DNA from: Desulfovibrio ferrophilus
GTDB taxonomy: Bacteria; Desulfobacterota; Desulfovibrionia; Desulfovibrionales; Desulfovibrionaceae
Assembly (NCBI RefSeq): GCF_003966735.1
Contig: NZ_AP017378.1
Coordinates: 3,306,905-3,370,904 of the forward strand
DNA: 64,000 nucleotides
Direction: 5' to 3'
In this document: piece after piece, positions 1-64,000 of the stretch
Layout of the letters: every line of letters starts with the position of its first letter
Position numbering within the stretch: position 1 is the stretch's first letter
Translations under genes and position numbers: made by a program
The notes under the pieces: generated by a model
What the model was told of the DNA's origin: nothing
Seen by the model: the letters and a program-made list of their open reading frames with translations, nothing else
Databases searched by the model: none

Positions 1-275
1 TGGTGCTGTTGACTCCGGTGTTCAGTCCTCTGGCCATGGCCGCAGGCATTGACCCGTTGCACTTCGGCATCGTCATGACCCTGAATATCACCATCGCGTT
101 GATTACGCCGCCCATGGGCGCATGCGTCTACATCGTTTCTTCGGTGGGCAGCGTGCCTCTGGAGAAGATGTTCAAACATATATGGCCGTTCGTCCTCGTG
201 GCGCTGGCCTGCCAACTGATGCTTATCTTCGTGCCGTCCATCTCGCTGTGGCTGCCACGCATGCTCGGTTATTAG
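1..275 (+). CDS. TRAP transporter large permease (DctM family), C-terminal fragment
   Basis: Only the last ~90 residues are inside the window; the gene enters from the left edge in frame 3. The visible part has the hydrophobic helices and the Gly/Pro-rich turn (LITPPMGACVYIVSS) typical of the last transmembrane segments of the DctM/SiaM large subunit of tripartite ATP-independent periplasmic transporters. Such permeases use an ion gradient to import organic acids captured by a periplasmic binding protein. The substrate cannot be told from this fragment. A peptidase gene follows after 10 bases, so the two are probably co-transcribed. Confidence 0.8.
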   Translation, partial: VLLTPVFSPLAMAAGIDPLHFGIVMTLNITIALITPPMGACVYIVSSVGSVPLEKMFKHIWPFVLVALACQLMLIFVPSISLWLPRMLGY

Positions 276-285
276 GGGCTGAATC

Positions 286-1086
286 ATGAATGAGACCATC
301 CATACCGACGGCAACCATTGCGCCGTCCTCTCCGTACAGGATGCGCCGCCGATCAAGGCGGTAGAGAAGCCCTCCTGGGATACCGTGTTCACCACATCCG
401 TGGCTGATTGTGGCGAGGCGCTTGTGCCGTTGTCATTGGCACCGGAGCGGTATCTCGTGCGCCCGGCCTATCACGCTGCGGGTATCCCCGGGGCATTGTC
501 CGAGTGTTATGCCCGTGACGGTGTCCGCAAGCGGCTGCTGATCGCACAGGATCTGTTGCCTTCAAACCTGCGCCTGATCATTCTGGATACCTGGCGAAGC
601 GTGGAGGTCCAGACGTCGCTGTTCACCCAATGCAAGGCGTCTCTCAAACGTGTGCATTCAGGGCTGGACGATGAGGCCCTGGAAAACATGACTTCTCGGT
701 TTGTGGCCCTGCCCAGTCTGGATGAACGGCGGCCTTCGCCGCACGTCACCGGTGGGGCTGTGGATTTGGCTTTGGCCACTACCGACGGGTCTCCTCTGTG
801 GTTCGGCGCAAGCTTTGATTATCCCGGTCCCGTGTCCTACACGCGTCATTTCGAGGAACTCCTGGAACAGGGAGAGACTCTGGATGTGCGCGAGAACGAA
901 GCCTTGCATAATCGCAGGTTGCTGCACCATGTCATGCTTCAGGCCGGATTCGTTAACTATCACGGCGAATGGTGGCATTACGAATATGGAACCCAGCGTT
1001 GGGCCTACATCAAGGGATTGGACGAGGCCAAGTACAGCGTGAGTAAACCGAACTTGAATCCATTCGAATCGTTTGCCCAAGCCTAA
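286..1086 (+). CDS. VanX-like D-alanyl-D-alanine dipeptidase (peptidase M15D)
   Basis: A 266-residue protein with both zinc-site signatures of the M15D family: SPHVTGGAVD (His153, Asp160) and GEWWHYE (catalytic Glu228, zinc ligand His231). These match the SxHxxGxAxD and ExWH motifs of VanX/DdpX. The family hydrolyses D-Ala-D-Ala, for cell-wall dipeptide recycling or, within van clusters, glycopeptide resistance. No vanH/vanA-like gene is visible, so a recycling or nutritional role is more likely. It starts 10 bases after a TRAP permease; uptake and hydrolysis of a dipeptide or related amide is a possible joint role, by inference. No signal peptide is evident, so it is probably cytoplasmic. 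The ribosome-binding site is weak. Confidence 0.82.
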   Translation: MNETIHTDGNHCAVLSVQDAPPIKAVEKPSWDTVFTTSVADCGEALVPLSLAPERYLVRPAYHAAGIPGALSECYARDGVRKRLLIAQDLLPSNLRLIILDTWRSVEVQTSLFTQCKASLKRVHSGLDDEALENMTSRFVALPSLDERRPSPHVTGGAVDLALATTDGSPLWFGASFDYPGPVSYTRHFEELLEQGETLDVRENEALHNRRLLHHVMLQAGFVNYHGEWWHYEYGTQRWAYIKGLDEAKYSVSKPNLNPFESFAQA

Positions 1087-1119
1087 GACCTGAGGCAGAC
1101 GGTGACAACGTCCTCTCTG

Positions 1120-1162
1120 TTCCCCCGTTCAAGGAGAAGTCTCTTTGGGCGGGGGAATTTTT
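1120..1162 (+). terminator. Rho-independent terminator after the dipeptidase gene
   Basis: Arms TTCCCCCG (1120-1127) and CGGGGGAA (1150-1157) enclose a second short pairing and are followed by five T residues. Confidence 0.7.
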
Positions 1163-1205
1163 ATGGAAAGAGGAGCAGGTGTGGAATCTGATGTTGCCTG
1201 GCGGC

Positions 1206-1505
1206 TTACAGCACTTGGCGCAAGGCCCAGACAAGACCGATGCCCACGCCCATGGATAGGGGCAGATTTCTGGTCTTGGCTGCCACAGCCAGTGTGCCCA
1301 ATGCGGCTAGGGCCTCGGCAGGGCCCTGGGTGAAGGCGGCCGGGGCGATGATGGAGATGAGCACTGCTCCCGGGATGGCGGACAGGAAGGCCTCGGCCCG
1401 GGGGGTGATGCGTATCCTGTTGGTAATGAACAGGCCCGCCGCACGGGTCAGATAGGTGACTGCGGCCATGGCCGCGATGGTCAGCATTGGGGTGGCATCA
1501 GTCAT
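1206..1505 (-). CDS. azlD: AzlD-family small subunit of branched-chain amino acid exporter
   Basis: A 99-residue, very hydrophobic protein with about four predicted membrane helices and the AzlD-type start (TYLTRAAGLFI, then PRAEAFLSAIPGAVL). AzlD acts with AzlC as a two-component exporter of branched-chain or related amino acids in the inner membrane. The start codon overlaps the end of azlC by eight bases, which suggests translational coupling. The pairing with AzlC makes the call firm although the protein itself is small. The substrate cannot be read from the sequence. Confidence 0.85.
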   Translation of the reverse strand: MTDATPMLTIAAMAAVTYLTRAAGLFITNRIRITPRAEAFLSAIPGAVLISIIAPAAFTQGPAEALAALGTLAVAAKTRNLPLSMGVGIGLVWALRQVL

Positions 1506-2199
1506 GGCGCAAGGCTCCTGTCAGCCCCCCAGCCAATCCGCCAGCAAGGATGTACCATTTGCCCGGCAGCAGCAGCGATCCGATAATTGCCACCACGGCC
1601 GCTGCGATCCAGATGGGCAGGTCGGATTTGCCCCGCCATAGTCCTGCCAGTAGCGCAATGAACGCGGCTGTGAAGGCGAAGTCCAAACCGTAGCGTGTCG
1701 GGTCGGGCACCATGGATCCGGCCAGCAGTCCCCCAAGCGAAGCCGAGAGCCAGGTGGCGAACAGCACCAGCCCGGAGCCGAGCATGAAGGCTCCACGGCG
1801 ATGACCATCTGCAAAATCCTTGATGGTCAATGCCCAACTCTCGTCCACCATGAAATACATGCTGCCATAGGCCTGAAGCGGCGATAGCCGCGAGAACCAT
1901 GGCTGTATGGCTGCGCCCATGAGCACATGGCGCAGATTGACAATGAAGGCCATGACGATGAGTGCCCCCACGGGCAGAGGATCGATCCACAGGTCCAGTG
2001 CCACGAACTGCGAGGCGCCGGCAAAGACCAGTGCACTCATGGCCGTGACCTCGCCGGGGGTCATGCCTGACTGGCCTGCCAGCATGCCGTAGACCAGCCC
2101 GTAGATCGCCACCCCCATGGCTACGGGCAGGGTCTTGATGGCTCCGGCGCGCAGGCCTTGCACATCAAAGGTCATGGGATGCTGGGGAGATGCATTCAC
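1498..2199 (-). CDS. azlC: AzlC-family large subunit of branched-chain amino acid exporter
   Basis: The body (LPVAMGVAIYGLVYGMLAGQ onward, then FAGASQFVALDLW and FMVDESWALT) is typical of AzlC permeases, with about seven or eight membrane helices. I place the start at GTG 2199 because an AGGA lies seven bases upstream, giving 233 residues, a normal AzlC length. ATG 2175 is the alternative but has no ribosome-binding site. The open frame extends further upstream without family similarity. It forms an operon with azlD, which it overlaps, and exports branched-chain amino acids in characterised relatives. Confidence 0.87.
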   Translation of the reverse strand: MNASPQHPMTFDVQGLRAGAIKTLPVAMGVAIYGLVYGMLAGQSGMTPGEVTAMSALVFAGASQFVALDLWIDPLPVGALIVMAFIVNLRHVLMGAAIQPWFSRLSPLQAYGSMYFMVDESWALTIKDFADGHRRGAFMLGSGLVLFATWLSASLGGLLAGSMVPDPTRYGLDFAFTAAFIALLAGLWRGKSDLPIWIAAAVVAIIGSLLLPGKWYILAGGLAGGLTGALRHD

Positions 2200-2270
2200 G
2201 GGGGAATCCTGTGGCCTGATGGTTCCGAGGGTGGTCGATGATAGAACATGAGTGCTGCCCGGGCAACAGC

Positions 2271-2306
2271 AAAAAGAAAACCCGCCGGGCGTAAGCCTCC
2301 GGCGGG
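2271..2306 (-). terminator. Rho-independent terminator of purU
   Basis: Perfect 8-bp arms CCCGCCGG (2281-2288) and CCGGCGGG (2299-2306). On the minus strand the hairpin is followed by TTTTCTTTTT. It lies 24 bases after the purU stop codon. Confidence 0.85.
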
Positions 2307-2330
2307 TATGAATGTTCTGTGGCTGTTGGG

Positions 2331-3197
2331 CTATTCGAAGACGATGGTCTTGTTGCCCGCCAGAATGATGCGGTCTTCCAAGTACCATTTCACGGCGTTG
2401 GCCAGGATGGTGCGTTCAAGGTCCTGTCCCAGGTCCTTCATCTTTTCAATGCTGTGGCGATGGGAGACTCGCGCCACGTCCTGTTCGATGATGGGCCCGG
2501 CATCCAGTTCCTCGATCACATAGTGAGCGGTGGCTCCGATGAGCTTGACGCCCTTTTCGTAGGCCTGACGATACGGGTCCGCTCCCACGAAGGCGGGCAG
2601 GAATGAGTGGTGGATATTGATGATCTGCTGCGGGAAATGGGAGACGAAGTCCCCGGATAGGATTTGCATGTAGCGGGCCAGCACCACCAGATCCACCTTG
2701 CCTTCCATGAGCTCCAGCATGGCTTGCTCGCTGGCCCCCTTGTCGCCCTTTTTGACCGGGATGTAGTGGAAGGGAATGCCGTAGGCCTCCACATCTTCCT
2801 TCAGGTCCGGGTGATTGCTGATGACCATGGCGATTTCGGTGTCCAGCTTGCCGCGTTTGTAGAGCCAGAGCAGTTCCTGCAGGCAGTGGTCGAATCTGGA
2901 GACCAGGATGGCCGTGCGCTTGATATTGGCACCGTAGCTGATGTGCCATTGCATTTCGAATTTGGGGGCGATGACTTCGGCGAAGGCCTTTTCCAGGGCT
3001 GGGGCCGAGATGTCCATGTGTGGGGTCTGGAATTCCAGGCGCATGAAGAAATTTCCGCCTTCAGCGTCTGTGGAATACTGGTCCAGAGTGGTGATGTTTA
3101 CCCCGTGGGAATAAAGAAAATTGGTCACCGAGGCCACAATGCCGGGTTTGTCCGGGCAGGTGATCAGCAGCCGGGCGATGTTCTTGAGATGATCCAT
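2331..3197 (-). CDS. purU: formyltetrahydrofolate deformylase PurU
   Basis: PurU hydrolyses 10-formyltetrahydrofolate to formate and tetrahydrofolate, balancing one-carbon pools and supplying formate. The 288-residue product has an N-terminal ACT-like domain (about residues 6-80, RLLITCPDKPGIVASVT) and a formyltransferase-fold domain (about 95-275) with the conserved NIHHSFLPAF segment (His near 196) and catalytic Asp near 232 in EELDAGPIIEQ. I chose ATG 3197 over an upstream in-frame codon because the protein then begins at the ACT domain and the start lies four bases after the stop of the preceding gene, suggesting translational coupling. Confidence 0.93.
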   Translation of the reverse strand: MDHLKNIARLLITCPDKPGIVASVTNFLYSHGVNITTLDQYSTDAEGGNFFMRLEFQTPHMDISAPALEKAFAEVIAPKFEMQWHISYGANIKRTAILVSRFDHCLQELLWLYKRGKLDTEIAMVISNHPDLKEDVEAYGIPFHYIPVKKGDKGASEQAMLELMEGKVDLVVLARYMQILSGDFVSHFPQQIINIHHSFLPAFVGADPYRQAYEKGVKLIGATAHYVIEELDAGPIIEQDVARVSHRHSIEKMKDLGQDLERTILANAVKWYLEDRIILAGNKTIVFE

Positions 3198-3201
3198 GTG
3201 T

Positions 3202-3681
3202 TTAGCCGTTCCATCCGTGTTTTGCGCCGCGCATGGATTCAATGTCCAGGCGAATGACGGCGGTCTTGGCCAGGGCCTTTTCCAGAAAGTCCCCGTCCTT
3301 GAAGGTGGTGTCCGAATAATGGGCCATGATGATTTTCAGGCCCGCCAGTTTCTCCTCCGCGTTTTCCAGAAAGGCTGCTGTACCGTAGCCCACGATGCTG
3401 CGGAAACGCATGGTAAAGCCACAGGGAGCGTCGGCCTCGATCAATGCCACATCCGTTTCCATCTCAAAGCAGACTCTGGGGTTGGCGCGCAGCATGTCGG
3501 CCTTTTTCCCCTTTTGCGACGAGTGCAGATACAGACAACCCTCGCCGATGCCGTAGTTCATGGGCACCACATAGGGTTCGTTATCCGCGCACAGGCCAAG
3601 ACGCAGGATCTTGGACCGTTCGAGCACATATTGCAGTTCTTCCTGGTCTGTGATTTCACGATTTGGCTTGCGATCGATCAT
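3202..3681 (-). CDS. Pyridoxamine 5'-phosphate oxidase-related FMN-binding split-barrel protein (NimA-like)
   Basis: A 159-residue protein resembling the NimA / pyridoxamine-phosphate-oxidase-like split-barrel group: a start of the form RxIxDxEELQYVLERSKI, then LGLCADNEPYVVPMNYG and YLHSSQKGKKADML. Relatives bind FMN or haem and include nitroimidazole reductases and many uncharacterised flavoproteins. AAGGAGG seven bases before ATG 3681 is a strong ribosome-binding site. It is the first gene of a unit with purU, but no functional link is obvious. The exact activity is unknown. Confidence 0.75.
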   Translation of the reverse strand: MIDRKPNREITDQEELQYVLERSKILRLGLCADNEPYVVPMNYGIGEGCLYLHSSQKGKKADMLRANPRVCFEMETDVALIEADAPCGFTMRFRSIVGYGTAAFLENAEEKLAGLKIIMAHYSDTTFKDGDFLEKALAKTAVIRLDIESMRGAKHGWNG

Positions 3682-3749
3682 GGTGCGCTCCTCCTTGTCG
3701 GCGATACCGTAAGGGGTTTGTATTCCAACTGCGCAGCGGCGGCAAGCGG

Positions 3750-3767
3750 CTCATGAGGCCTCATGAG
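3750..3767. promoter_or_regulatory. 18-bp perfect palindrome upstream of the split-barrel gene
   Basis: CTCATGAGGCCTCATGAG is a perfect palindrome about 70 bases upstream of the split-barrel gene (minus strand, start 3681) and just downstream of the glycosyltransferase stop at 3792. It could be an operator or part of a transcript-end hairpin. It has no T tract. Confidence 0.35.
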
Positions 3768-3791
3768 GCGGAGCAGGCGCGTTTGGCGATG

Positions 3792-4460
3792 TCAGCCGTT
3801 GTCGAGGAGTCGGTTCGCGAGGGTGAGTGTCCTGTGTGGTCCGCCTGCGGTGTGGCGGCGAGTGAGCTCCAGAACATCATCTGCGGTATCTAGGTCGGCC
3901 AATTCCGGCAGCAGGTGCACGGATTGTCCCACGCCCTCGAGGGCGGCCACTGTTGCGGCCAGGACCTGCGGAGTGCTCCACGGAATGGACTCAAAGGCCT
4001 CAGGGCGGAAGCTGCGGCGCGAAAATCCGATCAGGGTGTAGCCCCCATCATCACTGGGGGCGAGCGTGGCTCCAACCGTATTCAGAGCGGCAAAAGCCTC
4101 GTGCAGGAGTTTGGGGCTGATTTCGGGCAGGTCGCTGCCCACCAGCACCAGTTGCTCGGCTCCCTTGGAAAAAGCGGATTCAAAGGCGTGACGCATGCGT
4201 TGCCCCAGGTCGTCGCCTTCCTGCAATTGAAAGGAATGTTCACGTCCAAGCCAGTCCCGGTAGGCATCCAGCGGGGCGATGGGGCTGTGGCACAAGGTGA
4301 TGGGGATATCGGTATCGGCTACGGCCTCCAACTGGTCGTGGACCATGGCGTCGTAGAGTTGCACGGCGACATCATCGCCCCATTGGGCGGCGATACGAGT
4401 TTTGACCAGTCCGGGCAGGGGAAGCTTGACGAGTATGAGCAGGCGTTTTCGGGGCATCAT
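3792..4460 (-). CDS. DUF2064 / TIGR04282-type glycosyltransferase
   Basis: A 222-residue protein of the DUF2064 group, a GT-A-like nucleotidyl/glycosyl transferase fold. Visible marks are the start LLILVKLPLPGLVKTRIA, the VLVGSDLPEI strand and LAPSDDGGYTLIG. NCBI names this group after arsenosugar biosynthesis, but most members have no proven activity. It starts at ATG 4460 within ATGATG, overlapping the stop of the upstream GT2 gene, so the two are translationally coupled. The pairing of this family with a TIGR04283-type GT2 is a recurring arrangement. The substrate is unknown. Confidence 0.75.
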   Translation of the reverse strand: MMPRKRLLILVKLPLPGLVKTRIAAQWGDDVAVQLYDAMVHDQLEAVADTDIPITLCHSPIAPLDAYRDWLGREHSFQLQEGDDLGQRMRHAFESAFSKGAEQLVLVGSDLPEISPKLLHEAFAALNTVGATLAPSDDGGYTLIGFSRRSFRPEAFESIPWSTPQVLAATVAALEGVGQSVHLLPELADLDTADDVLELTRRHTAGGPHRTLTLANRLLDNG

Positions 4461-5155
4461 TGTTTTCCAAAGCGATAGAAGTGAGCCAGGCGCTCGGGGG
4501 AAACCCCGAAATGATACAGCGTGCGGATTGCGAGATTGCGGGCCGTGCAGCGGATGGTTCCCTCCTGCTGCCAACGGCGGTGCGAGGTGGTGACGGCTTC
4601 GGAGAGCAGGGCGATGTGATCCCCCCGCCTGTGAATGCGCTCCATGAGCTCAATATCTTCCATCAACGGAATTTCTGCATATCCCCCGCGTCGTAGAAAA
4701 TAGCTGCGCCGGAAAAACTGGGCCTGATCGCCATAGGGTACACGCGTCAGCCAGGTGCGTGCGTTGGCTGCGGCTGCGATGAATTTGAGCCCGGTTCCGG
4801 CCTTTTGGGAAAAACCCAGAGAGAAGGCCCCGGCCACGGCCTTGTGGGCCAGGGATTCATCCACCAGATGCAGGGCGCGTTCGGGCAGGCGGGTGTCTGC
4901 GTGCAGGAACAGCAGGATGTCCCCTCTGGTGCGCATGGCACCATAATTCATCTGTCTGGCCCGCCCTGCAGGGGAGGACAGGGGGATCGCATCTGCCGTG
5001 AGTGCCGCGAGGGTGTCGGCCTCGGGGGCCCCGTCCACCACCAGAACTTCCAGTGGTCCCGGTGTCGGCAGGTCACGCACTTGCTGGACCAGGGCGTTGA
5101 TGCCCTGGGCCTCGTGCAGCACGGGAATGATTATGGAAATAAGAGGATGATCCAT
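4457..5155 (-). CDS. Family 2 glycosyltransferase (TIGR04283 type)
   Basis: A 232-residue GT2 protein starting SIIIPVLHEAQGINALVQQ, with a nucleotide-sugar binding region (EVLVVDGAPEAD), the LLFLHADTRLP metal-binding DxD-like strand and the acceptor-side PLMEDIELMERI. The start is ATG 5155, directly at the family's conserved beginning; the open frame extends 80 residues upstream without similarity. It is coupled to the DUF2064 gene by a four-base overlap. Such pairs are found in many bacteria and are annotated from an arsenosugar context. No SAM methyltransferase or arsenic gene adjoins them here, so the product remains unknown. Confidence 0.78.
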   Translation of the reverse strand: MDHPLISIIIPVLHEAQGINALVQQVRDLPTPGPLEVLVVDGAPEADTLAALTADAIPLSSPAGRARQMNYGAMRTRGDILLFLHADTRLPERALHLVDESLAHKAVAGAFSLGFSQKAGTGLKFIAAAANARTWLTRVPYGDQAQFFRRSYFLRRGGYAEIPLMEDIELMERIHRRGDHIALLSEAVTTSHRRWQQEGTIRCTARNLAIRTLYHFGVSPERLAHFYRFGKQ

Positions 5156-5282
5156 GGGCCGGACTGTAGCGCGCTGAGGCCAGGATGTGAAGGCCGTGGC
5201 CGCTGAAAGAACAGGCCTGGAGATTTTGCTCCGACCCCTTTGTCCGATTTGTGGGGAATGAAAACGGGCTGGTGGGAAGTTT

Positions 5283-5313
5283 GGGGAGGAGTTCCACAAG
5301 CGGACTCCTCCCC
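5283..5313 (-). terminator. Stable hairpin after cobT, probable terminator
   Basis: Perfect 10-bp arms GGGGAGGAGT (5283-5292) and ACTCCTCCCC (5304-5313), 12 bases past the cobT stop. A proper T tract is missing on the minus strand, so it may be a transcript-end stabiliser instead. Confidence 0.5.
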
Positions 5314-5325
5314 AAGAAAAAGCTG

Positions 5326-6408
5326 TTAGTTGCTGCCTGCGTCGACACCGGCCTGGGAGAAGGTCGCCATGTCGTTGTAGATGTTGGCAGCGCAACGCAG
5401 CAGGTACAGGGCAATGGCCGCTCCGGTACCTTCGCCCAGGCGCAGTCCCAGGTCCAGCATGGGCCGGGCCTGCATGGCCTGTACGGCCTTGACGTGGCCG
5501 GGTTCGGCCGAGGCGTGGCTGAAGAAGGCGTAGTCGCTTACCGTGGGGCAGAGTTTCCAGGCGGCGGCAAAGGCAGCGGTGGAGATGAAGCCGTCCACGA
5601 CCACGGCCAACCGGTTCTTGGCGGCGCCGATGATCAGGCCTGCCAGGGTGGCAATTTCATATCCACCCAGGGCAGTCAGGATGCGCAGGGGGTCCTGGCT
5701 GTCGATGGCCTCGGCGTTGACTTCCAGGGCCTTCCTGATGATCTCGCGTTTGGCGCTCACACCCTCGGCGGGTAGGCCTGTGCCGGGCCCGGTCATCTCG
5801 GCTGGGGATATATCGAAATAGGCGCAATACAGAGCCGTGGACGGGGTGGTGTTGGCAATGCCCATCTCACCGGTGCCCAGAGCGCGCAGACCCTCGGCAG
5901 CGGCCTTGTCGGCCAGTTCGATGCCGTTCAACAGTGCTTGCAGGCACTGCTCTTCCGTCATGGCCGGACCTTCTGCAATGTTCTCGGTGCCTTCGGCCAC
6001 CTTCATCTGGATCAGCCCGGGGTGCTCGTCATAGGGGCCACCGGCGCTGCCTGCGTCCACGACCTTGACGTCGATGTTGCCGGTCTTGGCCAGGACGTTG
6101 ATGCCCGCGCCTCCGGTCAGGAAATTGGCCACCATCTGGCGGGTGACTTCCTGCGGAAACAGGCTGACCCCGGTCTTGGCCACGCCATGGTCTCCGGCAA
6201 TGGTATAGATGCGGGCCGGATCAATGCCGGGAGCGCCACCCTCGGCAATCAGGGTCAGCCTGGCAGCGTAGTCTTCCAGCAGTCCGAGGCTGCCTTTGGG
6301 CTTGGTCAGGTCGTCCAGGTGGGCGCGGGCGGCAGGTTCCAGCGTGGCGTCGAGGGGGGTGATGGCATTGATGGCCTGATCCAGGCGGTTGCGCAGTTTG
6401 GTGCTCAT
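5326..6408 (-). CDS. cobT: nicotinate-nucleotide--dimethylbenzimidazole phosphoribosyltransferase CobT
   Basis: CobT activates the lower-ligand base of cobalamin (dimethylbenzimidazole or another base) by transferring phosphoribosyl from nicotinate mononucleotide, in the nucleotide-loop assembly branch of corrinoid synthesis. The 360-residue protein carries the family signatures KPKGSLGLLEDYAARL near the start, IYTIAGDHGVAKTGVS, GEMGIANTTPSTAL, and LGEGTGAAIALYLL near the end, whose Glu corresponds to the proposed catalytic base. Full family length is present. It stands alone here but fits a corrinoid-dependent anaerobe that also carries siroheme genes in this window. Confidence 0.95.
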   Translation of the reverse strand: MSTKLRNRLDQAINAITPLDATLEPAARAHLDDLTKPKGSLGLLEDYAARLTLIAEGGAPGIDPARIYTIAGDHGVAKTGVSLFPQEVTRQMVANFLTGGAGINVLAKTGNIDVKVVDAGSAGGPYDEHPGLIQMKVAEGTENIAEGPAMTEEQCLQALLNGIELADKAAAEGLRALGTGEMGIANTTPSTALYCAYFDISPAEMTGPGTGLPAEGVSAKREIIRKALEVNAEAIDSQDPLRILTALGGYEIATLAGLIIGAAKNRLAVVVDGFISTAAFAAAWKLCPTVSDYAFFSHASAEPGHVKAVQAMQARPMLDLGLRLGEGTGAAIALYLLRCAANIYNDMATFSQAGVDAGSN

Positions 6409-6482
6409 GGTGTTCTTCCTGTGGAGTCGATTTGAGTCGCGGTGTTATTCTTGAAGGTGAAGTCGCTCTTTACTCGTCCCGA

Positions 6483-6536
6483 GGCGGTCTTGGCAAGACC
6501 GCCAGTCATTGACAGCGGCCCGGGAATGAATATTTT
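6483..6536 (+). promoter_or_regulatory. Promoter and adjacent inverted repeat upstream of hsp20
   Basis: TTGACA (6509-6514), a 16-base spacer and TATTTT (6531-6536) form a plausible sigma-70-type promoter about 54 bases before the hsp20 start. Immediately upstream is a perfect inverted repeat, GGCGGTCTT (6483-6491) and AAGACCGCC (6495-6503), a candidate operator or a terminator-like hairpin. I do not see a convincing sigma-32 promoter. Confidence 0.5.
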
Positions 6537-6589
6537 GAGCTCTATCAGCGGCAGTGATGAAGGCAATATCAAATCGGAGGCGGCCCGAC

Positions 6590-7033
6590 ATGGCCAAGTA
6601 CGACGACAACCCATGGATACGGCTTGAAGAACTTGCTCAGGGCACGGGCAGGATTGCTGAGGGCCTGTCGGGCGGAGTGGATTCCCATGGCAGGATGCAA
6701 CTTCGGCAGCCCGTAGCCAATGTGCTGGAGACTGCCGATGGTTTTGTCATCGAGGTGGAGTTGCCCGGGGTTCGCCAGGAAGATGTGACCGTGGAGCTGA
6801 CCGGCAACAAGCTGGCTGTCATCGGCGAGGTGCATCTGGAAAAGGATGTTGATGGTGGCGTCTTCCATATCATGGAGCGAAGCAATGGCCCGTTCGGCAG
6901 GCGTTTTGTGCTGCCTCAGGGTCTGGATGGCGACCATGTGAACGCCGTGTTCGCCCATGGCCTGCTGACCCTTACCGTGCCCAAGAAGATCAAGGATATG
7001 AAGAAAACAATCAGGATCGAGATTTCCGAATAG
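6590..7033 (+). CDS. Hsp20 / alpha-crystallin family small heat-shock protein
   Basis: A 147-residue protein with an alpha-crystallin domain (about residues 45-145): PVANVLETADGFVIEVELPG at its start and AVFAHGLLTLTVPKK, the conserved GxLTxxxP-type end. Small heat-shock proteins hold unfolding proteins in solution without ATP. ATG 6590 is preferred over 6554 because GGAGG lies nine bases upstream. It is followed by htpX and an HtrA protease, forming a protein-quality-control cluster, probably stress-induced. Confidence 0.9.
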   Translation: MAKYDDNPWIRLEELAQGTGRIAEGLSGGVDSHGRMQLRQPVANVLETADGFVIEVELPGVRQEDVTVELTGNKLAVIGEVHLEKDVDGGVFHIMERSNGPFGRRFVLPQGLDGDHVNAVFAHGLLTLTVPKKIKDMKKTIRIEISE

Positions 7034-7087
7034 GCGTGATCTTTAGCGCCGCTTTTTTGAACACACACTCCAAGGAGTTATTCGACG

Positions 7088-7936
7088 ATGACGAGCCAGT
7101 TGAAAACAGCCCTGTTGCTGAGTCTGCTGACAGGGTTGCTCATACTTATCGGCGGCGCCATGGGTGGCCGCGGGGGGCTGGTGATCGCCTTTATTCTGGC
7201 CATGGTCATGAATGTGGGCAGTTACTGGTATTCCGACAAGGTTGTGCTCTCCATGTACAAGGCCCGGTTGCTGGGCCCTGGAGACGCACCCGGGCTGCAC
7301 GCCATGGTTCAGGAATTGTCCGCCAATGCAGGCATCCCCATGCCACGCATTGCGCTGATTCCCCAGCAGGCCCCCAATGCCTTTGCCACCGGACGCAACC
7401 CGGAGAATGCGGTGGTTGCCGTAACCGAGGGCATCATGCGCCTATTGACCCCCGAAGAACTCAAAGGGGTGCTGGCCCATGAAATCGGGCACATCGCCAA
7501 CCGCGATATCCTGATTCAGAGTGTGGCCGGAGTGCTGGCCGGTGTGATCATGTACGTGGCGTCCATGATCAAGTGGGCGGCCCTGTTCGGCATGGGTGGC
7601 AATAGCGATGATGAGGGCGGCAATCCCATTGCTGCGCTTGCCTTGGCCTTTATCGCGCCCGTGGCGGCCATGCTGATCCAGATGGCCATTTCCCGCTCCC
7701 GCGAATATCTGGCCGATGCATCGGGGGCGCGTTACAGCGGCACCCCGAGCCAGTTGGCCTCGGCCTTGAACAAGATTTCAAACTACGCCCAGCAGGCCCC
7801 CATGCAGGGTGGGAATGAAGCCACGGCGCACATGTTCATTATCAATCCCTTCATGGGCGGCGCAGCCAAATGGTTCAGCACCCACCCCCCGGTGGAGGAG
7901 CGTGTCCGTCGGTTGATGGAAATGGAGCGCCGCTAG
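7088..7936 (+). CDS. htpX: Zinc metalloprotease HtpX (M48B)
   Basis: HtpX is an inner-membrane zinc protease that degrades misfolded membrane proteins. The 282-residue product has two N-terminal membrane helices (about 7-24 and 30-48), the HEIGH zinc motif (His131, Glu132, His135), a third ligand Glu206 in SREYLADASGAR, and a further hydrophobic pair between them (about 143-200). AAGGAG precedes the start by ten bases. The htrA-like gene begins two bases after its stop, so the two are tightly coupled. Confidence 0.95.
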   Translation: MTSQLKTALLLSLLTGLLILIGGAMGGRGGLVIAFILAMVMNVGSYWYSDKVVLSMYKARLLGPGDAPGLHAMVQELSANAGIPMPRIALIPQQAPNAFATGRNPENAVVAVTEGIMRLLTPEELKGVLAHEIGHIANRDILIQSVAGVLAGVIMYVASMIKWAALFGMGGNSDDEGGNPIAALALAFIAPVAAMLIQMAISRSREYLADASGARYSGTPSQLASALNKISNYAQQAPMQGGNEATAHMFIINPFMGGAAKWFSTHPPVEERVRRLMEMERR

Positions 7937-7938
7937 TC

Positions 7939-9306
7939 ATGATCTGGAGATTGCTGACAGCCTGTGCACTGCTTCTTGCGTTGAGCGTTCCCGTTCGGGC
8001 GGATCATATGACCGTTACCCCCGAGGGCGTGGCTGAGCTGCGTCTGACTCCGGTGGTGCGGGCTGTGCAGTCCGTGGCTCCGGCGGTGGTCAATATTACC
8101 ACCGCTCGGGTGGTGGAGCGCGAGATCAATCCTTTTGGTGGTCTGTTCGACGAAAGAGTCATGCCACCGCAGTTCCGGGAATTCTTCGGCCCGCGAGGAA
8201 CACGCCGATTCACTCAGCAGAGTCTGGGTTCCGGGGTGATCTTCGACGGTCACGAAGGGCTGGTGCTGACCAATTCTCATGTTATTGCCGGGGCCACGAC
8301 CATTACCGCCCGTCTGTTGGACGGTCGAGAGTTCGAGGCCGAGTTGGTGGGGTCGGACACGGACTTTGATCTGGCGGTGCTGCGCCTTGTGGACGCCAAG
8401 GATCTGCCTCAGGTCATGGTGGGTGATTCCTCGGACCTGCTGATCGGTGAAACCGTCATTGCCATTGGCAATCCTTTTGGCTTTTCGCACACCGTGACCA
8501 CGGGTGTGATCTCTGCCATGGGGCGTACGGTGCGGACCGAGCAGGGTGCCCACACGGATTTCATTCAGACCGATGCGGCCATCAATCCCGGCAACAGTGG
8601 TGGCCCGCTCCTGAATATTCTTGGTGAATTGATTGGAGTGAATACAGCCATTCAGGCCGGAGCCGAGGGTATTGGTTTTGCCATCCCCATTTCCAAGGCC
8701 AAGCGCGTGGTGGCCGAGATTTTGGACCAGGGTTTTGTCAGTCAGGTCTGGTTGGGCATCTCTGGGCAGAATGTGGATCAGCAAACGGCCAGTTATTTCG
8801 GGTTGGATGCCGTTGGCGGATTGCTGATCACCAGTGTGTTCGAAAACAGCCCCGCCGCTTCGGCCGGGGTGGTTGCGGGTGACGTGCTGCTTGCGCTGGA
8901 AGGCAATCCCGTGGAGGGCAAAGAGCATTATCTGCAACTGCTGCGCAATTATGTGCAGGGCCAGCGCCTTGGGTTGACGATTTATCGGGCGGGTAAGCCG
9001 GTGACTTTGACGGTTCAGCCCGCGCCTGTGCCTGCAAACAGGATGTTGAGCCTTGCCTGGCAACGTTGGGGGATCCGCTGTGGTGCTCCATCCGGCAAAG
9101 GTGTGATCGTTTCCGGGGTTCGGTCCGGGTCTCCGGCGGCAAAGCTTGGCCTGCAGGTGGGTGATGTGCTGACAAAAGTTGGCGGCATCCGAGTGACGGG
9201 CAATGCGGATTTTGGAGCTTCATTTATGCGTTATCGCATGCAGAATAGCCTTTTAATGGTGGTTTTTCGAGGCGGACGGACCTATTACGTGCGGCTCAAT
9301 GTCTAG
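7939..9306 (+). CDS. Periplasmic serine protease of the HtrA/DegP family with two PDZ domains
   Basis: A 455-residue protein with an N-terminal signal peptide (MIWRLLTACALLLALSVPVRA), a trypsin-like domain with the triad His114 (TNSHVIAG), Asp144 (TDFDLAVL) and Ser220 (NPGNSGGPL), and two PDZ domains (about 260-345 and 365-450). The PDZ domains bind C-termini of unfolded proteins and gate the protease. It works in the periplasm, complementing HtpX in the membrane and Hsp20 in the cytoplasm. The start ATG 7939 is two bases after the htpX stop; the longer open frame overlaps htpX and is not used. DegP versus DegQ cannot be settled from motifs. Confidence 0.93.
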   Translation: MIWRLLTACALLLALSVPVRADHMTVTPEGVAELRLTPVVRAVQSVAPAVVNITTARVVEREINPFGGLFDERVMPPQFREFFGPRGTRRFTQQSLGSGVIFDGHEGLVLTNSHVIAGATTITARLLDGREFEAELVGSDTDFDLAVLRLVDAKDLPQVMVGDSSDLLIGETVIAIGNPFGFSHTVTTGVISAMGRTVRTEQGAHTDFIQTDAAINPGNSGGPLLNILGELIGVNTAIQAGAEGIGFAIPISKAKRVVAEILDQGFVSQVWLGISGQNVDQQTASYFGLDAVGGLLITSVFENSPAASAGVVAGDVLLALEGNPVEGKEHYLQLLRNYVQGQRLGLTIYRAGKPVTLTVQPAPVPANRMLSLAWQRWGIRCGAPSGKGVIVSGVRSGSPAAKLGLQVGDVLTKVGGIRVTGNADFGASFMRYRMQNSLLMVVFRGGRTYYVRLNV

Positions 9307-9345
9307 AATTCTCTGTGGCAAGGCCATGATTACTGGTTTCGCCGC

Positions 9346-9374
9346 TTGACACCTTTTTTACCAGCGGCTATTGC
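9346..9374 (+). promoter_or_regulatory. Possible promoter of the ferredoxin gene
   Basis: TTGACA (9346-9351) with a 17-base spacer before TATTGC (9369-9374). The -35 is perfect but the -10 is weak. It sits about 140 bases before the ferredoxin start. Confidence 0.35.
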
Positions 9375-9511
9375 GTTTTCTCTAGATGCGGTTGCAGTAT
9401 CGGCGGTTTATTCGGATTTATTAATAATTCCGGTGGATTAATGGCCGCAACAGCAAATAGGACCACACTCCTGCCATGCAGGAGAGCAAAAAAAATATTG
9501 GAGGTTCCAAG

Positions 9512-9700
9512 ATGGGTTACAAAGTGACTGTTGACACTGACAAGTGCGTTGGCGACGGTGAGTGCGTGGACGTTTGCCCCGTGGAAGTTTACGAGCTTCA
9601 GGACGGCAAAGCCGTGCCTGTGAACGAAGACGAGTGCCTGGGCTGTGAGTCTTGCGTGGAAGTGTGCGAGGCTGACGCCATCGAGATCGAGGAAGACTAG
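9512..9700 (+). CDS. Ferredoxin with Asp in one cluster motif (7Fe type, D. africanus ferredoxin III-like)
   Basis: A 62-residue two-cluster ferredoxin. The second motif is a standard [4Fe-4S] set (Cys42, Cys45, Cys48, Cys52). In the first motif the second cysteine is replaced by Asp15: Cys12-x2-Asp15-x2-Cys18-x3-Cys22-Pro. Without the initiator Met these are Cys11, Asp14, Cys17 and Cys21, the arrangement known for D. africanus ferredoxin III, whose [3Fe-4S] cluster can take up a fourth metal using Asp14. TGGAGG seven bases before ATG 9512 fixes the start. It is a cytoplasmic low-potential electron carrier, transcribed alone ahead of a terminator. Confidence 0.95.
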   Translation: MGYKVTVDTDKCVGDGECVDVCPVEVYELQDGKAVPVNEDECLGCESCVEVCEADAIEIEED

Positions 9701-9733
9701 TCTCTTTCTTGAGCGATAGATTCTTGAAAGCTG

Positions 9734-9763
9734 AGGGAGCGGTGCTTTGGTACCGCTCCCTTT
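9734..9763 (+). terminator. Terminator after the ferredoxin gene
   Basis: Perfect 10-bp arms AGGGAGCGGT (9734-9743) and ACCGCTCCCT (9752-9761), with a short T run. It separates the ferredoxin from the following five-gene run. Confidence 0.75.
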
Positions 9764-9817
9764 GCTGCATCTTGGGGTCAGAGCCTCGGCAAAGGGCACG
9801 TATCGGGAAAAAATTTC

Positions 9818-9848
9818 GCCTTGTGGGGGTGACAATCCCCACGAAGGC
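9818..9848 (+). promoter_or_regulatory. Hairpin in the leader of the cysteine-cluster gene
   Basis: GCCTTGTGGGG pairs with CCCCACGAAGGC (9837-9848) with one bulged base, about 85 bases before the next gene. There is no T tract after it; an attenuator or small structured leader is possible. Confidence 0.35.
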
Positions 9849-9931
9849 ATTAACAAAAGCACCAGGTCAACGACCCGGGCGGATACCTTTTGTGGTCGCC
9901 CCAAGATCCCTCGGCACGGAGTGATAACAAG

Positions 9932-10804
9932 ATGGAAATGGATTTCAGCAAATTTTTTGAAAAATACGAACGGCTGGTGGCCGATGTGGACAAGGCTTTC
10001 GAGCAGGTCCAGGCCCAGCATGGCGACTGCATCAAGTGTCATGAGGGCTGCAGCGACTGTTGCCATGCCCTGTTCGATCTTTCCCTGATTGAAGCCTTGT
10101 ACCTGAATCATAAGTTCAATGCCGCGTTTAAGGGCCAGCAGCGAAGCGAGCTTCTGGATCGGGCGGATACGGCTGAACGTCAGGGCTACAAGATCAAGCG
10201 TGAAGCCTTTACCCTGTCCCGCGATGGCGCCAGGACCGAAGAAATTTTGGAAAGCATTTCCAAGGCGCGTGTTCGTTGCCCTCTGTTGGATGCCGACGAA
10301 AAGTGCGAATTGTACGATTCGCGGCCCATTACCTGTCGCTTGTATGGCATTCCCACCTCCATCGGTGGCAAGGCCCATACCTGTGGCAAGGCTGGCTTCA
10401 AGGAAGGGGTTCAGTACCCCACCGTGCAGATCGAGAAGCTTCAGGACCGGCTGGCGATGCTGTCCGTTGAATTTGCGCAGTCGCTGCGTACCAAGTTCAC
10501 CCGCCTCGCCGAGGCTTATGTGCCGGTGTCCATGGCGTTGATGAACAGGTACGGTGCTGAGTATCTCGGCCTCCTGTCCGATGAGGAATGGGAGAAGATC
10601 GAGAAGGTCAAAGCCACCATGGCTGGAGCCATTCAGGTCGGGGACTCGATGCCCAAACCGGGCGCTGCCGCAGTCCAGACCTTCGAGGGGGCAGCTCAGG
10701 ATCAATCCTCGGCCTGTGCCTCATGTAGCGAACAACAGGGCTCCGATGCCTGTAGCACCTGCGGTACCCTGAATTGGGAGCTTGGCGGCGGCAAGGAGAA
10801 ATAA
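9932..10804 (+). CDS. YkgJ family cysteine-cluster protein
   Basis: A 290-residue protein with the YkgJ-type cysteine pattern: CIKCHEGCSDCC near residues 31-42, CPLLDADEKCELYDSRPITC around 117-136 and a further Cys in HTCGKAG. This family is thought to bind Fe-S or zinc, but the function is not established. The C-terminal ~30 residues add CASC and CSTC pairs, which look like a second small metal site. GGAG lies ten bases before ATG 9932. It opens a run of five same-strand genes with short gaps (to 12858), so it is probably part of one operon. It is one of three YkgJ-type proteins in this window. Confidence 0.78.
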   Translation: MEMDFSKFFEKYERLVADVDKAFEQVQAQHGDCIKCHEGCSDCCHALFDLSLIEALYLNHKFNAAFKGQQRSELLDRADTAERQGYKIKREAFTLSRDGARTEEILESISKARVRCPLLDADEKCELYDSRPITCRLYGIPTSIGGKAHTCGKAGFKEGVQYPTVQIEKLQDRLAMLSVEFAQSLRTKFTRLAEAYVPVSMALMNRYGAEYLGLLSDEEWEKIEKVKATMAGAIQVGDSMPKPGAAAVQTFEGAAQDQSSACASCSEQQGSDACSTCGTLNWELGGGKEK

Positions 10805-10808
10805 GACG

Positions 10809-11192
10809 ATGGCCAGAAGAACAACATTGCCCTCCCTGACTCCTGAGCAGGAGGAAATGAAGCGTTACATGTACGAGAAGCTTTCTCCTCGCCGGCGTAA
10901 GTTCATCGACAAGGTCGGTTACGAGAACTGGGATCCATTCCCGGAACCCAACGACCCGATGGACATCCGCCAGGATGAAGCAACCGGGCAGACCATCCAA
11001 GACTTGGTGCGAACCTTTATCCGCTCCAAATCCATGGCAGGGAAGGTCGGCGCCCAATACAGCCGCGGAGCCCACGAGTTGGCCATGGGCATCGTCAACA
11101 AGGACGAACGCTTCCGGGGCATGTTCGAATTTATCGTTTTTTATAATGATCTCCTCCGGGCACAGGGCAAGGAGATGGACTGGGATTTCTAA
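10809..11192 (+). CDS. Conserved hypothetical protein, second gene of the five-gene run
   Basis: A 127-residue basic to neutral protein, probably mostly helical, with charged motifs such as KLSPRRRKFIDKVGYENWDPFPEPNDP and ending in EMDWDF. I recognise no domain. There are no membrane segments or signal peptide, so it is probably cytoplasmic. AAGGAG lies ten bases upstream of ATG 10809, which is four bases after the upstream stop, so it is co-transcribed and likely works with the cysteine-cluster protein. The start was moved from an upstream in-frame ATG that overlaps the preceding gene. Confidence 0.7.
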   Translation: MARRTTLPSLTPEQEEMKRYMYEKLSPRRRKFIDKVGYENWDPFPEPNDPMDIRQDEATGQTIQDLVRTFIRSKSMAGKVGAQYSRGAHELAMGIVNKDERFRGMFEFIVFYNDLLRAQGKEMDWDF

Positions 11193-11233
11193 CGATCACT
11201 CCGGGCCCGGCCCGGTGAACCCAAGGACGGACC

Positions 11234-11848
11234 ATGAGCTCCAAAGCACAGACTACCGACGAATACATTGTTGAATTGCAGGGCATGCTGGCCGTGAACC
11301 CCACGTGTGCCAGCCACCACTACAACCTTGGCGTGGCTTTTCTGGCCAAACGCATGTGGCAGGAGGCCGAAGAGGCCTTCCGCGATGCCGTGGAGCATTC
11401 TCCGCGTATGGCCGAGGCCCATGTGCAGCTTGGTGGCATCTGCCTGCAGCGCGGCGACATTGATGGTTGCCTGAATTACAACAAGCATGCCAAGGGTTGT
11501 CGCCCTCAGTTTGCCGTGCCGTTTGCCAACATGGGGTTCTGTTACCTTCAGAAAGGTGACGTGGACCGGGCCATCGTCAATCTGAAGAAGGCTCTGAACC
11601 GTGACCCCGATTTCATCCAGGCTCTGGCCACCTACGGCAGTGCCCTGATCATGGATGGCGAGCTTGAGGAAGCCAAGAAGCACCTGGATAAGGCTCTCAA
11701 GATTCAGCCCGCATTTGGTCCTGCCTGGAACAACTTGGCTTTGTACTGGTTGGAAAAGGGCGATAAGGATCAGGCTCGCGAATGCATCAAGAAAGCTCAG
11801 GAAACGGGCTTTGAGGTTGCCGAAGAGCTTGTGAAGGAGATCGGCTAA
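11234..11848 (+). CDS. Tetratricopeptide repeat protein
   Basis: A 204-residue protein built almost entirely of TPR units (about residues 18-190). The repeats show the typical spacing and consensus residues: HHYNLGVAFLAKRMWQEAEEAF, AEAHVQLGGICLQRGDIDGC, PFANMGFCYLQKGDVDRAI, AWNNLALYWLEKGDKDQA. TPR solenoids hold protein complexes together. It has no signal peptide and is probably cytoplasmic. It is the third gene of the five-gene run, so it may scaffold its neighbours' products. Confidence 0.82.
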   Translation: MSSKAQTTDEYIVELQGMLAVNPTCASHHYNLGVAFLAKRMWQEAEEAFRDAVEHSPRMAEAHVQLGGICLQRGDIDGCLNYNKHAKGCRPQFAVPFANMGFCYLQKGDVDRAIVNLKKALNRDPDFIQALATYGSALIMDGELEEAKKHLDKALKIQPAFGPAWNNLALYWLEKGDKDQARECIKKAQETGFEVAEELVKEIG

Positions 11849-11875
11849 CTCCGGGACCCCTCCAGGGAGGGAGTC

Positions 11876-12580
11876 ATGTCACGATTTCGCAGACTGAAAG
11901 CCGGGGTCCTGGCGATTCTGGAGTTGAATGACTGGCAGGATCGGCTCGAGACCGAGCTGGCTGCAATGGATGCGCAGGAATTGGTGGGGCCTTTGTTCTC
12001 GCTGTTGCTGCATCCCAAAGGGGATATCCATTGGCGAGCTGTAACGGCTCTTGGTGCCACCGTAGCCCGTATGGCTGGTGAGAATATGGAGCGGGCGCGT
12101 ATCGTCATGCGCCGGTTCCTGTGGCATATGAACGAAGAGTCGGGCAACGTGGGCTGGGGCATTCCCGAGTCCATGGGCGAGTCCATGGCACGCCACCCGC
12201 GGCTGGCTCAGGAATATTATAAAAAGCTGGCCTCTTACGTGCAATGCCCTGACTGTGTCGGCGACGATAATTATATGGATCATCCGCCGCTGCGCGAGGC
12301 CACCTACTGGGGTTTGGCGCGATTGGCCCAGGTCCATCCGAAATTGGCGGCTCATGGGGCACAGGAACTGCTGGGCGCCCTGAGTGCCGAGGACAGTGTC
12401 GAGTCTCAGGGGATTGCCTGCTGGGCACTGGGGCTGATCGGTATGCGTGAGGCTGTCGCCGGAATTTCGGCTCTGGTGGATCGTGAGGATCCTGTTGAAC
12501 TGTACCGCGATGGAGCGGTGGAACATCTGACCCTTGGCGCGCTGGCTTGTGAGGCGCTGGCGGCCTTGGACAAGGAGTGA
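11876..12580 (+). CDS. HEAT-repeat-like conserved protein (possibly the DVU0298 family)
   Basis: A 234-residue, helix-rich protein with alanine/leucine-rich repeated helices of HEAT type: DIHWRAVTALGATVARMA, LREATYWGLARLAQVHP, SQGIACWALGLIGMREA and LGALACEALAAL. Between them is YVQCPDCVGDDNYMDHP, with a CxxC pair. I recall a D. vulgaris family named after DVU0298 with this character, but I could not verify it. HEAT solenoids usually bind other proteins; bilin-lyase-type HEAT proteins are an alternative relation. The start is preceded by GGAGGGAG close to the ATG. It overlaps the next gene by one base. Confidence 0.68.
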   Translation: MSRFRRLKAGVLAILELNDWQDRLETELAAMDAQELVGPLFSLLLHPKGDIHWRAVTALGATVARMAGENMERARIVMRRFLWHMNEESGNVGWGIPESMGESMARHPRLAQEYYKKLASYVQCPDCVGDDNYMDHPPLREATYWGLARLAQVHPKLAAHGAQELLGALSAEDSVESQGIACWALGLIGMREAVAGISALVDREDPVELYRDGAVEHLTLGALACEALAALDKE

Positions 12581-12858
12581 TGCCGTTGAAGGACGAACGC
12601 GGCCTTTATTATTATCCGAGCATGCAGACTCGGGATGTACGGATGTATGTGCGTGAGGGCGAGACCGGAGCCGTGGAGTTTCGGATGTGGAATGCCCAGC
12701 ACCAAGAGGTCTGGGATAAGCACGAGTGGATTCCGTTCGATGTGGTCAAGACCGCAGCCCGAATGTACAAGAATGAGACTCGGAATCCGTTGGCCCTGTA
12801 CGATGAGGATGTGGCCAAGCGTCTTATCGAGGATGAGCGCTGCGGGCGTATTCAGTAG
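12580..12858 (+). CDS. Small conserved hypothetical protein ending the five-gene run
   Basis: A 92-residue soluble protein rich in aromatic and charged residues (LYYYPSMQTRDVRMYVREG, then FRMWNAQHQEVWDKHEWIPFDVV). I recognise no family. Its ATG overlaps the last base of the upstream stop codon (TGATG), a strong sign of translational coupling to the HEAT-like gene. A strong terminator follows after 17 bases, so it is the last gene of the unit. Confidence 0.68.
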   Translation: MPLKDERGLYYYPSMQTRDVRMYVREGETGAVEFRMWNAQHQEVWDKHEWIPFDVVKTAARMYKNETRNPLALYDEDVAKRLIEDERCGRIQ

Positions 12859-12875
12859 TTATTTTTGAGAGACTG

Positions 12876-12906
12876 GCCCCCACAGGAAACTGTGGGGGCT
12901 TTTTTT
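12876..12906 (+). terminator. Strong rho-independent terminator ending the five-gene run
   Basis: Perfect 10-bp stem GCCCCCACAG (12876-12885) / CTGTGGGGGC (12890-12899) with a GAAA loop, followed by seven T residues. Confidence 0.92.
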
Positions 12907-12956
12907 GTTGTATTTTTGGGGTGTTGCCTTCTTCAAAAAAGAATGCTGAAAAGGTG

Positions 12957-12984
12957 TTGACTTGGTATTGATAATTGTTACTAT
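12957..12984 (+). promoter_or_regulatory. Promoter upstream of the 13152 gene
   Basis: TTGACT (12957-12962), a 16-base spacer and TACTAT (12979-12984). The spacer and -10 region is very AT-rich (GATAATTGTTACTATTA), which could also hold a Fur-like site, but no clean Fur palindrome is present. Confidence 0.45.
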
Positions 12985-13058
12985 TAAATCGTCATCAACA
13001 AGTAACGCGAACCCTCCTCACAGCGAAGCTCGGTTTGATGAAGCATTCACACCACACA

Positions 13059-13105
13059 CCGGCGGCGGGCAGCCGTCGCCGGCATATTTTCCGGGCCAGG
13101 CCCGG
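13059..13105 (+). promoter_or_regulatory. Two GC-rich hairpins in the leader of the 13152 gene
   Basis: The first hairpin pairs CCGGCGGCGG (13059-13068) with CCGTCGCCGG (13073-13082), one mismatch. The second is CCGGGCCAGGCCCGG (13091-13105). They lie between the candidate promoter and the start codon, so they would form in the 5' leader RNA. Confidence 0.45.
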
Positions 13106-13151
13106 GGCGGGGTAATCCGCCAAGAATTGAAAAGGTGCAATGGAGGTCGAA

Positions 13152-13499
13152 ATGGGACAGCTCAAGCAATTCAAGAACCTCGAAATCGATTGGGATATGA
13201 CTCCTGAAGACGCCGTTGGTCTGTATCTCGAATGGGGCAACAACGGCTATGGCGGCAGCTACGAGAATAGGGTCAAGAGCAAGAACGACTATTCGAATTA
13301 TTTTGTCGTCTACACCTGGGATGAGCATCCGAAGGTCTGCCTGGTCAGGCGCAATTCGGATGGGGCCGAGGATTTGGCCTGTCTGATGGTGCCCGACAAG
13401 CTGCTTGGTGCGGTCCGTAAGGACATGGGGCAACTCAAGGGTGTGTTCCCGGTCAATGAAGAGATTCGCAGTTGGCTTGAACAGGAGCTCTACCACTAG
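13152..13499 (+). CDS. Small conserved Desulfovibrio-type protein of unknown function
   Basis: A 115-residue soluble acidic protein beginning MGQLKQFKNLEIDWDMTP, with EWGNNGYGG, a YFVVYTWDEHPKVCLVRRN strand pair and a C-terminal helix. I do not recognise a domain; it resembles a family I have seen named after D. vulgaris DVU0772, unverified. GGAGGT five bases before ATG 13152 decides the start over ATG 13140. It is a single-gene unit between its own promoter and a terminator, with a structured leader, suggesting tight control and perhaps high expression. Confidence 0.65.
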   Translation: MGQLKQFKNLEIDWDMTPEDAVGLYLEWGNNGYGGSYENRVKSKNDYSNYFVVYTWDEHPKVCLVRRNSDGAEDLACLMVPDKLLGAVRKDMGQLKGVFPVNEEIRSWLEQELYH

Positions 13500-13555
13500 T
13501 TGAAGATAGTTTTTGATGAAGTTAGGTGTTGAGTTGGCATTGGGGTCAGACAGAT

Positions 13556-13590
13556 GGCAGCAGGATAAAAACCTGCTGCCGTTTTTTTTT
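13556..13590 (+). terminator. Terminator after the 13152 gene
   Basis: Perfect stem GGCAGCAGG (13556-13564) / CCTGCTGCC (13572-13580), followed by G and nine T residues. Confidence 0.92.
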
Positions 13591-13852
13591 GTTCTGGCGG
13601 ACTCTGAGAACGGTTTTCAGAGGGAGAAATTGCTTGCACTGGGCCACCACGGGTGTATTTATATGTGTACACTTCTGGTCGTGGGAGACGAGCCGGAAGA
13701 ACGGTGAGTGCAGGGGGTAGAGGCCAAAGAGATGATTTGGCGGCCCACTAGGCTTCTCTCCGGGGATTCAAGGGGGCGATATCCAGTCTGTCGATCAAAT
13801 CACTTAGCGCATTATCGCCTGTTGTTTAGTCAATGTGCGCGGGCATTTTGGG
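13591..13852. other. Non-coding stretch before the dsr promoter
   Basis: Part of the 565-base gap between the 13152 gene and dsrA. Short open frames here lack ribosome-binding sites and overlap the preceding terminator. I see no RNA gene or strong repeat in this part. Confidence 0.5.
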
Positions 13853-13881
13853 TTGACAAAGATTGGGTTTCTTCCTAGCGT
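13853..13881 (+). promoter_or_regulatory. Candidate dsrA promoter
   Basis: A perfect TTGACA (13853-13858), a 17-base spacer and TAGCGT (13876-13881). It predicts a transcript start near 13888, ten bases before the Rex-type operator, and a leader of about 175 bases before dsrA. Confidence 0.5.
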
Positions 13882-13897
13882 CCGATAGGCTTTTTTG

Positions 13898-13915
13898 TTG
13901 TGAATTTGTTCACGA
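13898..13915. promoter_or_regulatory. Rex-type operator in the dsrA leader
   Basis: TTGTGAATTTGTTCACGA matches the Rex consensus TTGTGAA-N4-TTCACAA at 13 of 14 fixed positions. Rex is an NADH/NAD+-sensing repressor, reported to control sulfate-reduction genes in D. vulgaris. The site lies just downstream of the predicted transcript start, a position suited to repression. A CRP/FNR-type site (TGTGA-N6-TCAC) is the alternative reading of the same bases. Confidence 0.6.
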
Positions 13916-14064
13916 CGTGCCTTGGCGACTCCGCCAATGTCATTGGCGCGTGTTAAAGAGGCCGGGACAACGCTACGACCAGACGCTCCCGTCAAGGAGA
14001 GAGTCCGGGGGTGGCTGATTTTTGATGAGGCAGAAACATCTATTCAGACAATGGAGGTAGTAGA

Positions 14065-15378
14065 ATGGCAAAACATCCAACTCCGTTGTTGGACCAATTA
14101 GAGTCTGGGCCCTGGCCTAGCTTTGTGTCCGACATCAAACAGGAAGCCGATCACAGGCATGCTAATCCCGATGGCGTCGAGTATCAGATCCCCGTGGACG
14201 TCTGTGACGACCTCCTCGGTATTCTCGAGATGTCCTACGTGGATGGCGAGACTCACTGGAAGCACGGCGGCATCGTCGGTGTCTTTGGCTACGGCGGCGG
14301 CGTTATCGGTCGTTACTGTGACCAGCCCGAGATGTTCCCCGGCGTGGCTCACTTCCACACCGTTCGTGTGGCGCAGCCTTCCGGTAAATACTACACCGCT
14401 GAGTACCTCCGCGCACTGATGGATCTCTGGGACTTCCGTGGTTCCGGTCTGACCAACATGCACGGCGCTACCGGTGACTTGGTGTGGTTGGGTACCACGA
14501 CTCCTCAGCTCGAGGAAATCTTCCATACCCTGACCCATGACCTGAACACCGACCTCGGTGGTTCCGGTTCCAACCTGCGTACCCCCGCTGACTGCCTCGG
14601 CCAGTCTCGTTGTGAGTACGCATGTTACGATGTGGCTGCCCTGTGCTACCACATGACCATCGAGTACCAGGACGAACTTCACCGTCCCGCGTTCCCCTAC
14701 AAGTTCAAGTTCAAGTTTGACGGTTGTCCGAACGGCTGCGTGGCTTCCATTGCCCGCTCCGATTTCTCCGTCATCGGTACTTGGAAAGACGACATCCGTA
14801 TTGACCAGGACGCTGTTGCTGCCTACGTCAACGGTGAGTTCGCTCCCAACGCCGGTGCCCACTCCAGTCGTGACTGGGGTAAGTTCGACATCGTCAAGGA
14901 AGTGGTTGACCTCTGCCCCACCGGCTGCATGTCCTACGATGGTTCCAAGCTGAACATCGACAACAAGGAATGCTACCGCTGCATGCATTGCATCAACACC
15001 ATGCCTCGCGCCCTGAAGATTGGTGCTGAGACTGGTGCTTCCATCTTCGTCGGTGCCAAGGCCCCGATCCTGGATGGCGCTCAGATGGGTTCCCTGCTCG
15101 TGCCTTTCGTTCCTGTTCAGGGCGATTACGAAGAGGTTACCGAAGTCGTTGAGAACCTGTGGGATTGGTGGATGGAAGAAGGTAAAAACCGTGAGCGTAT
15201 CGGTGAAACGATCCGTCGCATGGGCTTCCAGAAGATGCTGGAAGTTACCAATATCAAGGCCGATGCCCGTCACGTCCAAGAGCCCCGTACTAACCCCTAC
15301 ATCTTCTGGAAAGAAGAGGATGTTGAGGGTGGCTGGCAGCGCGACGTCAACGAGTTCCGTAAGAGACACCAGAGATAG
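14065..15378 (+). CDS. dsrA: Dissimilatory sulfite reductase alpha subunit
   Basis: DsrA forms the alpha2beta2 core of dissimilatory sulfite reductase with DsrB, reducing sulfite during anaerobic respiration with electrons delivered through DsrC and the membrane complexes. The 437-residue product has the siroheme/[4Fe-4S] cysteines at Cys177, Cys183 (CLGQSRC), Cys221 and Cys225 (CPNGC), the same numbers as in D. vulgaris, and a ferredoxin domain with CPTGC and CYRCMHC (about 275-320). GGAGGT six bases before ATG 14065 sets the start. The strongly preferred codon set suggests very high expression. dsrB follows after 12 bases. Confidence 0.99.
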   Translation: MAKHPTPLLDQLESGPWPSFVSDIKQEADHRHANPDGVEYQIPVDVCDDLLGILEMSYVDGETHWKHGGIVGVFGYGGGVIGRYCDQPEMFPGVAHFHTVRVAQPSGKYYTAEYLRALMDLWDFRGSGLTNMHGATGDLVWLGTTTPQLEEIFHTLTHDLNTDLGGSGSNLRTPADCLGQSRCEYACYDVAALCYHMTIEYQDELHRPAFPYKFKFKFDGCPNGCVASIARSDFSVIGTWKDDIRIDQDAVAAYVNGEFAPNAGAHSSRDWGKFDIVKEVVDLCPTGCMSYDGSKLNIDNKECYRCMHCINTMPRALKIGAETGASIFVGAKAPILDGAQMGSLLVPFVPVQGDYEEVTEVVENLWDWWMEEGKNRERIGETIRRMGFQKMLEVTNIKADARHVQEPRTNPYIFWKEEDVEGGWQRDVNEFRKRHQR

Positions 15379-15390
15379 GGGGTCCAAAAA

Positions 15391-16536
15391 ATGGCATTCA
15401 TTTCCACTGGGTATGATCCCAAAAAACCGATGGAAAACCGTATCACGGACATCGGTCCTCGTAAGTATGACCAGTTCCTGCCGCCTGTCCTCAAAGACAA
15501 CTACGGCAAATGGGACTACCATGAAATCATCGAGCCTGGCGTGCTGATGCACAAGGGCCTGTCCGGCGATGAAGTGTACACCGTTCGCTGCGGTGGCGCT
15601 CGTCTGATGTCCGTGACCATGGTCCGTGAGATCTGCGACATTGCTGATGAGTTCTGTGGCGGCTACGTTCGCTTCACCACTCGTAACAACGTCGAGTTCA
15701 TGGTTAACACCAAGGACGAGGCTCTGGCCCTGAAGGCCGAGTTGAACGGTCGCAAGTTCGAGGCTGGCTCCTACAAGTTCCCCGTTGGCGGAACCGGTGC
15801 TGGTATCACCAACATCGTGCACACCCAGGGCTGGGTGCACTGCCACACCCCCGCGACTGACGCGTCCGGTACCGTTAAGGTAGTCATGGACGAGTTCTTC
15901 GAGGACTTTGGCTCGCACAACATGCCCGCTCCGCTGCGTATCTCCATGGCTTGCTGCCTGAATATGTGTGGCGCGGTGCACTGCTCCGATATCGCCATCC
16001 TGGGTTACCACCGCAAGCCGCCCCTGATTGACCACGAGTACCTCGACAACCTGTGCGAGATTCCTCTGGCCGTTTCCGCTTGTCCTCTGGGCGCCATTCG
16101 TCCTACCAAGACCGAAGTGAACGGTAAGGAAGTCAAGTCCGTGGCCATCAAGCAGGAACGCTGCATGTTCTGCGGTAACTGCTACACCATGTGTCCTTCC
16201 CTGCCGCTTTCCGATAAGGAAGGCGACGGCCTGGTCATCATGGCTGGTGGTAAGATCTCCAACCGTATCAGCAACCCCAAGTTCTCCAAGGTTGTTGTTG
16301 CCTTCATCCCGAACGAGCCCCCGCGTTGGCCTACACTGGCCAAGGTGATCCGCCAGATCGTGGATGCCTACTCCAAGGACGCCCGCAAGTACGAGCGTCT
16401 TGGTGACTGGGCTGAGCGCATCGGTTGGGAGCGCTTCTTCGAGAAGTGTGACCTGGAGTTCACTGAGCACCTCATTGATGACTTCCGTGATCCCGCCTAC
16501 TACACTTGGCGCCAGACCACGAACTTCAAGTGGTAA
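15391..16536 (+). CDS. dsrB: Dissimilatory sulfite reductase beta subunit
   Basis: DsrB carries the catalytically active siroheme site of the heterotetramer. The 381-residue protein shows the coupled-cluster cysteines Cys151 (WVHCHTP), Cys188, Cys189 and Cys193 (ACCLNMC), again at the D. vulgaris positions, and a ferredoxin domain with CPLGA and [11 protein letters not shown] (about 232-270). It is cytoplasmic. A GGGGGT-type ribosome-binding site lies upstream. It is in one transcript with dsrA; a strong hairpin separates it from dsrD. Confidence 0.99.
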
Positions 16537-16555
16537 TCAGCTAGCTAAATAATCC

Positions 16556-16579
16556 GGGGCGCAGGGTAACCTGCGCCCC
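16556..16579 (+). promoter_or_regulatory. Stable hairpin between dsrB and dsrD
   Basis: Perfect 10-bp stem GGGGCGCAGG (16556-16565) / CCTGCGCCCC (16570-16579) with a four-base loop. No T tract follows, so it is more likely an mRNA-processing or stability hairpin than a terminator. It sits 20 bases before the dsrD start. Confidence 0.7.
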
Positions 16580-16599
16580 GACTAAAAAGGGGCGTTTCT

Positions 16600-16842
16600 A
16601 TGCCGTTGGATGCTGCTGAAGCGAAAGAAAAAATTCTGGAATTTTGTAATTCCAAGAACAAGACGAAGTTCTATTTCAACGACTTCACCAAGCTTTTCCC
16701 CGATGAAAAGGGCCGTGCCGTCAAAAAGATTTTGACCATGCTGGTGAACGAAGAGGTACTGGAATTCTGGTCCTCCGGTTCCACCACCATGTACGGCGTC
16801 AAGGGTGCTGGCAAACAGCACGCTAGCGAAGGCGAAGACTAG
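16600..16842 (+). CDS. dsrD: DsrD, dissimilatory sulfite reductase-associated winged-helix protein
   Basis: An 80-residue protein matching DsrD in length and sequence (AKEKILEFCNSKNKTKFYFNDF, then VKKILTMLVNEEVLEFWSSGSTTMYG). DsrD has a winged-helix fold; recent biochemical work reports that it activates DsrAB. It occurs in sulfate reducers next to dsrAB, and its presence supports a reductive rather than sulfur-oxidising Dsr pathway. It is co-transcribed with dsrAB past a hairpin. Confidence 0.97.
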   Translation: MPLDAAEAKEKILEFCNSKNKTKFYFNDFTKLFPDEKGRAVKKILTMLVNEEVLEFWSSGSTTMYGVKGAGKQHASEGED

Positions 16843-16929
16843 ACCATTCTTTGCCCCTTGGGGAAGATTCCAGAGACGCTGTCTTTGGTTTTTCCTGAGT
16901 GCCCTTCATTGGGTTGATGAAAGGTTCTT

Positions 16930-16982
16930 AGCCGATTCTTGCGGGCCACCTCTTGGGGACCCGTCAGAATCGGCTTTGTTGT
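16930..16982 (+). terminator. Terminator or attenuator between dsrD and dsrN
   Basis: AGCCGATTCT (16930-16939) pairs with AGAATCGGCT (16966-16975), 10 bp perfect, with a further GCGGG/CCCGT pairing inside, then TTTGTTGT. It ends 16 bases before the next start codon, so dsrN would need read-through. Confidence 0.65.
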
Positions 16983-16998
16983 AGGAGCAGCCTAAATC

Positions 16999-18387
16999 GT
17001 GAGCAACATTTCCATCCCTCGTCTTGTGGTGACGGGTCTGTCTGGCGGCGCTGGCAAGACAATCAATTCCTTGGGCCTGGCCCGTGCCTGGAGCGAAGCC
17101 GGGAAGACCGTTTCGCCTTTCAAAAAGGGACCTGACTACATTGACGCGGTCTGGCTCGGCCTTGCTGCCCGTCGTCCATCATCGAATCTTGATCCCTATT
17201 TCATGCAGCCAGAGACCATTCGTTCGTTGTTTGCGCATCGCGCGCATTTGGCGGATGTCGCCGTGATCGAAGGGAATCGGGGGTTGTATGATGGTATGGA
17301 TGTAGACGGGAGTTGTTCCACGGCAGAGTTGGCGCGCATTCTTGATGCCCCGGTTCTCTTGTCCATGGACTGCACCAAGATGACCCGCACTGCCGCTGCC
17401 GTGCTCTCCGGAATAGCCGGATTCGAGGACGGAGTGAACCTGGGCGGCGTGATTCTGAACCGTACCGCCAGCGAAAGGCACCGCTCCATTTTAACCAGCT
17501 CCATTGAGCAATACACGGATGTGCCCGTACTTGGGGCACTCCCGAAAATTTCGCCGGACCCTATCCCGGAACGGCACATGGGCCTCATCTCCAATCGAGA
17601 ATACGATGGGCAGGAAGAAATTCTGTCCAATCTGGCTCGTCTCATGCGTGACAATTGCGATCTTGAGCGCATCTGGGAGTTGGCCTGCTCTGCAGGGCCG
17701 CTGACCGGTGTTGCACCGCTGTGGCCGGAGGCCTCCAAGCCTGCCGAAGTGACCATCGGCTATGTGCGTGATGCTGCCCTGTGGTTTTATTATGAGGAAA
17801 ACCTGGAAGCCTTGTCCCGTGCTGGTGCCAAGCTGGTGGAATTGTCCCTGCTTGACGATTCGCCCTGGCCGGAGATTCATGGTCTGTACCTGGGCGGCGG
17901 TTTTCCCGAAACCCTGGCCGAGGATTTGGCCTCGCGCTGCGAGATGGGGCAGCGAGTACGGTCCCTGTCCGAGGCCGGTCTACCGATTTATGCCGAGTGC
18001 GGTGGATTCATGTTTCTGACTGAAAGCGTGACCTGGGGAGACAAGACCTGGCCCATGGCAGGGGTCATCCCGGTACGAACCGATCTTTGCAAGCGTCCGC
18101 ATGGCTTGGGGTATGTCCGGGCCGAAGTGCTGCAAGACAATCCCTATCACCCCAAGGGCTCGGTACTTGTGGGACACGAGTTTCACTACTCGCAGTGTCT
18201 GAGCGATGCCACTGCCGATGCCTTGCCCATGGCGTTACGCATGGAGCGAGGTACGGGAATGATCGGTGGTTTCGATGGATATATGGTGCGCAATACCTTT
18301 GCCTGCTATACTCATATTCACGCCCTGGGCACCCCCTGGTGGGCAGAAAATTTCGTGAAGACAGCTGAGGCCTGGAAGGAGGGCTAG
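16999..18387 (+). CDS. dsrN: Siroheme amidase DsrN / cobyrinate a,c-diamide synthase family
   Basis: A 462-residue protein of the CbiA/CobB family. The N-terminal P-loop domain starts VTGLSGGAGKTINSLGLARAW and contains FKKGPDYIDAVW; the C-terminal class I glutamine-amidotransferase-like domain has the nucleophile Cys in YAECGGFMFL and a His in GHEFHYSQ. CbiA amidates cobyrinate. The homologue beside dsr genes, DsrN, is held to amidate the siroheme of DsrAB, and the position after dsrABD favours that role; a cobalamin role is not excluded. The start is GTG 16999, with AGGAG 11 bases upstream. The metallophosphoesterase gene begins three bases after its stop. Confidence 0.85.
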   Translation: MSNISIPRLVVTGLSGGAGKTINSLGLARAWSEAGKTVSPFKKGPDYIDAVWLGLAARRPSSNLDPYFMQPETIRSLFAHRAHLADVAVIEGNRGLYDGMDVDGSCSTAELARILDAPVLLSMDCTKMTRTAAAVLSGIAGFEDGVNLGGVILNRTASERHRSILTSSIEQYTDVPVLGALPKISPDPIPERHMGLISNREYDGQEEILSNLARLMRDNCDLERIWELACSAGPLTGVAPLWPEASKPAEVTIGYVRDAALWFYYEENLEALSRAGAKLVELSLLDDSPWPEIHGLYLGGGFPETLAEDLASRCEMGQRVRSLSEAGLPIYAECGGFMFLTESVTWGDKTWPMAGVIPVRTDLCKRPHGLGYVRAEVLQDNPYHPKGSVLVGHEFHYSQCLSDATADALPMALRMERGTGMIGGFDGYMVRNTFACYTHIHALGTPWWAENFVKTAEAWKEG

Positions 18388-18390
18388 CTG

Positions 18391-19134
18391 ATGCGCTTTG
18401 CCGTACTTTCGGATGTACACGCCAACCTGACTGCCTTTGAGGCTGTTCTTGCCGATATGGATGAGCAGGGCGTGGACAGAGCCCTGCATCTGGGTGACAT
18501 CGTGGGCTATGGCCCGGATCCAGAGGAGTGCGTGAATCTGATGCGCGCGCGAAGCATTCCTTCAGTGCTCGGCAACCATGAACAGGCCATGTTGAGCGAC
18601 AAGGCCAAACGTTGGTTTAATACGAGTTCACGTAAGGCCGTGGACATTACAGACTCATTGATTTCAGAAGAAACCCGCCAGTGGCTAGCCACGCTCCCCA
18701 CCTCCATCGCCTTTGACCGCTACCGGTTTGTGCACGGTTTTCCCAAGGACAATGCCTTTTTCTACCTTTATCAGGCCAATAACGAAAAGCTGGAGCAGGC
18801 GTTTTCGTCGATGGTGATGGCGATCTGTTTTGTGGGCCATACGCATATGCTTGAGCATGTGGAGTGGGATGGGCTTGAGGTTTCGCGCAAGGAGTTGCCG
18901 CTTGGGCGAACACGTCTCAATCCTCTGGCCAAACACATCCTGAACGTGGGCAGTGTGGGCCAACCTCGTGACGACTTTAATTATCACGCTAAATACGTTC
19001 TTTTTGACGCCGATGTCTGGGATATCGAGGTCCGCTCCGTGGAATATGACTATCAGAGCGTTGCCCGGCGGATTATCGCTCGGGGGATTCCGGGGACCTA
19101 TGCCATGCGTCTCTCCGGTCCCGGCAATCTGTAA
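18391..19134 (+). CDS. Calcineurin-like metallophosphoesterase (YfcE/YmdB-type)
   Basis: A 247-residue protein with the full metallophosphoesterase motif series: SDVHAN at the N-terminus, LHLGDIVGYGPDP, VLGNHEQA, and VGHTHMLE near residue 148, then LNVGSVGQPRD. These residues bind two metal ions that activate water for phosphoester hydrolysis. The family acts on phosphodiesters, nucleotides or phosphoproteins; the substrate is unknown. It follows dsrN by three bases and is probably co-transcribed, but no role in sulfite reduction is established. Confidence 0.85.
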   Translation: MRFAVLSDVHANLTAFEAVLADMDEQGVDRALHLGDIVGYGPDPEECVNLMRARSIPSVLGNHEQAMLSDKAKRWFNTSSRKAVDITDSLISEETRQWLATLPTSIAFDRYRFVHGFPKDNAFFYLYQANNEKLEQAFSSMVMAICFVGHTHMLEHVEWDGLEVSRKELPLGRTRLNPLAKHILNVGSVGQPRDDFNYHAKYVLFDADVWDIEVRSVEYDYQSVARRIIARGIPGTYAMRLSGPGNL

Positions 19135-19202
19135 ATTCGCTAAAAATAAGTCGTCTGCTTTGTTACCTCAAAGAATTGCATCCGACTCGTTTTGAGCGAA
19201 TT
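19134..19202. repeat. Imperfect palindrome overlapping the stop of the phosphoesterase gene
   Basis: AATTCGCT (19134-19141) pairs with AGCGAATT (19195-19202), with additional pairing inside. It contains TCTGCTTTGTT, a sequence repeated at 19229 and 20848. It may act as the transcript end. Confidence 0.55.
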
Positions 19203-19311
19203 ATAAAAACGCTGTCCCTTGATGGCTCTCTGCTTTGCTGCTGCGAGACAATCAAATTTTCATGTATTGCTGCTCACAGCGTCGCTCTCTGTATCCGTAA
19301 AGCAGACGACT
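19149..19311. repeat. Long-range 13-bp inverted repeat before the kinase gene
   Basis: AGTCGTCTGCTTT (19149-19161) and AAAGCAGACGACT (19299-19311) are exact inverted copies 137 bases apart. Between them is TCTGCTTTGCTGCTG at 19229, nearly identical to a stretch at 20848. This, with the preceding palindrome, fills most of the 335-base gap before the kinase; no gene is seen in it. Confidence 0.55.
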
Positions 19312-19469
19312 GATTAACGGCAGCAGGTCTTCCCCGTGATGGTCTTTTGCGCCTCGTAGTTGACCATTCATGAACAGCGAAAAGGATGCTCAACAGGACT
19401 TGGTGGGTTGATGTCAGAAAAGGGAAAAGCCGTCGTGGTAAATCAGTCTTTAATGAGGATTCAACGGCT

Positions 19470-20837
19470 ATGAAGACCATCGGCAAATATCAGATTTTGG
19501 GGCTGTTGGGCCGGGGTGGCATGGGCACGGTATACAAGGCCCGGCATCCCGAGCTTGGGCATATCGTTGCCCTCAAGTTGCTGGCGCCAATGGATATGGT
19601 TGAAGCCATCGTGGGCATGGATGAACTGACCCGGCGTTTCGAAGCCGAGGCACGAACCATGGCCGGGTTGAATCACGAGAATATCGCCACGGTCTGGGAT
19701 TTGGAACGTGATGAACGAGGGCGTTCGTTTTTCATCATGGATTATTTCTGCAACAACGTGGGCGCGGTGATTGGCGAGACCTATCGCGTGGAAGCTCCGT
19801 CCCGAGTTCTACGCATCGACCGTGCTGCTGATATCGTCCGTCAGACATTGGAAGGGTTGGCCCGTCTGCATGCCGCCGGAATCGTGCATCGCGACATGAA
19901 GCCTTTCAATCTGCTGCTCACATCGTCCGGCGGGGTGCGGATTATTGATTTTGGTCTGTCCAAACTGCGCCATGAGCCGTTGCAATTGCATGGTTCGGAA
20001 AAGGTGGGCTCACCGTATTATGCTCCGCCAGAACAGGAAGAGGATGCCGAAGCCGTTGGGCCCACCGCGGATTTGTTTTCCGTTGGGGTCATGTTCCAGC
20101 GTATGCTTACCGGGCGTTTGCCCCAACTCTCCTGCGATCCGCCCAGCGCCTGTAATCCAGACCTGGATGACGACTGGGATAAGTTTCTGTCCCGTGCCGT
20201 GGCCGAGACACCTGCTGAACGGTTCCAGAGTGCGCGAGAAATGATCGAGGCGTTGGATGGACTGATGGATGAATGGCGTGCGCGTAGCGCTAACTCCTGT
20301 GCCTTGCCGCCGGAATTGAATGATTCCGCAATGGGCGCAGAGGGGGGCAAAGGGCAGCCTGAGTTCCCCCGTTCGGAGCCGATCAAGACCGGTCCTCATG
20401 CCGGTCCCGAGGCCTTGGGGCTGGATGAGTTGTGGCGACCGCGGCAATACAGCCGTAATGAATTCAAGGACCGGGGAGACGACACCGTGCTGGACCAGAG
20501 CAGCGGCTTGCTCTGGGAGCAGGGCGCGAGTGAATATCCACTGACAAGGGGCGAGGCTCAGGCCTACGTTCAGGGGTTGAATGCCGAATCGTATGCGGGG
20601 TGCTCGGCATGGCGATTGCCCACGGTGGAAGAGTTGAAGACCTTGTTGACTCCTGTGACCCAGGGCAGTGATTTCTGCGTTCAACCCGTGTTCGACACTT
20701 CGCGCACCAGGCTATGGTCCTGCGATCGCCGGACGTTTATCCAGTCCTGGTCTGCTGATACGGAGTTGGGGTTCATCTCCCACCATGATGATACCTGTCA
20801 CAACTATGCCCGCGCCGTCTGTTCCTTGGGCCGTTGA
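19470..20837 (+). CDS. Serine/threonine protein kinase with C-terminal DUF1566 domain
   Basis: A 455-residue Hanks-type kinase. It has the glycine loop GRGGMGTVYKA (about 14-24), Lys36, catalytic HRDMKPFN (Asp142, Asn147), DFG (Asp160) and the SPYYAPPE segment, so it should be active. The kinase domain ends near 270, followed by a low-complexity linker and a C-terminal DUF1566 (Lcl C-terminal-like) domain (about 345-455: LDQSSGLLWEQG, AWRLPTVEEL). I see no membrane helix, so it is probably cytoplasmic. ATG 19470 is chosen at the family start, though the ribosome-binding site is weak. The gene is flanked on both sides by related palindromic repeats. Confidence 0.88.
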   Translation: MKTIGKYQILGLLGRGGMGTVYKARHPELGHIVALKLLAPMDMVEAIVGMDELTRRFEAEARTMAGLNHENIATVWDLERDERGRSFFIMDYFCNNVGAVIGETYRVEAPSRVLRIDRAADIVRQTLEGLARLHAAGIVHRDMKPFNLLLTSSGGVRIIDFGLSKLRHEPLQLHGSEKVGSPYYAPPEQEEDAEAVGPTADLFSVGVMFQRMLTGRLPQLSCDPPSACNPDLDDDWDKFLSRAVAETPAERFQSAREMIEALDGLMDEWRARSANSCALPPELNDSAMGAEGGKGQPEFPRSEPIKTGPHAGPEALGLDELWRPRQYSRNEFKDRGDDTVLDQSSGLLWEQGASEYPLTRGEAQAYVQGLNAESYAGCSAWRLPTVEELKTLLTPVTQGSDFCVQPVFDTSRTRLWSCDRRTFIQSWSADTELGFISHHDDTCHNYARAVCSLGR

Positions 20838-20842
20838 AATAT

Positions 20843-20949
20843 GGCCATCTGCTTTGTTGCTGTGATCAATTAAAATCCTCATGTCTTGGAAGAGACACTC
20901 CGGCCTTGAATTGATCTTGCACCTTGCATCTAATCATTTTTGAAGGGCC
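20843..20949. repeat. Interspersed imperfect-palindrome element after the kinase gene
   Basis: A nested palindrome: GATCAATT (20864-20871) with AATTGATC (20909-20916), central TGTCT (20882-20886) with AGACA (20893-20897), and GGCC ends. It shares TCTGCTTTGTTGCTG with the upstream copy at 19229 and the overall layout with elements at 30624 and 34017. Confidence 0.6.
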
Positions 20950-21031
20950 TAAAGAAGTGAGTCGACACCTGCCAAGTATGCTCACATCAATCATTTGTTG
21001 GAACGCCGCTGACCGTTCTGGAATAGCCCGA

Positions 21032-22834
21032 CTAGTAGAAGAGGCTGACCATGGCCGTCATCACGATGAGGAAGATGAGGGTCAGGGGGGTTCCGGCCTT
21101 TAGAAAGTCGCGGCTCGAATAGTTACCCGGCCCCATGTACAAGGCATTGACCTGATGTGTGGGCAGCACGAAGGAGTTGGACGCCGCTAGCGCGACCACC
21201 ATTGCGGCCATTCTTGGGTCGGCACCCACCTGGGCGGACATGCCCACCACCAGTGGTACGAGCAGCACAACAGCACCCACATTTGAAACCACGAGCGTGA
21301 AGATGGTGGAGAGCAGGCCCACCATGAAGATGAAGACGGTGGGGGAAGGCGTGCCTACCATAGCCATCAGATTCGAAGCCAGCCAAGCCGCTGTACCCGT
21401 GCTTTGCATGGCCGAACCCAGTGGGATCAGTCCGCCCAGCAGGAAGACCGTCCGCCAATCCACTCCGCGATAGGCTTCATCGATAGTCAGCACACGTGAC
21501 AGAATCATGCCCAAGGCACCGGTCATCAGGCATACCGACAGCGTCAGGTCCGTGAAGATGATCAGCAGGGTGGACAGGGCAAAGGCTCCCAAGGCGCGCA
21601 CGGCCAGCTCGGGATGTAGCACCTCGTGATCCAGGGACTGGGCGAAGAGAATGTCACGTCGTGGGCGCATGCGGTGGAAGCTTTCCCACGATCCGTGCAT
21701 CAGGATGGAGTCACCGGCCAGCAGGGTCTTGTTCCAGAAGCCGGTGGTGATGGTGTCGTTGCCTCGGGTATGGGACAGCGGGGTCATCAGGTGATTGTGC
21801 CTGAAGCGGATGTCGGCAATGGACTTGCCGATGAAGTCGGAGTGCTGGGGAATCAGGGCTTCCACGACTCCCGAGACATCGTCGGACATTGAATCTGCAA
21901 AGAGCTTCAACTCACGTCTGATGATGAATCCATGCGTCTTGCGCAGGTTTTGCATCTGTTCGTCCGTGCCGAAGGCGGCCAGAATTGCTCCGGGCTGGAT
22001 GCGCATGTCTCTGTCCGGCGGGGTCATCATGTCACGGCCACCGCGCATGGCCAGGCCCACGGTGTGAATATTGAAGCTTTCGCAAAGGTTGTAGATGTGC
22101 AGGTCTTCCGAAAGGTCACGGGGAGCCTGGAACTCGTGCAGTGAGCCAAGTTCGGGGTAAAAGATCATTAAATCCTGGTCGTCGGACTGGGCCGAGGCAT
22201 CGGTTGGCTGCCTTGGCAACACGAATCGTCCAGCGATGATAAAGTAGAGGATTCCAGAGGCTACCAGGGCCAGACCGACCGGAACAACGCTGAACAGATT
22301 GAATGGCGGCAGGTCGTAGGGGCGCATCAGGTCGTTGAGCATGATCAGTGGGCTGGAGCCCACCAGGGTGATGGTGCCACCCAGGATGGCTGAAAAGCCG
22401 ATGGGCATCAGTAACTGGGCGATGGGAATGCCGGAATGGCGAGACAACCTGCGGATGGCTGGCAAAAACAGCGCCGCAGCCCCAACGTTCTGCATGAAGC
22501 TCGAGATTACGGCTACGGTTCCAGCGAGGAGAACCAGGATTCGGCTTTTGCTTTTCCCTGCCATACGCATCAGCGGTTTCATCAGCATGCTGATGACTCC
22601 TGTATGGTCCAGGCCTCGGCCCATGATGATCACGGCAATGATGGAGATGACGGCGTTGCTGGACAGGCCATCAAAGGCGTCGCGGCCTTCAATGAGGCCG
22701 AGCAGTGGCAGAGCCACCATGATCAGGATGGCAACCACGTCCACGCGCAACCATTCGGTCAGGAACAGAAAAACGGTGATGCCCACAAGGCAAAGCACCA
22801 TGATCATGTCCGAAGTCAGTTGAGGCAGTTCCAT
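21032..22834 (-). CDS. SLC13/DASS-family anion transporter with TrkA-C (RCK_C) domains
   Basis: A 600-residue inner-membrane protein with an N-terminal group of helices (about 10-205), a cytosolic insert carrying two RCK_C-like domains (about 225-385: AFGTDEQMQNLRKTHGF and DSILMHGSWESF), and a second helix group to the C-terminus. The repeated NVGAAALFLP and NVGAVVLLVPLVV segments are typical of this divalent-anion:sodium symporter superfamily. Members of the RCK-containing subgroup transport sulfate or other oxyanions in some bacteria, so sulfate is plausible in this organism but not shown. It is a single gene, divergent from a cysteine-cluster gene. Confidence 0.85.
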   Translation of the reverse strand: MELPQLTSDMIMVLCLVGITVFLFLTEWLRVDVVAILIMVALPLLGLIEGRDAFDGLSSNAVISIIAVIIMGRGLDHTGVISMLMKPLMRMAGKSKSRILVLLAGTVAVISSFMQNVGAAALFLPAIRRLSRHSGIPIAQLLMPIGFSAILGGTITLVGSSPLIMLNDLMRPYDLPPFNLFSVVPVGLALVASGILYFIIAGRFVLPRQPTDASAQSDDQDLMIFYPELGSLHEFQAPRDLSEDLHIYNLCESFNIHTVGLAMRGGRDMMTPPDRDMRIQPGAILAAFGTDEQMQNLRKTHGFIIRRELKLFADSMSDDVSGVVEALIPQHSDFIGKSIADIRFRHNHLMTPLSHTRGNDTITTGFWNKTLLAGDSILMHGSWESFHRMRPRRDILFAQSLDHEVLHPELAVRALGAFALSTLLIIFTDLTLSVCLMTGALGMILSRVLTIDEAYRGVDWRTVFLLGGLIPLGSAMQSTGTAAWLASNLMAMVGTPSPTVFIFMVGLLSTIFTLVVSNVGAVVLLVPLVVGMSAQVGADPRMAAMVVALAASNSFVLPTHQVNALYMGPGNYSSRDFLKAGTPLTLIFLIVMTAMVSLFY

Positions 22835-22926
22835 GTTTCATCCGGTTGGCAGAGTGTTTGGAGAATGACGACCAAGAATAGCAGGGCTACGGGGTTGGCG
22901 GCAAGGCGTGTTCCTGTTTTCACGTG

Positions 22927-22951
22927 CCGGAGGCAAGCCCCTTGCTTCCGG
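22927..22951 (+). promoter_or_regulatory. Hairpin in the divergent gap upstream of the 23003 gene
   Basis: CCGGAGGCAAG (22927-22937) and CTTGCTTCCGG (22941-22951) pair over 11 positions with one mismatch and a three-base loop, about 50 bases before the start codon. Confidence 0.35.
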
Positions 22952-23002
22952 GGCGTTCATGGGGTAGCCAACACAGGTCACATTTCGAGGAGGATAATAC
23001 GG

Positions 23003-23683
23003 ATGAATGAAGCCGAACGCATTGATAAAAGAACATTCTGTGAGCGCTGTGGGACCTGTTGCATCAAGGGTGGCCCGGCGCTGCATGCTGAAGACCTGCG
23101 GCTGTTCAAGGATGGAATCCTGAATTACCGCCAGGTGTATACCCTGCGCAAGGGTGAGTTGGTCCAGGAGCAGATCCAGGGTGGCCTGCTGCCACTGGAC
23201 GAGGAAATCGTCAAGATTCGGGGCATCGGCGATAGCCGCTGGACCTGCCTGGTCTATGATGACGACGAGAAAGCCTGCACCATCTACGAGGATCGTCCTG
23301 CCGAGTGCAGCATCTTCAATTGCTGGGCTCCCGAGGATCTGGAAGCCATGTACACCAAGGATCGCCTGACTCGTCTGGATATCGTGCCCGAGGGCAGTGG
23401 TCTGGCAGAACTGATCGCCACCCACGAGGCCCAGGCTCCTGTGGCCGAGATCGAGACGTTGGCGATTGCCTTCATCAAGGGTGATGAGGCTGCCGGTTCC
23501 CAGTTGGCGGACAAGATTCTGTGGGACGCCGCTTTCCGCTCGGCCTTTGCCGAGAAGACCGAGACCGGTGAAGAGGAGATGAATTTCTTCTTTGGCCGTC
23601 CGCTCAAAACCGTCATCCGCCAGTTTGATCTGGAAATCGTACGGAGTGACGACGGCAAGTATCAGATCCGCAAGACCAACTAG
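23003..23683 (+). CDS. YkgJ family cysteine-cluster protein
   Basis: A 226-residue protein with the YkgJ-type pattern: CERCGTCCIKGGPAL (about residues 12-26), RWTCLVYDDDEKACTIYEDR and PAECSIFNCW (about 76-106). The eight cysteines probably bind Fe-S or zinc. The biochemical function of the family is unknown. The C-terminal half lacks cysteines and is mostly helical. GAGGAGG precedes ATG 23003 by nine bases; the much longer open frame upstream runs antisense through the SLC13 gene and is not used. It is transcribed alone, ending at a bidirectional terminator. Confidence 0.78.
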   Translation: MNEAERIDKRTFCERCGTCCIKGGPALHAEDLRLFKDGILNYRQVYTLRKGELVQEQIQGGLLPLDEEIVKIRGIGDSRWTCLVYDDDEKACTIYEDRPAECSIFNCWAPEDLEAMYTKDRLTRLDIVPEGSGLAELIATHEAQAPVAEIETLAIAFIKGDEAAGSQLADKILWDAAFRSAFAEKTETGEEEMNFFFGRPLKTVIRQFDLEIVRSDDGKYQIRKTN

Positions 23684-23774
23684 CAAGCTGGCCCAGCACG
23701 CCTAGCATCCGACCGTTTTTGAGCGGTTTTCGATGTGAGTGCCGTCTGGTTGGTCAGTGAGATATGCAAATGAC

Positions 23775-23812
23775 AAAGCCGCGCTCCGAAAGGGGCGCGG
23801 CTTTCTTTATTG
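23775..23812. terminator. Bidirectional terminator between convergent genes
   Basis: Perfect 10-bp arms AAAGCCGCGC (23775-23784) and GCGCGGCTTT (23795-23804), followed by CTTTATT on the plus strand and by a T-rich tract on the minus strand. Confidence 0.8.
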
Positions 23813-23834
23813 ATGCTGTAGTTCAGCCTTGGAC

Positions 23835-24944
23835 TTAGGTTGTTGGCTCAGCCCCTTGGGTTACATAGCGCTGATACCAGGCCCAGAGCAGACAGGTCAT
23901 GGGAATGGCGATGAGCATGCCCAGCATGCCGAGTAGTTTGCCCCAGATGGACAGGGACAGCAGGATTACAGCCGGGGACAGCCCTGTGGCCTGCCCCATG
24001 ATGCGCGGGGTGAGTACGGCGTCCTGAACGAGCTGGACCACGGCAAAGACCGTAATGATCAATCCGAAGACGGTCCATAAGCCTGTTCCGGTTTCCAGGG
24101 CGTGCACGGTGCCCAGAAAGAAGGCAGGCACGAACCCGGCCAGTTGCAGATAGGGCACCATGTTCAAGAGGCCGATGAACAACCCCAGCAGGATACCCAG
24201 CGGCAGTCCAATGAGCGAAAAGCCGATGGCGAACAGGATGCCCACGCAGGCAGCCACTGCGGCCTGCGCCCGGAAGTAGCGGCTCATGGCTGCCTGGAAA
24301 TCTTCGGCAAAGGCCAGGACCAGTTCACGTTGCGCCGGAGGGATGATCTCTACCCAGTTCTCGCGTACGCGCCGGTAATCCAGCATCAGGAACACGGTGT
24401 AAAGCAGCACCACCACCAGTCCGGCCAGCCCGGCCAGCAGCCCGGCGGCACCGCGCATCACACCCCAGACTCCGGGCAGTACCTTGGCGAGCACGGCCTT
24501 GGCCATGGCCAAGGCGTCACCGCCCTTGAACAGGTCCTGGATCTCGGGCCGGGAGGCCACATCCTTGACTGCCTGCCAGACATCCGGCGGCAGGTGCTTG
24601 GCCGCACGTTCGGCCAACTCGGAATTCTGCATCACCTCGGACAACAGGCGCCCCATGTGTGCCACTTCGCCAGTGATCAACGGGGCGGTCAGGGCCATGG
24701 TGGCAGCGAAGAATCCAACCACGATGATGAGCGTCCCCAGCACGGCAACAGCCCGGTTCTTGATCACCTTCTCCAGTTGTTCTGCCAGCGGGTTCATCAG
24801 GTACGCGGCCAAGAGCGCGATGCAGAACGGGACAAGGGCGTCGGACAGATACTGCGCCAGCCAGATCAGGGCTGCGCATATCCCGAGAGGCAGAATGACA
24901 CGCATCGTGCGCTCGAAATAGGTGGGATTTTCAGTAGTGGACAT
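23835..24944 (-). CDS. AI-2E family transporter (PerM / UPF0118)
   Basis: A 369-residue inner-membrane protein with about eight helices in the family's arrangement: two at the N-terminus, a soluble stretch (about 90-150), then helices to the end, including the conserved LPLGILLGLFIGLLNMVPYL and DAVLTPRIMGQATGLSP. The family includes the AI-2 exporter TqsA and Na+/H+ antiporter-like members, so the substrate is unknown. GGAGG six bases before the ATG is a strong start. It is 21 bases downstream of the BPL_N gene and probably co-transcribed. Confidence 0.88.
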   Translation of the reverse strand: MSTTENPTYFERTMRVILPLGICAALIWLAQYLSDALVPFCIALLAAYLMNPLAEQLEKVIKNRAVAVLGTLIIVVGFFAATMALTAPLITGEVAHMGRLLSEVMQNSELAERAAKHLPPDVWQAVKDVASRPEIQDLFKGGDALAMAKAVLAKVLPGVWGVMRGAAGLLAGLAGLVVVLLYTVFLMLDYRRVRENWVEIIPPAQRELVLAFAEDFQAAMSRYFRAQAAVAACVGILFAIGFSLIGLPLGILLGLFIGLLNMVPYLQLAGFVPAFFLGTVHALETGTGLWTVFGLIITVFAVVQLVQDAVLTPRIMGQATGLSPAVILLSLSIWGKLLGMLGMLIAIPMTCLLWAWYQRYVTQGAEPTT

Positions 24945-24965
24945 GTCCTGCCTCCGTGGCCGGGT

Positions 24966-26243
24966 CTATTGGGTGTCACCCGTAAGGGTCAGGAACAACA
25001 GTTCGTCCATCACGCTGATGAGTTCGGCAAAGATGCCGCCATGACTCATGCGGCTGCCGAACAGGGCCATGCGCTGCTCGGAGAGTACGTTTTCAGGGAT
25101 GGCGTTGTTGGTCCCCGAGGTGGTCATGGCCAGTCGTTCCGAGAGCAGGTAACCGGTCAGGCCGTGGCGGAACAGTTCCAGCGTTTCCAGGAATCGGGGG
25201 GCCTGCTCGTGCCAATAGGATTGGGCTTCGGCACAGGGCGAAATGGATTGCGCCTGGCAGACCATGGAATACAGGGCGTTGAGGCTTGCGCCGGGGATGC
25301 CGCGCCGCCAACCCAGCAGCCATGAGTTGCGCTGGAAAAAGAGCATTTCCTGGCTGCCTTCGCGGATGCTGCCTTCCAGCCCAGCTTTTGCCCGGGCCAG
25401 ATCTTCACCGCCATCCTCGTCGGCCCAGCGCCGGGGCAGGGCTTCCAGATTCCAGGCCGGGGTCAGGGCTGCGCCATCACGTGAGCATAGGCCCGTCAGT
25501 TTGTGGATCAGGTGTGCCAGCCAGAGATTGGCATCGCGCGAGGCCGGTGTTTCCAAGTGTGTGTAGCTGAGCACGTAGCGTCCCTGCCCATAGTGTCCTT
25601 CCACAAGGCAGGGCTGATCCACCATGAAGTGCGGCCAGATGGACAGATCGTGAATGGTCTCCAGATCATCCAGAGCGCCTCGAGGGATGCTGTCCAAGGG
25701 GATGTCGGCCACCCAGAAGTCCGGGCCGGGGGCCTGATAGGCGGCCAGAACGTTGACACCGTCGTCGGGCGAAGGCTCAAAGCGTGCGGGCCACCATACG
25801 GGCAGCAGCGGAGCCTCGCTCAAGGTTTGGGGGGTCAGGGCGTTGTCCCGTGCCGGGCGGACCCGCATATGGCCGCTCATGGCATGTTGCAGGCGGTCCG
25901 TGAAGGCGCGTCGTTTCCAGGGGCAGAGTCCCAGTCCGTGCCTGCCGGTCAGGCCCAGGCCAGCACCGCCGCAGAATCCGAAATAGACGCCGCCACCTGA
26001 GACGTAATCCTGAATCTCCCGGACTCCCTCATCGCCCAGCAGTTCGAACTTGCGTCGGGCCATTCCGCCAGGCACCACAAGGGCCACCGGGGGCTTGCGA
26101 GACAGCAGCCCCTGGGATATCTCCTTGGCACGGACGAGACGGTACGGAAGGCCGAAGGCGCGAAGCGCCCGCCAGACCAAAAGACCCCAGAGATGTGACT
26201 CGTCCCAATAGATATAGATGCTTGACATTGCTGGTGCGCTCAT
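24966..26243 (-). CDS. BPL_N domain (biotin-protein-ligase N-terminal-like) protein
   Basis: A 425-residue cytoplasmic protein. The first ~240 residues resemble the BPL_N domain, a class I glutamine-amidotransferase-like fold found alone or before biotin-protein ligases: IYIYWDESHLWGLLVWRAL, ALVVPGGMARRKFELLG, GGVYFGFCGGAGLGL and GQGRYVLSYTHLETP. The cysteine in the elbow-like FCGGAG may be a nucleophile. The C-terminal ~180 residues are helical and unrecognised. No biotin-ligase domain is present, so the activity is unknown. ATG 26228 is an alternative start; neither has a good ribosome-binding site. Confidence 0.68.
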   Translation of the reverse strand: MSAPAMSSIYIYWDESHLWGLLVWRALRAFGLPYRLVRAKEISQGLLSRKPPVALVVPGGMARRKFELLGDEGVREIQDYVSGGGVYFGFCGGAGLGLTGRHGLGLCPWKRRAFTDRLQHAMSGHMRVRPARDNALTPQTLSEAPLLPVWWPARFEPSPDDGVNVLAAYQAPGPDFWVADIPLDSIPRGALDDLETIHDLSIWPHFMVDQPCLVEGHYGQGRYVLSYTHLETPASRDANLWLAHLIHKLTGLCSRDGAALTPAWNLEALPRRWADEDGGEDLARAKAGLEGSIREGSQEMLFFQRNSWLLGWRRGIPGASLNALYSMVCQAQSISPCAEAQSYWHEQAPRFLETLELFRHGLTGYLLSERLAMTTSGTNNAIPENVLSEQRMALFGSRMSHGGIFAELISVMDELLFLTLTGDTQ

Positions 26244-26346
26244 TAGGCTGTGAGTCCGCGCGGCGCGGGGGTTTCCGTGCCGCGTTCATAGTATCAGTCC
26301 ATTCCTAAGGAAATTTCGATAGAAAGTGAAGATAAGGAGCTGTTTG

Positions 26347-29004
26347 ATGGCCACTAAATCCTTGCCCAAGGGTTACGAACCGGAAGAAGTCGAGAGCCGA
26401 TGGCGTGAGTTCTGGATCGAGAACAAGACGTTTACGCCCGATATGGACGCCGAAGGCGAGCCTTATTCCATCGTTATTCCCCCGCCCAACGTTACAGGAC
26501 AGCTGCATATCGGTCACGCCCTGAACCTGACCTTGCAAGATATTTTGTGTCGCCACGCCCGTCAATTGGGCAAGAAGGTGCTCTGGGTGCCGGGCATGGA
26601 CCATGCCGGTATCGCCACCCAGAACGTGGTGGAACGCAAGCTGGCCACCGAAGACCTGACCCGCGAGGACCTGGGCCGCGAAAAATTCATTGAGCGTGTC
26701 TGGGAGTGGAAAGAGGAATACGGCGGCAAGATTCTGAATCAGATCCGTCACATGGGTGCCTCAGTGGACTGGACCCGCGAGCGCTTTACCATGGATGAGG
26801 GCCTGTCCCGCGCCGTGCGTCAGGTGTTCGTGCGTCTCTACGAGGAAGGCCTGATCTACAAGGGTGACTACATCATCAACTGGTGTAACCGCTGCCACAC
26901 CGCCCTGGCCGATGACGAAGTCGAGCACGCCGCACACAAGGGCCACCTCTATCACATCCGCTATCCCCTTTCCGACGGCTCGGGCGACCTGATCATCGCC
27001 ACCACCCGTCCCGAGACCATGCTGGCAGATACCGCCATTGCCGTGCACCCCGAAGACGACCGTTTCAATGAGCACATTGGCAAATACGCCGTGCTGCCCG
27101 TCATAGGCCGCAAGCTGATCGTCATTGGCGACAAGTACGTGGACCGCGAGTTCGGTACCGGTTGCCTGAAGGTCACCCCGGCCCACGACATGAACGACTG
27201 GGAACTGGGCCGCAAGCACAACCTCGAGACCATGAGTGTGTTCACCGACGAGGGCAAGCTCAATGACAATGCCCCCGAGGAGTTCCGTGGCCTGGGCATC
27301 ATCGAGGCCCGCGAGAAGATTGTGAAGCTGCTGGAAGAGCAGGGCCATCTCGTGAAGATCGAGGAACACGACCACAACGTGGGTGAGTGCTACCGCTGCA
27401 AGAATGTGGTTGAGCCGCATGTCTCCACCCAGTGGTTCGTGGCTGTGAAACCCCTTGCCGAGAAGGCAGGCGAGGCCGTGACCAGCGGTAAGACCCGCAT
27501 CCTGCCCGCGACCTGGGAAAAGACCTATTTTCACTGGCTGGATAACATCCGTGACTGGTGCATCTCGCGTCAGCTGTGGTGGGGCCACCGTATCCCGGCC
27601 TGGACCTGCGAGGAATGTGGCGAGTTGATCGTGCCGCGTGAAGACCCCGAATGCTGTCCCAAGTGCGGCGGGCCGGTGGTGCAGGACGAGGACGTTCTGG
27701 ACACCTGGTTCTCCTCGGCTTTGTGGCCGTTCTCGACCATGGGCTGGCCCGACGAGACCGAGGAGCTGAAGGCTTTTTACCCAACCTCCTGTCTCGTCAC
27801 CGGGTTTGACATCCTGTTCTTCTGGGTGGCGCGCATGATGATGATGGGTATCCAGTTCATGGACAACGTGCCCTTCAATGATGTGTACATCCACGCCTTG
27901 GTGCGCGACGCCGAAGGCAAGAAGATGTCCAAGTCCACGGGCAACGTCATTGATCCGATTCTGATGTGCGACAAATACGGCACGGACAGCCTGCGCTTCA
28001 CCCTGACGGCATTTGCGGCCATGGGTCGCGATATCAAGCTCAGTGAGGATCGTATCGAGGGCTATCGCCACTTCATGAACAAGATCTGGAACGCCGCGCG
28101 GTTTGCCATGATGAACCTGCCTGACGAGGCCCCCAAGGCTGATCTTGCCGATGCCAAGGCCGTGTATCACCGTTGGATGCTCTCGCGTCTGGAAGAGATG
28201 AAGGATGAGATGGCCGAGTCCATTGCCGCCTATCGCTTCAACGATGCGGCTCAGGGCATCTACAAGTTCACCTGGAACGAATTCTGTGACTGGTATCTGG
28301 AACTGATCAAGGGTGATCTGAATGGAGACGACGAGCAGGCCAAGGCCGTGGCTCAGACCGTGCTCTACACCGCCTTGACCGAGATCCTGACCCTGGCGCA
28401 TCCCATCATGCCGTTTATCACTCAGGAGATCTACGCCACCTTGCCCGGCAAGGACGGTGCAAACCTGGCCGCCGAACTGTATCCCGAGCGCAGGCCCGAG
28501 CTGCTGGACAAGAGTGTGGCCGGACAGATGGAACTTCTGACCGGAGTCATCACCAGCGTTCGCACCATCCGTGCGGAGTTGAACATCAAGCCGTCCCTGG
28601 AGCTGGAACTGCTGGTCAAGACCGCATGCGACGAGGATGCCGCGTTTATCCTGGAGCATCAGGACCTGATTCGCTCCCTGGCGCGGGTCGGTAGCGTGTC
28701 CGCTGGAGCGGAAGTTGAGGGGCCCAAGGCCTCGGCCTCCAACGTGGTCATGGGCAACGAACTGTTCGTGCCGTTGACCGGCGCTGTGGACTTCGACGCC
28801 GAACTGGCCCGTCTGGACAAGGAGATGGGCAAGATCGAGAAGACCCTTGGCGGTGTCGAGAAGAAACTCTCCAACAAGGGCTTCACGGACAAGGCTCCGG
28901 CTGAAGTTGTTGAAGGTGAACGCGCCAAGGCCGTCATGTTCCGGGAGAAACTCGACAAGCTGAGTGACCTGCGCAAGCGATTGGCCGACGCGGCTGGAAA
29001 TTAG
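26347..29004 (+). CDS. valS: valyl-tRNA synthetase
   Basis: ValRS charges tRNA-Val and edits mischarged threonine. The 885-residue protein has PPPNVTGQLHIGHAL (HIGH motif near residue 50), the editing-domain region about 200-345, a zinc-binding-like CEECGELIVPREDPECCPKC insert, KKMSKSTGN (KMSKS near 527), an anticodon-binding domain and a C-terminal coiled coil (LARLDKEMGKIEKTLGGVEKKL) typical of the enzyme. AAGGAG seven bases before ATG 26347 fixes the start. It is single copy in this window and an essential gene. Confidence 0.98.
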   Translation: MATKSLPKGYEPEEVESRWREFWIENKTFTPDMDAEGEPYSIVIPPPNVTGQLHIGHALNLTLQDILCRHARQLGKKVLWVPGMDHAGIATQNVVERKLATEDLTREDLGREKFIERVWEWKEEYGGKILNQIRHMGASVDWTRERFTMDEGLSRAVRQVFVRLYEEGLIYKGDYIINWCNRCHTALADDEVEHAAHKGHLYHIRYPLSDGSGDLIIATTRPETMLADTAIAVHPEDDRFNEHIGKYAVLPVIGRKLIVIGDKYVDREFGTGCLKVTPAHDMNDWELGRKHNLETMSVFTDEGKLNDNAPEEFRGLGIIEAREKIVKLLEEQGHLVKIEEHDHNVGECYRCKNVVEPHVSTQWFVAVKPLAEKAGEAVTSGKTRILPATWEKTYFHWLDNIRDWCISRQLWWGHRIPAWTCEECGELIVPREDPECCPKCGGPVVQDEDVLDTWFSSALWPFSTMGWPDETEELKAFYPTSCLVTGFDILFFWVARMMMMGIQFMDNVPFNDVYIHALVRDAEGKKMSKSTGNVIDPILMCDKYGTDSLRFTLTAFAAMGRDIKLSEDRIEGYRHFMNKIWNAARFAMMNLPDEAPKADLADAKAVYHRWMLSRLEEMKDEMAESIAAYRFNDAAQGIYKFTWNEFCDWYLELIKGDLNGDDEQAKAVAQTVLYTALTEILTLAHPIMPFITQEIYATLPGKDGANLAAELYPERRPELLDKSVAGQMELLTGVITSVRTIRAELNIKPSLELELLVKTACDEDAAFILEHQDLIRSLARVGSVSAGAEVEGPKASASNVVMGNELFVPLTGAVDFDAELARLDKEMGKIEKTLGGVEKKLSNKGFTDKAPAEVVEGERAKAVMFREKLDKLSDLRKRLADAAGN

Positions 29005-29044
29005 AGGGAACAGTCCCGAACCCTTAGCAATACTTGGAAGGGAA

Positions 29045-29078
29045 TCGGGGGAGTCCGCGCAATGATGGACTGCCCCGA
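29045..29078 (+). promoter_or_regulatory. Hairpin between valS and cobA-hemD
   Basis: TCGGGGGAGTCC (29045-29056) pairs with GGACTGCCCCGA (29067-29078), one mismatch. No T tract follows. It may be an attenuator or a processing site in the leader of the next gene. Confidence 0.4.
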
Positions 29079-29108
29079 TCATCCCCGCTCCAACCGAAGG
29101 ACCTACTC

Positions 29109-30614
29109 ATGGCAGACGTATATTTGATTGGTGCCGGCCCCGGTGATCCGGGCCTGCTGACTGTCCGGGCAAAGGAACTCATCGAGACCTGCGACATCGT
29201 TGTCTACGACTATCTGGCCAATGCGGAGTTCCTGAGCTACGCCCGGCCCGATGCCGAGATCATCTATGTCGGCAAGAAGGGTGGTGATCACACCCTGCCC
29301 CAGGACAAGATCAACGATCTGCTGGTGGACCGCGCCAGCCAGGGCAAGTCCATTGCCCGTTTGAAGGGTGGCGATCCGTATGTTTTTGGGCGTGGTGGTG
29401 AAGAGGCCGAAGAGCTTATCGCTGCGGGCCTGACCTTCGAGGTTGTCCCCGGCATTACTGCTGGCGTGGCTGCGGCTGCCTATGCAGGCATTCCGGTGAC
29501 CCACCGTGACCACACCACCTCTGTCTGCTTCATCACCGGGCATGAGGATCCCACCAAGGAAAAGAGCGGCCACAACTGGGATGTGTACGCCAAGTCTACC
29601 TCGACTCTGGTGTTCTACATGGGCGTGGGCAATCTGCCCATGATCGCCGAGAAGCTGATTTCCGGTGGGCGTGATCCCAAGACCCCTGCTGCTTTGGTGC
29701 GTTGGGGCACCCGCTGCACCCAGGAATCCATGGTCGCCACGCTGGAGACAGTGGCTGACGAGGCTGCGCGCCGTGGCTTCAAGGCTCCGAGCATTATCAT
29801 TGTGGGCGGAGTCTGCTCCCTGGCGGACAAGTTGTCCTGGTTCGAGAAGCGCCCGCTGATGGGCAAGGGCGTTGTCGTGACCCGTGCGCGTGAGCAGGCC
29901 AGCGGTTTTGCCGATACCCTGCGCGAGATGGGTGCCTGCGCCTTCCAGTTCCCGACCATCGAGATCAATCCCCTGCCGGATTACGCTGAGGTCCAGGCCG
30001 CCATCGGGCAGATCGAGAACTATGATTGGCTGGTGTTCACCTCGGTCAACGGCGTTCTCAAGTTCTGGGAGCAGTTGGATGGTATGGGGCTGGATACCCG
30101 AGTGCTGGGTGGTCGCAAAGTGGCTGCCATTGGCCCTGCGACGGCTGAGGCTCTTGTGGCGCGTGGTGTACGCCCCGATTTCGTGCCGCCCAAGTATGTG
30201 GCTGAATCCGTGGTGGCCGGGCTTATCGAGCGTGGTGTGGGTCAGGGCACCAAGGTGCTTATCCCCCGGGCCAGGGTTGCCCGCGAAGTCCTGCCCGAGG
30301 AACTCTCCAAGGCCGGTGCGGATGTGACCGTTCTGCCCGTCTACGAGACAGGGCTGAACGAGGACGGCCCCGAGGAGCTTGTCGCCAAGCTGGATGCCGG
30401 TGATATTGACTATGTCACCTTCACCAGCTCGAGCACGGTCGAGAATTTCTTCCAGCTCCTTGCTCCGGAGAAGCTGAAGCAGTATCCAGATGTGAAGCTG
30501 GCCTGCATTGGCCCGGTGACCGCGAAGACCTTGGCCGAATACGGGTTCACACCTGATATTCAGCCCGAGGACTACACCATTCCGGCTCTGGCTGCGGCCC
30601 TGGCCAACGATTAG
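29109..30614 (+). CDS. cobA-hemD: Fused uroporphyrinogen-III C-methyltransferase / uroporphyrinogen-III synthase
   Basis: A 501-residue bifunctional protein. Residues ~1-250 are a SUMT domain (VYLIGAGPGDPGLLTVRA, RLKGGDPYVFGRGGEE, VVPGITAGVAAAAYAGIPVTHR) that methylates uroporphyrinogen III to precorrin-2. Residues ~255-500 are a HemD domain (VVVTRAREQASGFADTLREMG, WLVFTSVNGV, VTFTSSSTVENFF) that closes hydroxymethylbilane to uroporphyrinogen III. The fusion channels the intermediate toward siroheme, cobalamin and, in these organisms, the alternative haem route. GAAGGA precedes ATG 29109 by seven bases. Confidence 0.95.
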   Translation: MADVYLIGAGPGDPGLLTVRAKELIETCDIVVYDYLANAEFLSYARPDAEIIYVGKKGGDHTLPQDKINDLLVDRASQGKSIARLKGGDPYVFGRGGEEAEELIAAGLTFEVVPGITAGVAAAAYAGIPVTHRDHTTSVCFITGHEDPTKEKSGHNWDVYAKSTSTLVFYMGVGNLPMIAEKLISGGRDPKTPAALVRWGTRCTQESMVATLETVADEAARRGFKAPSIIIVGGVCSLADKLSWFEKRPLMGKGVVVTRAREQASGFADTLREMGACAFQFPTIEINPLPDYAEVQAAIGQIENYDWLVFTSVNGVLKFWEQLDGMGLDTRVLGGRKVAAIGPATAEALVARGVRPDFVPPKYVAESVVAGLIERGVGQGTKVLIPRARVAREVLPEELSKAGADVTVLPVYETGLNEDGPEELVAKLDAGDIDYVTFTSSSTVENFFQLLAPEKLKQYPDVKLACIGPVTAKTLAEYGFTPDIQPEDYTIPALAAALAND

Positions 30615-30623
30615 TGGGGTGGT

Positions 30624-30746
30624 GGGCTGCTGAAAAACGCACGCCAACGACGTTGCTGTGAGGAAATCAAAACCTCGCGTATGTTTGAATACGCGTCGGT
30701 CTATGATTTCCCCTGCGCCTTGTTTTCGCACATTTTTGAGTAGCCC
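30624..30746. repeat. Interspersed imperfect-palindrome element between cobA-hemD and purN
   Basis: A 123-base nested palindrome. The ends are GGGCTGCTGAAAAACG (30624) and ATTTTTGAGTAGCCC (to 30746); inside are GGAAATCA (30662-30669) with TGATTTCC (30704-30711), and a central hairpin CGCGTAT (30676-30682) / ATACGCG (30689-30695). The layout is shared with elements at 20843 and 34017. Confidence 0.65.
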
Positions 30747-30821
30747 AAGCGCTGATTCGGTGTGTGCTTTGAAGACAGGAAGCCTGAGTAAATTAGAGTA
30801 CTTCTCCGAGGAGAGTCATTC

Positions 30822-31493
30822 ATGGCCCTGAAATTGGCAGTCCTGGTGTCCGGAGGCGGTTCCAATCTGCAGTCCATCATCGATCGTATCGAGGATGGCG
30901 CTCTGGATGCCGAGATCAAGCTTGTGCTGTCCAATAAACCGGATGCGTATGGATTGACCCGCGCCGAAAAGCACGGGCTGCCTTCAGTTGCTCTGGACCA
31001 CACGGCTTATGAGTCGCGTGAGGCTTTCGACGCTGCCATGGTGGAAAAGATCAATGCCTGCGGAGCGGATATCGTGGTGCTGGCCGGATTCATGCGTCTG
31101 TTGACCTCGGTTTTCATCAATGCCTTCAAGACCATCGTCAACATTCATCCTGCCTTGTTGCCCAGTTTCGCAGGGTGCCATGGGCAGCGTGATGCAGCGG
31201 ACTACGGGGTCAAGATTTCAGGGGCCACCGTGCACTTTGTGGACGAAATCATGGATCATGGCCCTGTGATCGTTCAGGCAGCGGTGCCGGTCCTTTCCGG
31301 CGAGGACGGCGATGCTCTCGGGGCGCGTATTCTGGAATTTGAGCACCGTATCTATCCTCAGGCCCTGCAGTGGTTGGCCGAAGGCAGGGTGACGGTCAAA
31401 GACCGTCACGTCTTTGTGGCGGATGCGGGCAAGCCCAAGGCCCCAATCACCAAGCCTGGGTTGGTCAATCCGCCTCTGGAAGAGGGGTTCTAG
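30822..31493 (+). CDS. purN: phosphoribosylglycinamide formyltransferase PurN
   Basis: PurN transfers the formyl group of 10-formyltetrahydrofolate to GAR in purine synthesis. The 223-residue protein starts LAVLVSGGGSNLQSIIDRI and has the catalytic NIHPALLPSF segment (Asn and His) and the Asp in VDEIMDHGPVIVQ. The C-terminus extends ~20 residues beyond most family members (PKAPITKPGLVNPPLEEGF), a minor oddity. GAGGAG precedes the ATG by eight bases. purU, which consumes the same folate, is also in this window but unlinked. Confidence 0.94.
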   Translation: MALKLAVLVSGGGSNLQSIIDRIEDGALDAEIKLVLSNKPDAYGLTRAEKHGLPSVALDHTAYESREAFDAAMVEKINACGADIVVLAGFMRLLTSVFINAFKTIVNIHPALLPSFAGCHGQRDAADYGVKISGATVHFVDEIMDHGPVIVQAAVPVLSGEDGDALGARILEFEHRIYPQALQWLAEGRVTVKDRHVFVADAGKPKAPITKPGLVNPPLEEGF

Positions 31494-31708
31494 CGCGCCG
31501 CCTCCTTTGCCTCTGTGAACAGATCAAACTCTTGCATCGTCATTGGTGCAGCGTTGCTTTCGATAGCCGTGGGGGCTCGAAACATCGCCTGACGGCTACA
31601 GGCCGGCGAGCTTTATCCATCCTCGAATCGCGCGTTTCGCTATTTCCTGCGGATTGCGCTCGAGTGGCGGTTCTATTTGTTCCAGACTGTTATGCAGTGG
31701 GAGGAGTC
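31494..31708. other. Intergenic region before the AMMECR1 gene, with possible repeat remnant
   Basis: Contains TAGCCGT (31564-31570) / ACGGCTA (31592-31598) pairing. Near 31508 it has a stretch (TTTGCCTCTGTGAAC) resembling the conserved part of the interspersed palindromes at 19229 and 20848. No gene is seen. Confidence 0.35.
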
Positions 31709-32266
31709 ATGGCGGAGCAATTTCAGTTTAGTCTGACGGATGAGGAAAAACAGGCCCTCAAGGACCTTGTTCGTCTTTCCATCGCCAGCCGTTTGTTCCC
31801 GCAGCAGGGAATCGCCTCTCCCGTGGCCCCCAACGACAAGCTCAAGCAGCCTTTTGGCGCCTTTGTGACCCTGCATCTGGACGACAACCTTCGGGGCTGT
31901 ATCGGGCATGTGGTAGGTGACGCCCCGCTTTGGGATACCATATGGGAGATGGCTCAGGCCGCAGCCTTCCAGGACCCTCGTTTTTCTCCATTGCAAGAGC
32001 AGGAGTTTGAGCAACTCGAATTGGAGATTTCCATCCTTTCTCCATTGACGCAGTGCACCGACCCCGCGCTGGTGGAGGTTGGGCGCCACGGACTGCTGAT
32101 CAACCATGCCGGGCGTTCAGGGTTGCTTCTGCCCCAGGTGCCGGTGGAATGGAATTGGAGCCGAGAGCAATTCCTGGCTCAGACGTGCCATAAGGCGGGC
32201 TTGCCTCCCGACACCTGGCGTGACCCCAAGGCCTCGATTTTCTGGTTTGAAGCCGAGGTCTTTTAG
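31709..32266 (+). CDS. AMMECR1 domain protein (AmmeMemoRadiSam system protein A type)
   Basis: A 185-residue AMMECR1-fold protein: FGAFVTLHLDDNLRGCIGHV (with the conserved LRGCIG motif), AAAFQDPRFSPLQ, LELEISILSPL, GRHGLLINHAGRSGLLLPQVP and the C-terminal DPKASIFWFEAEVF. The family occurs with Memo and radical-SAM proteins in a system of unknown function; neither partner adjoins it here. GGAGG four bases before ATG 31709 sets the start; the longer frame upstream overlaps purN. It ends at a strong terminator. Confidence 0.9.
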   Translation: MAEQFQFSLTDEEKQALKDLVRLSIASRLFPQQGIASPVAPNDKLKQPFGAFVTLHLDDNLRGCIGHVVGDAPLWDTIWEMAQAAAFQDPRFSPLQEQEFEQLELEISILSPLTQCTDPALVEVGRHGLLINHAGRSGLLLPQVPVEWNWSREQFLAQTCHKAGLPPDTWRDPKASIFWFEAEVF

Positions 32267-32292
32267 TCAAGTTATTGATGGTTTCTATACTG

Positions 32293-32332
32293 AAGAGCCT
32301 TGGATCAGAGAATGATCCAAGGCTCTTTTATT
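32293..32332 (+). terminator. Terminator after the AMMECR1 gene
   Basis: Perfect 14-bp stem AAGAGCCTTGGATC (32293-32306) / GATCCAAGGCTCTT (32314-32327), then TTATTAT. Confidence 0.9.
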
Positions 32333-32663
32333 ATGCGCTCAGAGCTTGGAATAATCCGCCTTAATTTGAGTTTTTGCCCATGTTTCAACATGTGAATAAA
32401 AAACTGCAAAAAAAGTTTTTGTCCACAGCTTTACTGATATGTCAGCCGTCTTAGTACACGGTTGGTGGGGGTTGCGATGCTTTTTCCCATCCTGAGGAAT
32501 GAGTGGTGGCGCGTAGTAACCTGAAAAATATGGTGAAAACTGGATTTGTAAGAATTTAGAATGATTCTCGATTGTTCATGGATGAAGGAGGAGTGAGTTG
32601 TTTTGGGGCTCTTTTGAATCTGAAGTGAGCTGTGAATAAGCCATAAACCGTGTGAAATGGGGT
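32333..32663. other. Long upstream region of the HU gene with two palindromes
   Basis: No gene is seen. CATGTTTCAACATG (32379-32392) is a palindrome with a two-base centre. AGAATGATTCT (32558-32568) is an 11-base palindrome resembling half of a Fur/PerR-type box. The stretch is AT-rich compared with its surroundings. Confidence 0.45.
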
Positions 32664-32692
32664 TTGACAAGATTTCTTGCGAACCGCATAGG
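32664..32692 (+). promoter_or_regulatory. Candidate HU gene promoter
   Basis: A perfect TTGACA (32664-32669) and a 17-base spacer before CATAGG (32687-32692). The -10 is weak. It predicts a leader of about 95 bases. Confidence 0.4.
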
Positions 32693-32792
32693 GTTTGCGA
32701 AGGGAGTGCAAGCCACTCATAGGGGATTTTCGTGGGGCGAACTGAACGCCCGAAATTCCGATATGTTTGTTTATAATTTAGGAGGATGTTTG

Positions 32793-33074
32793 ATGTTCAC
32801 CAAAGCTCAGTTTATCGAGACCCTGAAGGATGAGCTGCCAGAAGTTTTTCCTACCAAGGCGGCGGCCGAGAAGGCTTTTGACAAATTTTGCTCGGTGATT
32901 GCCGACAAGCTGCATGCCGGTGGTCGCCTGCGTCTGCCCGGGGTTGGTTCTTTTACCGTCTCTGAGCGTGCCGCTCGCACTGGCCGCAATCCCCAGACGG
33001 GTAAAGCCATCAAGATCCCCGCTCGTAAAGTTGTGAAATTCTCTGTCGCCAAGGGTCTCAAAGACAGCCTGTAG
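32793..33074 (+). CDS. hup: HU family DNA-binding protein
   Basis: A 93-residue histone-like protein. It starts MFTKAQFIETL and carries the HU signature (GGRLRLPGVGSFTVSERAAR then GRNPQTGKAIKIPA), the beta-arm that wraps DNA, and a C-terminal helix VKFSVAKGLKDSL. HU bends and compacts DNA and aids replication and transcription. AGGAGG seven bases before ATG 32793 sets the start; the longer frame upstream is not supported. It is a single-gene unit with a long upstream region and a strong terminator. Confidence 0.94.
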   Translation: MFTKAQFIETLKDELPEVFPTKAAAEKAFDKFCSVIADKLHAGGRLRLPGVGSFTVSERAARTGRNPQTGKAIKIPARKVVKFSVAKGLKDSL

Positions 33075-33097
33075 ACCTTGATAGAGAGTGTTGAAAA

Positions 33098-33130
33098 GGT
33101 CGCTGGATCCCCCGCCAGCGACCTTTTTTT
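33098..33130 (+). terminator. Terminator after the HU gene
   Basis: Perfect stem GGTCGCTGG (33098-33106) / CCAGCGACC (33115-33123), followed by seven T residues. Confidence 0.92.
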
Positions 33131-33186
33131 GTCCGCAGGGCCAGATGGCGATGAGTTTTACCACATGTGGATGACAGGATGACAAT

Positions 33187-33223
33187 AAAACAGGCCACCC
33201 GATTTTTCCGGGTGGCCTGTTTT
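33187..33223 (-). terminator. Terminator overlapping the trmJ stop codon, probably bidirectional
   Basis: Perfect 15-bp arms AAAACAGGCCACCCG (33187-33201) and CGGGTGGCCTGTTTT (33209-33223). The T tract on the minus strand comes from the arm itself; the trmJ stop codon lies inside the structure. Confidence 0.85.
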
Positions 33224-34001
33224 ATTTTGAATCATCAGAGGGGGTGTTTGTTTCGGGAAGGGCCTGCCCCCGAGCCTTGTCCGCAATCCATTTGACCTGA
33301 CGACAGACTCCCATGAGCATGTTGAATTCAAGGCGCTTCAAGGGGCTGCGGGTTAGAAAGCGACGTATGGGCAACATCCAGTAGTCCGAGTTGTCCTGCT
33401 TGATGTAGTCGATACAGAGCAATGTCTCCTGCATGGTGCCAAACAGCAGTTCCTGTTCCTCGTGGGTGGTCAGATTGGACGCGGACGGTTGTGGCGGGGC
33501 GCTGCTCCGACTTTCCATGGAGCGTGCAAAGCATTCATACAGCACGACAAGTACTGCCTGGGCCAGGTTCAGGGAGCTGGCCTCGGGCACGGTGGGGATG
33601 GTGATCAGATCATGGCAGATTTCTGTCTCTGCATTGGTCAGGCCGCGATCTTCGGGGCCAAAGACAATGGCAATGCCGCCTTGGGCGCGCTGCTCATTGA
33701 TTTTTACAGCAGCCTTGGCCGGTGAGAGTAGCCCCTTGCGCCAGCCGCCGATGCGCGCCGTGGTCCCATACACATGGGAGAAGCCTGCCAGGGCTGTGGG
33801 CAGGTCGTTTTCGATGCGCATGTTGCGCAGGATTTCAGCGCCCTTGGTGGTGGCCAGCAGGGCGGCTTTGTCCAGGTTCCAATTGCGCGGGGTCACGGCA
33901 ATGATGTTGGCGCAGCCCATATTCACGCAGGCACGGGCAGCGCTGCCGATGTTTTCGGGGAACTTGGGATTAAATAGGACGATGGTTAGATTATCCAGCA
34001 T
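33222..34001 (-). CDS. trmJ: TrmJ-type RNA methyltransferase (TrmH family, group 1, SPOUT fold)
   Basis: A 259-residue SPOUT methyltransferase. N-terminal LTIVLFNPKFPENIGSAAR and ACVNMG, middle AIVFGPEDRGLTNAE and C-terminal-side SSLNLAQAVLVVLYECF are the three family motifs that build the knotted SAM site. TrmJ 2'-O-methylates position 32 in the tRNA anticodon loop. ATG 34001 is chosen: AAGGAA lies five bases upstream, and the 51 codons further upstream are formed by a palindromic repeat element. Confidence 0.9.
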   Translation of the reverse strand: MLDNLTIVLFNPKFPENIGSAARACVNMGCANIIAVTPRNWNLDKAALLATTKGAEILRNMRIENDLPTALAGFSHVYGTTARIGGWRKGLLSPAKAAVKINEQRAQGGIAIVFGPEDRGLTNAETEICHDLITIPTVPEASSLNLAQAVLVVLYECFARSMESRSSAPPQPSASNLTTHEEQELLFGTMQETLLCIDYIKQDNSDYWMLPIRRFLTRSPLKRLEFNMLMGVCRQVKWIADKARGQALPETNTPSDDSK

Positions 34002-34016
34002 GACAGTTCCTTCTGA

Positions 34017-34134
34017 GGCGTTTAAATTCTTGCGATTGCTGCGTTGCTGCTGAATTTGTAAGCCCTCGTGTACCGTTTTGTACACGTCGGGTTTCCAAGT
34101 TACTCGCGCTTTGCACTCGTGATTTTTGAACGCC
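34017..34134. repeat. Interspersed imperfect-palindrome element upstream of trmJ
   Basis: 118 bases bounded by GGCGTTTAAA and TTTTTGAACGCC, with a central hairpin CGTGTAC (34067-34073) / GTACACG (34080-34086). Contains GTTGCTGCTGAATTTG, matching the conserved part of the other copies. It sits 16 bases upstream of the trmJ start. Confidence 0.65.
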
Positions 34135-34299
34135 CCATGGAGAAAAAATTCCATACGGGCGACCTTCCGGGTAATTCAGAATATGTGGGGCTCTGATCCT
34201 CGGGCGTTGTGTTCGCGCTTGGGTGTAGGTTGGTGTCTTCTCGTCTGTTTTCCTTGTTCGTTGGGGATTGCGTTCAGCACCTGCGAGAGGCAGGAGCAA

Positions 34300-34352
34300 A
34301 AAACGGACAAGACCGATGCGTATTGAGGCATACGCGAGGTGTTGTCCGTTTT
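34300..34352. repeat. Nested palindrome downstream of ychF
   Basis: Perfect 11-bp arms AAAACGGACAA (34300-34310) and TTGTCCGTTTT (34342-34352) enclose GCGTAT (34318-34323) / ATACGC (34330-34335). It may be the transcript end of ychF. The inner hairpin resembles the centre of the 30624 element. Confidence 0.55.
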
Positions 34353-34392
34353 GAAGCGACGAACCTGTCGCTGGATGATGGACGCAATGCCC

Positions 34393-35493
34393 CTAGACGT
34401 TGAAGAGGAAATGCATCACATCGCCATCCTTGACGACGTAGTCCTTGCCTTCCACGCGCAACACACCCTTGGCACGGCAGGCGGCCTCAGTGCCATTGGC
34501 AACATAATCGTCGTAGGCAATGACCTCGGCCCGGATGAAACCACGCTCGAAGTCCGTGTGGATCACGCCAGCGGCCTGAGGGCCGGTAAAACCGTCTTCG
34601 ATGGTCCAGGCGCGGACTTCCTTGACCCCGGCGGTGAAGTAGCTGATCAGTCCCAGGGAGTGGAAGCCCCGGCGGATGATTTTGGTCAGGCCGGATTCAG
34701 TGACGCCGTAACTTTCCAGGAACTCGTCGATTTCGCTTTCTTCCAGTCCCACGAAATCTTCTTCCATTTTGGCGTTGATCTTCAGGACTTCGGCACCGCG
34801 CTGCTCAGCCAGTTCGCGAACCGCTGCGACAGAGGCATTGTCTTCGGTCAGGGTGTCCTCGTCCACGTTGCAGCAGTAGATGACGTTCTTGGCGGTGATC
34901 ATCGCCATTTCCCTGATCAGTTCGCGGGCGACGGTGGTGTCGCGTTCGGGAAAGCTGGAAATCGGCTGCAACTCGTTCAGATGCGCCAGCATCTTCCTGC
35001 CCATCTCCAGCTTGGGCCCAAGGGTCTTGTCACCCTTGAGTTGCTTGGACATGCGCTCAACGCGGTTTTCCAGGCTTTGCACGTCAGCCATGATCAGCTC
35101 GGTTTCGATGACGTCGATGTCGCGGGCGGGGTCGACACTACCGTCCACGTGCACCACGTCGTCATCCTCGAAGCAGCGCACCACGTGCAGGATGGCGTTG
35201 GATTCGCGGATATTGGCCAGGAACTTGTTGCCCAGACCTTCACCCTTGCTGGCCCCTTTGACCAATCCGGCGATGTCCACGAAATCCACCGTGGAGTGCA
35301 GCACGCGCTGGGGCTTGACCAGTTCGGTCAGCTTGCCCAGTCGTTCATCGGGCACGGGTACTACGGCCTTGTTGGGCTCGATGGTGCAGAAGGGGTAGTT
35401 CGCGCTGGCGGCGTTCTGCGCCTTGGTCAGCGCATTAAACAGGGTGGACTTGCCGACGTTGGGGAGTCCGACGATACCTATACTGAGTCCCAT
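34393..35493 (-). CDS. ychF: Redox-regulated ATPase/GTPase YchF (OLA1 family)
   Basis: A 366-residue Obg-like P-loop protein: [19 protein letters not shown] (Walker A), [19 protein letters not shown] (G3), NVD-type G4 region, and the C-terminal TGS domain ([20 protein letters not shown] through [13 protein letters not shown]). YchF binds ribosomes and hydrolyses ATP in preference to GTP. GGAG lies eight bases before ATG 35493; the open frame upstream is not used. It diverges from aroC. Confidence 0.96.
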
Positions 35494-35725
35494 GGGATGA
35501 TCTCCGAAAAAAGGATGTGTGCGTCGCGATGGGCGGGCTCCATTTAATATGGGCCGCCTGCGTCGCCGCGTTCCCTCTATCAGTATGGGCGATGGAGAGC
35601 AAGCCGGGTATGGATGGTCCAAAATGGCGTGCATGTCCGACCGGGGAGACATCGCATTTGCCAGGGGCTGCGCCCTAGCCTGCAACAATCGATTTTGATA
35701 GGGAAAGGTGACTTGGAGGAACACC

Positions 35726-36784
35726 ATGAGTGGAAGCACATTCGGATCGATCTTTACACTGACCACCTTTGGCGAGTCCCATGGCCCCGGATTGGGGGGC
35801 GTGGTGGACGGTTGCCCGGCGGGTATTGCCCTTGATGAAGCCTTGATCCAGCGCGAGTTGGACCGACGCAAGCCCGGCCAGGGAGTGGCCTCCACGGCCC
35901 GCAAGGAGAGCGATCGAGTGGAGATTCTATCCGGCGTGTTCGAGGGGCGCAGCACCGGAACGCCCATCGGCTTTCTGGTGCGCAACGAGGATCAGCGCTC
36001 GCGCGATTATTCCAAAATCATGGATGTTTATCGTCCCGGGCATGCGGACTTGACCTACGATGCCAAGTACGGCGTGCGGGACTATCGCGGTGGTGGTCGT
36101 TCATCGGGGCGTGAGACCGTGTCTCGCGTGGCTGGTGGTGCCGTGGCTGGTGCTTTTCTGGCTTCCGTGGGGATTGAAGTTACGGCTTACACATTGGAAT
36201 TGGGCGGTATTCGTGCCCAGGTCAACGATCCGTGGGGTGCGCAGGACCGTCCGTTCTTTGCGCCACAGGATGAAATTGTTGCCGAGTGGGAGCAGCGTGT
36301 CGCAGCGGTCAAGAGCGAAGGCGATACTCTGGGGGGTATTGTGGAGGTCATTGCCCGAGGCGTACCAGCCGGTCTGGGTGAACCTGTGTTTGACAAGCTG
36401 GACGCCCGGTTGGCCTCTGCCTTGATGAGCGTAGGCGCGGTCAAGGCTGTGGAGATTGGTTCCGGGCTGGATGCAGCCAGGTCCTTGGGCAGTGTCAACA
36501 ATGACCCTATCCTGGCCGATGGTTTTGCTTCCAACAATGCCGGGGGCATCCTTGGTGGCCTTTCCAGTGGGCAGGAGATTGTGGTTCGGGCTGCAGTGAA
36601 GCCTATCCCCTCTATTGCCAAGGAACAGACGACCCGCACGGCCCAAGGCGGCGAGACGGCAATTCGTATTGGTGGTCGCCATGATATCGCAGCCATCCCG
36701 CGTATCAATCCGGTACTCAAGGCCATGGCCATGCTGACGCTTGCCGATATGCTGCTTTTGCAACGCCGTATGGGACGTTCGTAA
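35726..36784 (+). CDS. aroC: chorismate synthase
   Basis: AroC makes chorismate from EPSP with reduced FMN, the last step of the shikimate pathway. The 352-residue protein has GESHGPGLGGVVDGCPAG near residue 18, the RPGHADLTYDAKYG region, YRGGGRSSGRETVSRVAGGA and ASNNAGGILGGLSSGQ, all conserved FMN/EPSP-site segments. GGAGG six bases before ATG 35726 decides the start. It is a single gene ending at a very strong palindrome. Confidence 0.97.
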   Translation: MSGSTFGSIFTLTTFGESHGPGLGGVVDGCPAGIALDEALIQRELDRRKPGQGVASTARKESDRVEILSGVFEGRSTGTPIGFLVRNEDQRSRDYSKIMDVYRPGHADLTYDAKYGVRDYRGGGRSSGRETVSRVAGGAVAGAFLASVGIEVTAYTLELGGIRAQVNDPWGAQDRPFFAPQDEIVAEWEQRVAAVKSEGDTLGGIVEVIARGVPAGLGEPVFDKLDARLASALMSVGAVKAVEIGSGLDAARSLGSVNNDPILADGFASNNAGGILGGLSSGQEIVVRAAVKPIPSIAKEQTTRTAQGGETAIRIGGRHDIAAIPRINPVLKAMAMLTLADMLLLQRRMGRS

Positions 36785-36854
36785 AAAAGTCTGTAACGCT
36801 ATTTCGTTAAAATAATCAAATGTAGAACATTGTTTTGTGAATACTTCGCCAGCA

Positions 36855-36897
36855 ACAACGGGGCGGACCGAGATCTCGGTCCGCCCCGTTGTCTTTC
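36855..36897. terminator. 38-bp perfect palindrome acting as a terminator between aroC and the RND pump gene
   Basis: 36855-36892 is perfectly self-complementary around the central AGATCT; arms begin ACAACGGGGCGG. CTTTC follows on the plus strand. It lies between convergent genes and probably stops transcripts from both sides. Confidence 0.8.
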
Positions 36898-36917
36898 ATG
36901 TCTCATCCAAAGCAGGT

Positions 36918-39900
36918 TTAGGCTGCCTTTGGTGAATTCTCGTTTTGTGCATTCCTGGCGTCTTTGCGACGCTGCAGTCGTTCTTTCAGTCCCATGAGCA
37001 GGTCCCATTCAACGGGCACGATGAACAGGGTCAGGAAGGTTGCCGTGGCCAGGCCCGTGACAAAGGTCGAGGCCATTGTGCCCCAGACCAGAGAGTAGCT
37101 CGGGATGCCCAGCGCCATGGGCAACAGGCCCAGAGATGTCGTCAGTGTCGTCAGCAGGATGGGCCGGAGCCGGATGCGAATGCCTTGCTCGATGGCCTGA
37201 CGGCGGGTCAGGCCACTCTGGTAGCCTTTATTGATGAAGTCGATGAGCACCAGCGAGTCGTTGACGACCACGCCGGTCACTCCCACGACGGCAATGAAGC
37301 TGTTGACCGTAAAGAGTGACTGGGTGAACAGCTTGCCGAAGATGACTCCGATGAGGGAGAAAACAACAGCAGAGAGGATGATCGTGGGCTGCAGGTATGA
37401 TTTGAACTGCGTGGCCAGGATCAGATAGATGATCAGCATGGCAATGCCGAAGGCGTAAGTCAGTGAGATGTATGAGCGTTTGGTGTCTTCATGCCCACCG
37501 CCAAAGGCCAAAGTCGCTCCCGGGAACTTGGTGCGCAATTCGTTGTACAAACCGGTGACCCGGTTAACCACAACGGCTGAAGACGTCTGAGCACCGGGCT
37601 TGATGTTGGCTGTAATGGTTTGGCAGCGTTGTCCTTTGTAGCGGCTTAACTCGCCTGGTTCGTTGTAGGCCGAGGGGATGGTGATGTCGCCCAACCGAAC
37701 CGGTCCGGATGGATGTTCCAACAGGGGGATACGCAGGGAATCCTCGGGCGTGGGCAGGCTTTCGGGTGCGATGCGCAGCTTCAGGTCCACTTCTTCGTCG
37801 GTCAGGCGGTACTTGCCCACGAAGCGTCCGTCCAGCACCGAGCCGGCCATGAGGGCCACGTCCCCGGAATTCAGACCGAATTCATGGGCTCGTTTGTGGT
37901 CAACTGCGAGCCGGAAGACCCGTTGGGATTGCCCAAGGCCGTCGTCAAGCTGTGTCAGGCTCGGGGCCAGTTCCTGGTCTGTGCGCAGCAGGTTCATGAT
38001 GGCTCCGGCCAGACCTTGAATGGATTCCTCGTTGGTTCCCACCACTCGCACATTGACGTCTTTGCCCGAGGGAGGGCCGTCTTTTTCCGCGCGTACGGTG
38101 ATGCGGATGCCGTCCGTTTCGAACTGCTTCTTGAGACGGTTGCGCATGGTTTCCAGGTGCGCCAAGGGGTCGTCAAAGTCGCGATTTGCCTTTTCGGGCA
38201 AGGTCACCATGACGGTGCCGTAGTTGGACCCCCAGACCTGTTGGTAATCCTCATCGATGGTGAAACCGGCAAAGGCTGCGGCAGAACGTGCCTTGCCCGG
38301 TCCGTCTTCCATGACCCAGCGAGAGATTTCCTTGGCCTTGGTCGAACTTTCTTCGATGTTGGTGGAAGCAGGACCTTCAATAAAGGCATAATAAAGGTTG
38401 TAATCATCGGGGAAGAACTTGATGCGAATCAGCGGTGCTACTCCCGATACGGAGACTCCCATGATGACGATGGCCACGATGAAGGTTGCCAGCACGATCA
38501 TCAGGCTGGAGATTCTCCAACGCATGGTTATGGCAATAAGTCGATCCGTCCAGCGCCTGAGCACGCGCAGCAGGGCGTTGTCTTCCTCAAGCAGGGAGGC
38601 TTTGGTGGCGTTTTTCTTGGGGCGCGGGCCCCAGTCGAAATAATGCAGGGGCAGGATAAACAGACATTCAATGAGTGAAGCCACGATGGCAAAGGCCACG
38701 GCTTTAGGGATGAGCGCAAAGAATTCGCCCGTGGGGCCGGTCATGATCAGCATGGGCAAAAATGCCGCAACCGTTGTCATGGTGGCCGAAATGACCGGGA
38801 TCATGACTTCCGAAGTGCCATTGACGATGGCATCCTTGAGCGGGACGCCTTCCTGCACATGGCGATAGATATTTTCCACCACCACGATGGCATCGTCCAC
38901 AATGATGCCCGAGACCAGAACGAATGAGAACAACGTGATTTCGTTGAGCGAGTTGTCCGTGAGCCACATCAGGATCATGGTCACCAGGAAGGAAAAGGGG
39001 ATACCCACCGTGGTCAGGGCCGCGTTTCGGAAGCCCATGAAATACCAGATGATACCGCAGACCAGTAAGATTCCCACGAACATGTTCCAGCCCAGGGTGT
39101 TCATGGAATCGTTGATGTAGGAGGTGGAGTCCTGCGTCAGTACGGCCTGGGCCCCCTCCTGTTTCAGCGCCGGGGCGAAGTCGGCCAGGATGGCGTCCAC
39201 TTGCTCCTTGATGTCCAAGGCATTGCCCGATTCGGTCTTGATGATTTTCAGGGTCACGCAGTCCTGGCCGTTAACCGAGGCAATGACCGATGGGTCGCGG
39301 TAGCCTACCTCGGCGCGCGAAGCCACATCGGCCACGGTGACGAAAGAGCCGTCCTGATCACTGCGGATCACTGTGTCCATGACCTGATCGCGGGTCCTGA
39401 ATTTTTCATCCACCCGCACCACGAAATCACCGGATTCGTTGGTGTAGTCTCCGGCCGGAATGGAGAGGTTGGCGTTTTGGAGGGCGTCGGCGACCTGGTT
39501 GAAGGTCACGCCCAGCGCAGCCATGCGATCAGGCTCGAGATAGACATGGAATTCGCGCTGGTATTCGCCTTGGAGCTTGACTTCCTGCACGCCGCTGATT
39601 TGGGAGAGTGGAACCTTGAGTTCTTCGGCCATGAGAGTCAGCGCCCGATTATTGCGTTCTCCCACAAGGTTGATGGAGACCACGGGTAGCCAATCCGAGG
39701 TCGTGATCAGGGTAAACTTTGGCGGGTCCACGTCGTCCGGGAGTTCGTCCAGCATGGACAGGACCTTGAATCTCAGCTCGTCGTAGAGCCCGTCGTAGTC
39801 TGTGTCGTCCATGAATTTGACCACGAGCAGTGAAGTCTCATGCGAGGAACTTGAATCGATGAATTCGACATCTTCCAGGTCCTCGAGGGCATCCTCGAGC

Positions 39901-40100
39901 TTGCGGGTGACAAGGGATTCAACATCCGTGCTGGATGCGCCGGGATAGAAGGTCGTAATGAAGACCTTGCCGAAGTTCACCAGGGGATAGCGTTCCACGG
40001 GCAGTTGCATCACGGAGAACGCGCCCGCCACGATGAGCAGCACGAAGATGAGGTTGAAAAAGACCGTTTGGGCCAGTGTGAAGCGAACCACAGGACGCAT
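36918..40100 (-). CDS. RND-family efflux pump, inner-membrane transporter (AcrB/HAE1 type)
   Basis: A 1060-residue protein with the RND layout: one N-terminal helix, a large periplasmic loop, five helices (about 335-500), a central helix near 540, a second periplasmic loop, and a final helix group (about 875-1035). GIIVDDAIVVVENIYRHVQEG in the fourth helix carries the paired aspartates of the proton relay. Members export drugs, dyes or lipids using the proton gradient. It is four bases downstream of the adaptor gene. No outer-membrane channel gene is nearby, so it must share one encoded elsewhere. Confidence 0.94.
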   Translation of the reverse strand: MRPVVRFTLAQTVFFNLIFVLLIVAGAFSVMQLPVERYPLVNFGKVFITTFYPGASSTDVESLVTRKLEDALEDLEDVEFIDSSSSHETSLLVVKFMDDTDYDGLYDELRFKVLSMLDELPDDVDPPKFTLITTSDWLPVVSINLVGERNNRALTLMAEELKVPLSQISGVQEVKLQGEYQREFHVYLEPDRMAALGVTFNQVADALQNANLSIPAGDYTNESGDFVVRVDEKFRTRDQVMDTVIRSDQDGSFVTVADVASRAEVGYRDPSVIASVNGQDCVTLKIIKTESGNALDIKEQVDAILADFAPALKQEGAQAVLTQDSTSYINDSMNTLGWNMFVGILLVCGIIWYFMGFRNAALTTVGIPFSFLVTMILMWLTDNSLNEITLFSFVLVSGIIVDDAIVVVENIYRHVQEGVPLKDAIVNGTSEVMIPVISATMTTVAAFLPMLIMTGPTGEFFALIPKAVAFAIVASLIECLFILPLHYFDWGPRPKKNATKASLLEEDNALLRVLRRWTDRLIAITMRWRISSLMIVLATFIVAIVIMGVSVSGVAPLIRIKFFPDDYNLYYAFIEGPASTNIEESSTKAKEISRWVMEDGPGKARSAAAFAGFTIDEDYQQVWGSNYGTVMVTLPEKANRDFDDPLAHLETMRNRLKKQFETDGIRITVRAEKDGPPSGKDVNVRVVGTNEESIQGLAGAIMNLLRTDQELAPSLTQLDDGLGQSQRVFRLAVDHKRAHEFGLNSGDVALMAGSVLDGRFVGKYRLTDEEVDLKLRIAPESLPTPEDSLRIPLLEHPSGPVRLGDITIPSAYNEPGELSRYKGQRCQTITANIKPGAQTSSAVVVNRVTGLYNELRTKFPGATLAFGGGHEDTKRSYISLTYAFGIAMLIIYLILATQFKSYLQPTIILSAVVFSLIGVIFGKLFTQSLFTVNSFIAVVGVTGVVVNDSLVLIDFINKGYQSGLTRRQAIEQGIRIRLRPILLTTLTTSLGLLPMALGIPSYSLVWGTMASTFVTGLATATFLTLFIVPVEWDLLMGLKERLQRRKDARNAQNENSPKAA

Positions 40101-40103
40101 GGC

Positions 40104-41108
40104 TTACTCCTTGCCCATCAGGCGGAATTTGTCTCCAGGTTGCAAACCATCGCCGGTAACTCGCAACAGGGAACCGTCAGGCCCGCTGTGGTTGCCCAAC
40201 AGGACCACACGGATGCGTTCGCCGTTATCACGGGTCACCCAGTGATCCTCATAACGTTCCTCGATGGCAGCCTTGGGCAGCAGCACAGCGCCTGTGGCTT
40301 CGGGCATTTCCAGAGTCAGTATGGTCCGCAGTCCGCCGCGCAATTCATCGAGTCCCTTACTCACGGTCAGATCAATGGCGATCTTTCGAGTGTCAGGGTC
40401 AAAGCCAGGGTTGACGCGTTCCACCCTGGCCGGAATGGAGATTCCGAGCTCAGGCATGTTCAGAGTCAGGGGCGCCGTGGATCTACGCAGGGCGACGTAT
40501 TGTTCTGGCGCCAGAGCAAAGGGGACCAACAGGGTCGAGAAATCGCCAGCCTTGCCTACGATCTGACCGGTATTGACCCACTGCCCGGGTTCCACTTCGC
40601 GGGTGATGATTTTCCATTGTGCCGGAGCCTTGATGCGGGTGCGCTCCAGACGTTCGAGCAGGATCCGTTCCTGAACGGTCAGTGCATTCAGCTCGAAACG
40701 GCTGGCGTCCAAAGTCTGTTCCATGGAGTCCAGAGTCGATTGAGCGGCGGTGTTCTTGGCCACGAGCTCTCGGTACCGCTCGGCTTCTTTTTTGTTGAAG
40801 TCGATGCGGGAGCGCAGGTCGGCCTGCTGCACCCGGTTGTTGTCCAGATCCAGGCGGATGAAGGTGTCATCGATGCGGGCAAAGATTCCGTCCTGACCGA
40901 TGGTGTCACCGATCTCCGCTTTGACGGAGTCGATCCGTCCGGCCTCTTCGGCGACGAGATCCAGAGTGGCCCGGGCACGAGTGAAGCCTGTCAGGACCAC
41001 CATGCGCGAGGACGCCAAGGCCGTGACTTCGGTTGCCGAGGCAAGGCCTGATGAGGATATGGTGACGATGATCACAAGAGCTGCGGCAATGCTGCGAAGT
41101 GAGAACAT
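40104..41108 (-). CDS. RND efflux periplasmic adaptor (HlyD/MFP family)
   Basis: A 334-residue protein with an N-terminal signal peptide (to about residue 26), a lipoyl-like half (about 45-80, LDLVAEEAGRIDSVKAEIGD), a helical hairpin (about 85-140), the second lipoyl half and beta-barrel (TRIKAPAQWKIITREVEPGQWVNTGQIVG) and a membrane-proximal end. It bridges the RND pump to an outer-membrane channel. No lipobox cysteine is seen. Gene order tetR-adaptor-pump with gaps of about five bases indicates one operon. Confidence 0.9.
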   Translation of the reverse strand: MFSLRSIAAALVIIVTISSSGLASATEVTALASSRMVVLTGFTRARATLDLVAEEAGRIDSVKAEIGDTIGQDGIFARIDDTFIRLDLDNNRVQQADLRSRIDFNKKEAERYRELVAKNTAAQSTLDSMEQTLDASRFELNALTVQERILLERLERTRIKAPAQWKIITREVEPGQWVNTGQIVGKAGDFSTLLVPFALAPEQYVALRRSTAPLTLNMPELGISIPARVERVNPGFDPDTRKIAIDLTVSKGLDELRGGLRTILTLEMPEATGAVLLPKAAIEERYEDHWVTRDNGERIRVVLLGNHSGPDGSLLRVTGDGLQPGDKFRLMGKE

Positions 41109-41113
41109 GACTG

Positions 41114-41785
41114 TTATTTCCCCCTGAGATTCTTTTTGAAATGCTCCAGTCCACCCACGCAGAATTGAAAGATGTGTTCCGTGGCGTAGTCGATAAACCC
41201 CGGGTCCGTGAGGAATTCTCCCTTGTCGGGGTTCAGTCGCTGGATGATGGGCATGGAATAGAAAAAATGCAGCGGTTGTGCGATGACACTGGCCGCGCTC
41301 ATGCCGATCATTTCTGGTGGTGCGTCTTCTCCCAGTATGGCGGTTAGGATATTGTTGAGTTCATCGTTGTCCGGGCTGATGTAGTCTTTGACGATGCTGT
41401 CCAGGGCTCCGGTGGGCCGGGCCATTTCCAGCATGAATATGGTTCCCATGGCCATGCATTCTTCTTGGTCTTTGCTGAGATAGGCACTGGGCAGGATTTC
41501 TTCGAAGGTGGACCTGATGAAGGTCTTGAGCCGGTCATAGGGCGGGGCATCTGGACTGAGATGCGGAGTACGGGTTTCGCGGGTGACCTTGAAAATTTCC
41601 AGCACGACCTGGAAGTAGAGCTTTTCCTTGTCCCCATAGTGGTAATTGACGGAAGCCACATTTGCATCTGCGCGATGGCAGATGTCACGGACGGTGGCGG
41701 CCTCGTATCCCTTCTCTGCGAATACACGGATAGCCGCCTTGAACAGGCGCTCTTTGGTGCTCAGTTCGGTATGATTGATTTTCAT
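41114..41785 (-). CDS. TetR/AcrR family repressor (CecR/DUF1956 type) of the RND pump
   Basis: A 223-residue regulator. The N-terminal helix-turn-helix (about 8-58: KERLFKAAIRVFAEKGYEAATVRDICHRADANVASVNYHYGDK in the genome, typical TetR) is followed by a ligand-binding domain resembling the CecR C-terminal family. It is the first gene of the operon with adaptor and pump, so it probably represses its own transcript and is released by a pump substrate. Two candidate operators lie 30-70 bases upstream. Confidence 0.9.
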   Translation of the reverse strand: MKINHTELSTKERLFKAAIRVFAEKGYEAATVRDICHRADANVASVNYHYGDKEKLYFQVVLEIFKVTRETRTPHLSPDAPPYDRLKTFIRSTFEEILPSAYLSKDQEECMAMGTIFMLEMARPTGALDSIVKDYISPDNDELNNILTAILGEDAPPEMIGMSAASVIAQPLHFFYSMPIIQRLNPDKGEFLTDPGFIDYATEHIFQFCVGGLEHFKKNLRGK

Positions 41786-41815
41786 GGGTGCCTCGAGATA
41801 TGAACAATTGATTTA

Positions 41816-41853
41816 ATCAAACGTTTACATGTAATGATTTAAACATTTGTTTA
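41816..41853. promoter_or_regulatory. Candidate TetR operators upstream of the pump operon
   Basis: TAAACATTTGTTTA (41840-41853) has 6-bp arms around two bases. Nearby, AAACGTTT (41819-41826) is a perfect palindrome within TCAAACGTTTACA, whose reverse strand reads TGTAAACGTTTGA. The two share a TAAAC-TTTG core. The region is strongly AT-rich. Confidence 0.5.
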
Positions 41854-41953
41854 GTTGTGTCAAGCAATAGTGTTATCTGTATTTGAAATACCCGTTTAAT
41901 AAACGGCAATACGGTGAAAAGATGTGAAAATTTGTAACGGAAGGGGGGAGGCG

Positions 41954-43177
41954 TTAATTCTGGCTGCGCAGGATATCAAGAACCTCAAAGCGGGAGGCTT
42001 GCCAGGCCGGGTAGACGCCTGCGGCAAGCCCTAACAGTACGGAACCGATTAATACTGAGACGAGCAGGAGCGGGCTGACCACAAAGGGAAAGTCCGCCAG
42101 AAGGTGGACCAGCAGGACCAGGCCCATGGAGCATGCGACACCAAGAGTGCCCCCCACACCGGAGAGCAGACCGGCTTCGAACAGGAACTGGGCGATGATG
42201 TCGCCGCGGCGGGCACCGACGGCTCGGCGGACGCCGATCTCCAGTCTGCGGGCGCGCACCAGCAGAATCATGATGGACAGAATTCCCAATCCACCCACGG
42301 CGAAGGAGACTGAGGAGCTGATGAGTCCCAGCGTGCCGACCAGATCAAGGGCCTGCGTCTGGAGTTTGATTGTGTCCTTGGCCGTGAGTACCGAAAAATC
42401 ATCTTCGGACCCGGGCAGGATGGAATGGCGCGAGCGCAGAATCGTGGTCGCTGCGTCCTTGGTGACTTCGAGGTTTGTTCCCCGGGCCAGCCGGATGTAG
42501 GCGCCCGTGATGTGGTCCTGATTGGACATGCGGCGCATGTAGGTGGAAAGCGGTAGGTAGATGAGTTCATCCTGATCGGTGCCCACGATGTCCGCACCCT
42601 TGGGTTCCATGACCCCAACGACCTTGGCTCGGGCCCGGTAAAAGGACACCTCCCTCCCCACGGCCTGCTGCGCTCCTCCGAACAGTCGTTGAGCTATCTT
42701 TTCCCCGAGCACGCAGACCATGGCTCTGGATTGGACTTCCTCGGTGTTGAAGAAACGACCGGCCTGGGGACGAACGCTGCGAATGGTCTGATAATCTGGG
42801 GTGGTCGCCATGAGCAGGGCGGTGATTTTGGTGGCTCCGGAGCGTACCCCCATGCTCTGCTGGATAAAGGGCGTGCCTTCCAGAGCGCCGGGCAGGCCTT
42901 CAATCAGGGCTTCGGCGTCCGAAATCTTGAAGGTGATGGGGCTTGATGTAGTGCGGACGCCGCCGCTGCGGCGGAAACGGACGCCTCCCGCGCGGGCCAT
43001 GAACAGGTTCGGCCCCAGCTTTTCGGTTTCGATCTCGGCTTTGCGCTCCATGGCCATGGAGACATGTTGTACACCAGTCAGTGCCAGCGCACCCAGAAAG
43101 ACTCCCAGCATGGCCAGAACAGTTCTCAGCTTGTGCGTCCTCAGTGACGACAGGGCGATGCGCAATCCAAAATGCAT
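41954..43177 (-). CDS. MacB/FtsX-type ABC transporter permease, orphan
   Basis: A 407-residue protein: an N-terminal helix (about 18-40, TVLAMLGVFLGALALTG), a periplasmic MacB_PCD-like domain (about 45-250) and an FtsX-type domain with three helices (about 275-400, GLGILSIMILLVRARRLEIGVRRAVGARR). MacB-type proteins use mechanotransmission to export peptides, toxins or lipoproteins. No ABC ATPase is adjacent, unlike most such permeases. It could use an ATPase encoded elsewhere. The start at ATG 43177 is chosen to begin at the family's first helix; ribosome-binding evidence is poor. Confidence 0.82.
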   Translation of the reverse strand: MHFGLRIALSSLRTHKLRTVLAMLGVFLGALALTGVQHVSMAMERKAEIETEKLGPNLFMARAGGVRFRRSGGVRTTSSPITFKISDAEALIEGLPGALEGTPFIQQSMGVRSGATKITALLMATTPDYQTIRSVRPQAGRFFNTEEVQSRAMVCVLGEKIAQRLFGGAQQAVGREVSFYRARAKVVGVMEPKGADIVGTDQDELIYLPLSTYMRRMSNQDHITGAYIRLARGTNLEVTKDAATTILRSRHSILPGSEDDFSVLTAKDTIKLQTQALDLVGTLGLISSSVSFAVGGLGILSIMILLVRARRLEIGVRRAVGARRGDIIAQFLFEAGLLSGVGGTLGVACSMGLVLLVHLLADFPFVVSPLLLVSVLIGSVLLGLAAGVYPAWQASRFEVLDILRSQN

Positions 43178-43333
43178 GGGCTGGTTGTACCCGGATTCCT
43201 GCGACTGTGGAAGGGCTGATGGAGTCCTGCAGCGGATGCGCATGCGTTTGTTGTAAAGCGGGGTTGACCGGAGAGAGGGGCGGTCTTACCCTCAAATGCT
43301 TCCACTCCCTTAGACAATCCACAGCGAGCACCC

Positions 43334-44749
43334 ATGACTTCCGAAGAGACCTCCCGCCCTTACCGCACCATCTGGCGACTGGCCTGGCCCCAGGCGTTGA
43401 TGATGTTTTTCCATTTCTGGATCGGATTTGTGGATGTCTATGTGGCGGGCCTGATGAACCGCGAGGTTCAGGCCGCCTTGGGCTTGATCACTTCCTGCCT
43501 GTTCTTTTTGCTCATCATCGCCATTTCCGTGGCCAATGGATCGGTGGCGGCCATCAGCCAGTCTCTGGGAGCTGGACTGACTGCCCGAGCCCGCCGTTAT
43601 GTGGGCTTGTGTCTGGAGATTGGTGCCTTGGGCGGTCTGCTCTTTATGGTGGGCGGCGTGGCGGCCAAGGACCTGTTGCTGGCCGCCCTGCACGTGCCCA
43701 TGGAGATTCGGGGTATTACTGCCGAGTTTTTGGACGTCTATGCCCTGCTCTTGCCTTCGTATTATCTGTTGGTCATCACCAACGCCGTGTTCCGGGCGCG
43801 CAAGGAAGTGATGATTCCCACGGCCACCATGCTGGTCATCACCGTGGTCAACGCCCTGGCTGATTTCGGGCTGGGCTTGGGACTGTGGGGGTTGCCTCGT
43901 CTGGAACATCAGGGTCTGGCCTGGGCCACGTTCTGGTCCGTGAGTGCGGGTGCCCTTGTGAATCTGTTCATGCTGTGGCGCAAGGGCTTGCTGAACCGCA
44001 AAACGTTCCCCCCTTTGCGTTGGGTCCGTGCGGCCTTGCCCTATCTGATGAAGGTGGCTTGGCCCTCGGGGTTAATGCAGATTTTCTGGCAGACGGGATA
44101 TCTGGTGTTGTTCGCCATTGCCGCCAGCCTGCCCGTGAATAGCGTCAATGCCCTGGCAGGCATGACTGCTGGCCTGCGCATCGAAGCCATTCTGTTTCTG
44201 GCAGGATTCGCGTTCAATATGACGGCCTCGGTGCTGGTGGGGAACTACCTCGGGGCCGGGGAACCGGCTACAGCCAAGCGGTTCGGATATATGATCTGGG
44301 GCATCGGTGTGGTCTCCATCGGTCTGCTGACATTGGTGGTATGGCAATTTGTTGCCCCCATCGCCGCGCTCATGTCCACAGAGGTGGGGGTGCGGGTCCA
44401 GATCGAGAGCTATCTGTTCTATAATCTGCTGGCCATTCCATTTACCCTGACCAGCATGATTATTGGCGGAGCTCTGAACGGGGCCGGGGCCACTCTGTAC
44501 AATACCGCTGTGTTCGGCGTGACGGTGTGGTGTGTGCGTTTGCCGCTTGCCTGGTATCTGGGGCATGTGCTCATTGCCGAGGCTTCTGGAATCTGGATGG
44601 CCATGCTTTGTTCTCAGGCTGTACAGGCATTCCTGATACTGTGGGTTTATCAATTCAAGGACTGGTCGCGTTTTGGCATGATCCAGAAGCGAAACAAGGT
44701 TCAACCGCTGGTGGGGGTCGCGCCCGCCGGAGTGAATCTCAGAAAGTGA
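43334..44749 (+). CDS. MATE family efflux transporter
   Basis: A 471-residue inner-membrane protein with twelve helices in two repeated halves, typical of NorM/DinF-type MATE transporters. The start RTIWRLAWPQALMMFFHFWIGFVDVYVAGLM and the mid-region GLRIEAILFLAGFAFNMTASVLVGNYLG are conserved family segments. MATE pumps export cationic or organic compounds using a sodium or proton gradient. It is divergent from the MacB-type permease and four to seven bases upstream of a DUF2156 gene, with which it is probably co-transcribed. Confidence 0.92.
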   Translation: MTSEETSRPYRTIWRLAWPQALMMFFHFWIGFVDVYVAGLMNREVQAALGLITSCLFFLLIIAISVANGSVAAISQSLGAGLTARARRYVGLCLEIGALGGLLFMVGGVAAKDLLLAALHVPMEIRGITAEFLDVYALLLPSYYLLVITNAVFRARKEVMIPTATMLVITVVNALADFGLGLGLWGLPRLEHQGLAWATFWSVSAGALVNLFMLWRKGLLNRKTFPPLRWVRAALPYLMKVAWPSGLMQIFWQTGYLVLFAIAASLPVNSVNALAGMTAGLRIEAILFLAGFAFNMTASVLVGNYLGAGEPATAKRFGYMIWGIGVVSIGLLTLVVWQFVAPIAALMSTEVGVRVQIESYLFYNLLAIPFTLTSMIIGGALNGAGATLYNTAVFGVTVWCVRLPLAWYLGHVLIAEASGIWMAMLCSQAVQAFLILWVYQFKDWSRFGMIQKRNKVQPLVGVAPAGVNLRK

Positions 44750-44756
44750 GGAAATG

Positions 44757-45647
44757 ATGAGCACCTGCACTGGCGTTGATTTCAAGCCCATCTCTCTGGA
44801 TGGGCAGGACGAATATCTCAAACGGTTTGCCGAGTGTCCGCAGAAGGTCTCGGACTACAGCTTCACCAACATCTGGGGTTGGGCCGAGCATTACGGACTG
44901 GAATGGTTTTTTGGTGAATCACACGTCTGGCTCAGGCAGACTCGCCCCGAGGTTGTGTATTGGGCCCCTGTGGGGCCATGGAAAAATGTGCCCTGGGACC
45001 AATGCCCCACCTTGCCCAACTGCGGCCCGTTCACCCGGGTACCCGAGGAATTGGCACTGCTGTGGCAGGATTGCTTCGGTGATCGCCTGGAATTGACCGA
45101 GGCCCGCCAGCATTGGGACTATGTGTATTCCGTCCCGGAATTGACGGTGTTGTCCGGCAATCGTTTTCACAAGAAGAAGAATCTACTCAATCAGTTCAAG
45201 AAAAAGTATGACTACCACTACCATTCCATGACCCGTGATTGCGTGGAAGATGTGCTGGACATGCAGATGGACTGGTTCAACTGGCGTGATGCCGAATCGC
45301 GTGCCGTGCTTTCCGCTGAGAATACCGCTATCCAGCGCGTGTTGCAGAACTGGGATGATTTGCGCGGGGTGTTCGGCGGCGTGATCGAGGTGGATGGCTC
45401 CAAAGCTGCCTACACCGTGGGTGAACACCTCTGCGATAAGACTCTGGTGATCCATTTCGAGAAGGGAATAACCCACTACAAAGGTATTTATCAGGCCGTG
45501 AATCAGATGTTCCTGGAGGGCGAAGCCGAGGTCTATGAATTCGTGAACCGCGAGCAGGACCTGGGTGACCCGGGGCTGCGCAAGGCCAAGGAATCCTATC
45601 ATCCCGTCAAGTATCAGAAGAAGTTCGAAGTCGCTATTGCGTCCTGA
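44757..45647 (+). CDS. DUF2156 (phosphatidylglycerol lysyltransferase C-terminal-like) protein
   Basis: A 296-residue protein of the DUF2156 group, a pair of GNAT-like folds related to the catalytic part of MprF. Visible segments are SDYSFTNIWGWAEHYGLEW, DYVYSVPELTVLSGNRFHKKKNLLNQFKKKY, and the C-terminal VYEFVNREQDLGDPGLRKAKESYHPVKYQKKF, strongly conserved in this family. There is no membrane domain, unlike MprF. An aminoacyl-transfer role is possible but unproven. ATG 44757 is preferred to 44754 for ribosome spacing (GAGG five bases upstream). It is co-transcribed with the MATE pump. Confidence 0.82.
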   Translation: MSTCTGVDFKPISLDGQDEYLKRFAECPQKVSDYSFTNIWGWAEHYGLEWFFGESHVWLRQTRPEVVYWAPVGPWKNVPWDQCPTLPNCGPFTRVPEELALLWQDCFGDRLELTEARQHWDYVYSVPELTVLSGNRFHKKKNLLNQFKKKYDYHYHSMTRDCVEDVLDMQMDWFNWRDAESRAVLSAENTAIQRVLQNWDDLRGVFGGVIEVDGSKAAYTVGEHLCDKTLVIHFEKGITHYKGIYQAVNQMFLEGEAEVYEFVNREQDLGDPGLRKAKESYHPVKYQKKFEVAIAS

Positions 45648-45701
45648 ATAGAGGTCTGTCGGCCCTGAATGTCTGCTGCCTGAAAGGTACAGAAGCGGCA
45701 C

Positions 45702-45732
45702 AAGGCCCGTCCCGAAAGGGGCGGGCCTTTGC
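45702..45732 (+). terminator. Terminator after the DUF2156 gene
   Basis: AAGGCCCGTCCC (45702-45713) pairs with GGGGCGGGCCTT (45718-45729), one G-T pair, GAAA-like loop, then a short T run. It lies between convergent genes and may act in both directions. Confidence 0.75.
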
Positions 45733-45752
45733 TGTGCTGGTTCGGGGTTGGC

Positions 45753-46367
45753 TTAGCTCGCCTTGAGACGAGCCGTGAGCAGGTAGCCCAATTCATCATC
45801 CAGCAGCACGCCGGGCTCAAACCCTGCGTCGCGCAGCATGGCGCGGATCTCCGTAGGCTCGGGCATCAGGTCGTGCTCCACGGCAGTGCCTGCCTTGCGA
45901 TGGTGATCATTGATGGTTTCTGAATTGATGAAGTGATGAATGATCAACGATCCGCCTGGGCGCAAAGCCAAGGCCATGCAGCGCAGGGCCGAAGGTTGAT
46001 CCTCGATGTGCGGAAAGACCTGATGACAGAGTGCGACGTCGAAGCCGTCCGGTTCCAGGGGTTGCTCCTCCAGTGACCCCGTCAGGGCGGTGGCGTTGGG
46101 GATGTCGCGGAGCCGTTCCTGAGCCAGGCGGATCATTTCGGGGCTGATGTCCATGCCCAATACATGACCCTCAGGGCCGACCCTATTGGCGAGTTCAGCG
46201 GTCAATCGACCCGTGCCACAGCCGGGTTCCAGTACTCTGCATCCTGCAAGGGGACCGGTCTGCGCAAAGAGTCGTTCCAGCTTGGGAGCTTCTTCATGTC
46301 CGTAGTCGGCAGCGGCCCATGGGGCATTGGCCTGGGCATCGAAAAATCTGGTTTTGTCAGCGTACAT
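45753..46367 (-). CDS. Class I SAM-dependent methyltransferase, last gene of the metal-uptake cluster
   Basis: A 204-residue methyltransferase with motif I VLEPGCGTGRLTAELA (about 45-60), motif II VLGMDISPEMIRLAQ, and ALCHQVFPHIEDQPSALRCMALALRPGG. It resembles UbiE/Methyltransf_11 proteins; the methyl acceptor is unknown. Its start lies within the end of the permease gene, an 11-base overlap on the same strand, so it is translationally coupled to the ABC importer. This suggests it acts on the imported metal complex or its ligand, by inference. Confidence 0.8.
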   Translation of the reverse strand: MYADKTRFFDAQANAPWAAADYGHEEAPKLERLFAQTGPLAGCRVLEPGCGTGRLTAELANRVGPEGHVLGMDISPEMIRLAQERLRDIPNATALTGSLEEQPLEPDGFDVALCHQVFPHIEDQPSALRCMALALRPGGSLIIHHFINSETINDHHRKAGTAVEHDLMPEPTEIRAMLRDAGFEPGVLLDDELGYLLTARLKAS

Positions 46368-47256
46368 GGTTTCTCTCCGGTGCGATGGGTGAAGTGGTTT
46401 GGACTTCTCCCGAGAAGTTGAGTGAGAGCCGTTGACGGCGCGAAAGCCCCTTTTTTTTGGGGGAGAACAGGGTGCAGAGCACGAACAGAAGCGTGGAAAT
46501 CATGACGATGACCGCGCCCGAGGGAATGTCGAAGGCATAGGACGCCAACAGGCCGCCCCAGCAGGACACCACGCCAAACACTGCGGCCAGAATGAAGATG
46601 CGCTTGAGATCGTAGGAGAGTTGATAGGCCGCCGCCGCTGGATTGATGATCAGGCTGTAGATGAGCAGGCCACCGATACTGCGCAGTGACGCCGTGACTG
46701 TGGCTCCGGTAGCAATCAACATGGCGTAGTAGATTGCTGTGGCGGGAATTCCTGCGGCAAGGGCAACGCTGCGGTGACAGAGCACGGCCCTGACCTCCTT
46801 GAAGAAGAGCATCAGGGCTGCCAGCAGAATGATGGTGACTGCTCCCATGACCCACAGGTCAAGTTTACCCACGGTCAGGATACTGCCCCAGAACAGGTTC
46901 AGGGCTTTGGACTTGGGGCCGGGCATCAGGCCGATAAACAGAAAAGCCAGTCCGAGCATGGCCGAGAACACGATGCCCACTACGGTTTCCGGGGCAAAGT
47001 CCGTCCTGTCCGAAAGTGGGCCGATGAGTCCGGCGACGCCTAAACTGAAGACAAAGGCCATGGCCAGTCCGTCCGGCGAGCCCATGAGCATCCCCAGCAA
47101 GGCCCCGGCAAAGGCGGCGTGGGCCATGCACGTGCCGATGGCCGTGATGCGCATGGTCACGACCAGAACTCCGGTTATGGCGCAGGACACTCCGCCCAGC
47201 AGACCGGCCAGAAAGGCTTTTTGCATGAATCCATAGTGCAGAATCGAAAAATCCAT
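46357..47256 (-). CDS. znuB: Metal ABC transporter permease (ZnuB/MntB family)
   Basis: A 299-residue inner-membrane protein with about eight helices and family segments QKAFLAGLLGGVSCAITGVLVV, MAHAAFAGALLGM and SIGGLLIYSLIINPAAAAYQL. It is the channel subunit of a cluster A-I type importer for Zn2+ or Mn2+. The C-terminal ~35 residues extend past the last helix as a charged tail. It lies 12 bases after the ATPase gene and overlaps the following methyltransferase gene. The metal is inferred from the family and not proven. Confidence 0.88.
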   Translation of the reverse strand: MDFSILHYGFMQKAFLAGLLGGVSCAITGVLVVTMRITAIGTCMAHAAFAGALLGMLMGSPDGLAMAFVFSLGVAGLIGPLSDRTDFAPETVVGIVFSAMLGLAFLFIGLMPGPKSKALNLFWGSILTVGKLDLWVMGAVTIILLAALMLFFKEVRAVLCHRSVALAAGIPATAIYYAMLIATGATVTASLRSIGGLLIYSLIINPAAAAYQLSYDLKRIFILAAVFGVVSCWGGLLASYAFDIPSGAVIVMISTLLFVLCTLFSPKKKGLSRRQRLSLNFSGEVQTTSPIAPERNHVR

Positions 47257-47268
47257 CCGGGACTCCTG

Positions 47269-48102
47269 CTAGTAGCAGATATGTTTTCGCCCGTTGATCT
47301 CGGCGATGTGAATGTTCGTGCCGTACAGCTCGTTGAGCCGTGTTTCGTCCACGGCTTGTTCCGGTGGGCCTTCCCAGAGGAGTTGCCCGTTTTTCATGCA
47401 GGCGATGCGGTTGCAGATGTCGGGCAGGGTATTCAGGTCATGGGTCACGATCATGCTGGTCAGGGAAAACTTGAGGTGTAGCTTCTGCACCAGCCCCAGG
47501 ATTTCGCGCTGGGCCTGCCAGTCAAGAGAGGCTGTGGGTTCATCCAGCAGCAGGATGCGCGGGCGTTGCAACAGTGCTCGGGCAATGGCTACACGTTGCT
47601 GCTCTCCGCCGGACAGATGCCCCAAGGGGCGTTCGGCCAATGAACTCAGGCCCACCAGATGCATGAGTTCTTCGGTGCGCTGATGGAAGATAGGCGGCAC
47701 GGAGCGCAGCAGGCCCACAAGTCCATAGCAGCCTGTGAGGATGGATTCACGCACTGAAATGGGCAGCAGGGGGTCGATGTCCTGCTGTTGAGCCACATAG
47801 CCGATGCTCTTGCGTAATTCTCCTGCGGTTTTTGGAGTCACGCGTTGGCCCAGTGCCGTGACTGTTCCTCCCACCACCCGGCCCAACCCGTTGACCACGG
47901 TGAGCATGGTGGTTTTGCCTGCCCCGTTGGGGCCGATGACTCCCAGAAAATCTCCGTGGCGCAGGGAGATGTTTACCCCGCGCATGGCCACGTGCTGTCC
48001 GTAGGCCGCACTGACGTTGTCCAGGCGAATGGCCTCGTCTTGGGCCTTGTCCGGTTCAGCATGCGGAGAGTTCACTGCAATTGGGGTGATCTGCTTGGTC
48101 AT
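47269..48102 (-). CDS. znuC: Metal ABC transporter ATPase (ZnuC family)
   Basis: A 277-residue ATPase with Walker A GVIGPNGAGKTT, Q-loop GYVAQQQDIDPLLPISV, signature LSGGEQQRVAIARAL, Walker B ILLLDEPTASLD and switch His in VTHDLN. The VAQQQ.I...PISV stretch is characteristic of zinc/manganese/chelate importers. It has an N-terminal extension of about 25 residues before the ABC domain. Its ATGA start overlaps the binding-protein stop, showing coupling within the importer operon. Confidence 0.92.
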   Translation of the reverse strand: MTKQITPIAVNSPHAEPDKAQDEAIRLDNVSAAYGQHVAMRGVNISLRHGDFLGVIGPNGAGKTTMLTVVNGLGRVVGGTVTALGQRVTPKTAGELRKSIGYVAQQQDIDPLLPISVRESILTGCYGLVGLLRSVPPIFHQRTEELMHLVGLSSLAERPLGHLSGGEQQRVAIARALLQRPRILLLDEPTASLDWQAQREILGLVQKLHLKFSLTSMIVTHDLNTLPDICNRIACMKNGQLLWEGPPEQAVDETRLNELYGTNIHIAEINGRKHICY

Positions 48103-48941
48103 GAGTTGTATTCACTTCCTTGCAGGGCGTTGAGCAGGCGCTCGATATTGACTCTCAGGGCATCCTCCCATGTGTTGGTATCGGGAAAGCCTCCGGGAAA
48201 GTTGGAGAGCATGATGCGCCGTGCCGAAAGCTCTTCGGCCAACCCCCGGCCTCCGTCACCGCTTTGCAGATTGTCGATGACCAGAGTGGCTTTGCCGCTT
48301 TTGCCTGCGTCCACGACCCTGGCCATTTGCTCGGGATTCATGTCACCGGGGCGATAGAAGACCGTGGCCACGGGGAATCCTGCCCAGCGTGCAAGGCCTT
48401 CCTGCATCTGGGCACAGACCACGGGGTGCCTTTGGGCTCCGGCTTGATGCAATCGGAACAGGAGTTCCTGCTCCAGAGTGGTGATACGAGCCAAGCGTCG
48501 TTTGGCGGCGTTTTGAATGGCTTGATTTTGTTGCGGGGCAATCTCCCCGAGCCGTTGGGCCATGGCCCGGGTGTAGCGGGCATGGACCTGGGGCAGCATG
48601 GAGTTACCTGGTTCGGCCACGATTTCAACGTGCAATTGTGCATTGGCGGCGGCATCGATCAGGATACGCATGTTTTCCAAATCTTGTTGCCAGGGGTGTA
48701 AAAACAGGGCTTCGGCCTTGTTCAACAGAACCAGATCGGCGGGCCGCAGGTCATAGTGACCGGGGCAGGCTCCACCCGGAATGAGTGCTCTGACCTCGGC
48801 CTGAGGGCAGAGGTCGTGCAGGATGTCTGCAAGCATTGTGGTCCCTGCCAGCAGACGCAGGGGTTGGTCTTCAGCCTGCGCGGGCCTGGGGAGCATCAAC
48901 GATAGGCAGATCAGCAGGGCAGGGACAATGCGCATGATCAT
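48099..48941 (-). CDS. znuA: Metal ABC transporter substrate-binding protein (ZnuA-like, cluster A-I)
   Basis: A 280-residue periplasmic protein with a signal peptide (cleavage near AQAED, residues 21-25). It follows the ZnuA layout: RLLAGTTMLADILHDLC, a GGACPGHYDLRPADL loop with a probable metal-binding His, LFLHPWQQDLENM and a long linking helix. The classical third and fourth ligands are less clear: FYRPGDMNPEQ replaces a typical GHxD region, and no His-rich loop is present. The substrate may therefore be a metal chelate and not a bare ion. GGAG inside the upstream gene's end, eight bases before the ATG, indicates coupling. Confidence 0.78.
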   Translation of the reverse strand: MIMRIVPALLICLSLMLPRPAQAEDQPLRLLAGTTMLADILHDLCPQAEVRALIPGGACPGHYDLRPADLVLLNKAEALFLHPWQQDLENMRILIDAAANAQLHVEIVAEPGNSMLPQVHARYTRAMAQRLGEIAPQQNQAIQNAAKRRLARITTLEQELLFRLHQAGAQRHPVVCAQMQEGLARWAGFPVATVFYRPGDMNPEQMARVVDAGKSGKATLVIDNLQSGDGGRGLAEELSARRIMLSNFPGGFPDTNTWEDALRVNIERLLNALQGSEYNS

Positions 48942-48946
48942 TGTTC

Positions 48947-50032
48947 TTACTCCAATGGCGTTTGGCGTTTGCGTCCGATAATCAATTGGGAATCCAGCCG
49001 GTCGCCGATCTTGCCCAGACGGTTGGGGGCGAATTCGTGGACCCCGGCGATGCGCAGAATCTCGTAATGGCTGGTCAGATATTGCAGGACCTCTTCGTGG
49101 GACATGTCGTTTTTGAAACGATAGATGTTGGGGCCTTTATTCACTCCCGAAAAGCCGCGCATGGACCATTCCATATCCAGAAGCGGACTCTTGGTCCGTT
49201 CGCCACGGGCATAATAGGCGTGCTTGGTGATGAACAGGCCACCTGGGGCCAGTGCCGAATGGATTTTGTCCAGCAGTGCGCGGGTCTTGCCGCCTGGATT
49301 GTAGGACAGGAGGATGGCGTCGTAGCCATCGCCTATGGGGTCCGTGAATTGGTTGCCAGCTTGGAAGTTCACGCGTTTGCCATCGAATTTTTGGGCGTAG
49401 TGCTCCGCTGCCTCCTGCAGTCCCGGCAGGTCGAAGACAGTGGCCTGGAGCTTGGCGTTTTGCTGGCACAGGGCCACGGAATAGAGGCCGTGTCCGCCCC
49501 CCAGGTCGAGCAGGGTCCGAACGTTTTCGAATTCGGGCACCGAGCAGATGATGTCCGTGGTCTTTTGCAGTTCACCTGTCAGAGTTTCCGAGGCCAGGGC
49601 GTGGATGAACTCTCCTGCAAACCCATGCCCATTGCTGCCGTCTCCGGGGCCATTGATGAGCAGTTCTTCCAACTGCTCCCAGATGGAGATGCCGCCCCGG
49701 ACGCAGGACACCACGTTGCCCTGATAGAGCAGGGATGAACGGCGAAGAAAGGTCTGGGTTTGCTGGGTGTTGCGGTAGCCTTTGGGATCTTTTTCCAGAA
49801 AGTCCATTTCTTCCAGCAGGCGGCACAGGGCCAGGGTCATGGCCGGGTCGGTGTTCAGCTCCTGTGCCAACTGTGCGGCGGGTACCGCCTGCTCAAGATG
49901 CTCGAAGACTCCGATGTTCAGGGCGGCTTTGAGCGCCAAGAGGCTTTTGTAGCCGCGTTCGGCATCGTGGATGGTACGGTACAGTGTGCCTGCGTCCTGT
50001 GGGGATGGGATGAGATTTGGTTCAGTAGGCAT
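48947..50032 (-). CDS. O-methyltransferase family 2-like protein in the metal-uptake cluster
   Basis: A 361-residue SAM methyltransferase of the dimerising O-methyltransferase type. Residues ~20-100 form a winged-helix dimerisation domain (LLALKAALNIGVFEHLEQAVPAAQLAQELN); the catalytic domain has LLDLGGGHGLYSVALCQQN (motif I), VFDLPGLQEAAEHYA and LAPGGLFITKHAYY. Relatives include acetylserotonin and bacteriochlorophyll C20 methyltransferases, as well as enzymes of small-molecule synthesis. AGGA six bases before ATG 50032 sets the start. It lies between the TonB receptor and the ABC importer on the same strand. The acceptor is unknown. Confidence 0.82.
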   Translation of the reverse strand: MPTEPNLIPSPQDAGTLYRTIHDAERGYKSLLALKAALNIGVFEHLEQAVPAAQLAQELNTDPAMTLALCRLLEEMDFLEKDPKGYRNTQQTQTFLRRSSLLYQGNVVSCVRGGISIWEQLEELLINGPGDGSNGHGFAGEFIHALASETLTGELQKTTDIICSVPEFENVRTLLDLGGGHGLYSVALCQQNAKLQATVFDLPGLQEAAEHYAQKFDGKRVNFQAGNQFTDPIGDGYDAILLSYNPGGKTRALLDKIHSALAPGGLFITKHAYYARGERTKSPLLDMEWSMRGFSGVNKGPNIYRFKNDMSHEEVLQYLTSHYEILRIAGVHEFAPNRLGKIGDRLDSQLIIGRKRQTPLE

Positions 50033-50088
50033 GGTGTATCCTGTGATCGGGAAGCGCTGCCATGGTGGGCAGCGCTTCTCCAATGTGA

Positions 50089-52038
50089 TCAGAAGGTCAG
50101 TTTCACACCCACCATGCCGTTGGTGCCAGGCATGGGGTAGTTGGGCTTGTATTCGTAGTCTTCGTCGGTGATGTTCTGCACCGAGAGGTACAGTTCACCC
50201 TCGGCGTCCCAGTCGTCGAGGAAGAAGGTCCAACCGAGGCGGGCATTGACCAGGAAGTGGTCATCCACCTTCTCGGTATTGCTGGTGCCGGCTTTTCTGA
50301 CCTGTTTCAGGGCGTACATATCCGAGACATATTCGCAGTCCATGGAAAGGTTGAAGTCTTCCAGGAATTGCCAGTTGAAACCGCCACTGACTGTGGTCTC
50401 AGGCACATAAGGCATGTCGCCGGGTGTGGAATTTTGAATAGTTAGCCCGGTAAACAGGGACAGGTCCGGTGTGGGGGTCACGCTGAGCGAGGCCTCGAAG
50501 CCTTCGATTTCGAATTCCTCGGTGTTGGACCATGTGGGCGGGAACGGCGGAAGCGTGAACACATAGCGGTCCTGGCCGTCGTCATGGAAGTAGGTCAAAT
50601 CGATCTTGAACAGGTCCTGGAAGGTATGGCTGATGCCAACTTCGACGTGTTCGACTTCTTCGGGTTCGATGTCCTGCCATTGGGCCGTGGGGAACAGGAT
50701 TACCACGTCATGCCCGGGGTAGGAGATGCCCTTGGACATGGAGGCATGGACCTCGGTGCTGCCGTATCCGGCTACGAGGCCGGCGTGGGGCGCGGTGCGG
50801 CTGTCGAATTTGTTGTGTTCGTACTGACGCACCCCCACGGAGGGAATGATGTGCCAGCCGTCGGTTTCGCCGATGAGATAACTGGTCGAGGCATAGGGCA
50901 TGGTCAGGGCGAAGCTGGGGGCCAGAACAGAGTCGTCGGTGCCGTTGTCGTAGGTGTAGCGAATATTGCCGTCCCACCACTGCTGGTCCAGGCCAACGGT
51001 TATTTCAAAGTCGTCGGTGATGTTGAATTGTTCTCTGGCCTTGAGGCCCCAGAACCAGAAGTCGTTGAGGCAGTCGTCGTCGGCGCCGGCTTGATCGCGC
51101 CAGTAGCCTTCACCGGCATTGGCAAAGAATTTGATTTCGCCGTGGGCCATGTCGAAGTCGTTGCTGAAGGTCAGCGAGGCCAGACGCATGCGGGTTTCGT
51201 AAGAGCCTTCCTTGGCTGCGGAGTTGTCGTCCGGTCCGGGGTCGCTGGCCTCATTGTCTACATTCAGGGCAAAGAGGCGGACATCCCAGTACTGGTTGAG
51301 CTGCACTCCGAGGTTACCGAACAGGCTGAACTGACGGCCATCGGCATCTTCCCTGTGTCCGTCGGAGCGGCGGAAGCCTTGGCCCATATAATAATCAAAT
51401 TCACCGATACGCCCACCGTGCTCCAGGGATTGGCTGATGGTGCCATAACTGCCTGCCGAGGCTTCGATGGTGGTGGTGAAATCGTCGCCTCGCATGCGCT
51501 TGGGCACGATATTGATGATGGACAGGGCATCACCGAAACGGTTGGGCTGTGGCCCTTTGAGGACCTCGATGGATTCGATGGGATCAACAGGGAGCAGGTC
51601 AATGAGGGGGTGGTTCCAGACTCCCATGTAAGCCGGAACGCCGTCGATAAATGTCTTGATTTCCGAACCGGGGCGACTGGAACCCATGCCGCGGATGAAT
51701 ACGGCCCCGCCTTCACCGCCGCCAAAGGCGCCCACGGGGTTGTGACGAGAAATGGTAACGCCCGGAGTGCGCCGCAGGGCGGAACTGAGATCCAACGCTC
51801 CCAGCTTGTCCATCTGCTCTTCGCTGACCACTGTGGAGGTTGCTCCATAGCGGTCGATTTCGTTCCCCTGGATGATGGGGGTGGCAATGACTTCGAGTTC
51901 TTCCAGCTCGACACTTTGGGTCGTGTTAGGAGCTGCGTCGGGCTGTGTGTCAGACTTCGGGCCGTCCGCATGGGCGGTGGTGGTCAGGAGCAGGGCCGCA
52001 AAAACGAGGATCAGGGCGGCCATCCGGTAAGATTTCAT
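50089..52038 (-). CDS. TonB-dependent outer-membrane receptor
   Basis: A 649-residue receptor: signal peptide (about 1-24, ending TTTAHA), a likely TonB box in VELEELEVIATPI, a plug domain (about 55-170, SALRRTPGVTISRHNPVGAFGG), then a 22-strand-type barrel ending in MVGVKLTF with the terminal aromatic needed for insertion. It imports a large or chelated ligand across the outer membrane. The plug contains IRGMGSSRPGSEIKTFIDGVPAYMG, common in siderophore and corrinoid receptors. It heads the methyltransferase/ABC operon. ATG 52038 is preferred over nearby starts for ribosome spacing. Confidence 0.9.
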   Translation of the reverse strand: MKSYRMAALILVFAALLLTTTAHADGPKSDTQPDAAPNTTQSVELEELEVIATPIIQGNEIDRYGATSTVVSEEQMDKLGALDLSSALRRTPGVTISRHNPVGAFGGGEGGAVFIRGMGSSRPGSEIKTFIDGVPAYMGVWNHPLIDLLPVDPIESIEVLKGPQPNRFGDALSIINIVPKRMRGDDFTTTIEASAGSYGTISQSLEHGGRIGEFDYYMGQGFRRSDGHREDADGRQFSLFGNLGVQLNQYWDVRLFALNVDNEASDPGPDDNSAAKEGSYETRMRLASLTFSNDFDMAHGEIKFFANAGEGYWRDQAGADDDCLNDFWFWGLKAREQFNITDDFEITVGLDQQWWDGNIRYTYDNGTDDSVLAPSFALTMPYASTSYLIGETDGWHIIPSVGVRQYEHNKFDSRTAPHAGLVAGYGSTEVHASMSKGISYPGHDVVILFPTAQWQDIEPEEVEHVEVGISHTFQDLFKIDLTYFHDDGQDRYVFTLPPFPPTWSNTEEFEIEGFEASLSVTPTPDLSLFTGLTIQNSTPGDMPYVPETTVSGGFNWQFLEDFNLSMDCEYVSDMYALKQVRKAGTSNTEKVDDHFLVNARLGWTFFLDDWDAEGELYLSVQNITDEDYEYKPNYPMPGTNGMVGVKLTF

Positions 52039-52083
52039 CATAAACCCCACTTAACTGGTTTGATTTGCTCGTAAACAACGTCC

Positions 52084-52143
52084 CGTGCGAGTAGCACGAA
52101 AAAATAATATTTACAACGGCACGGACTATCATCTAGTTATAAT
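52084..52143. promoter_or_regulatory. Divergent promoter region of receptor and TonB genes
   Basis: CGTGC (52084-52088) and GCACG (52094-52098) form a short inverted repeat in the gap between the divergent genes. TATAAT (52138-52143) is a perfect -10 for the TonB-like gene, but no good -35 is at 16-18 bases, which suggests an activator or a different sigma factor. No cobalamin riboswitch is seen. Confidence 0.45.
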
Positions 52144-52171
52144 GACTATGAAGTGGGTAGACGAAGTGATT

Positions 52172-53002
52172 ATGTGCCACAGTAGCGGCTCAGGTGTACT
52201 GCTTTCCAGGATTGCCCCTGTCTTGTCTTTGACCCTGCATGCCGTTCTTGTGTTGGCCTGCTTCTTTGTGGCCAATCTGAGCACACGGGCCCAGACTCTG
52301 GTTTGTCCTGTCGCCTATGAGGTTGCGCTGGTGACCTTGGAGGGTGCCGGGGGCAGTGGTCATTCAGAAGCTACTGCCGTTGCCGTTGAGCGGGTGGAAT
52401 CGCCCTTGCCGCGCCGAACTGTCCAACTGCAAGAAAAACCGAAAGTAGCACCATCCACGAAGCCCCTTGCGCAGAAGGAATCGAAATCAGACCCCTCTAC
52501 CCGTGTGATTCCGCGAGAAATCGCAGCTGCAAAGAGTGAACAGCAGAACAGTGATGAAGTAGCTGCTGCTCATGAGGACGGAGTCCACTCGGAGCATGAA
52601 GCATCCACTGCGTTGTCTAACGGCGGAGTTTCCACAGGAACCGGAACTGACGCCACGAGCCCGCAGGGACTGCCTTTGGGCATTGGCAATGGCTTGGGCC
52701 GTGGTGAGCTTGCGGGGGGCATAGGGCAGGTGGATGTCCTGCCAAGGATTACGCGCAAGATTGAACCGCGCTATCCGGCTGGTGCGCGCGAGGGTGGCGT
52801 GACCGGAAGTGTGAGCGTGAAGTTTCTGGTGGATCGGAATGGGCGGGTGCGCGAGCCGCAGGTGCTGTTTGCCGATCCTCAAGGTGTGTTCGAACAGAGT
52901 GCGCTCAGTGCCGTGCGCAGATGGCGATTCAAGGCAGCGAAAAAGGATGGGCAGCGAGTGGCAACCTGGGTGGTGTTACCCATCCGGTTCAGTCTTGAAT
53001 AA
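52172..53002 (+). CDS. tonB: TonB-like energy transducer
   Basis: A ~276-residue protein with an N-terminal membrane helix (about 12-33, SLTLHAVLVLACFFVANL), a long Ala/Ser/Pro/Glu/Lys periplasmic spacer and a C-terminal TonB domain (about 195-275: PRYPAGAREGGVTGSVSVKFLVDRNGRV through WRFKAAKKDGQRVATWVVLPI). It transmits proton-gradient energy to outer-membrane receptors; the divergent receptor is the obvious partner. exbB and exbD are not in the window. The start is uncertain: 52142 and 52148 are alternatives, but a TATAAT overlapping 52142 favours 52172. Confidence 0.8.
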   Translation: MCHSSGSGVLLSRIAPVLSLTLHAVLVLACFFVANLSTRAQTLVCPVAYEVALVTLEGAGGSGHSEATAVAVERVESPLPRRTVQLQEKPKVAPSTKPLAQKESKSDPSTRVIPREIAAAKSEQQNSDEVAAAHEDGVHSEHEASTALSNGGVSTGTGTDATSPQGLPLGIGNGLGRGELAGGIGQVDVLPRITRKIEPRYPAGAREGGVTGSVSVKFLVDRNGRVREPQVLFADPQGVFEQSALSAVRRWRFKAAKKDGQRVATWVVLPIRFSLE

Positions 53003-53063
53003 TGACGCAGTACGCGCAAAGCCCCGGGGCTCCTACAGAGCCGGAAGCATCGGCTGGGCTCGC

Positions 53064-54143
53064 TCAACTCAGTCTGAGCAGATGGTGGAAAAAGGTCTGC
53101 ACGAATTTCCCGGAGACAACATCGGGCAGGGTGAAGATGGGGGGGCGGCCATCCGGAAATTTGGACGTGTAGGCAAAGAACAGGTTGGCCGAGATGGCTC
53201 TCAGGGTTTTGGGCAGGAATTTTGTCACCGCAAGGTGACGTGCCTGTTCGCTGTCCAGATCAGACATGCGGCAGTTCAGGGGGCGGGAATCGTAGATCAG
53301 GCATTGCCCTTCATGGGACAGCGGGCAGCGAATGCGTGATTCGCTGTAGCCGTGCCACAGGCTGGCCGTGAGGCTGTCAGGATTTTCCGGGGTATAGCCC
53401 AGTTGGCGGATGCGTTTGCTGGCTGCGGCTCCTCGCTCGATGACCTCAAGGCGCTTTGCGCTATCCAGGACCATATTAATGGTGTGTGCGATGTATACGG
53501 CCTCGGCAAAGCACAGGGTCACCAACTCAAAACAGCAACGGTCATGATCCTGCCCGCAGTGTTCACAGGGGCCGGAGCAGGCCCCCTGAAGCAGGACGTC
53601 CACGTCTTCCACCGTGCGCTCGTAGTCCGCGAAGAATGGATACAGATCGACCAGATGTTTTGCTTCCAGAGAGGGTTCACGGACGGTGAGCCGTCCTTCC
53701 TGCTTGCCGTAACGGCGGACGAATCTCCATTGGGCAAAGTTTTGAGGCTTGGCCCGCAGGGGCTTCAGTTTCCGCCCGGCCAGTTTGTGGCCCAGGCCCT
53801 TGCGCAACAGATAGGCGTTCAGGACGGTCCCGGTGCGTCCGATGCCGTGGCGGCAATGGATGAGTACCTTCTTGCCCAGGTAGATGGCTTCGTCCATCCA
53901 TTCCAGCGCTTTTTCCAATTCAGCCAGATCTGGAGTTTCTTCGTCGGGGATTGGGAAATAATAGACCTCGAACCCGGATTGTTCTTCGTAGTCCTTCAGG
54001 TCACAGAATTCGGCGCAGAGGTTCAGGATGCAGTCAAGGCCTTCGGCGCGCAGGGCATCCAACGCCGGATAGGACATGGGTGCACCGCCCACGGCGATCT
54101 GGTCCGTGACCCAATCGGGGATATATGCCTTGCCCTTTGCCAT
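53064..54143 (-). CDS. Dual-specificity phosphatase fused to a YkgJ-type cysteine-cluster domain
   Basis: A 359-residue two-domain protein. Residues ~8-150 form a DSP/PTP-type phosphatase with the catalytic loop HCRHGIGRTGT (Cys97, Arg103) and a general-acid candidate Asp in IPDEETPD. Residues ~185-330 are a cysteine-cluster domain: CSGPCEHCGQDHDRCC, CPLSHEGQCLIYDSRPLNC, of YkgJ type, probably binding Fe-S or zinc. The fusion suggests a phosphatase controlled by redox state or metal, by inference. ATG 54143 is seven bases after the PEP-synthase-like gene, in the same operon. Confidence 0.82.
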   Translation of the reverse strand: MAKGKAYIPDWVTDQIAVGGAPMSYPALDALRAEGLDCILNLCAEFCDLKDYEEQSGFEVYYFPIPDEETPDLAELEKALEWMDEAIYLGKKVLIHCRHGIGRTGTVLNAYLLRKGLGHKLAGRKLKPLRAKPQNFAQWRFVRRYGKQEGRLTVREPSLEAKHLVDLYPFFADYERTVEDVDVLLQGACSGPCEHCGQDHDRCCFELVTLCFAEAVYIAHTINMVLDSAKRLEVIERGAAASKRIRQLGYTPENPDSLTASLWHGYSESRIRCPLSHEGQCLIYDSRPLNCRMSDLDSEQARHLAVTKFLPKTLRAISANLFFAYTSKFPDGRPPIFTLPDVVSGKFVQTFFHHLLRLS

Positions 54144-54150
54144 GCCGTTC

Positions 54151-56646
54151 TCAGAGGGAATCCAGAAATTCGTCAACCAGGTGTTGGACCTGTGTATCGC
54201 CGGTCAGTGCCATGTCCAGTAGGCGTGTCTTGCCCAGCAGCATGCCGATGAGTGTCAGGTTCAGTTCAACCTTTGGTGCCGGGGCGGCCATGAATCGGGC
54301 ATCGAGCATGTCCCCTTTGCTGGTGACCGTGAAGCCCGCGCTAGTCAGAACCTTGCGGACCAGTTCCAGACGCAGCATGCGCTTGCCGATTTCGGCACCG
54401 CCGCCCTTGAATCTGAAATTGATGTAGTTGGACTCGGGCACTGGCCCACAGATCGTGTCGATGACCGCGAAGTGATATCCAAAGCGCATCAATAGATGCA
54501 TGTAGTCCTTGCCCAGTATCGCGTAGCTGGCCAAAGTCTTGGATTCCAGGCTGATGATACCCCCGGAAACCTTATCGAATTCCTCCCAGTCGAAGGCCAG
54601 CAGGCTTCCGTCCCATTGGATGTCCGGATGGTTCAGTCCTTCCCAGAAGGCACTGATGGCATCGCTGGCGAAATGGCAGGGATCAAGGGTGTCCGTGGTT
54701 GCAGCCTGCGGGGTCAGCCCTCCACCCAGATCAAGCATGTACATGGTCATGGGCAGGCCACCCTCGAAGCGCCGTGCCTTTGCCAGCCCCCTGCCGCCCT
54801 TACCCACCAGGGAGAACATCTCCGAAACACCGGTTTCGTGACAGAAGCGCACGATATCGTGAATGGAACGACAGCCCTGGGGGGCAAACTCCGAAGCGTC
54901 GGGGTTGGTCAGGTGCAGGGGGGCAACAAGATTCATGACCTCGGCCATGCGGCGATGGAAGGGGGTGTCGCGTGGTGCTGGTGGACGGCCAGCCAGGGCC
55001 TTGAGTTCGCGAACTTCCCCTGCATAGATGTGACCGGTGTCTGCATAAACGGTGATTTGCATGCCATCAGTCAGGATGCGCGTGGCAAATTTGGCGTCCA
55101 CCACCACGGGCAATCCGAATTCGCGCGCAACGGATGCAAAATGGCTGGCTTTGGAGCCCGTGTCCGTGACCACGGCGGCAAGCCGTTCCAGAACACTGGC
55201 AAAAGCGGGAGACAGAGTGTCGGCTACCAGTACGCAGCCGTCGGCGACATCATCAAGATCGGTCAGACGCATGGGTTTGTAGACATGGCCGATGCCGATG
55301 CCCATGCTGGCGGGGTTGCCGCTGACCAGCAGCTCGTTATCAATGTCGTCGGGAGAGAGGCTGCTCTGCCTGTCGCATGACAGGGGTTCCACTTCGGAGA
55401 GTGGGCGGGATTGGACAACGAACAGTGAACCTCCGGGGTCCATGCACCATTCAATGTCCTGGGGGGCGCCCATCATTTTTTCCAGGCGCATCCCCACACG
55501 GGCCAGGGTCAGGGCGTGTTCCTCGGGCAAACAAGGACCGGCATCGGGCGTGTCACCGCAAACCACTTGCGGAGCACCGCCGCCTGCCCGGCGCTCGATG
55601 ATCGTTGGAACCTTGTCGCGGGTCAGGGTCAGGATCTCTGGCGAGGCACTGCCGTCCACCAGATTTCGCCCCATGCCCTGTACGGCATAGATGGCCAACT
55701 GCTCTCGCGAGGTATGCCCTGGATCACGGGTGTAGACCACGCCGGAGACCGAAGGGGTGATCATTTCTGTGACCAGAACAGCCATGGGAGTCAACTGGTC
55801 GGGCAGGCCGTAGCGGATGCGGTAGGTCACAGCCTTGGCGCTGTATTTGCTGGCGAGAACCCGTTTGTAGGCTGGTCCCAGATCCGAGAGAGCCACGTTC
55901 AACTCGGATTCGTACTGACCGGCAAAGGAAGCTGCAGAGTCTTCACCCACGGCGCTTGATCGGACGGCCAAACGTACGTCTCCACCTCGTGAGGCCGCCA
56001 AGTCGATGGCGTGCTTGCGGTATTCCTCTTCGATGCTGGGCGGAATGTCACCGCTAAGGATCAGGCGCTGGATTTCGGTGCAGACGTCGGAGACGAAACC
56101 CGGGGCATCCAGATTGACCTTGCCCAGCAGGGTGTCGATGCGTGGCCGCAGCTCATTGTATTCAATGAAATAATGGAAGGCACGGGTGGTGATGACGAAC
56201 CCTTGTGGCACGGGGAGGTCTCCCCGATCTGCCAGCAGGGCCAGATTGTGTGCCTTGCCGCCCGCCTGACCGGGCTCGCTGATGGCTTCGTTCAGGGTGA
56301 TGGCGTAAGGCGGTGAAAAGTCGAAGTCCGGCAGCTCGGCTGCCATGGTCAGGTAAAAGGAAATCTTGTTTCTGTAGTCCGGCAGGTCCAGATAGCGTCC
56401 GGGACTCATGGCCATCAGTTCGCGAACCAGAAAATCCGTCTGGACCATTAATTCGCGAACCAGGCTCTGGACACGGGTCCAGTCCGTGGGAGCGTTGCTG
56501 TAATACAGCTCTTCCAGCTCCGCGATCCGTTCCAAACAGGCCCGGTCGATCTCCAACAGGGACTTGAAGGACTCGTACTTTTTGCGCAGCAGAGTACCGG
56601 GAGCGAAGACCTGATAGGTCCAGTGTTTGAACAGCTCTTTGAACAT
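54151..56646 (-). CDS. PEP-synthase/PPDK-like protein with ATP-grasp and phosphohistidine domains
   Basis: An 831-residue protein. An N-terminal helical part (1-110) is followed by a PPDK_N-type ATP-grasp domain (about 115-425: GQAGGKAHNLALL, DVRLAVRSSAVGEDSAASFAGQ, DIEWCMDPGGSLFVVQSRPL) and a swivelling phosphohistidine domain (about 440-560) with TGSKASHFASVAREFG (His502). The usual C-terminal PEP/pyruvate-binding barrel is not recognisable; residues 560-831 are of unknown type. It may phosphorylate another target, as rifampicin phosphotransferase does with the same first two domain types. GGAG five bases before ATG 56646 sets the start. It overlaps nothing and follows a response-regulator gene. 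Confidence 0.78.
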   Translation of the reverse strand: MFKELFKHWTYQVFAPGTLLRKKYESFKSLLEIDRACLERIAELEELYYSNAPTDWTRVQSLVRELMVQTDFLVRELMAMSPGRYLDLPDYRNKISFYLTMAAELPDFDFSPPYAITLNEAISEPGQAGGKAHNLALLADRGDLPVPQGFVITTRAFHYFIEYNELRPRIDTLLGKVNLDAPGFVSDVCTEIQRLILSGDIPPSIEEEYRKHAIDLAASRGGDVRLAVRSSAVGEDSAASFAGQYESELNVALSDLGPAYKRVLASKYSAKAVTYRIRYGLPDQLTPMAVLVTEMITPSVSGVVYTRDPGHTSREQLAIYAVQGMGRNLVDGSASPEILTLTRDKVPTIIERRAGGGAPQVVCGDTPDAGPCLPEEHALTLARVGMRLEKMMGAPQDIEWCMDPGGSLFVVQSRPLSEVEPLSCDRQSSLSPDDIDNELLVSGNPASMGIGIGHVYKPMRLTDLDDVADGCVLVADTLSPAFASVLERLAAVVTDTGSKASHFASVAREFGLPVVVDAKFATRILTDGMQITVYADTGHIYAGEVRELKALAGRPPAPRDTPFHRRMAEVMNLVAPLHLTNPDASEFAPQGCRSIHDIVRFCHETGVSEMFSLVGKGGRGLAKARRFEGGLPMTMYMLDLGGGLTPQAATTDTLDPCHFASDAISAFWEGLNHPDIQWDGSLLAFDWEEFDKVSGGIISLESKTLASYAILGKDYMHLLMRFGYHFAVIDTICGPVPESNYINFRFKGGGAEIGKRMLRLELVRKVLTSAGFTVTSKGDMLDARFMAAPAPKVELNLTLIGMLLGKTRLLDMALTGDTQVQHLVDEFLDSL

Positions 56647-56659
56647 CAAGGCTCCGTGG

Positions 56660-57019
56660 CTAGCCGCCGAGGATCGTATCAACCTTTTGTTCAAGCTCAT
56701 CCTTGTCGATGGGCTTGACGCAGTAATCCTCGGCCCCGAGCTGCTGGCATTCGCGAGCAGTTTCCAGAGTGGGATACCCTGTGAGCATCATGACCTTGAT
56801 CGCCTTGGAGATCTTGCGGATTTCCTCCAGCACCTCGACCCCGGTCATCTTCTTGAGCTTGATGTCCAGGATGGCAAGGTCCACCGGGTTCTTGCGGCAA
56901 TGCTCCAGAGCCTCCTCCTCCTCGGTGAAGGAGGTGACGGAGTGCCCTTTGCGTTCCAGGATGCGCTTGATGAGCACGCCGGCGTCCATGACGTCGTCCA
57001 ATACGATGATATGGGCCAT
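56660..57019 (-). CDS. Single-domain response regulator
   Basis: A 119-residue receiver domain with the acid pair Asp8-Asp9, phospho-acceptor Asp52 (LAILDIKLKKMTG), Thr80 and Lys102 (VKPIDKDELE). There is no output domain, so it acts by protein contact or as a phosphorelay element. It is 10 bases downstream of the histidine kinase and 13 upstream of the PEP-synthase-like gene. The kinase is its likely phosphodonor, and the PEP-synthase-like protein or the phosphatase its likely target, by inference. Confidence 0.92.
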   Translation of the reverse strand: MAHIIVLDDVMDAGVLIKRILERKGHSVTSFTEEEEALEHCRKNPVDLAILDIKLKKMTGVEVLEEIRKISKAIKVMMLTGYPTLETARECQQLGAEDYCVKPIDKDELEQKVDTILGG

Positions 57020-57029
57020 TGTCTCTCCT

Positions 57030-59135
57030 TTATACGGCCTGAATGCCGCTTTTCAGATCAATCGCTTCGGGGCATTCCTCGTCGGGAAGGCCTTCCTTGG
57101 TCAGCGGCAATTCAATGATGAATAGGGTGCCCGGTCCGGGGGGACGGGTCCCCGTCTTGTCGTCGCCGGTTTCCAGATACTCTACGGGTGCGGGACTCGT
57201 CACGGAGATTTTACCCCCGTGGTCGGTGATAATACCAAAGGAGACGGAGAGCCCGAGTCCGGTGCCTTCACCCGCAGGCTTGGTGGTGAAGAACGGATCG
57301 AAGACACGGCCCATGTTGCCTTCCTTGATGCCGGAGCCAGTATCCGCCACGGTGACCAGCACCCGGCGGCGGTGGCTGCAGAGCTTGGTGCCCACCAGGA
57401 TATGTCCGTCCGAACCGATGGCGTCGAAGGCGTTGTTCAACAGGTTCATCCAGACCTGTTTCAATTTGTCTTCGTCGGCCACAATGGGGGGAACGTTGGG
57501 GTCCAGATCCGTGTCAACGGTGACTCGCTCCTGACGGAAGATGTGCTGCACAAGCTCTACCACATCCGTCAGCGACTTGTTGAGTTCCATGGATTCCATG
57601 GAACTTTCGATATTGCGCGAGAAGCCCAGCAGATCCGAGACGATCTTTCGGCAGACCTTGGTCTGGCGCTCGATGATTTTCAGGTCTTCACGCATTTGCT
57701 CGCCTTCGGGGACGTCTTCGATCAGTAACTGGGCATAGCCCAGAATGATCCCCAGAGGGGTGTTGATCTCATGAGCGACGCCACCGGCAAGCTTGCCGAG
57801 GTCTTGCATCTTCTGCGAGTGGATCAGGCGTTCCTGATATTGCTTGATGACCGAGATGTCGCGGGCGGTCAGCAACAGACCGATGATGGTTTCCCCGTCG
57901 TAAACCGGGACCTTGATGATGTGGAACCAGCGTCGGTTGCCCGTGCGTCCCACAAGAATCTGTTTGGACAGGGATTGGCCTGTGATCAGAATTTGTTGAT
58001 CTTCGTGGTAGTTGGTGTCGGCCTGTTCCTCGTTGAAGATATCGAAGTCCGTGATTCCGATGACGTCGGACTCATTTTTGTGGAAGTAGGTGCAGAACGC
58101 CTTGTTTACGGCGATATACTTCAGGTCCCGATCCTGGAGTGAGACAAGGTCGGGCGTTACGTCCAGAATGGTCTGCATCAGCGATTTCTGGCGCTCCAGG
58201 TCGCTTTTGGCGTGTTTCAGTTCATCGATGTAGGCATTCAAGGTCAGGGCCATGACATCGAAGGTCTCGGCAAGGCTCTGGATTTCATCGCCCACGTTTT
58301 CGCGATAGACCTTGCAAGTGCGGCAGGATTCGAATTTCTCGGGCAGATGCACATCCTGACACTCGGGGCACAGAGTACCAGCAAGATACCAGCAGCGGTG
58401 GCGGTCATCGTGGTACGCGGGGCAGCCTTTGTTGTAGCAGCGCATGACCTCCCAGCAGTTGCGACCCAAAGCTTTTGCCGTCTGCACATCGAGGTTGCCT
58501 CGTACGACCTCCTCGGCAGATTCGCGCAAGAGGTTGATGCTCTTGGCCACGCCTCGGGCAAAGATGGTGGACAGGACCATGGCGGCCAAGGTCACCGCAG
58601 CGGTGATACCGAAAATGGTGACCATGACCTCGCGCTTGGCGGTCTGGACCCGGACCTGGGAAATGCCCAAGCGTACTGTTCCGTATCGGTCTCCGCCAAT
58701 GATCACCGGGGCAGCGAAGTCGTAGATGCGGGCCTCGCCGGTATCCAGCAACTGGATGCGCACCCCTTTTTCAAAGGCTTCATTTGCGTCCTTGAGCTCC
58801 ACCGGGAAGCCTTTTTTGAAGGTGTGCGCCAGCACATCGCCCTGCCGGTCAAGCACGAAGGCGTAATTGATGTAATCCGAAAGCCCGGCCATCTGGTCCA
58901 CCAGGTTTTTCAGGCGCAGGGAGTCGCGGCCCAACATGGGGTCGATGGCGCGTAGGGCGAGATTGCGGGCCATGGAGGTGCCACGTTCGCGGTTTCCTTC
59001 CAGGATGGAATCAACACTGACACGCGTCACGCTGAGCGCTGTGATCAAGCCGAAGAAGATAACGATACAGGCAGTTCCAAGATTGATTTTATCTTGGAAT
59101 TTTAGCCTGTTCAAGAAGGGTATGGGCATATGCAT
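57030..59135 (-). CDS. Membrane histidine kinase with two-CW cysteine domain and PAS domain
   Basis: A 701-residue sensor kinase. Two membrane helices (about 18-38 and 170-192) flank a periplasmic sensing loop; a HAMP-like stretch follows, then a cysteine-rich insert (about 225-275: NCWEVMRC, CPAYH, RCWYLAGTLCPEC, CRTC) matching the two-CW motif, a PAS domain (about 318-435), a HisKA domain with phospho-acceptor His455 (GGVAHEINTPLG) and an HATPase_c domain (about 565-685: [32 protein letters not shown]). The insert may bind metal and sense redox. A PhnD-like lipoprotein gene lies three bases upstream. Confidence 0.93.
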   Translation of the reverse strand: MHMPIPFLNRLKFQDKINLGTACIVIFFGLITALSVTRVSVDSILEGNRERGTSMARNLALRAIDPMLGRDSLRLKNLVDQMAGLSDYINYAFVLDRQGDVLAHTFKKGFPVELKDANEAFEKGVRIQLLDTGEARIYDFAAPVIIGGDRYGTVRLGISQVRVQTAKREVMVTIFGITAAVTLAAMVLSTIFARGVAKSINLLRESAEEVVRGNLDVQTAKALGRNCWEVMRCYNKGCPAYHDDRHRCWYLAGTLCPECQDVHLPEKFESCRTCKVYRENVGDEIQSLAETFDVMALTLNAYIDELKHAKSDLERQKSLMQTILDVTPDLVSLQDRDLKYIAVNKAFCTYFHKNESDVIGITDFDIFNEEQADTNYHEDQQILITGQSLSKQILVGRTGNRRWFHIIKVPVYDGETIIGLLLTARDISVIKQYQERLIHSQKMQDLGKLAGGVAHEINTPLGIILGYAQLLIEDVPEGEQMREDLKIIERQTKVCRKIVSDLLGFSRNIESSMESMELNKSLTDVVELVQHIFRQERVTVDTDLDPNVPPIVADEDKLKQVWMNLLNNAFDAIGSDGHILVGTKLCSHRRRVLVTVADTGSGIKEGNMGRVFDPFFTTKPAGEGTGLGLSVSFGIITDHGGKISVTSPAPVEYLETGDDKTGTRPPGPGTLFIIELPLTKEGLPDEECPEAIDLKSGIQAV

Positions 59136-59138
59136 GGC

Positions 59139-60074
59139 CTATTTCCCCACGTCCAGACCAATGGAGGCCGCCAGCAGGCGCACTGGGTCAAAGTCCGAAT
59201 CCTGAGAGGGGATGATGGCCGTAAAGCCTGCATTCTCCAGAATAGGAAGGTGGCGGGGATTATCCTGGGACAGGGCGAGCATGGCGCTCTTGATCTTGCG
59301 AACGATTTCCTGATTCAGCCCTTTGCGGGCGGAATAGACCCAACCAGGATACCAGCGGGTTTCGGCCAGAACCCGAATTTGGGACAGGTCAACCTTGTCG
59401 GCCATCAGGGCCAGAGTTCCTTCGCGGATGGAGCCGACGTCGTACTGCCCGGATGCTACTCCCAGAACCACTTTTTCCTGCTTGCCGCCCGGGCCGGGGG
59501 CAAAGGCCACTTCGGCGAAATCCTTGCGCTGAATGCCATGCTCAATGAAGTGACCAAGAGGGAACAGAAATCCACCGGCGCTGGAAGGGTCAACGGCCAA
59601 CCAACGCTTGCCGCGCACATCTGCCAGGGTTCCGATGCTCTCGTTGCCCTGGCGCACGATAATCTGCCCGCGGAAGTTCTTGCCCGAATCCTCGACAATG
59701 CGGGCAAAGGCTTGTGCACCGCCACGGTGGGCCATCTTTACGTAGATGAAGGGGTTGGAAAAGGAGATATCGATCTGGCCCTGATCCACCATGTTCATGT
59801 GTTCGTCAAAGGTATCGGGAAAGACCTGGCGCATGGTCAGCCCCGTGGCTTCGGAAAGATATTCCACCAGCAGGTTGTGGCGTTGGTATGACAGGCTGTG
59901 CGAATATTGCGGCAGGTAGGCGTAGGTGACCTCCACCTGCCGGGGCCGGAAGGTGATTTCCTCGCGCTTGGTAAGATCGATTCGCTTGACTGGCTCGGGA
60001 TCCTCGCAGCCTGCCAGGGGCAGGGCCAGTGCTATAAGGGTTAGCAGTAGCAGGATTCGAACTGTGAATCTCAT
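59139..60074 (-). CDS. PhnD-like phosphate/phosphonate-type substrate-binding lipoprotein
   Basis: A 311-residue lipoprotein: a signal peptide ending in LAGC (Cys23). The mature domain is of the PhnD/SBP_bac type (VTYAYLPQYSHSLSYQRHNLLVEYLSEATG, FVD-type loops DISFSNPFIYVKMAHRGGAQAFARI, VDPSSAGGFLFPLGHFIEHGI, ASGQYDVGSIREGTL). No transport permease or ATPase is adjacent; instead it is three bases upstream of a sensor kinase. It therefore probably serves as the kinase's ligand-sensing component. The ligand is unknown. Confidence 0.85.
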   Translation of the reverse strand: MRFTVRILLLLTLIALALPLAGCEDPEPVKRIDLTKREEITFRPRQVEVTYAYLPQYSHSLSYQRHNLLVEYLSEATGLTMRQVFPDTFDEHMNMVDQGQIDISFSNPFIYVKMAHRGGAQAFARIVEDSGKNFRGQIIVRQGNESIGTLADVRGKRWLAVDPSSAGGFLFPLGHFIEHGIQRKDFAEVAFAPGPGGKQEKVVLGVASGQYDVGSIREGTLALMADKVDLSQIRVLAETRWYPGWVYSARKGLNQEIVRKIKSAMLALSQDNPRHLPILENAGFTAIIPSQDSDFDPVRLLAASIGLDVGK

Positions 60075-60166
60075 CTTCGCCTCTTGTTGTGGTCAAGGTG
60101 TGATAATGTAAAATTTGTAGCGTAATATTATGATAAAGGACAGCAATCACCATTGCTTCGGATGCG

Positions 60167-60184
60167 CTGTGACAAATTTCACGA
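60167..60184. promoter_or_regulatory. CRP/FNR- or Rex-type palindrome upstream of the lipoprotein/kinase operon
   Basis: CTGTGACAAATTTCACGA contains TGTGA-N6-TCACG, a CRP/FNR-type pattern, and fits the Rex consensus at 11 of 14 fixed positions. It is about 95 bases upstream of the lipoprotein start and close to the end of the PAS-kinase gene. Confidence 0.45.
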
Positions 60185-60215
60185 GGGCTGCATGCTCTGG
60201 GGAATATGGTCGGTT

Positions 60216-61835
60216 TTAGTCGATGGGCAGGCTGATGGTGAAGCGTGTACCTTGCCCTGGTGCGGAGTGTACCACAAATTCACCGCCGTGATTCTGGGTG
60301 ATGATATAGTAGGAGACTGAAAGGCCCAAGCCAGTACCAACTCCGGGCTCCTTGGTAGTGAAGAATGGTTCGAAGATATGCTTGCGGGTTTCTTCGTCCA
60401 TGCCTGGGCCGTTATCCTCGATTTCAATCACGGCAGAATCGCCCGAAAGGGAGGTGCCCAGGCGGATGGTTCTGCCTTCCGCTGGTTCGTCAGTTCCGTT
60501 GTAGGCATGGGCGGCGTTGGTCAGCAGGTTCAGGAGGACTTGTTCAATCTCGGTGGCCGAGCAGCGCAGCGGGGGTAATTGTTGGCTGTAGTCACGAATG
60601 ATCGTGATTTTTCTGAAATCATACTTCTTTTTGAGGTTGTAGTCGCTGGATGCCAGCTCCAGGGCGTGGTCAAGGATGGCATTCAGGTCATTGGGAGCCA
60701 TTTGAGAGTCGCTTTTGCGGCTGAAATTCAGCATGTTGGTGACGATGCGTGCCGCTCGGGCGCCTGAGTTGGTGATGCCGTCAAGCATCTTGGGGATGCT
60801 GCGTTCCTGCATGTAGGCCCTGATCGTCTCCAGGCTGCATTGATGGCGATCGGCTGCTTCCTGATTGGCGGGGATATCCTCAAGCAGACGGCGCCGAATG
60901 TTCTGTGCTCCCTGCAGGATGCCGCCCAGCGGGTTATTAATCTCGTGGGCCATGCCCGCAGCAAGTCCACCGACAGACATCATCTTTTCACTCTGGATCA
61001 TGAGTTCTTCCATGTGCACGCGCTTTGTGATGTCGTCGATGCGGATCACAGCACCTCCATCCTTCCCGATATCCAGCGGGAAGACGGTGATGTCTTCATA
61101 TACAAGGTGCCCTTGTCGGTGGTGGAGAACCCGTGAAAGAATCTGCGGTGACTGCTCCTTAACGGCGCGGTGGACATGCATGATCAGATTTGCCAGCCGG
61201 GGGTATACTTCTGCAAGGGGGCGCTTGAGGGCCAACGTCGAGTCGATGCCCGTGAGTTGTTCCGCCTGGCGATTCCATTGGGAGATGGTCCCGTTCATAT
61301 CCACACCGATCAGAGTAGAAGGCATGGACTCTACGATGCCTTTTAACAGGACTTGCAGGCGTTGAAGTTCGAGCTCGGCCTGGACCCGTTGGGTGATATC
61401 ACGCGCGACGATGACAATATAGGGGGCATCGTTGACTACATGGCTGGTCACACTCATTTCCAATACAAGACCATCTTTCGTGGCCTGGATGGTTTCCCCG
61501 GAGTCGGCATCCAAGTTTTTTTCCAGATCGGCTGCAACCTGATGGCCAAAGACATCGGACACTGAGGCGCAAAGCATTTCGTCTTTGCTCAGCCGCATGA
61601 GTGTTGTGGCTGCGTCATTGGCGTATTCGATGCTGTGTGGATCGACCCGTACCAGAAAAATGGAGTCGGCAGCCCTATCCATCAGGAATTGGAATGTCTC
61701 CAGCTCAGTGATTTTTTTCTTGAGCTGCGGGTAGTAGCTTTTGCGGATGGAGCGATCACCCAGGCCGATCAGGCGCGTCAGCGCGTCGTTGGCAGGGAGG
61801 GTGTCCGGAGGAGAGGGCTTAGAGGGCTTGCTCAT
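60216..61835 (-). CDS. Cytoplasmic PAS-domain histidine kinase
   Basis: A 539-residue soluble kinase. Two PAS domains (about 46-150 and 160-270) precede a HisKA domain with His297 ([18 protein letters not shown]) and HATPase_c (about 420-535: [36 protein letters not shown]). I see no membrane helix, so it senses an internal signal, perhaps redox or a small molecule. Its ATG lies 17 bases before the end of the alcohol dehydrogenase gene, overlapping it, so the two are coupled. No response regulator adjoins it directly; the regulator at 56660 is a possible partner. Confidence 0.92.
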
Positions 61836-62997
61836 AAATGGCTTCGACCTCTGCCTGGGTGAAAGGTTTGGGGTTGGTCAGCATGCAGGCATCCTTGAGG
61901 GCCAGGCTGGCCAGCCGAGGGATATCGGTTCTGGTCATGCCCATGGGGCTGAGCCCGCTTGGGATGCCGGCCTGTTTTCCGAATCCCATGAGTTCCTCAA
62001 CCAAGCGGTCACGGATCTCATTCGCTGGAGCGGCCAAGGCTTCTCCCGGGGACAGTCCATGGACAAAAACGCCAGCAATAGTTCTGTAACGAGCCTCGGC
62101 GGCATTGAAATTGGCTCGGACCACGTGAGGCAACAAGGAGGCATTGCAATCACCATGAGGGCTGTCCAGCAGTCCTCCCATGGCGTGAGCCATGGCATGG
62201 ACCGCTCCGAGAATGGCATTGGAAAAGGCGAATCCGGCGTGCATGGAGGCCAGCATCATTTTGTCACGGGCGGCAATGTCATTGGGCGACGCGATGGCAT
62301 CCAGCAGGTGAGCCCGGACCAGACGAATGGCACTCAGGGCGAAGACGTCGGTGGTTTCGGAGTTGACCAGCGAGACATAGGCCTCAAAGGCGTGAGTCAG
62401 GGCATCCAGCCCTGTGGCAGCTGTCAGCGTGGGACTCATTGTGGTGGTGCAGATCGGGTCCACCAGGGCCGTGTCCGGCACGGTGGATTTGCTGACAATG
62501 GCGATTTTCACTTTGCGGGAGGTATCGTTGATGATGGCGAATTGCGAGACGTCGGCTGAGGAGCCGGCCGTCGTGGGGATACAGATTAGTGGAGGAGCGG
62601 GGATTTCAACCTGATCCACCCCTTCGAACTCCAGAATGTCCTGACCGTTGGTCGCCATGATGCCGATACCTTTGGCGCAGTCCATAGGGCTTCCCCCGCC
62701 AACGGCCACGATGCCGTCACATCCGTGGGACATGAAGACATCGACACCGCTACGCACCTCCGTGTCTCTGGGATTGGGAGACACCTCGCTGAATACGGTG
62801 GTTTCAATACCGTTATCAATCAGACTGTTGACTACCAGTTCGGTCCAGCCCGCCTCCAGAACTCCGGGGTCGGTGACCACGAGGCAGTGTGTCAGCCCGA
62901 GATTGTGGGCGTATTGTCCGGACACCGAGGCTGACCCCTGCCCGTAGATGACTTCGGGAGCGATGAATTTTCGTAATTTTGTGATGTCCGCAGGCAT
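61819..62997 (-). CDS. Iron-containing alcohol dehydrogenase
   Basis: A 392-residue group III dehydrogenase. The N-terminal Rossmann-like part has VVTDPGVLEAG and the NAD-binding GGGSPMDCAKG. The C-terminal part carries the metal-site residues: Asp and His in TGLDALTHAFEAYVS, and the two His in AHAMGGLLDSPHGDCNA. Members oxidise alcohols such as ethanol or butanol, or reduce aldehydes, with NAD(H). Ethanol is a common electron donor in these organisms, which fits. It is the first gene of a unit with a PAS-kinase, which it overlaps. Confidence 0.94.
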   Translation of the reverse strand: MPADITKLRKFIAPEVIYGQGSASVSGQYAHNLGLTHCLVVTDPGVLEAGWTELVVNSLIDNGIETTVFSEVSPNPRDTEVRSGVDVFMSHGCDGIVAVGGGSPMDCAKGIGIMATNGQDILEFEGVDQVEIPAPPLICIPTTAGSSADVSQFAIINDTSRKVKIAIVSKSTVPDTALVDPICTTTMSPTLTAATGLDALTHAFEAYVSLVNSETTDVFALSAIRLVRAHLLDAIASPNDIAARDKMMLASMHAGFAFSNAILGAVHAMAHAMGGLLDSPHGDCNASLLPHVVRANFNAAEARYRTIAGVFVHGLSPGEALAAPANEIRDRLVEELMGFGKQAGIPSGLSPMGMTRTDIPRLASLALKDACMLTNPKPFTQAEVEAIYEQAL

Positions 62998-63191
62998 GTC
63001 ATCTCCAATGCTTGGCTGTACGGTAACGACCGAACATGAACCCAGAATATTGATAATATCATTTTAAGAGGCTCACGCCTAGAGGTTGGAGTCTAGGCAT
63101 CTTCAATGTTCGTGGAGGGGAGTGCGTGAGCTCGTTCAGGGATTGCTAATGCTTATGTTGGGGCCCATCGAAAAAAAATGAGGGCCGGGTG
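62998..63191. other. Gap between alcohol dehydrogenase and groES promoters
   Basis: The alcohol dehydrogenase promoter must lie here on the minus strand, but no clear -35/-10 pair is seen. No gene or repeat is visible. It is the first part of a 356-base intergenic region. Confidence 0.4.
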
Positions 63192-63219
63192 TTGACATCT
63201 AGAGCAGCGGTTATATCAC
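63192..63219 (+). promoter_or_regulatory. Upstream groES promoter candidate
   Basis: TTGACA (63192-63197), 16-base spacer and TATCAC (63214-63219). Its TTGACATC plus AGAGC sequence is nearly repeated at the second candidate 61 bases downstream. Confidence 0.45.
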
Positions 63220-63252
63220 TTTGCGACGCCGCTCGTTCGGCTCGGATGTGAA

Positions 63253-63281
63253 TTGACATCAGAGCTTCGGGCGGCTACCTC
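63253..63281 (+). promoter_or_regulatory. Proximal groES promoter candidate
   Basis: TTGACA (63253-63258), 17-base spacer and TACCTC (63276-63281). It predicts a start at the edge of the CIRCE element, the usual arrangement for HrcA control. Confidence 0.5.
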
Positions 63282-63288
63282 GTGAGCG

Positions 63289-63315
63289 CTGGCACTCGCC
63301 AACGCAGAGCGCTAA
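63289..63315. promoter_or_regulatory. CIRCE element (HrcA operator) of groESL
   Basis: CTGGCACTC (63289-63297), nine bases, GAGCGCTAA (63307-63315). Compared with the TTAGCACTC-N9-GAGTGCTAA consensus, the right arm matches 8 of 9 and the left 7 of 9. The spacing is exact and the position, 38 bases before groES, is as expected. Confidence 0.8.
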
Positions 63316-63353
63316 CAACGAGACCCAAAATTACAGCTATCGGAGGATAAGCC

Positions 63354-63644
63354 ATGAAACTGAAACCGTTGAACGATCGTGTGCTGGTTAAGCGCCTGGA
63401 GGGTGAAGAAGTCACCTCCGGCGGTATCATCATTCCTGACACTGCCAAGGAAAAGCCCATGAAGGGTGAGATCGTGGCCGCTGGCCCCGGCAAGACCGAC
63501 GATTCCGGCAAGGCCATCAAGATGACCGTCAAAGCCGGTGATCTGGTGCTCTTCAACAAGTACGCCGGTACCGAGATCAAGATCGAAGGCACCGAGCACC
63601 TCGTCATGCGCGAGGACGACATCCTGGCTATCATCGAAGGTTAA
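63354..63644 (+). CDS. groES: co-chaperonin GroES
   Basis: A 96-residue Gro[21 protein letters not shown] at the start, the mobile-loop segment [18 protein letters not shown] and the C-terminal [15 protein letters not shown]. GroES caps the GroEL ring during ATP-driven folding. GGAGG lies seven bases before the ATG. It is under a CIRCE element, so HrcA should repress it, and groEL follows after 25 bases. Confidence 0.98.
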
Positions 63645-63657
63645 TCTCATTTTTTAA

Positions 63658-64000
<343 letters not shown>

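Follow-up and report, generated by a model that had tools for sequence, protein, structure and literature searches.

A methyltransferase-linked ZnuA-type importer cluster of Desulfovibrio ferrophilus and its probable role in NikR-controlled uptake of a nickel chelate

Introduction

To our knowledge, the textbook nickel importers are without a methyl-adding enzyme. NikABCDE and NikMNQO import nickel under the control of NikR, as stated in the parts of PMC2667541 and PMC545781 that deal with them, and Table 4 of the latter gives the NikR half-site as GTGTTAC and the complete site as GTGTTAC-N13/14-GTAACAC. In Helicobacter, NikR-linked nickel uptake uses a TonB-dependent transporter together with an ABC importer, that is, FrpB4 with NiuBDE in Helicobacter pylori and NikH with CeuE/FecDE in Helicobacter mustelae; the sections of PMC5140060 on these systems describe FecBCD-type importers and name no methyltransferase.

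Here we describe a gene cluster in a stretch of 64,000 nucleotides of Desulfovibrio ferrophilus (contig NZ_AP017378.1, positions 3,306,905 to 3,370,904), hereafter the window. The cluster resembles the nickel systems in its most likely metal and in its putative control by NikR, and it resembles those of Helicobacter also in joining a TonB-dependent receptor to an ABC importer. However, its importer consists of one ZnuA-type binding protein, one ABC-3 permease (PF00950) and one ATPase, whereas NikABCDE has a peptide/nickel-type binding protein with two permeases and two ATPases. The CbiM/NikM component of NikMNQO is not among the cluster proteins; a CbiM/NikM protein is encoded elsewhere in the same genome (G000, C1:572355), with its own NikR-type site. 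The binding-protein fold, the ABC-3 permease and the ATPase are also those of the zinc importers ZnuABC and AztABC (cluster A-I), but the cluster has a methyltransferase partner and is without zinc ligands, a His-rich loop and an exact Zur box. No description of this gene set was found among the matches listed in the open-licence PMC literature.

Organization of the cluster

Six genes follow one another on the (-) strand. They encode a TonB-dependent outer-membrane receptor (TBDR; 50089..52041, PF07715 Plug, 74 bits), an O-methyltransferase-like protein with a dimerisation domain, MT1 (48947..50032, PF00891 46.9 bits and PF08100 42.3 bits), a ZnuA-fold periplasmic binding protein (48099..48941, PF01297 61.6 bits), an ABC ATPase (47269..48102, PF00005 113 bits), an ABC-3 family metal importer permease (46357..47256, PF00950 179 bits) and a class I SAM-dependent methyltransferase, MT2 (45753..46367, PF13847 88 bits). 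A TonB energy-transducing protein is encoded divergently on the (+) strand (52085..53002, PF03544 77 bits), and a divergent tonB occupies the same place in L075. The open reading frames and Pfam matches agree with the layout proposed in an earlier, sequence-only reading of this DNA, and the overlaps of 4 and 11 bases that it reported are present between the binding-protein and ATPase genes (48099-48102) and between the permease and MT2 genes (46357-46367).

The receptor probably starts at ATG 52041, its longest frame opening with GTG 52050, and the likely start of MT1, ATG 50032, also differs from that of its longest frame. The true start of tonB is probably ATG 52142, 52148 or 52172, because a conserved operator, described below, falls within the opening codons of the longest tonB frame. 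Between the receptor and MT1 genes, RNA folding gives a hairpin with an 11-bp stem (50051..50078, (-) strand); the fold of 50030-50095 has -30.2 kcal/mol and a z value of -5.98.

Conservation of the gene set

The binding protein was matched in 34 of the 199 genomes of the family. In 23 of these the match is a clear orthologue (E <= 3.7e-34), and the remaining 11, at E >= 2.4e-10, were set apart. The receptor, MT2, the binding protein, the ATPase and the permease lie together on one strand in 22 of the 23 orthologue-bearing genomes, and in the 23rd (L095) the contig breaks off immediately upstream of the binding-protein gene. The gene set is therefore not a product of chance. Records from rumen and gut, as judged by their titles, are among its carriers, and so is a cultured strain, Solidesulfovibrio alcoholivorans DSM 5433 (L100).

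The sequence-only reading had counted both methyltransferases as parts of the system and had held that their absence from the operon of relatives would speak against this. By this test MT2 stands as a part of the system, being linked to the importer in all 53 distinct clusters whose contigs permit the test (5 more are cut by contig ends), whereas MT1, found in only 5 of the 22 family clusters, does not. MT2 is thus a core gene and MT1 an accessory one. Seven other family clusters possess another methyltransferase, MT3, which is fused to MT2 in one of them. MT1 alone, as the query against the genome contigs, found no relative; the query of the second contig search was the binding-protein alignment.

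Five residues of MT2 (P119, H120, H145, H156 and V163) are invariant in 45 sequences, and its structural model has a pLDDT of 97. The distances among MT2 proteins agree with those among the binding proteins (Mantel r 0.83, reached in 0 of 5000 permutations). We considered the arsenite methyltransferase ArsM as an identity for MT2 and rejected it, the score with NF008823 being 52.8 bits at a cut-off of 263.

The binding protein

The model of the binding protein (pLDDT 93) has the fold of ZnuA and AztC (VIA Z 22.6 to AztC). With the canonical ZnuA of the window's own genome as the single yardstick for the zinc-ligand columns, the three zinc histidines of ZnuA are absent from all 50 aligned cluster binding proteins. 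The H1 column holds Gly or Ser, H2 is a gap, and H3 holds Ser, Ala, Asp, Asn or Cys. That is, the lack of a His-rich loop pointed out in the sequence-only reading was rightly observed but understated, since the metal ligands are missing as well. The whole binding protein of the window contains 7 His residues, compared with 15 in the canonical ZnuA, which shows a His-rich loop. The latter belongs to a separate canonical znuABC, with a perfect Zur box (ATGCAAC-N3-GTTGCAT) before znuA; the exact pattern has no match in 51901-52300 of the window.

In place of the metal site there are conserved Cys, Asn, Gln and Arg residues, which suit an organic ligand; C59, P60, N224, Q226 and P249 are invariant in the 50 sequences. 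The best PDB matches to the binding-protein profile are entries of FpvC of Pseudomonas aeruginosa, a protein with a role in iron release from pyoverdine (6r6k, an FpvC mutant, 2.4e-14; 6ru4, 1.3e-12), and the window model aligns with FpvC at VIA Z 20.8. FpvC has His at the first ligand position in 6ru4 and 6r3z, a position occupied by Gly or Ser in the cluster proteins. The chelate substrate that the sequence-only reading had suggested is supported by the missing zinc ligands in 50 of 50 proteins and by the TonB receptor, which adjoins the importer in every one of the 22 complete family clusters.

NikR-type promoter sites and the nikR gene

We scored a promoter as passing when its best NikR-type pair reached the 95th percentile of the controls, 7.86. 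Sites passed in 30 of the 38 cluster promoters of NikR-bearing genomes (controls 5%), where the receptor starts were chosen automatically and are rough in some loci. None of the 4 window-type clusters of NikR-less genomes at least 93% complete passed; of 8 further MT2 loci, FecBCD-type or other and likewise NikR-less, 2 did so. L089, the cluster of G558, in which NikR was not found, passed with a score of 9.8. Compared with 464 control stretches, the 38 promoters together with L089 gave a p value of 6.6e-22; in a subset of 33 NikR-bearing promoters, 25 passed as against 2 of 12 NikR-less loci (Fisher p 5.6e-4). L087, L092, L115, L116, L119, L120 and L225 were left out of the scoring as duplicates, L087 and L092 being near-copies of L085, and so were L097, loci without a window-type receptor match and upstream stretches shorter than 200 bases. 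L214 and L222 gave no promoter row, and only 8 of the 20 loci of one further set did. In 36 promoters we observed 99 half-sites, against 32.3 expected from shuffles. The commonest pair form is the direct repeat, which is absent from the published arrangements.

The promoter of the window is among the 8 that failed. Its best scored pair reaches 7.7 and lies away from the conserved operator, and it contains 2 half-sites against 1.55 expected. The strict inverted pattern has no match anywhere in the genome. The putative NikR-type operator of the window, GTTGTAA-N13-GTGCTAC (52091..52117, (-) strand), overlaps a -10-like TATTAT and consists of one near-consensus half-site, GTGCTAC, one base off the published GTGTTAC, at N13 from a weak one. 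This variant, named post hoc after the sequences had been inspected, matches the window once (0.04 expected) and is conserved and genome-unique, with one match each in 5 of 6 close genomes.

NikR is encoded in the genome of the window (G000:C1:1305702, E 1.4e-33). Of the 58 cluster-bearing genomes, 50 have a NikR match. The 8 in which none was found, which count against control by NikR, are G007, G093, G159, G299, G337, G374, G558 (69% complete) and the genome of L107. Of 395 genomes of the phylum, 183 have NikR; 13 genomes from beyond the family give a strong binding-protein match, and 7 of them have it. As a phylogenetic profile within the phylum, its presence is weak evidence. The argument is therefore carried by the promoter sites and by the adjacency of nikR, which adjoins 8 of the 58 distinct clusters (L113, L124, L129, L216, L217, L218, L221 and L224). 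Seven of them pass, L124 with a perfect GTGTTAC-N13-GTAACAC; L224 fails both before the receptor (3.1) and before nikR (7.3).

Proposed function and alternatives

From these sequence comparisons we think, with a probability of roughly 0.6, that the cluster serves the NikR-controlled uptake of a nickel chelate and that MT2 acts on the chelate or its ligand. Nickel is the most likely metal because NikR-type sites occur in 30 of 38 NikR-bearing promoters and nikR adjoins 8 of 58 clusters. The chelate nature of the cargo, the action of MT2 on it and the release of nickel by methylation are our inferences. The nickel repressor NikR would control the cluster; the TonB receptor would carry the nickel chelate across the outer membrane, the periplasmic ZnuA-fold protein, its site for bare metal lost, would bind it, and transport into the cytoplasm would be the work of the ABC-3 permease and the ATPase. 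There MT2, with MT1 or MT3 in some lineages, may methylate the ligand after import, the most likely purpose being to release the nickel and to keep the ligand from binding it again. Nickel as the probable metal, the link to NikR, the replacement of MT1 by MT3 and the versions with FecBCD and FmdE described next go beyond the sequence-only reading.

A rather unlikely alternative, though the strongest that we consider, is that the system takes up a metal-tetrapyrrole or another metal chelate with a different metal, such as cobalt, in place of nickel or in addition to it, NikR being the solution of one lineage and MT2 modifying the macrocycle or chelator. Relatives of MT2 lie beside FecBCD-type importers in 12 identified loci, several with the same receptor family, and all 12 are in genomes without NikR; MT2 as such therefore need not mean nickel. 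The same reading is favoured by companions of these loci, namely FmdE near L266, L269, L270, L271, L278 and L279 and a tetrapyrrole-methylase-family protein (PF00590) near L263, L264, L267, L278 and L279. However, searches of the window and of other window-type loci gave no PF00590-like match, window-type promoters carry NikR-type sites, with nikR itself beside 8 clusters, and no riboswitch reached the Rfam gathering score in the window and 14 loci (7 window-type, 7 FecBCD-type).

The conserved residues suited to an organic ligand, the rumen and gut carriers and the PF00590 and FmdE companions of the FecBCD versions lead us to a narrower and quite doubtful form of the nickel-chelate reading. 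In this form methanogens would shed a nickel tetrapyrrole, for example coenzyme F430 or what remains of it after breakdown, and the cluster would import it. Changes made by MT2 and its partners to the macrocycle, or to its carboxylates, would free the nickel; this would be the nickel counterpart of haem scavenging.

It is also improbable that MT2 and MT1 are biosynthetic and complete a metallophore that is secreted and then recovered through the receptor and the importer. Metallophore operons often join biosynthesis with uptake, which favours the idea, but besides the ATPase MT2 is the only enzyme common to the clusters, and no shared scaffold-making enzyme or exporter appeared in the loci whose open reading frames were examined, the other flanks having been searched with the cluster proteins only. 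The targets of class I methyltransferases are many, and MT2 might modify a protein of the system or have a regulatory role, not acting on the cargo; this is very improbable, as MT2 is kept with two importer types whose binding proteins are of different Pfam families (PF01297, and PF01497 in the protein taken as query). An ordinary importer of zinc or manganese that has methyltransferase genes next to it by accident would fit the ZnuA/AztC fold and the zinc/manganese-type permease and ATPase, but it is hardly credible, being largely contradicted by the absent zinc ligands, the separate canonical znuABC with its Zur box and the constant linkage of MT2.

If the nickel-chelate reading is true, many anaerobes take up nickel by way of a chelate that needs chemical alteration inside the cell, which would point to a nickel carrier not yet known in sulfidic habitats. 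A widespread methyltransferase family, now annotated only as generic, would then gain a function, and FmdE would be tied to metal-chelate uptake. Among the ABC-3 importers now listed as transporters of zinc, some may have another cargo, the sign being lost ligands in the binding protein.

Neighbouring genes

A relative of MT1 occurs in an operon of G182 with the order nikR-tonB-exbB-exbD-TBDR-FecB-FecCD-ATPase-FmdE. The receptor frame of this nikR-led FecBCD operon opens with a CooT domain; CooT is a nickel protein of CO dehydrogenase. We count this operon, like the hydrogenase genes near L085 described below, in favour of nickel.

The genes downstream of L118 were considered as a group-4 [NiFe] hydrogenase. 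Pfam gave only antiporter and NADHdh membrane subunits, and the large-subunit motif was absent from the downstream stretch examined, so L118 was left out of the hydrogenase neighbours. A [NiFe]-hydrogenase is encoded 3.6 kb downstream of the L085 cluster on the same strand, and the large-subunit motif was also found near the cluster in three relatives of its genus; all four hydrogenase neighbours belong to one genus.

Gene layout and conservation

Reading of open frames and Pfam domains bore out the arrangement proposed in the sequence-only reading, that is, six genes on the minus strand and a divergent tonB. In the window, the receptor gene is separated by 56 bases from the gene of MT1 (the O-methyltransferase-like protein), which lies 5 bases from the binding-protein gene. 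The latter overlaps the ATPase gene by 4 bases, the permease gene follows after 12 bases, and its end overlaps the gene of the second methyltransferase, MT2, by 11 bases. RNA folding revealed a strong hairpin in the receptor-MT1 gap (window 50051-50078, -30.2 kcal/mol, z -5.98), which could cause unequal expression of the receptor and the importer. Genes of a MATE transporter and an LPG_synthase_C-domain protein (window 43334-45647) are convergent to the cluster.

The cluster is a conserved system. When 199 Desulfovibrionaceae genomes were searched with the binding protein, 23 clear orthologues were obtained, and the receptor, MT2, binding protein, ATPase and permease lay on one strand in 22 of these neighbourhoods, the remaining one being interrupted by a contig end. 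A profile search of genome contigs, which reached beyond the family sample, gave 32 loci, 9 of which matched family loci already counted. MT2 was found in 22 of the 23 further loci (itself cut by the contig end in L109 and L110); L121 is interrupted within the ATPase gene. The record titles of the contig loci name Desulfovibrio, Desulfobulbaceae, Syntrophorhabdaceae, Hydrogenedentota, Endomicrobiales, Planctomycetota, Brocadiaceae, Deferribacteraceae, a betaproteobacterium and UBP13, labels that belong mostly to metagenome bins and are possibly wrong in some cases. The search of 395 Desulfobacterota genomes yielded 17 strong matches, comprising 4 in the family, 1 that appears to lie on the contig of L129 and 12 new ones; MT2 was present in 9 of the new loci, and the other three (L213, L215 and L219) were cut.

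Overall there are 58 distinct clusters, and MT2 was linked to the importer in all 53 that were testable. The distances of MT2 and of the binding protein correlate across 44 loci (r 0.83, reached in 0 of 5000 permutations). The gene set and its conservation are established. The window-type receptor was not seen in the available pieces, some of them cut, of L103, L104, L107, L109, L110, L112, L117, L118 and L125, and a distant receptor replaces it in L113 and L124. A diverged version, with a divergent receptor, MT2, ATPase, permease and a distant ZnuA-like protein, occurs in the f8 genomes G319 and G140 (loci L230 and L232), neither of which is among the NikR-positive genomes of the 395-genome search.

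The second methyltransferase is variable. MT1 occurs in 5 of the 22 family clusters (the window, L075, L077, L078 and L080) and a different one, MT3, in 7 (L081, L083, L084, L086, L088, L089 and L090); neither was matched in the remaining 10. Since MT2 is present in all 22, we regard MT2 as the core enzyme. At L084:6951-8327, MT2 and MT3 are fused in a single open frame of 458 codons from the chosen start, which suggests that the two may act jointly.

The binding protein

The ligand columns were read from an alignment of 50 cluster binding proteins with the canonical ZnuA of the same genome as the window. At the first histidine of ZnuA the cluster proteins have Gly (47/50) or Ser (3/50), at the second all 50 have a gap, at the third none has His, and at the last acid they have Asn (45), Ser (4) or Gly (1). 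The residues Cys59, Pro60, Asn224, Gln226 and Pro249 are invariant (50/50), and Arg197 is conserved in 48. The predicted structure is confident (pLDDT 93) and has the ZnuA/TroA fold, matching AztC with Z 22.6 and an rmsd of 2.8 across 237 residues; among PDB structures, the top sequence-profile matches were entries of FpvC. Apart from the cluster, the window's genome also carries znuABC; the published Zur box stands in the promoter of this znuABC, and its ZnuA contains a His-rich loop. The loss of the zinc site is established, and the cluster protein, judged from its sequence, is not of the zinc-binding kind.

NikR sites and nickel

The delta-proteobacterial NikR site described by Rodionov and co-workers (PMC545781) is GTGTTAC-N13/14-GTAACAC, also in reversed orientation. 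From their table we derived a half-site matrix, with which pairs spaced at N13/14 were scored in every orientation; direct pairs, which are frequent here, are our addition to the published arrangements. A site passed when its score was no lower than the 95th percentile of the controls, 464 stretches that include coding sequence.

NikR was found in 50 of the 58 cluster genomes, namely 22/23 family genomes, 22/23 contig genomes (14/14 and 8/9) and 6/12 further phylum genomes. Passing sites were present in 30 of 38 cluster promoters from genomes with NikR, in none of 4 window-type clusters from NikR-less genomes at least 93% complete, and in 2 of 8 FecBCD-type or other MT2 loci, likewise NikR-less. 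The promoter of L089 also passes (genome G558, 69% complete, no NikR match). Half-sites exceeded shuffles (99 seen, 32.3 expected), and strong pairs (>= 14 bits) were commonest at spacing 13 (7 of 20 loci, at most 4 at every other spacing). The nikR gene adjoins 8 of the 58 clusters (L113, L124, L129, L216, L217, L218, L221 and L224), and 7 of these have a passing site, that of L124 being a perfect site ahead of the nikR-receptor operon. In L224, ordered nikR, ExbB, TonB, receptor, importer and MT2, no site passes ahead of nikR (7.3) or the receptor (3.1). The link to NikR is thus established in most carriers. The L085 cluster is followed, 3.6 kb downstream on the same strand, by a [NiFe]-hydrogenase, whose motif also occurs in three loci from the same genus, L087, L092 and L094. 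Directly downstream of the nikR-led cluster of L124 are DUF1007 and NicO-like nickel transporter genes (L124:6672-8152).

In the case for NikR, the weak point is the promoter of the window itself. This promoter has a single near-consensus half-site, GTGCTAC, 13 bases from GTTGTAA, and this putative site overlaps a -10-like hexamer. The pattern GTTGYAW-N13-GTGYTAC has one match per genome in G000 (the window's genome), G396, G407, G444 and G464, always ahead of the receptor, and stands there in G454 with one mismatch; because it was defined from these very sequences, only its uniqueness is informative. Ahead of nikM in the window's genome, GTGACAC-N13-GTGTAAT immediately precedes the probable start.

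Methyltransferases beside another importer

MT2 relatives (E <= 1e-28) were found in 61 of the 395 phylum genomes. The window-type cluster is present in 16 of these 61, and among the remaining 45 we examined the locus in 20. FecBCD-type importer parts were present in 12 of these 20 loci (L263, L264, L266, L267, L268, L270, L271, L275, L276, L278, L279 and L281), and none of the 12 genomes was among the NikR-positive ones of the phylum search. Across the 20 loci, the window's receptor family is close to MT2 in L266, L268, L270-L276 and L279, FmdE occurs in L266, L269, L270, L271, L278 and L279, and a tetrapyrrole-methylase-family protein (PF00590) in L263, L264, L267, L278 and L279 (for example L278:14166-15001, L279:5520-6506 and L263:2436-3362). 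The L278 protein has an apparent N-terminal signal peptide, unusual in a SAM enzyme. FmdE also lies beside a second MT2 copy near a complete cluster (L123:10436-11668).

An MT1 relative is the last gene of an operon in genome G182 whose preceding genes are nikR-tonB-exbB-exbD-receptor-FecB-FecCD-ATPase-FmdE, with a passing site (12.8) ahead of its nikR. The receptor open frame there (L031:1774-3975) opens with a CooT domain (PF10133, 56 bits), of a CO dehydrogenase accessory family. At L034:6132-8043 in G277, a FecBCD-type importer is adjoined by an MT1-like protein as well as by a 'heavy-metal chelation' protein of the DUF364/DUF4213 type.

Thus two methyltransferase families accompany two types of importer. 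This pattern makes it more likely that the methyltransferases act on the cargo than on a single transporter. We infer that the cargo is a chelate, which would be methylated in the cytoplasm after import, and that this methylation would set the nickel free. A methylated coordinating group would be blocked irreversibly, and such a block would account for the constant presence of the enzyme. That the methyltransferases are instead biosynthetic is less likely, because no further shared enzyme was seen in the loci whose genes were read.

The individual parts are of kinds already known, and our literature search recognised no description of the gene set. As far as we searched, what is new is the combination of a constant methyltransferase with a cluster A-I importer, a binding protein without the metal site, and probable NikR control.

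The constant enzyme, MT2, is of the SAM-dependent class I by domain search. Pro119, His120, His145, His156 and Val163 are invariant (45/45), and Asp166 is conserved in 42 of 45. Lying where strands 4 and 5 end or just past there, His120 and His145 are predicted from the usual topology of the fold to face the SAM site.
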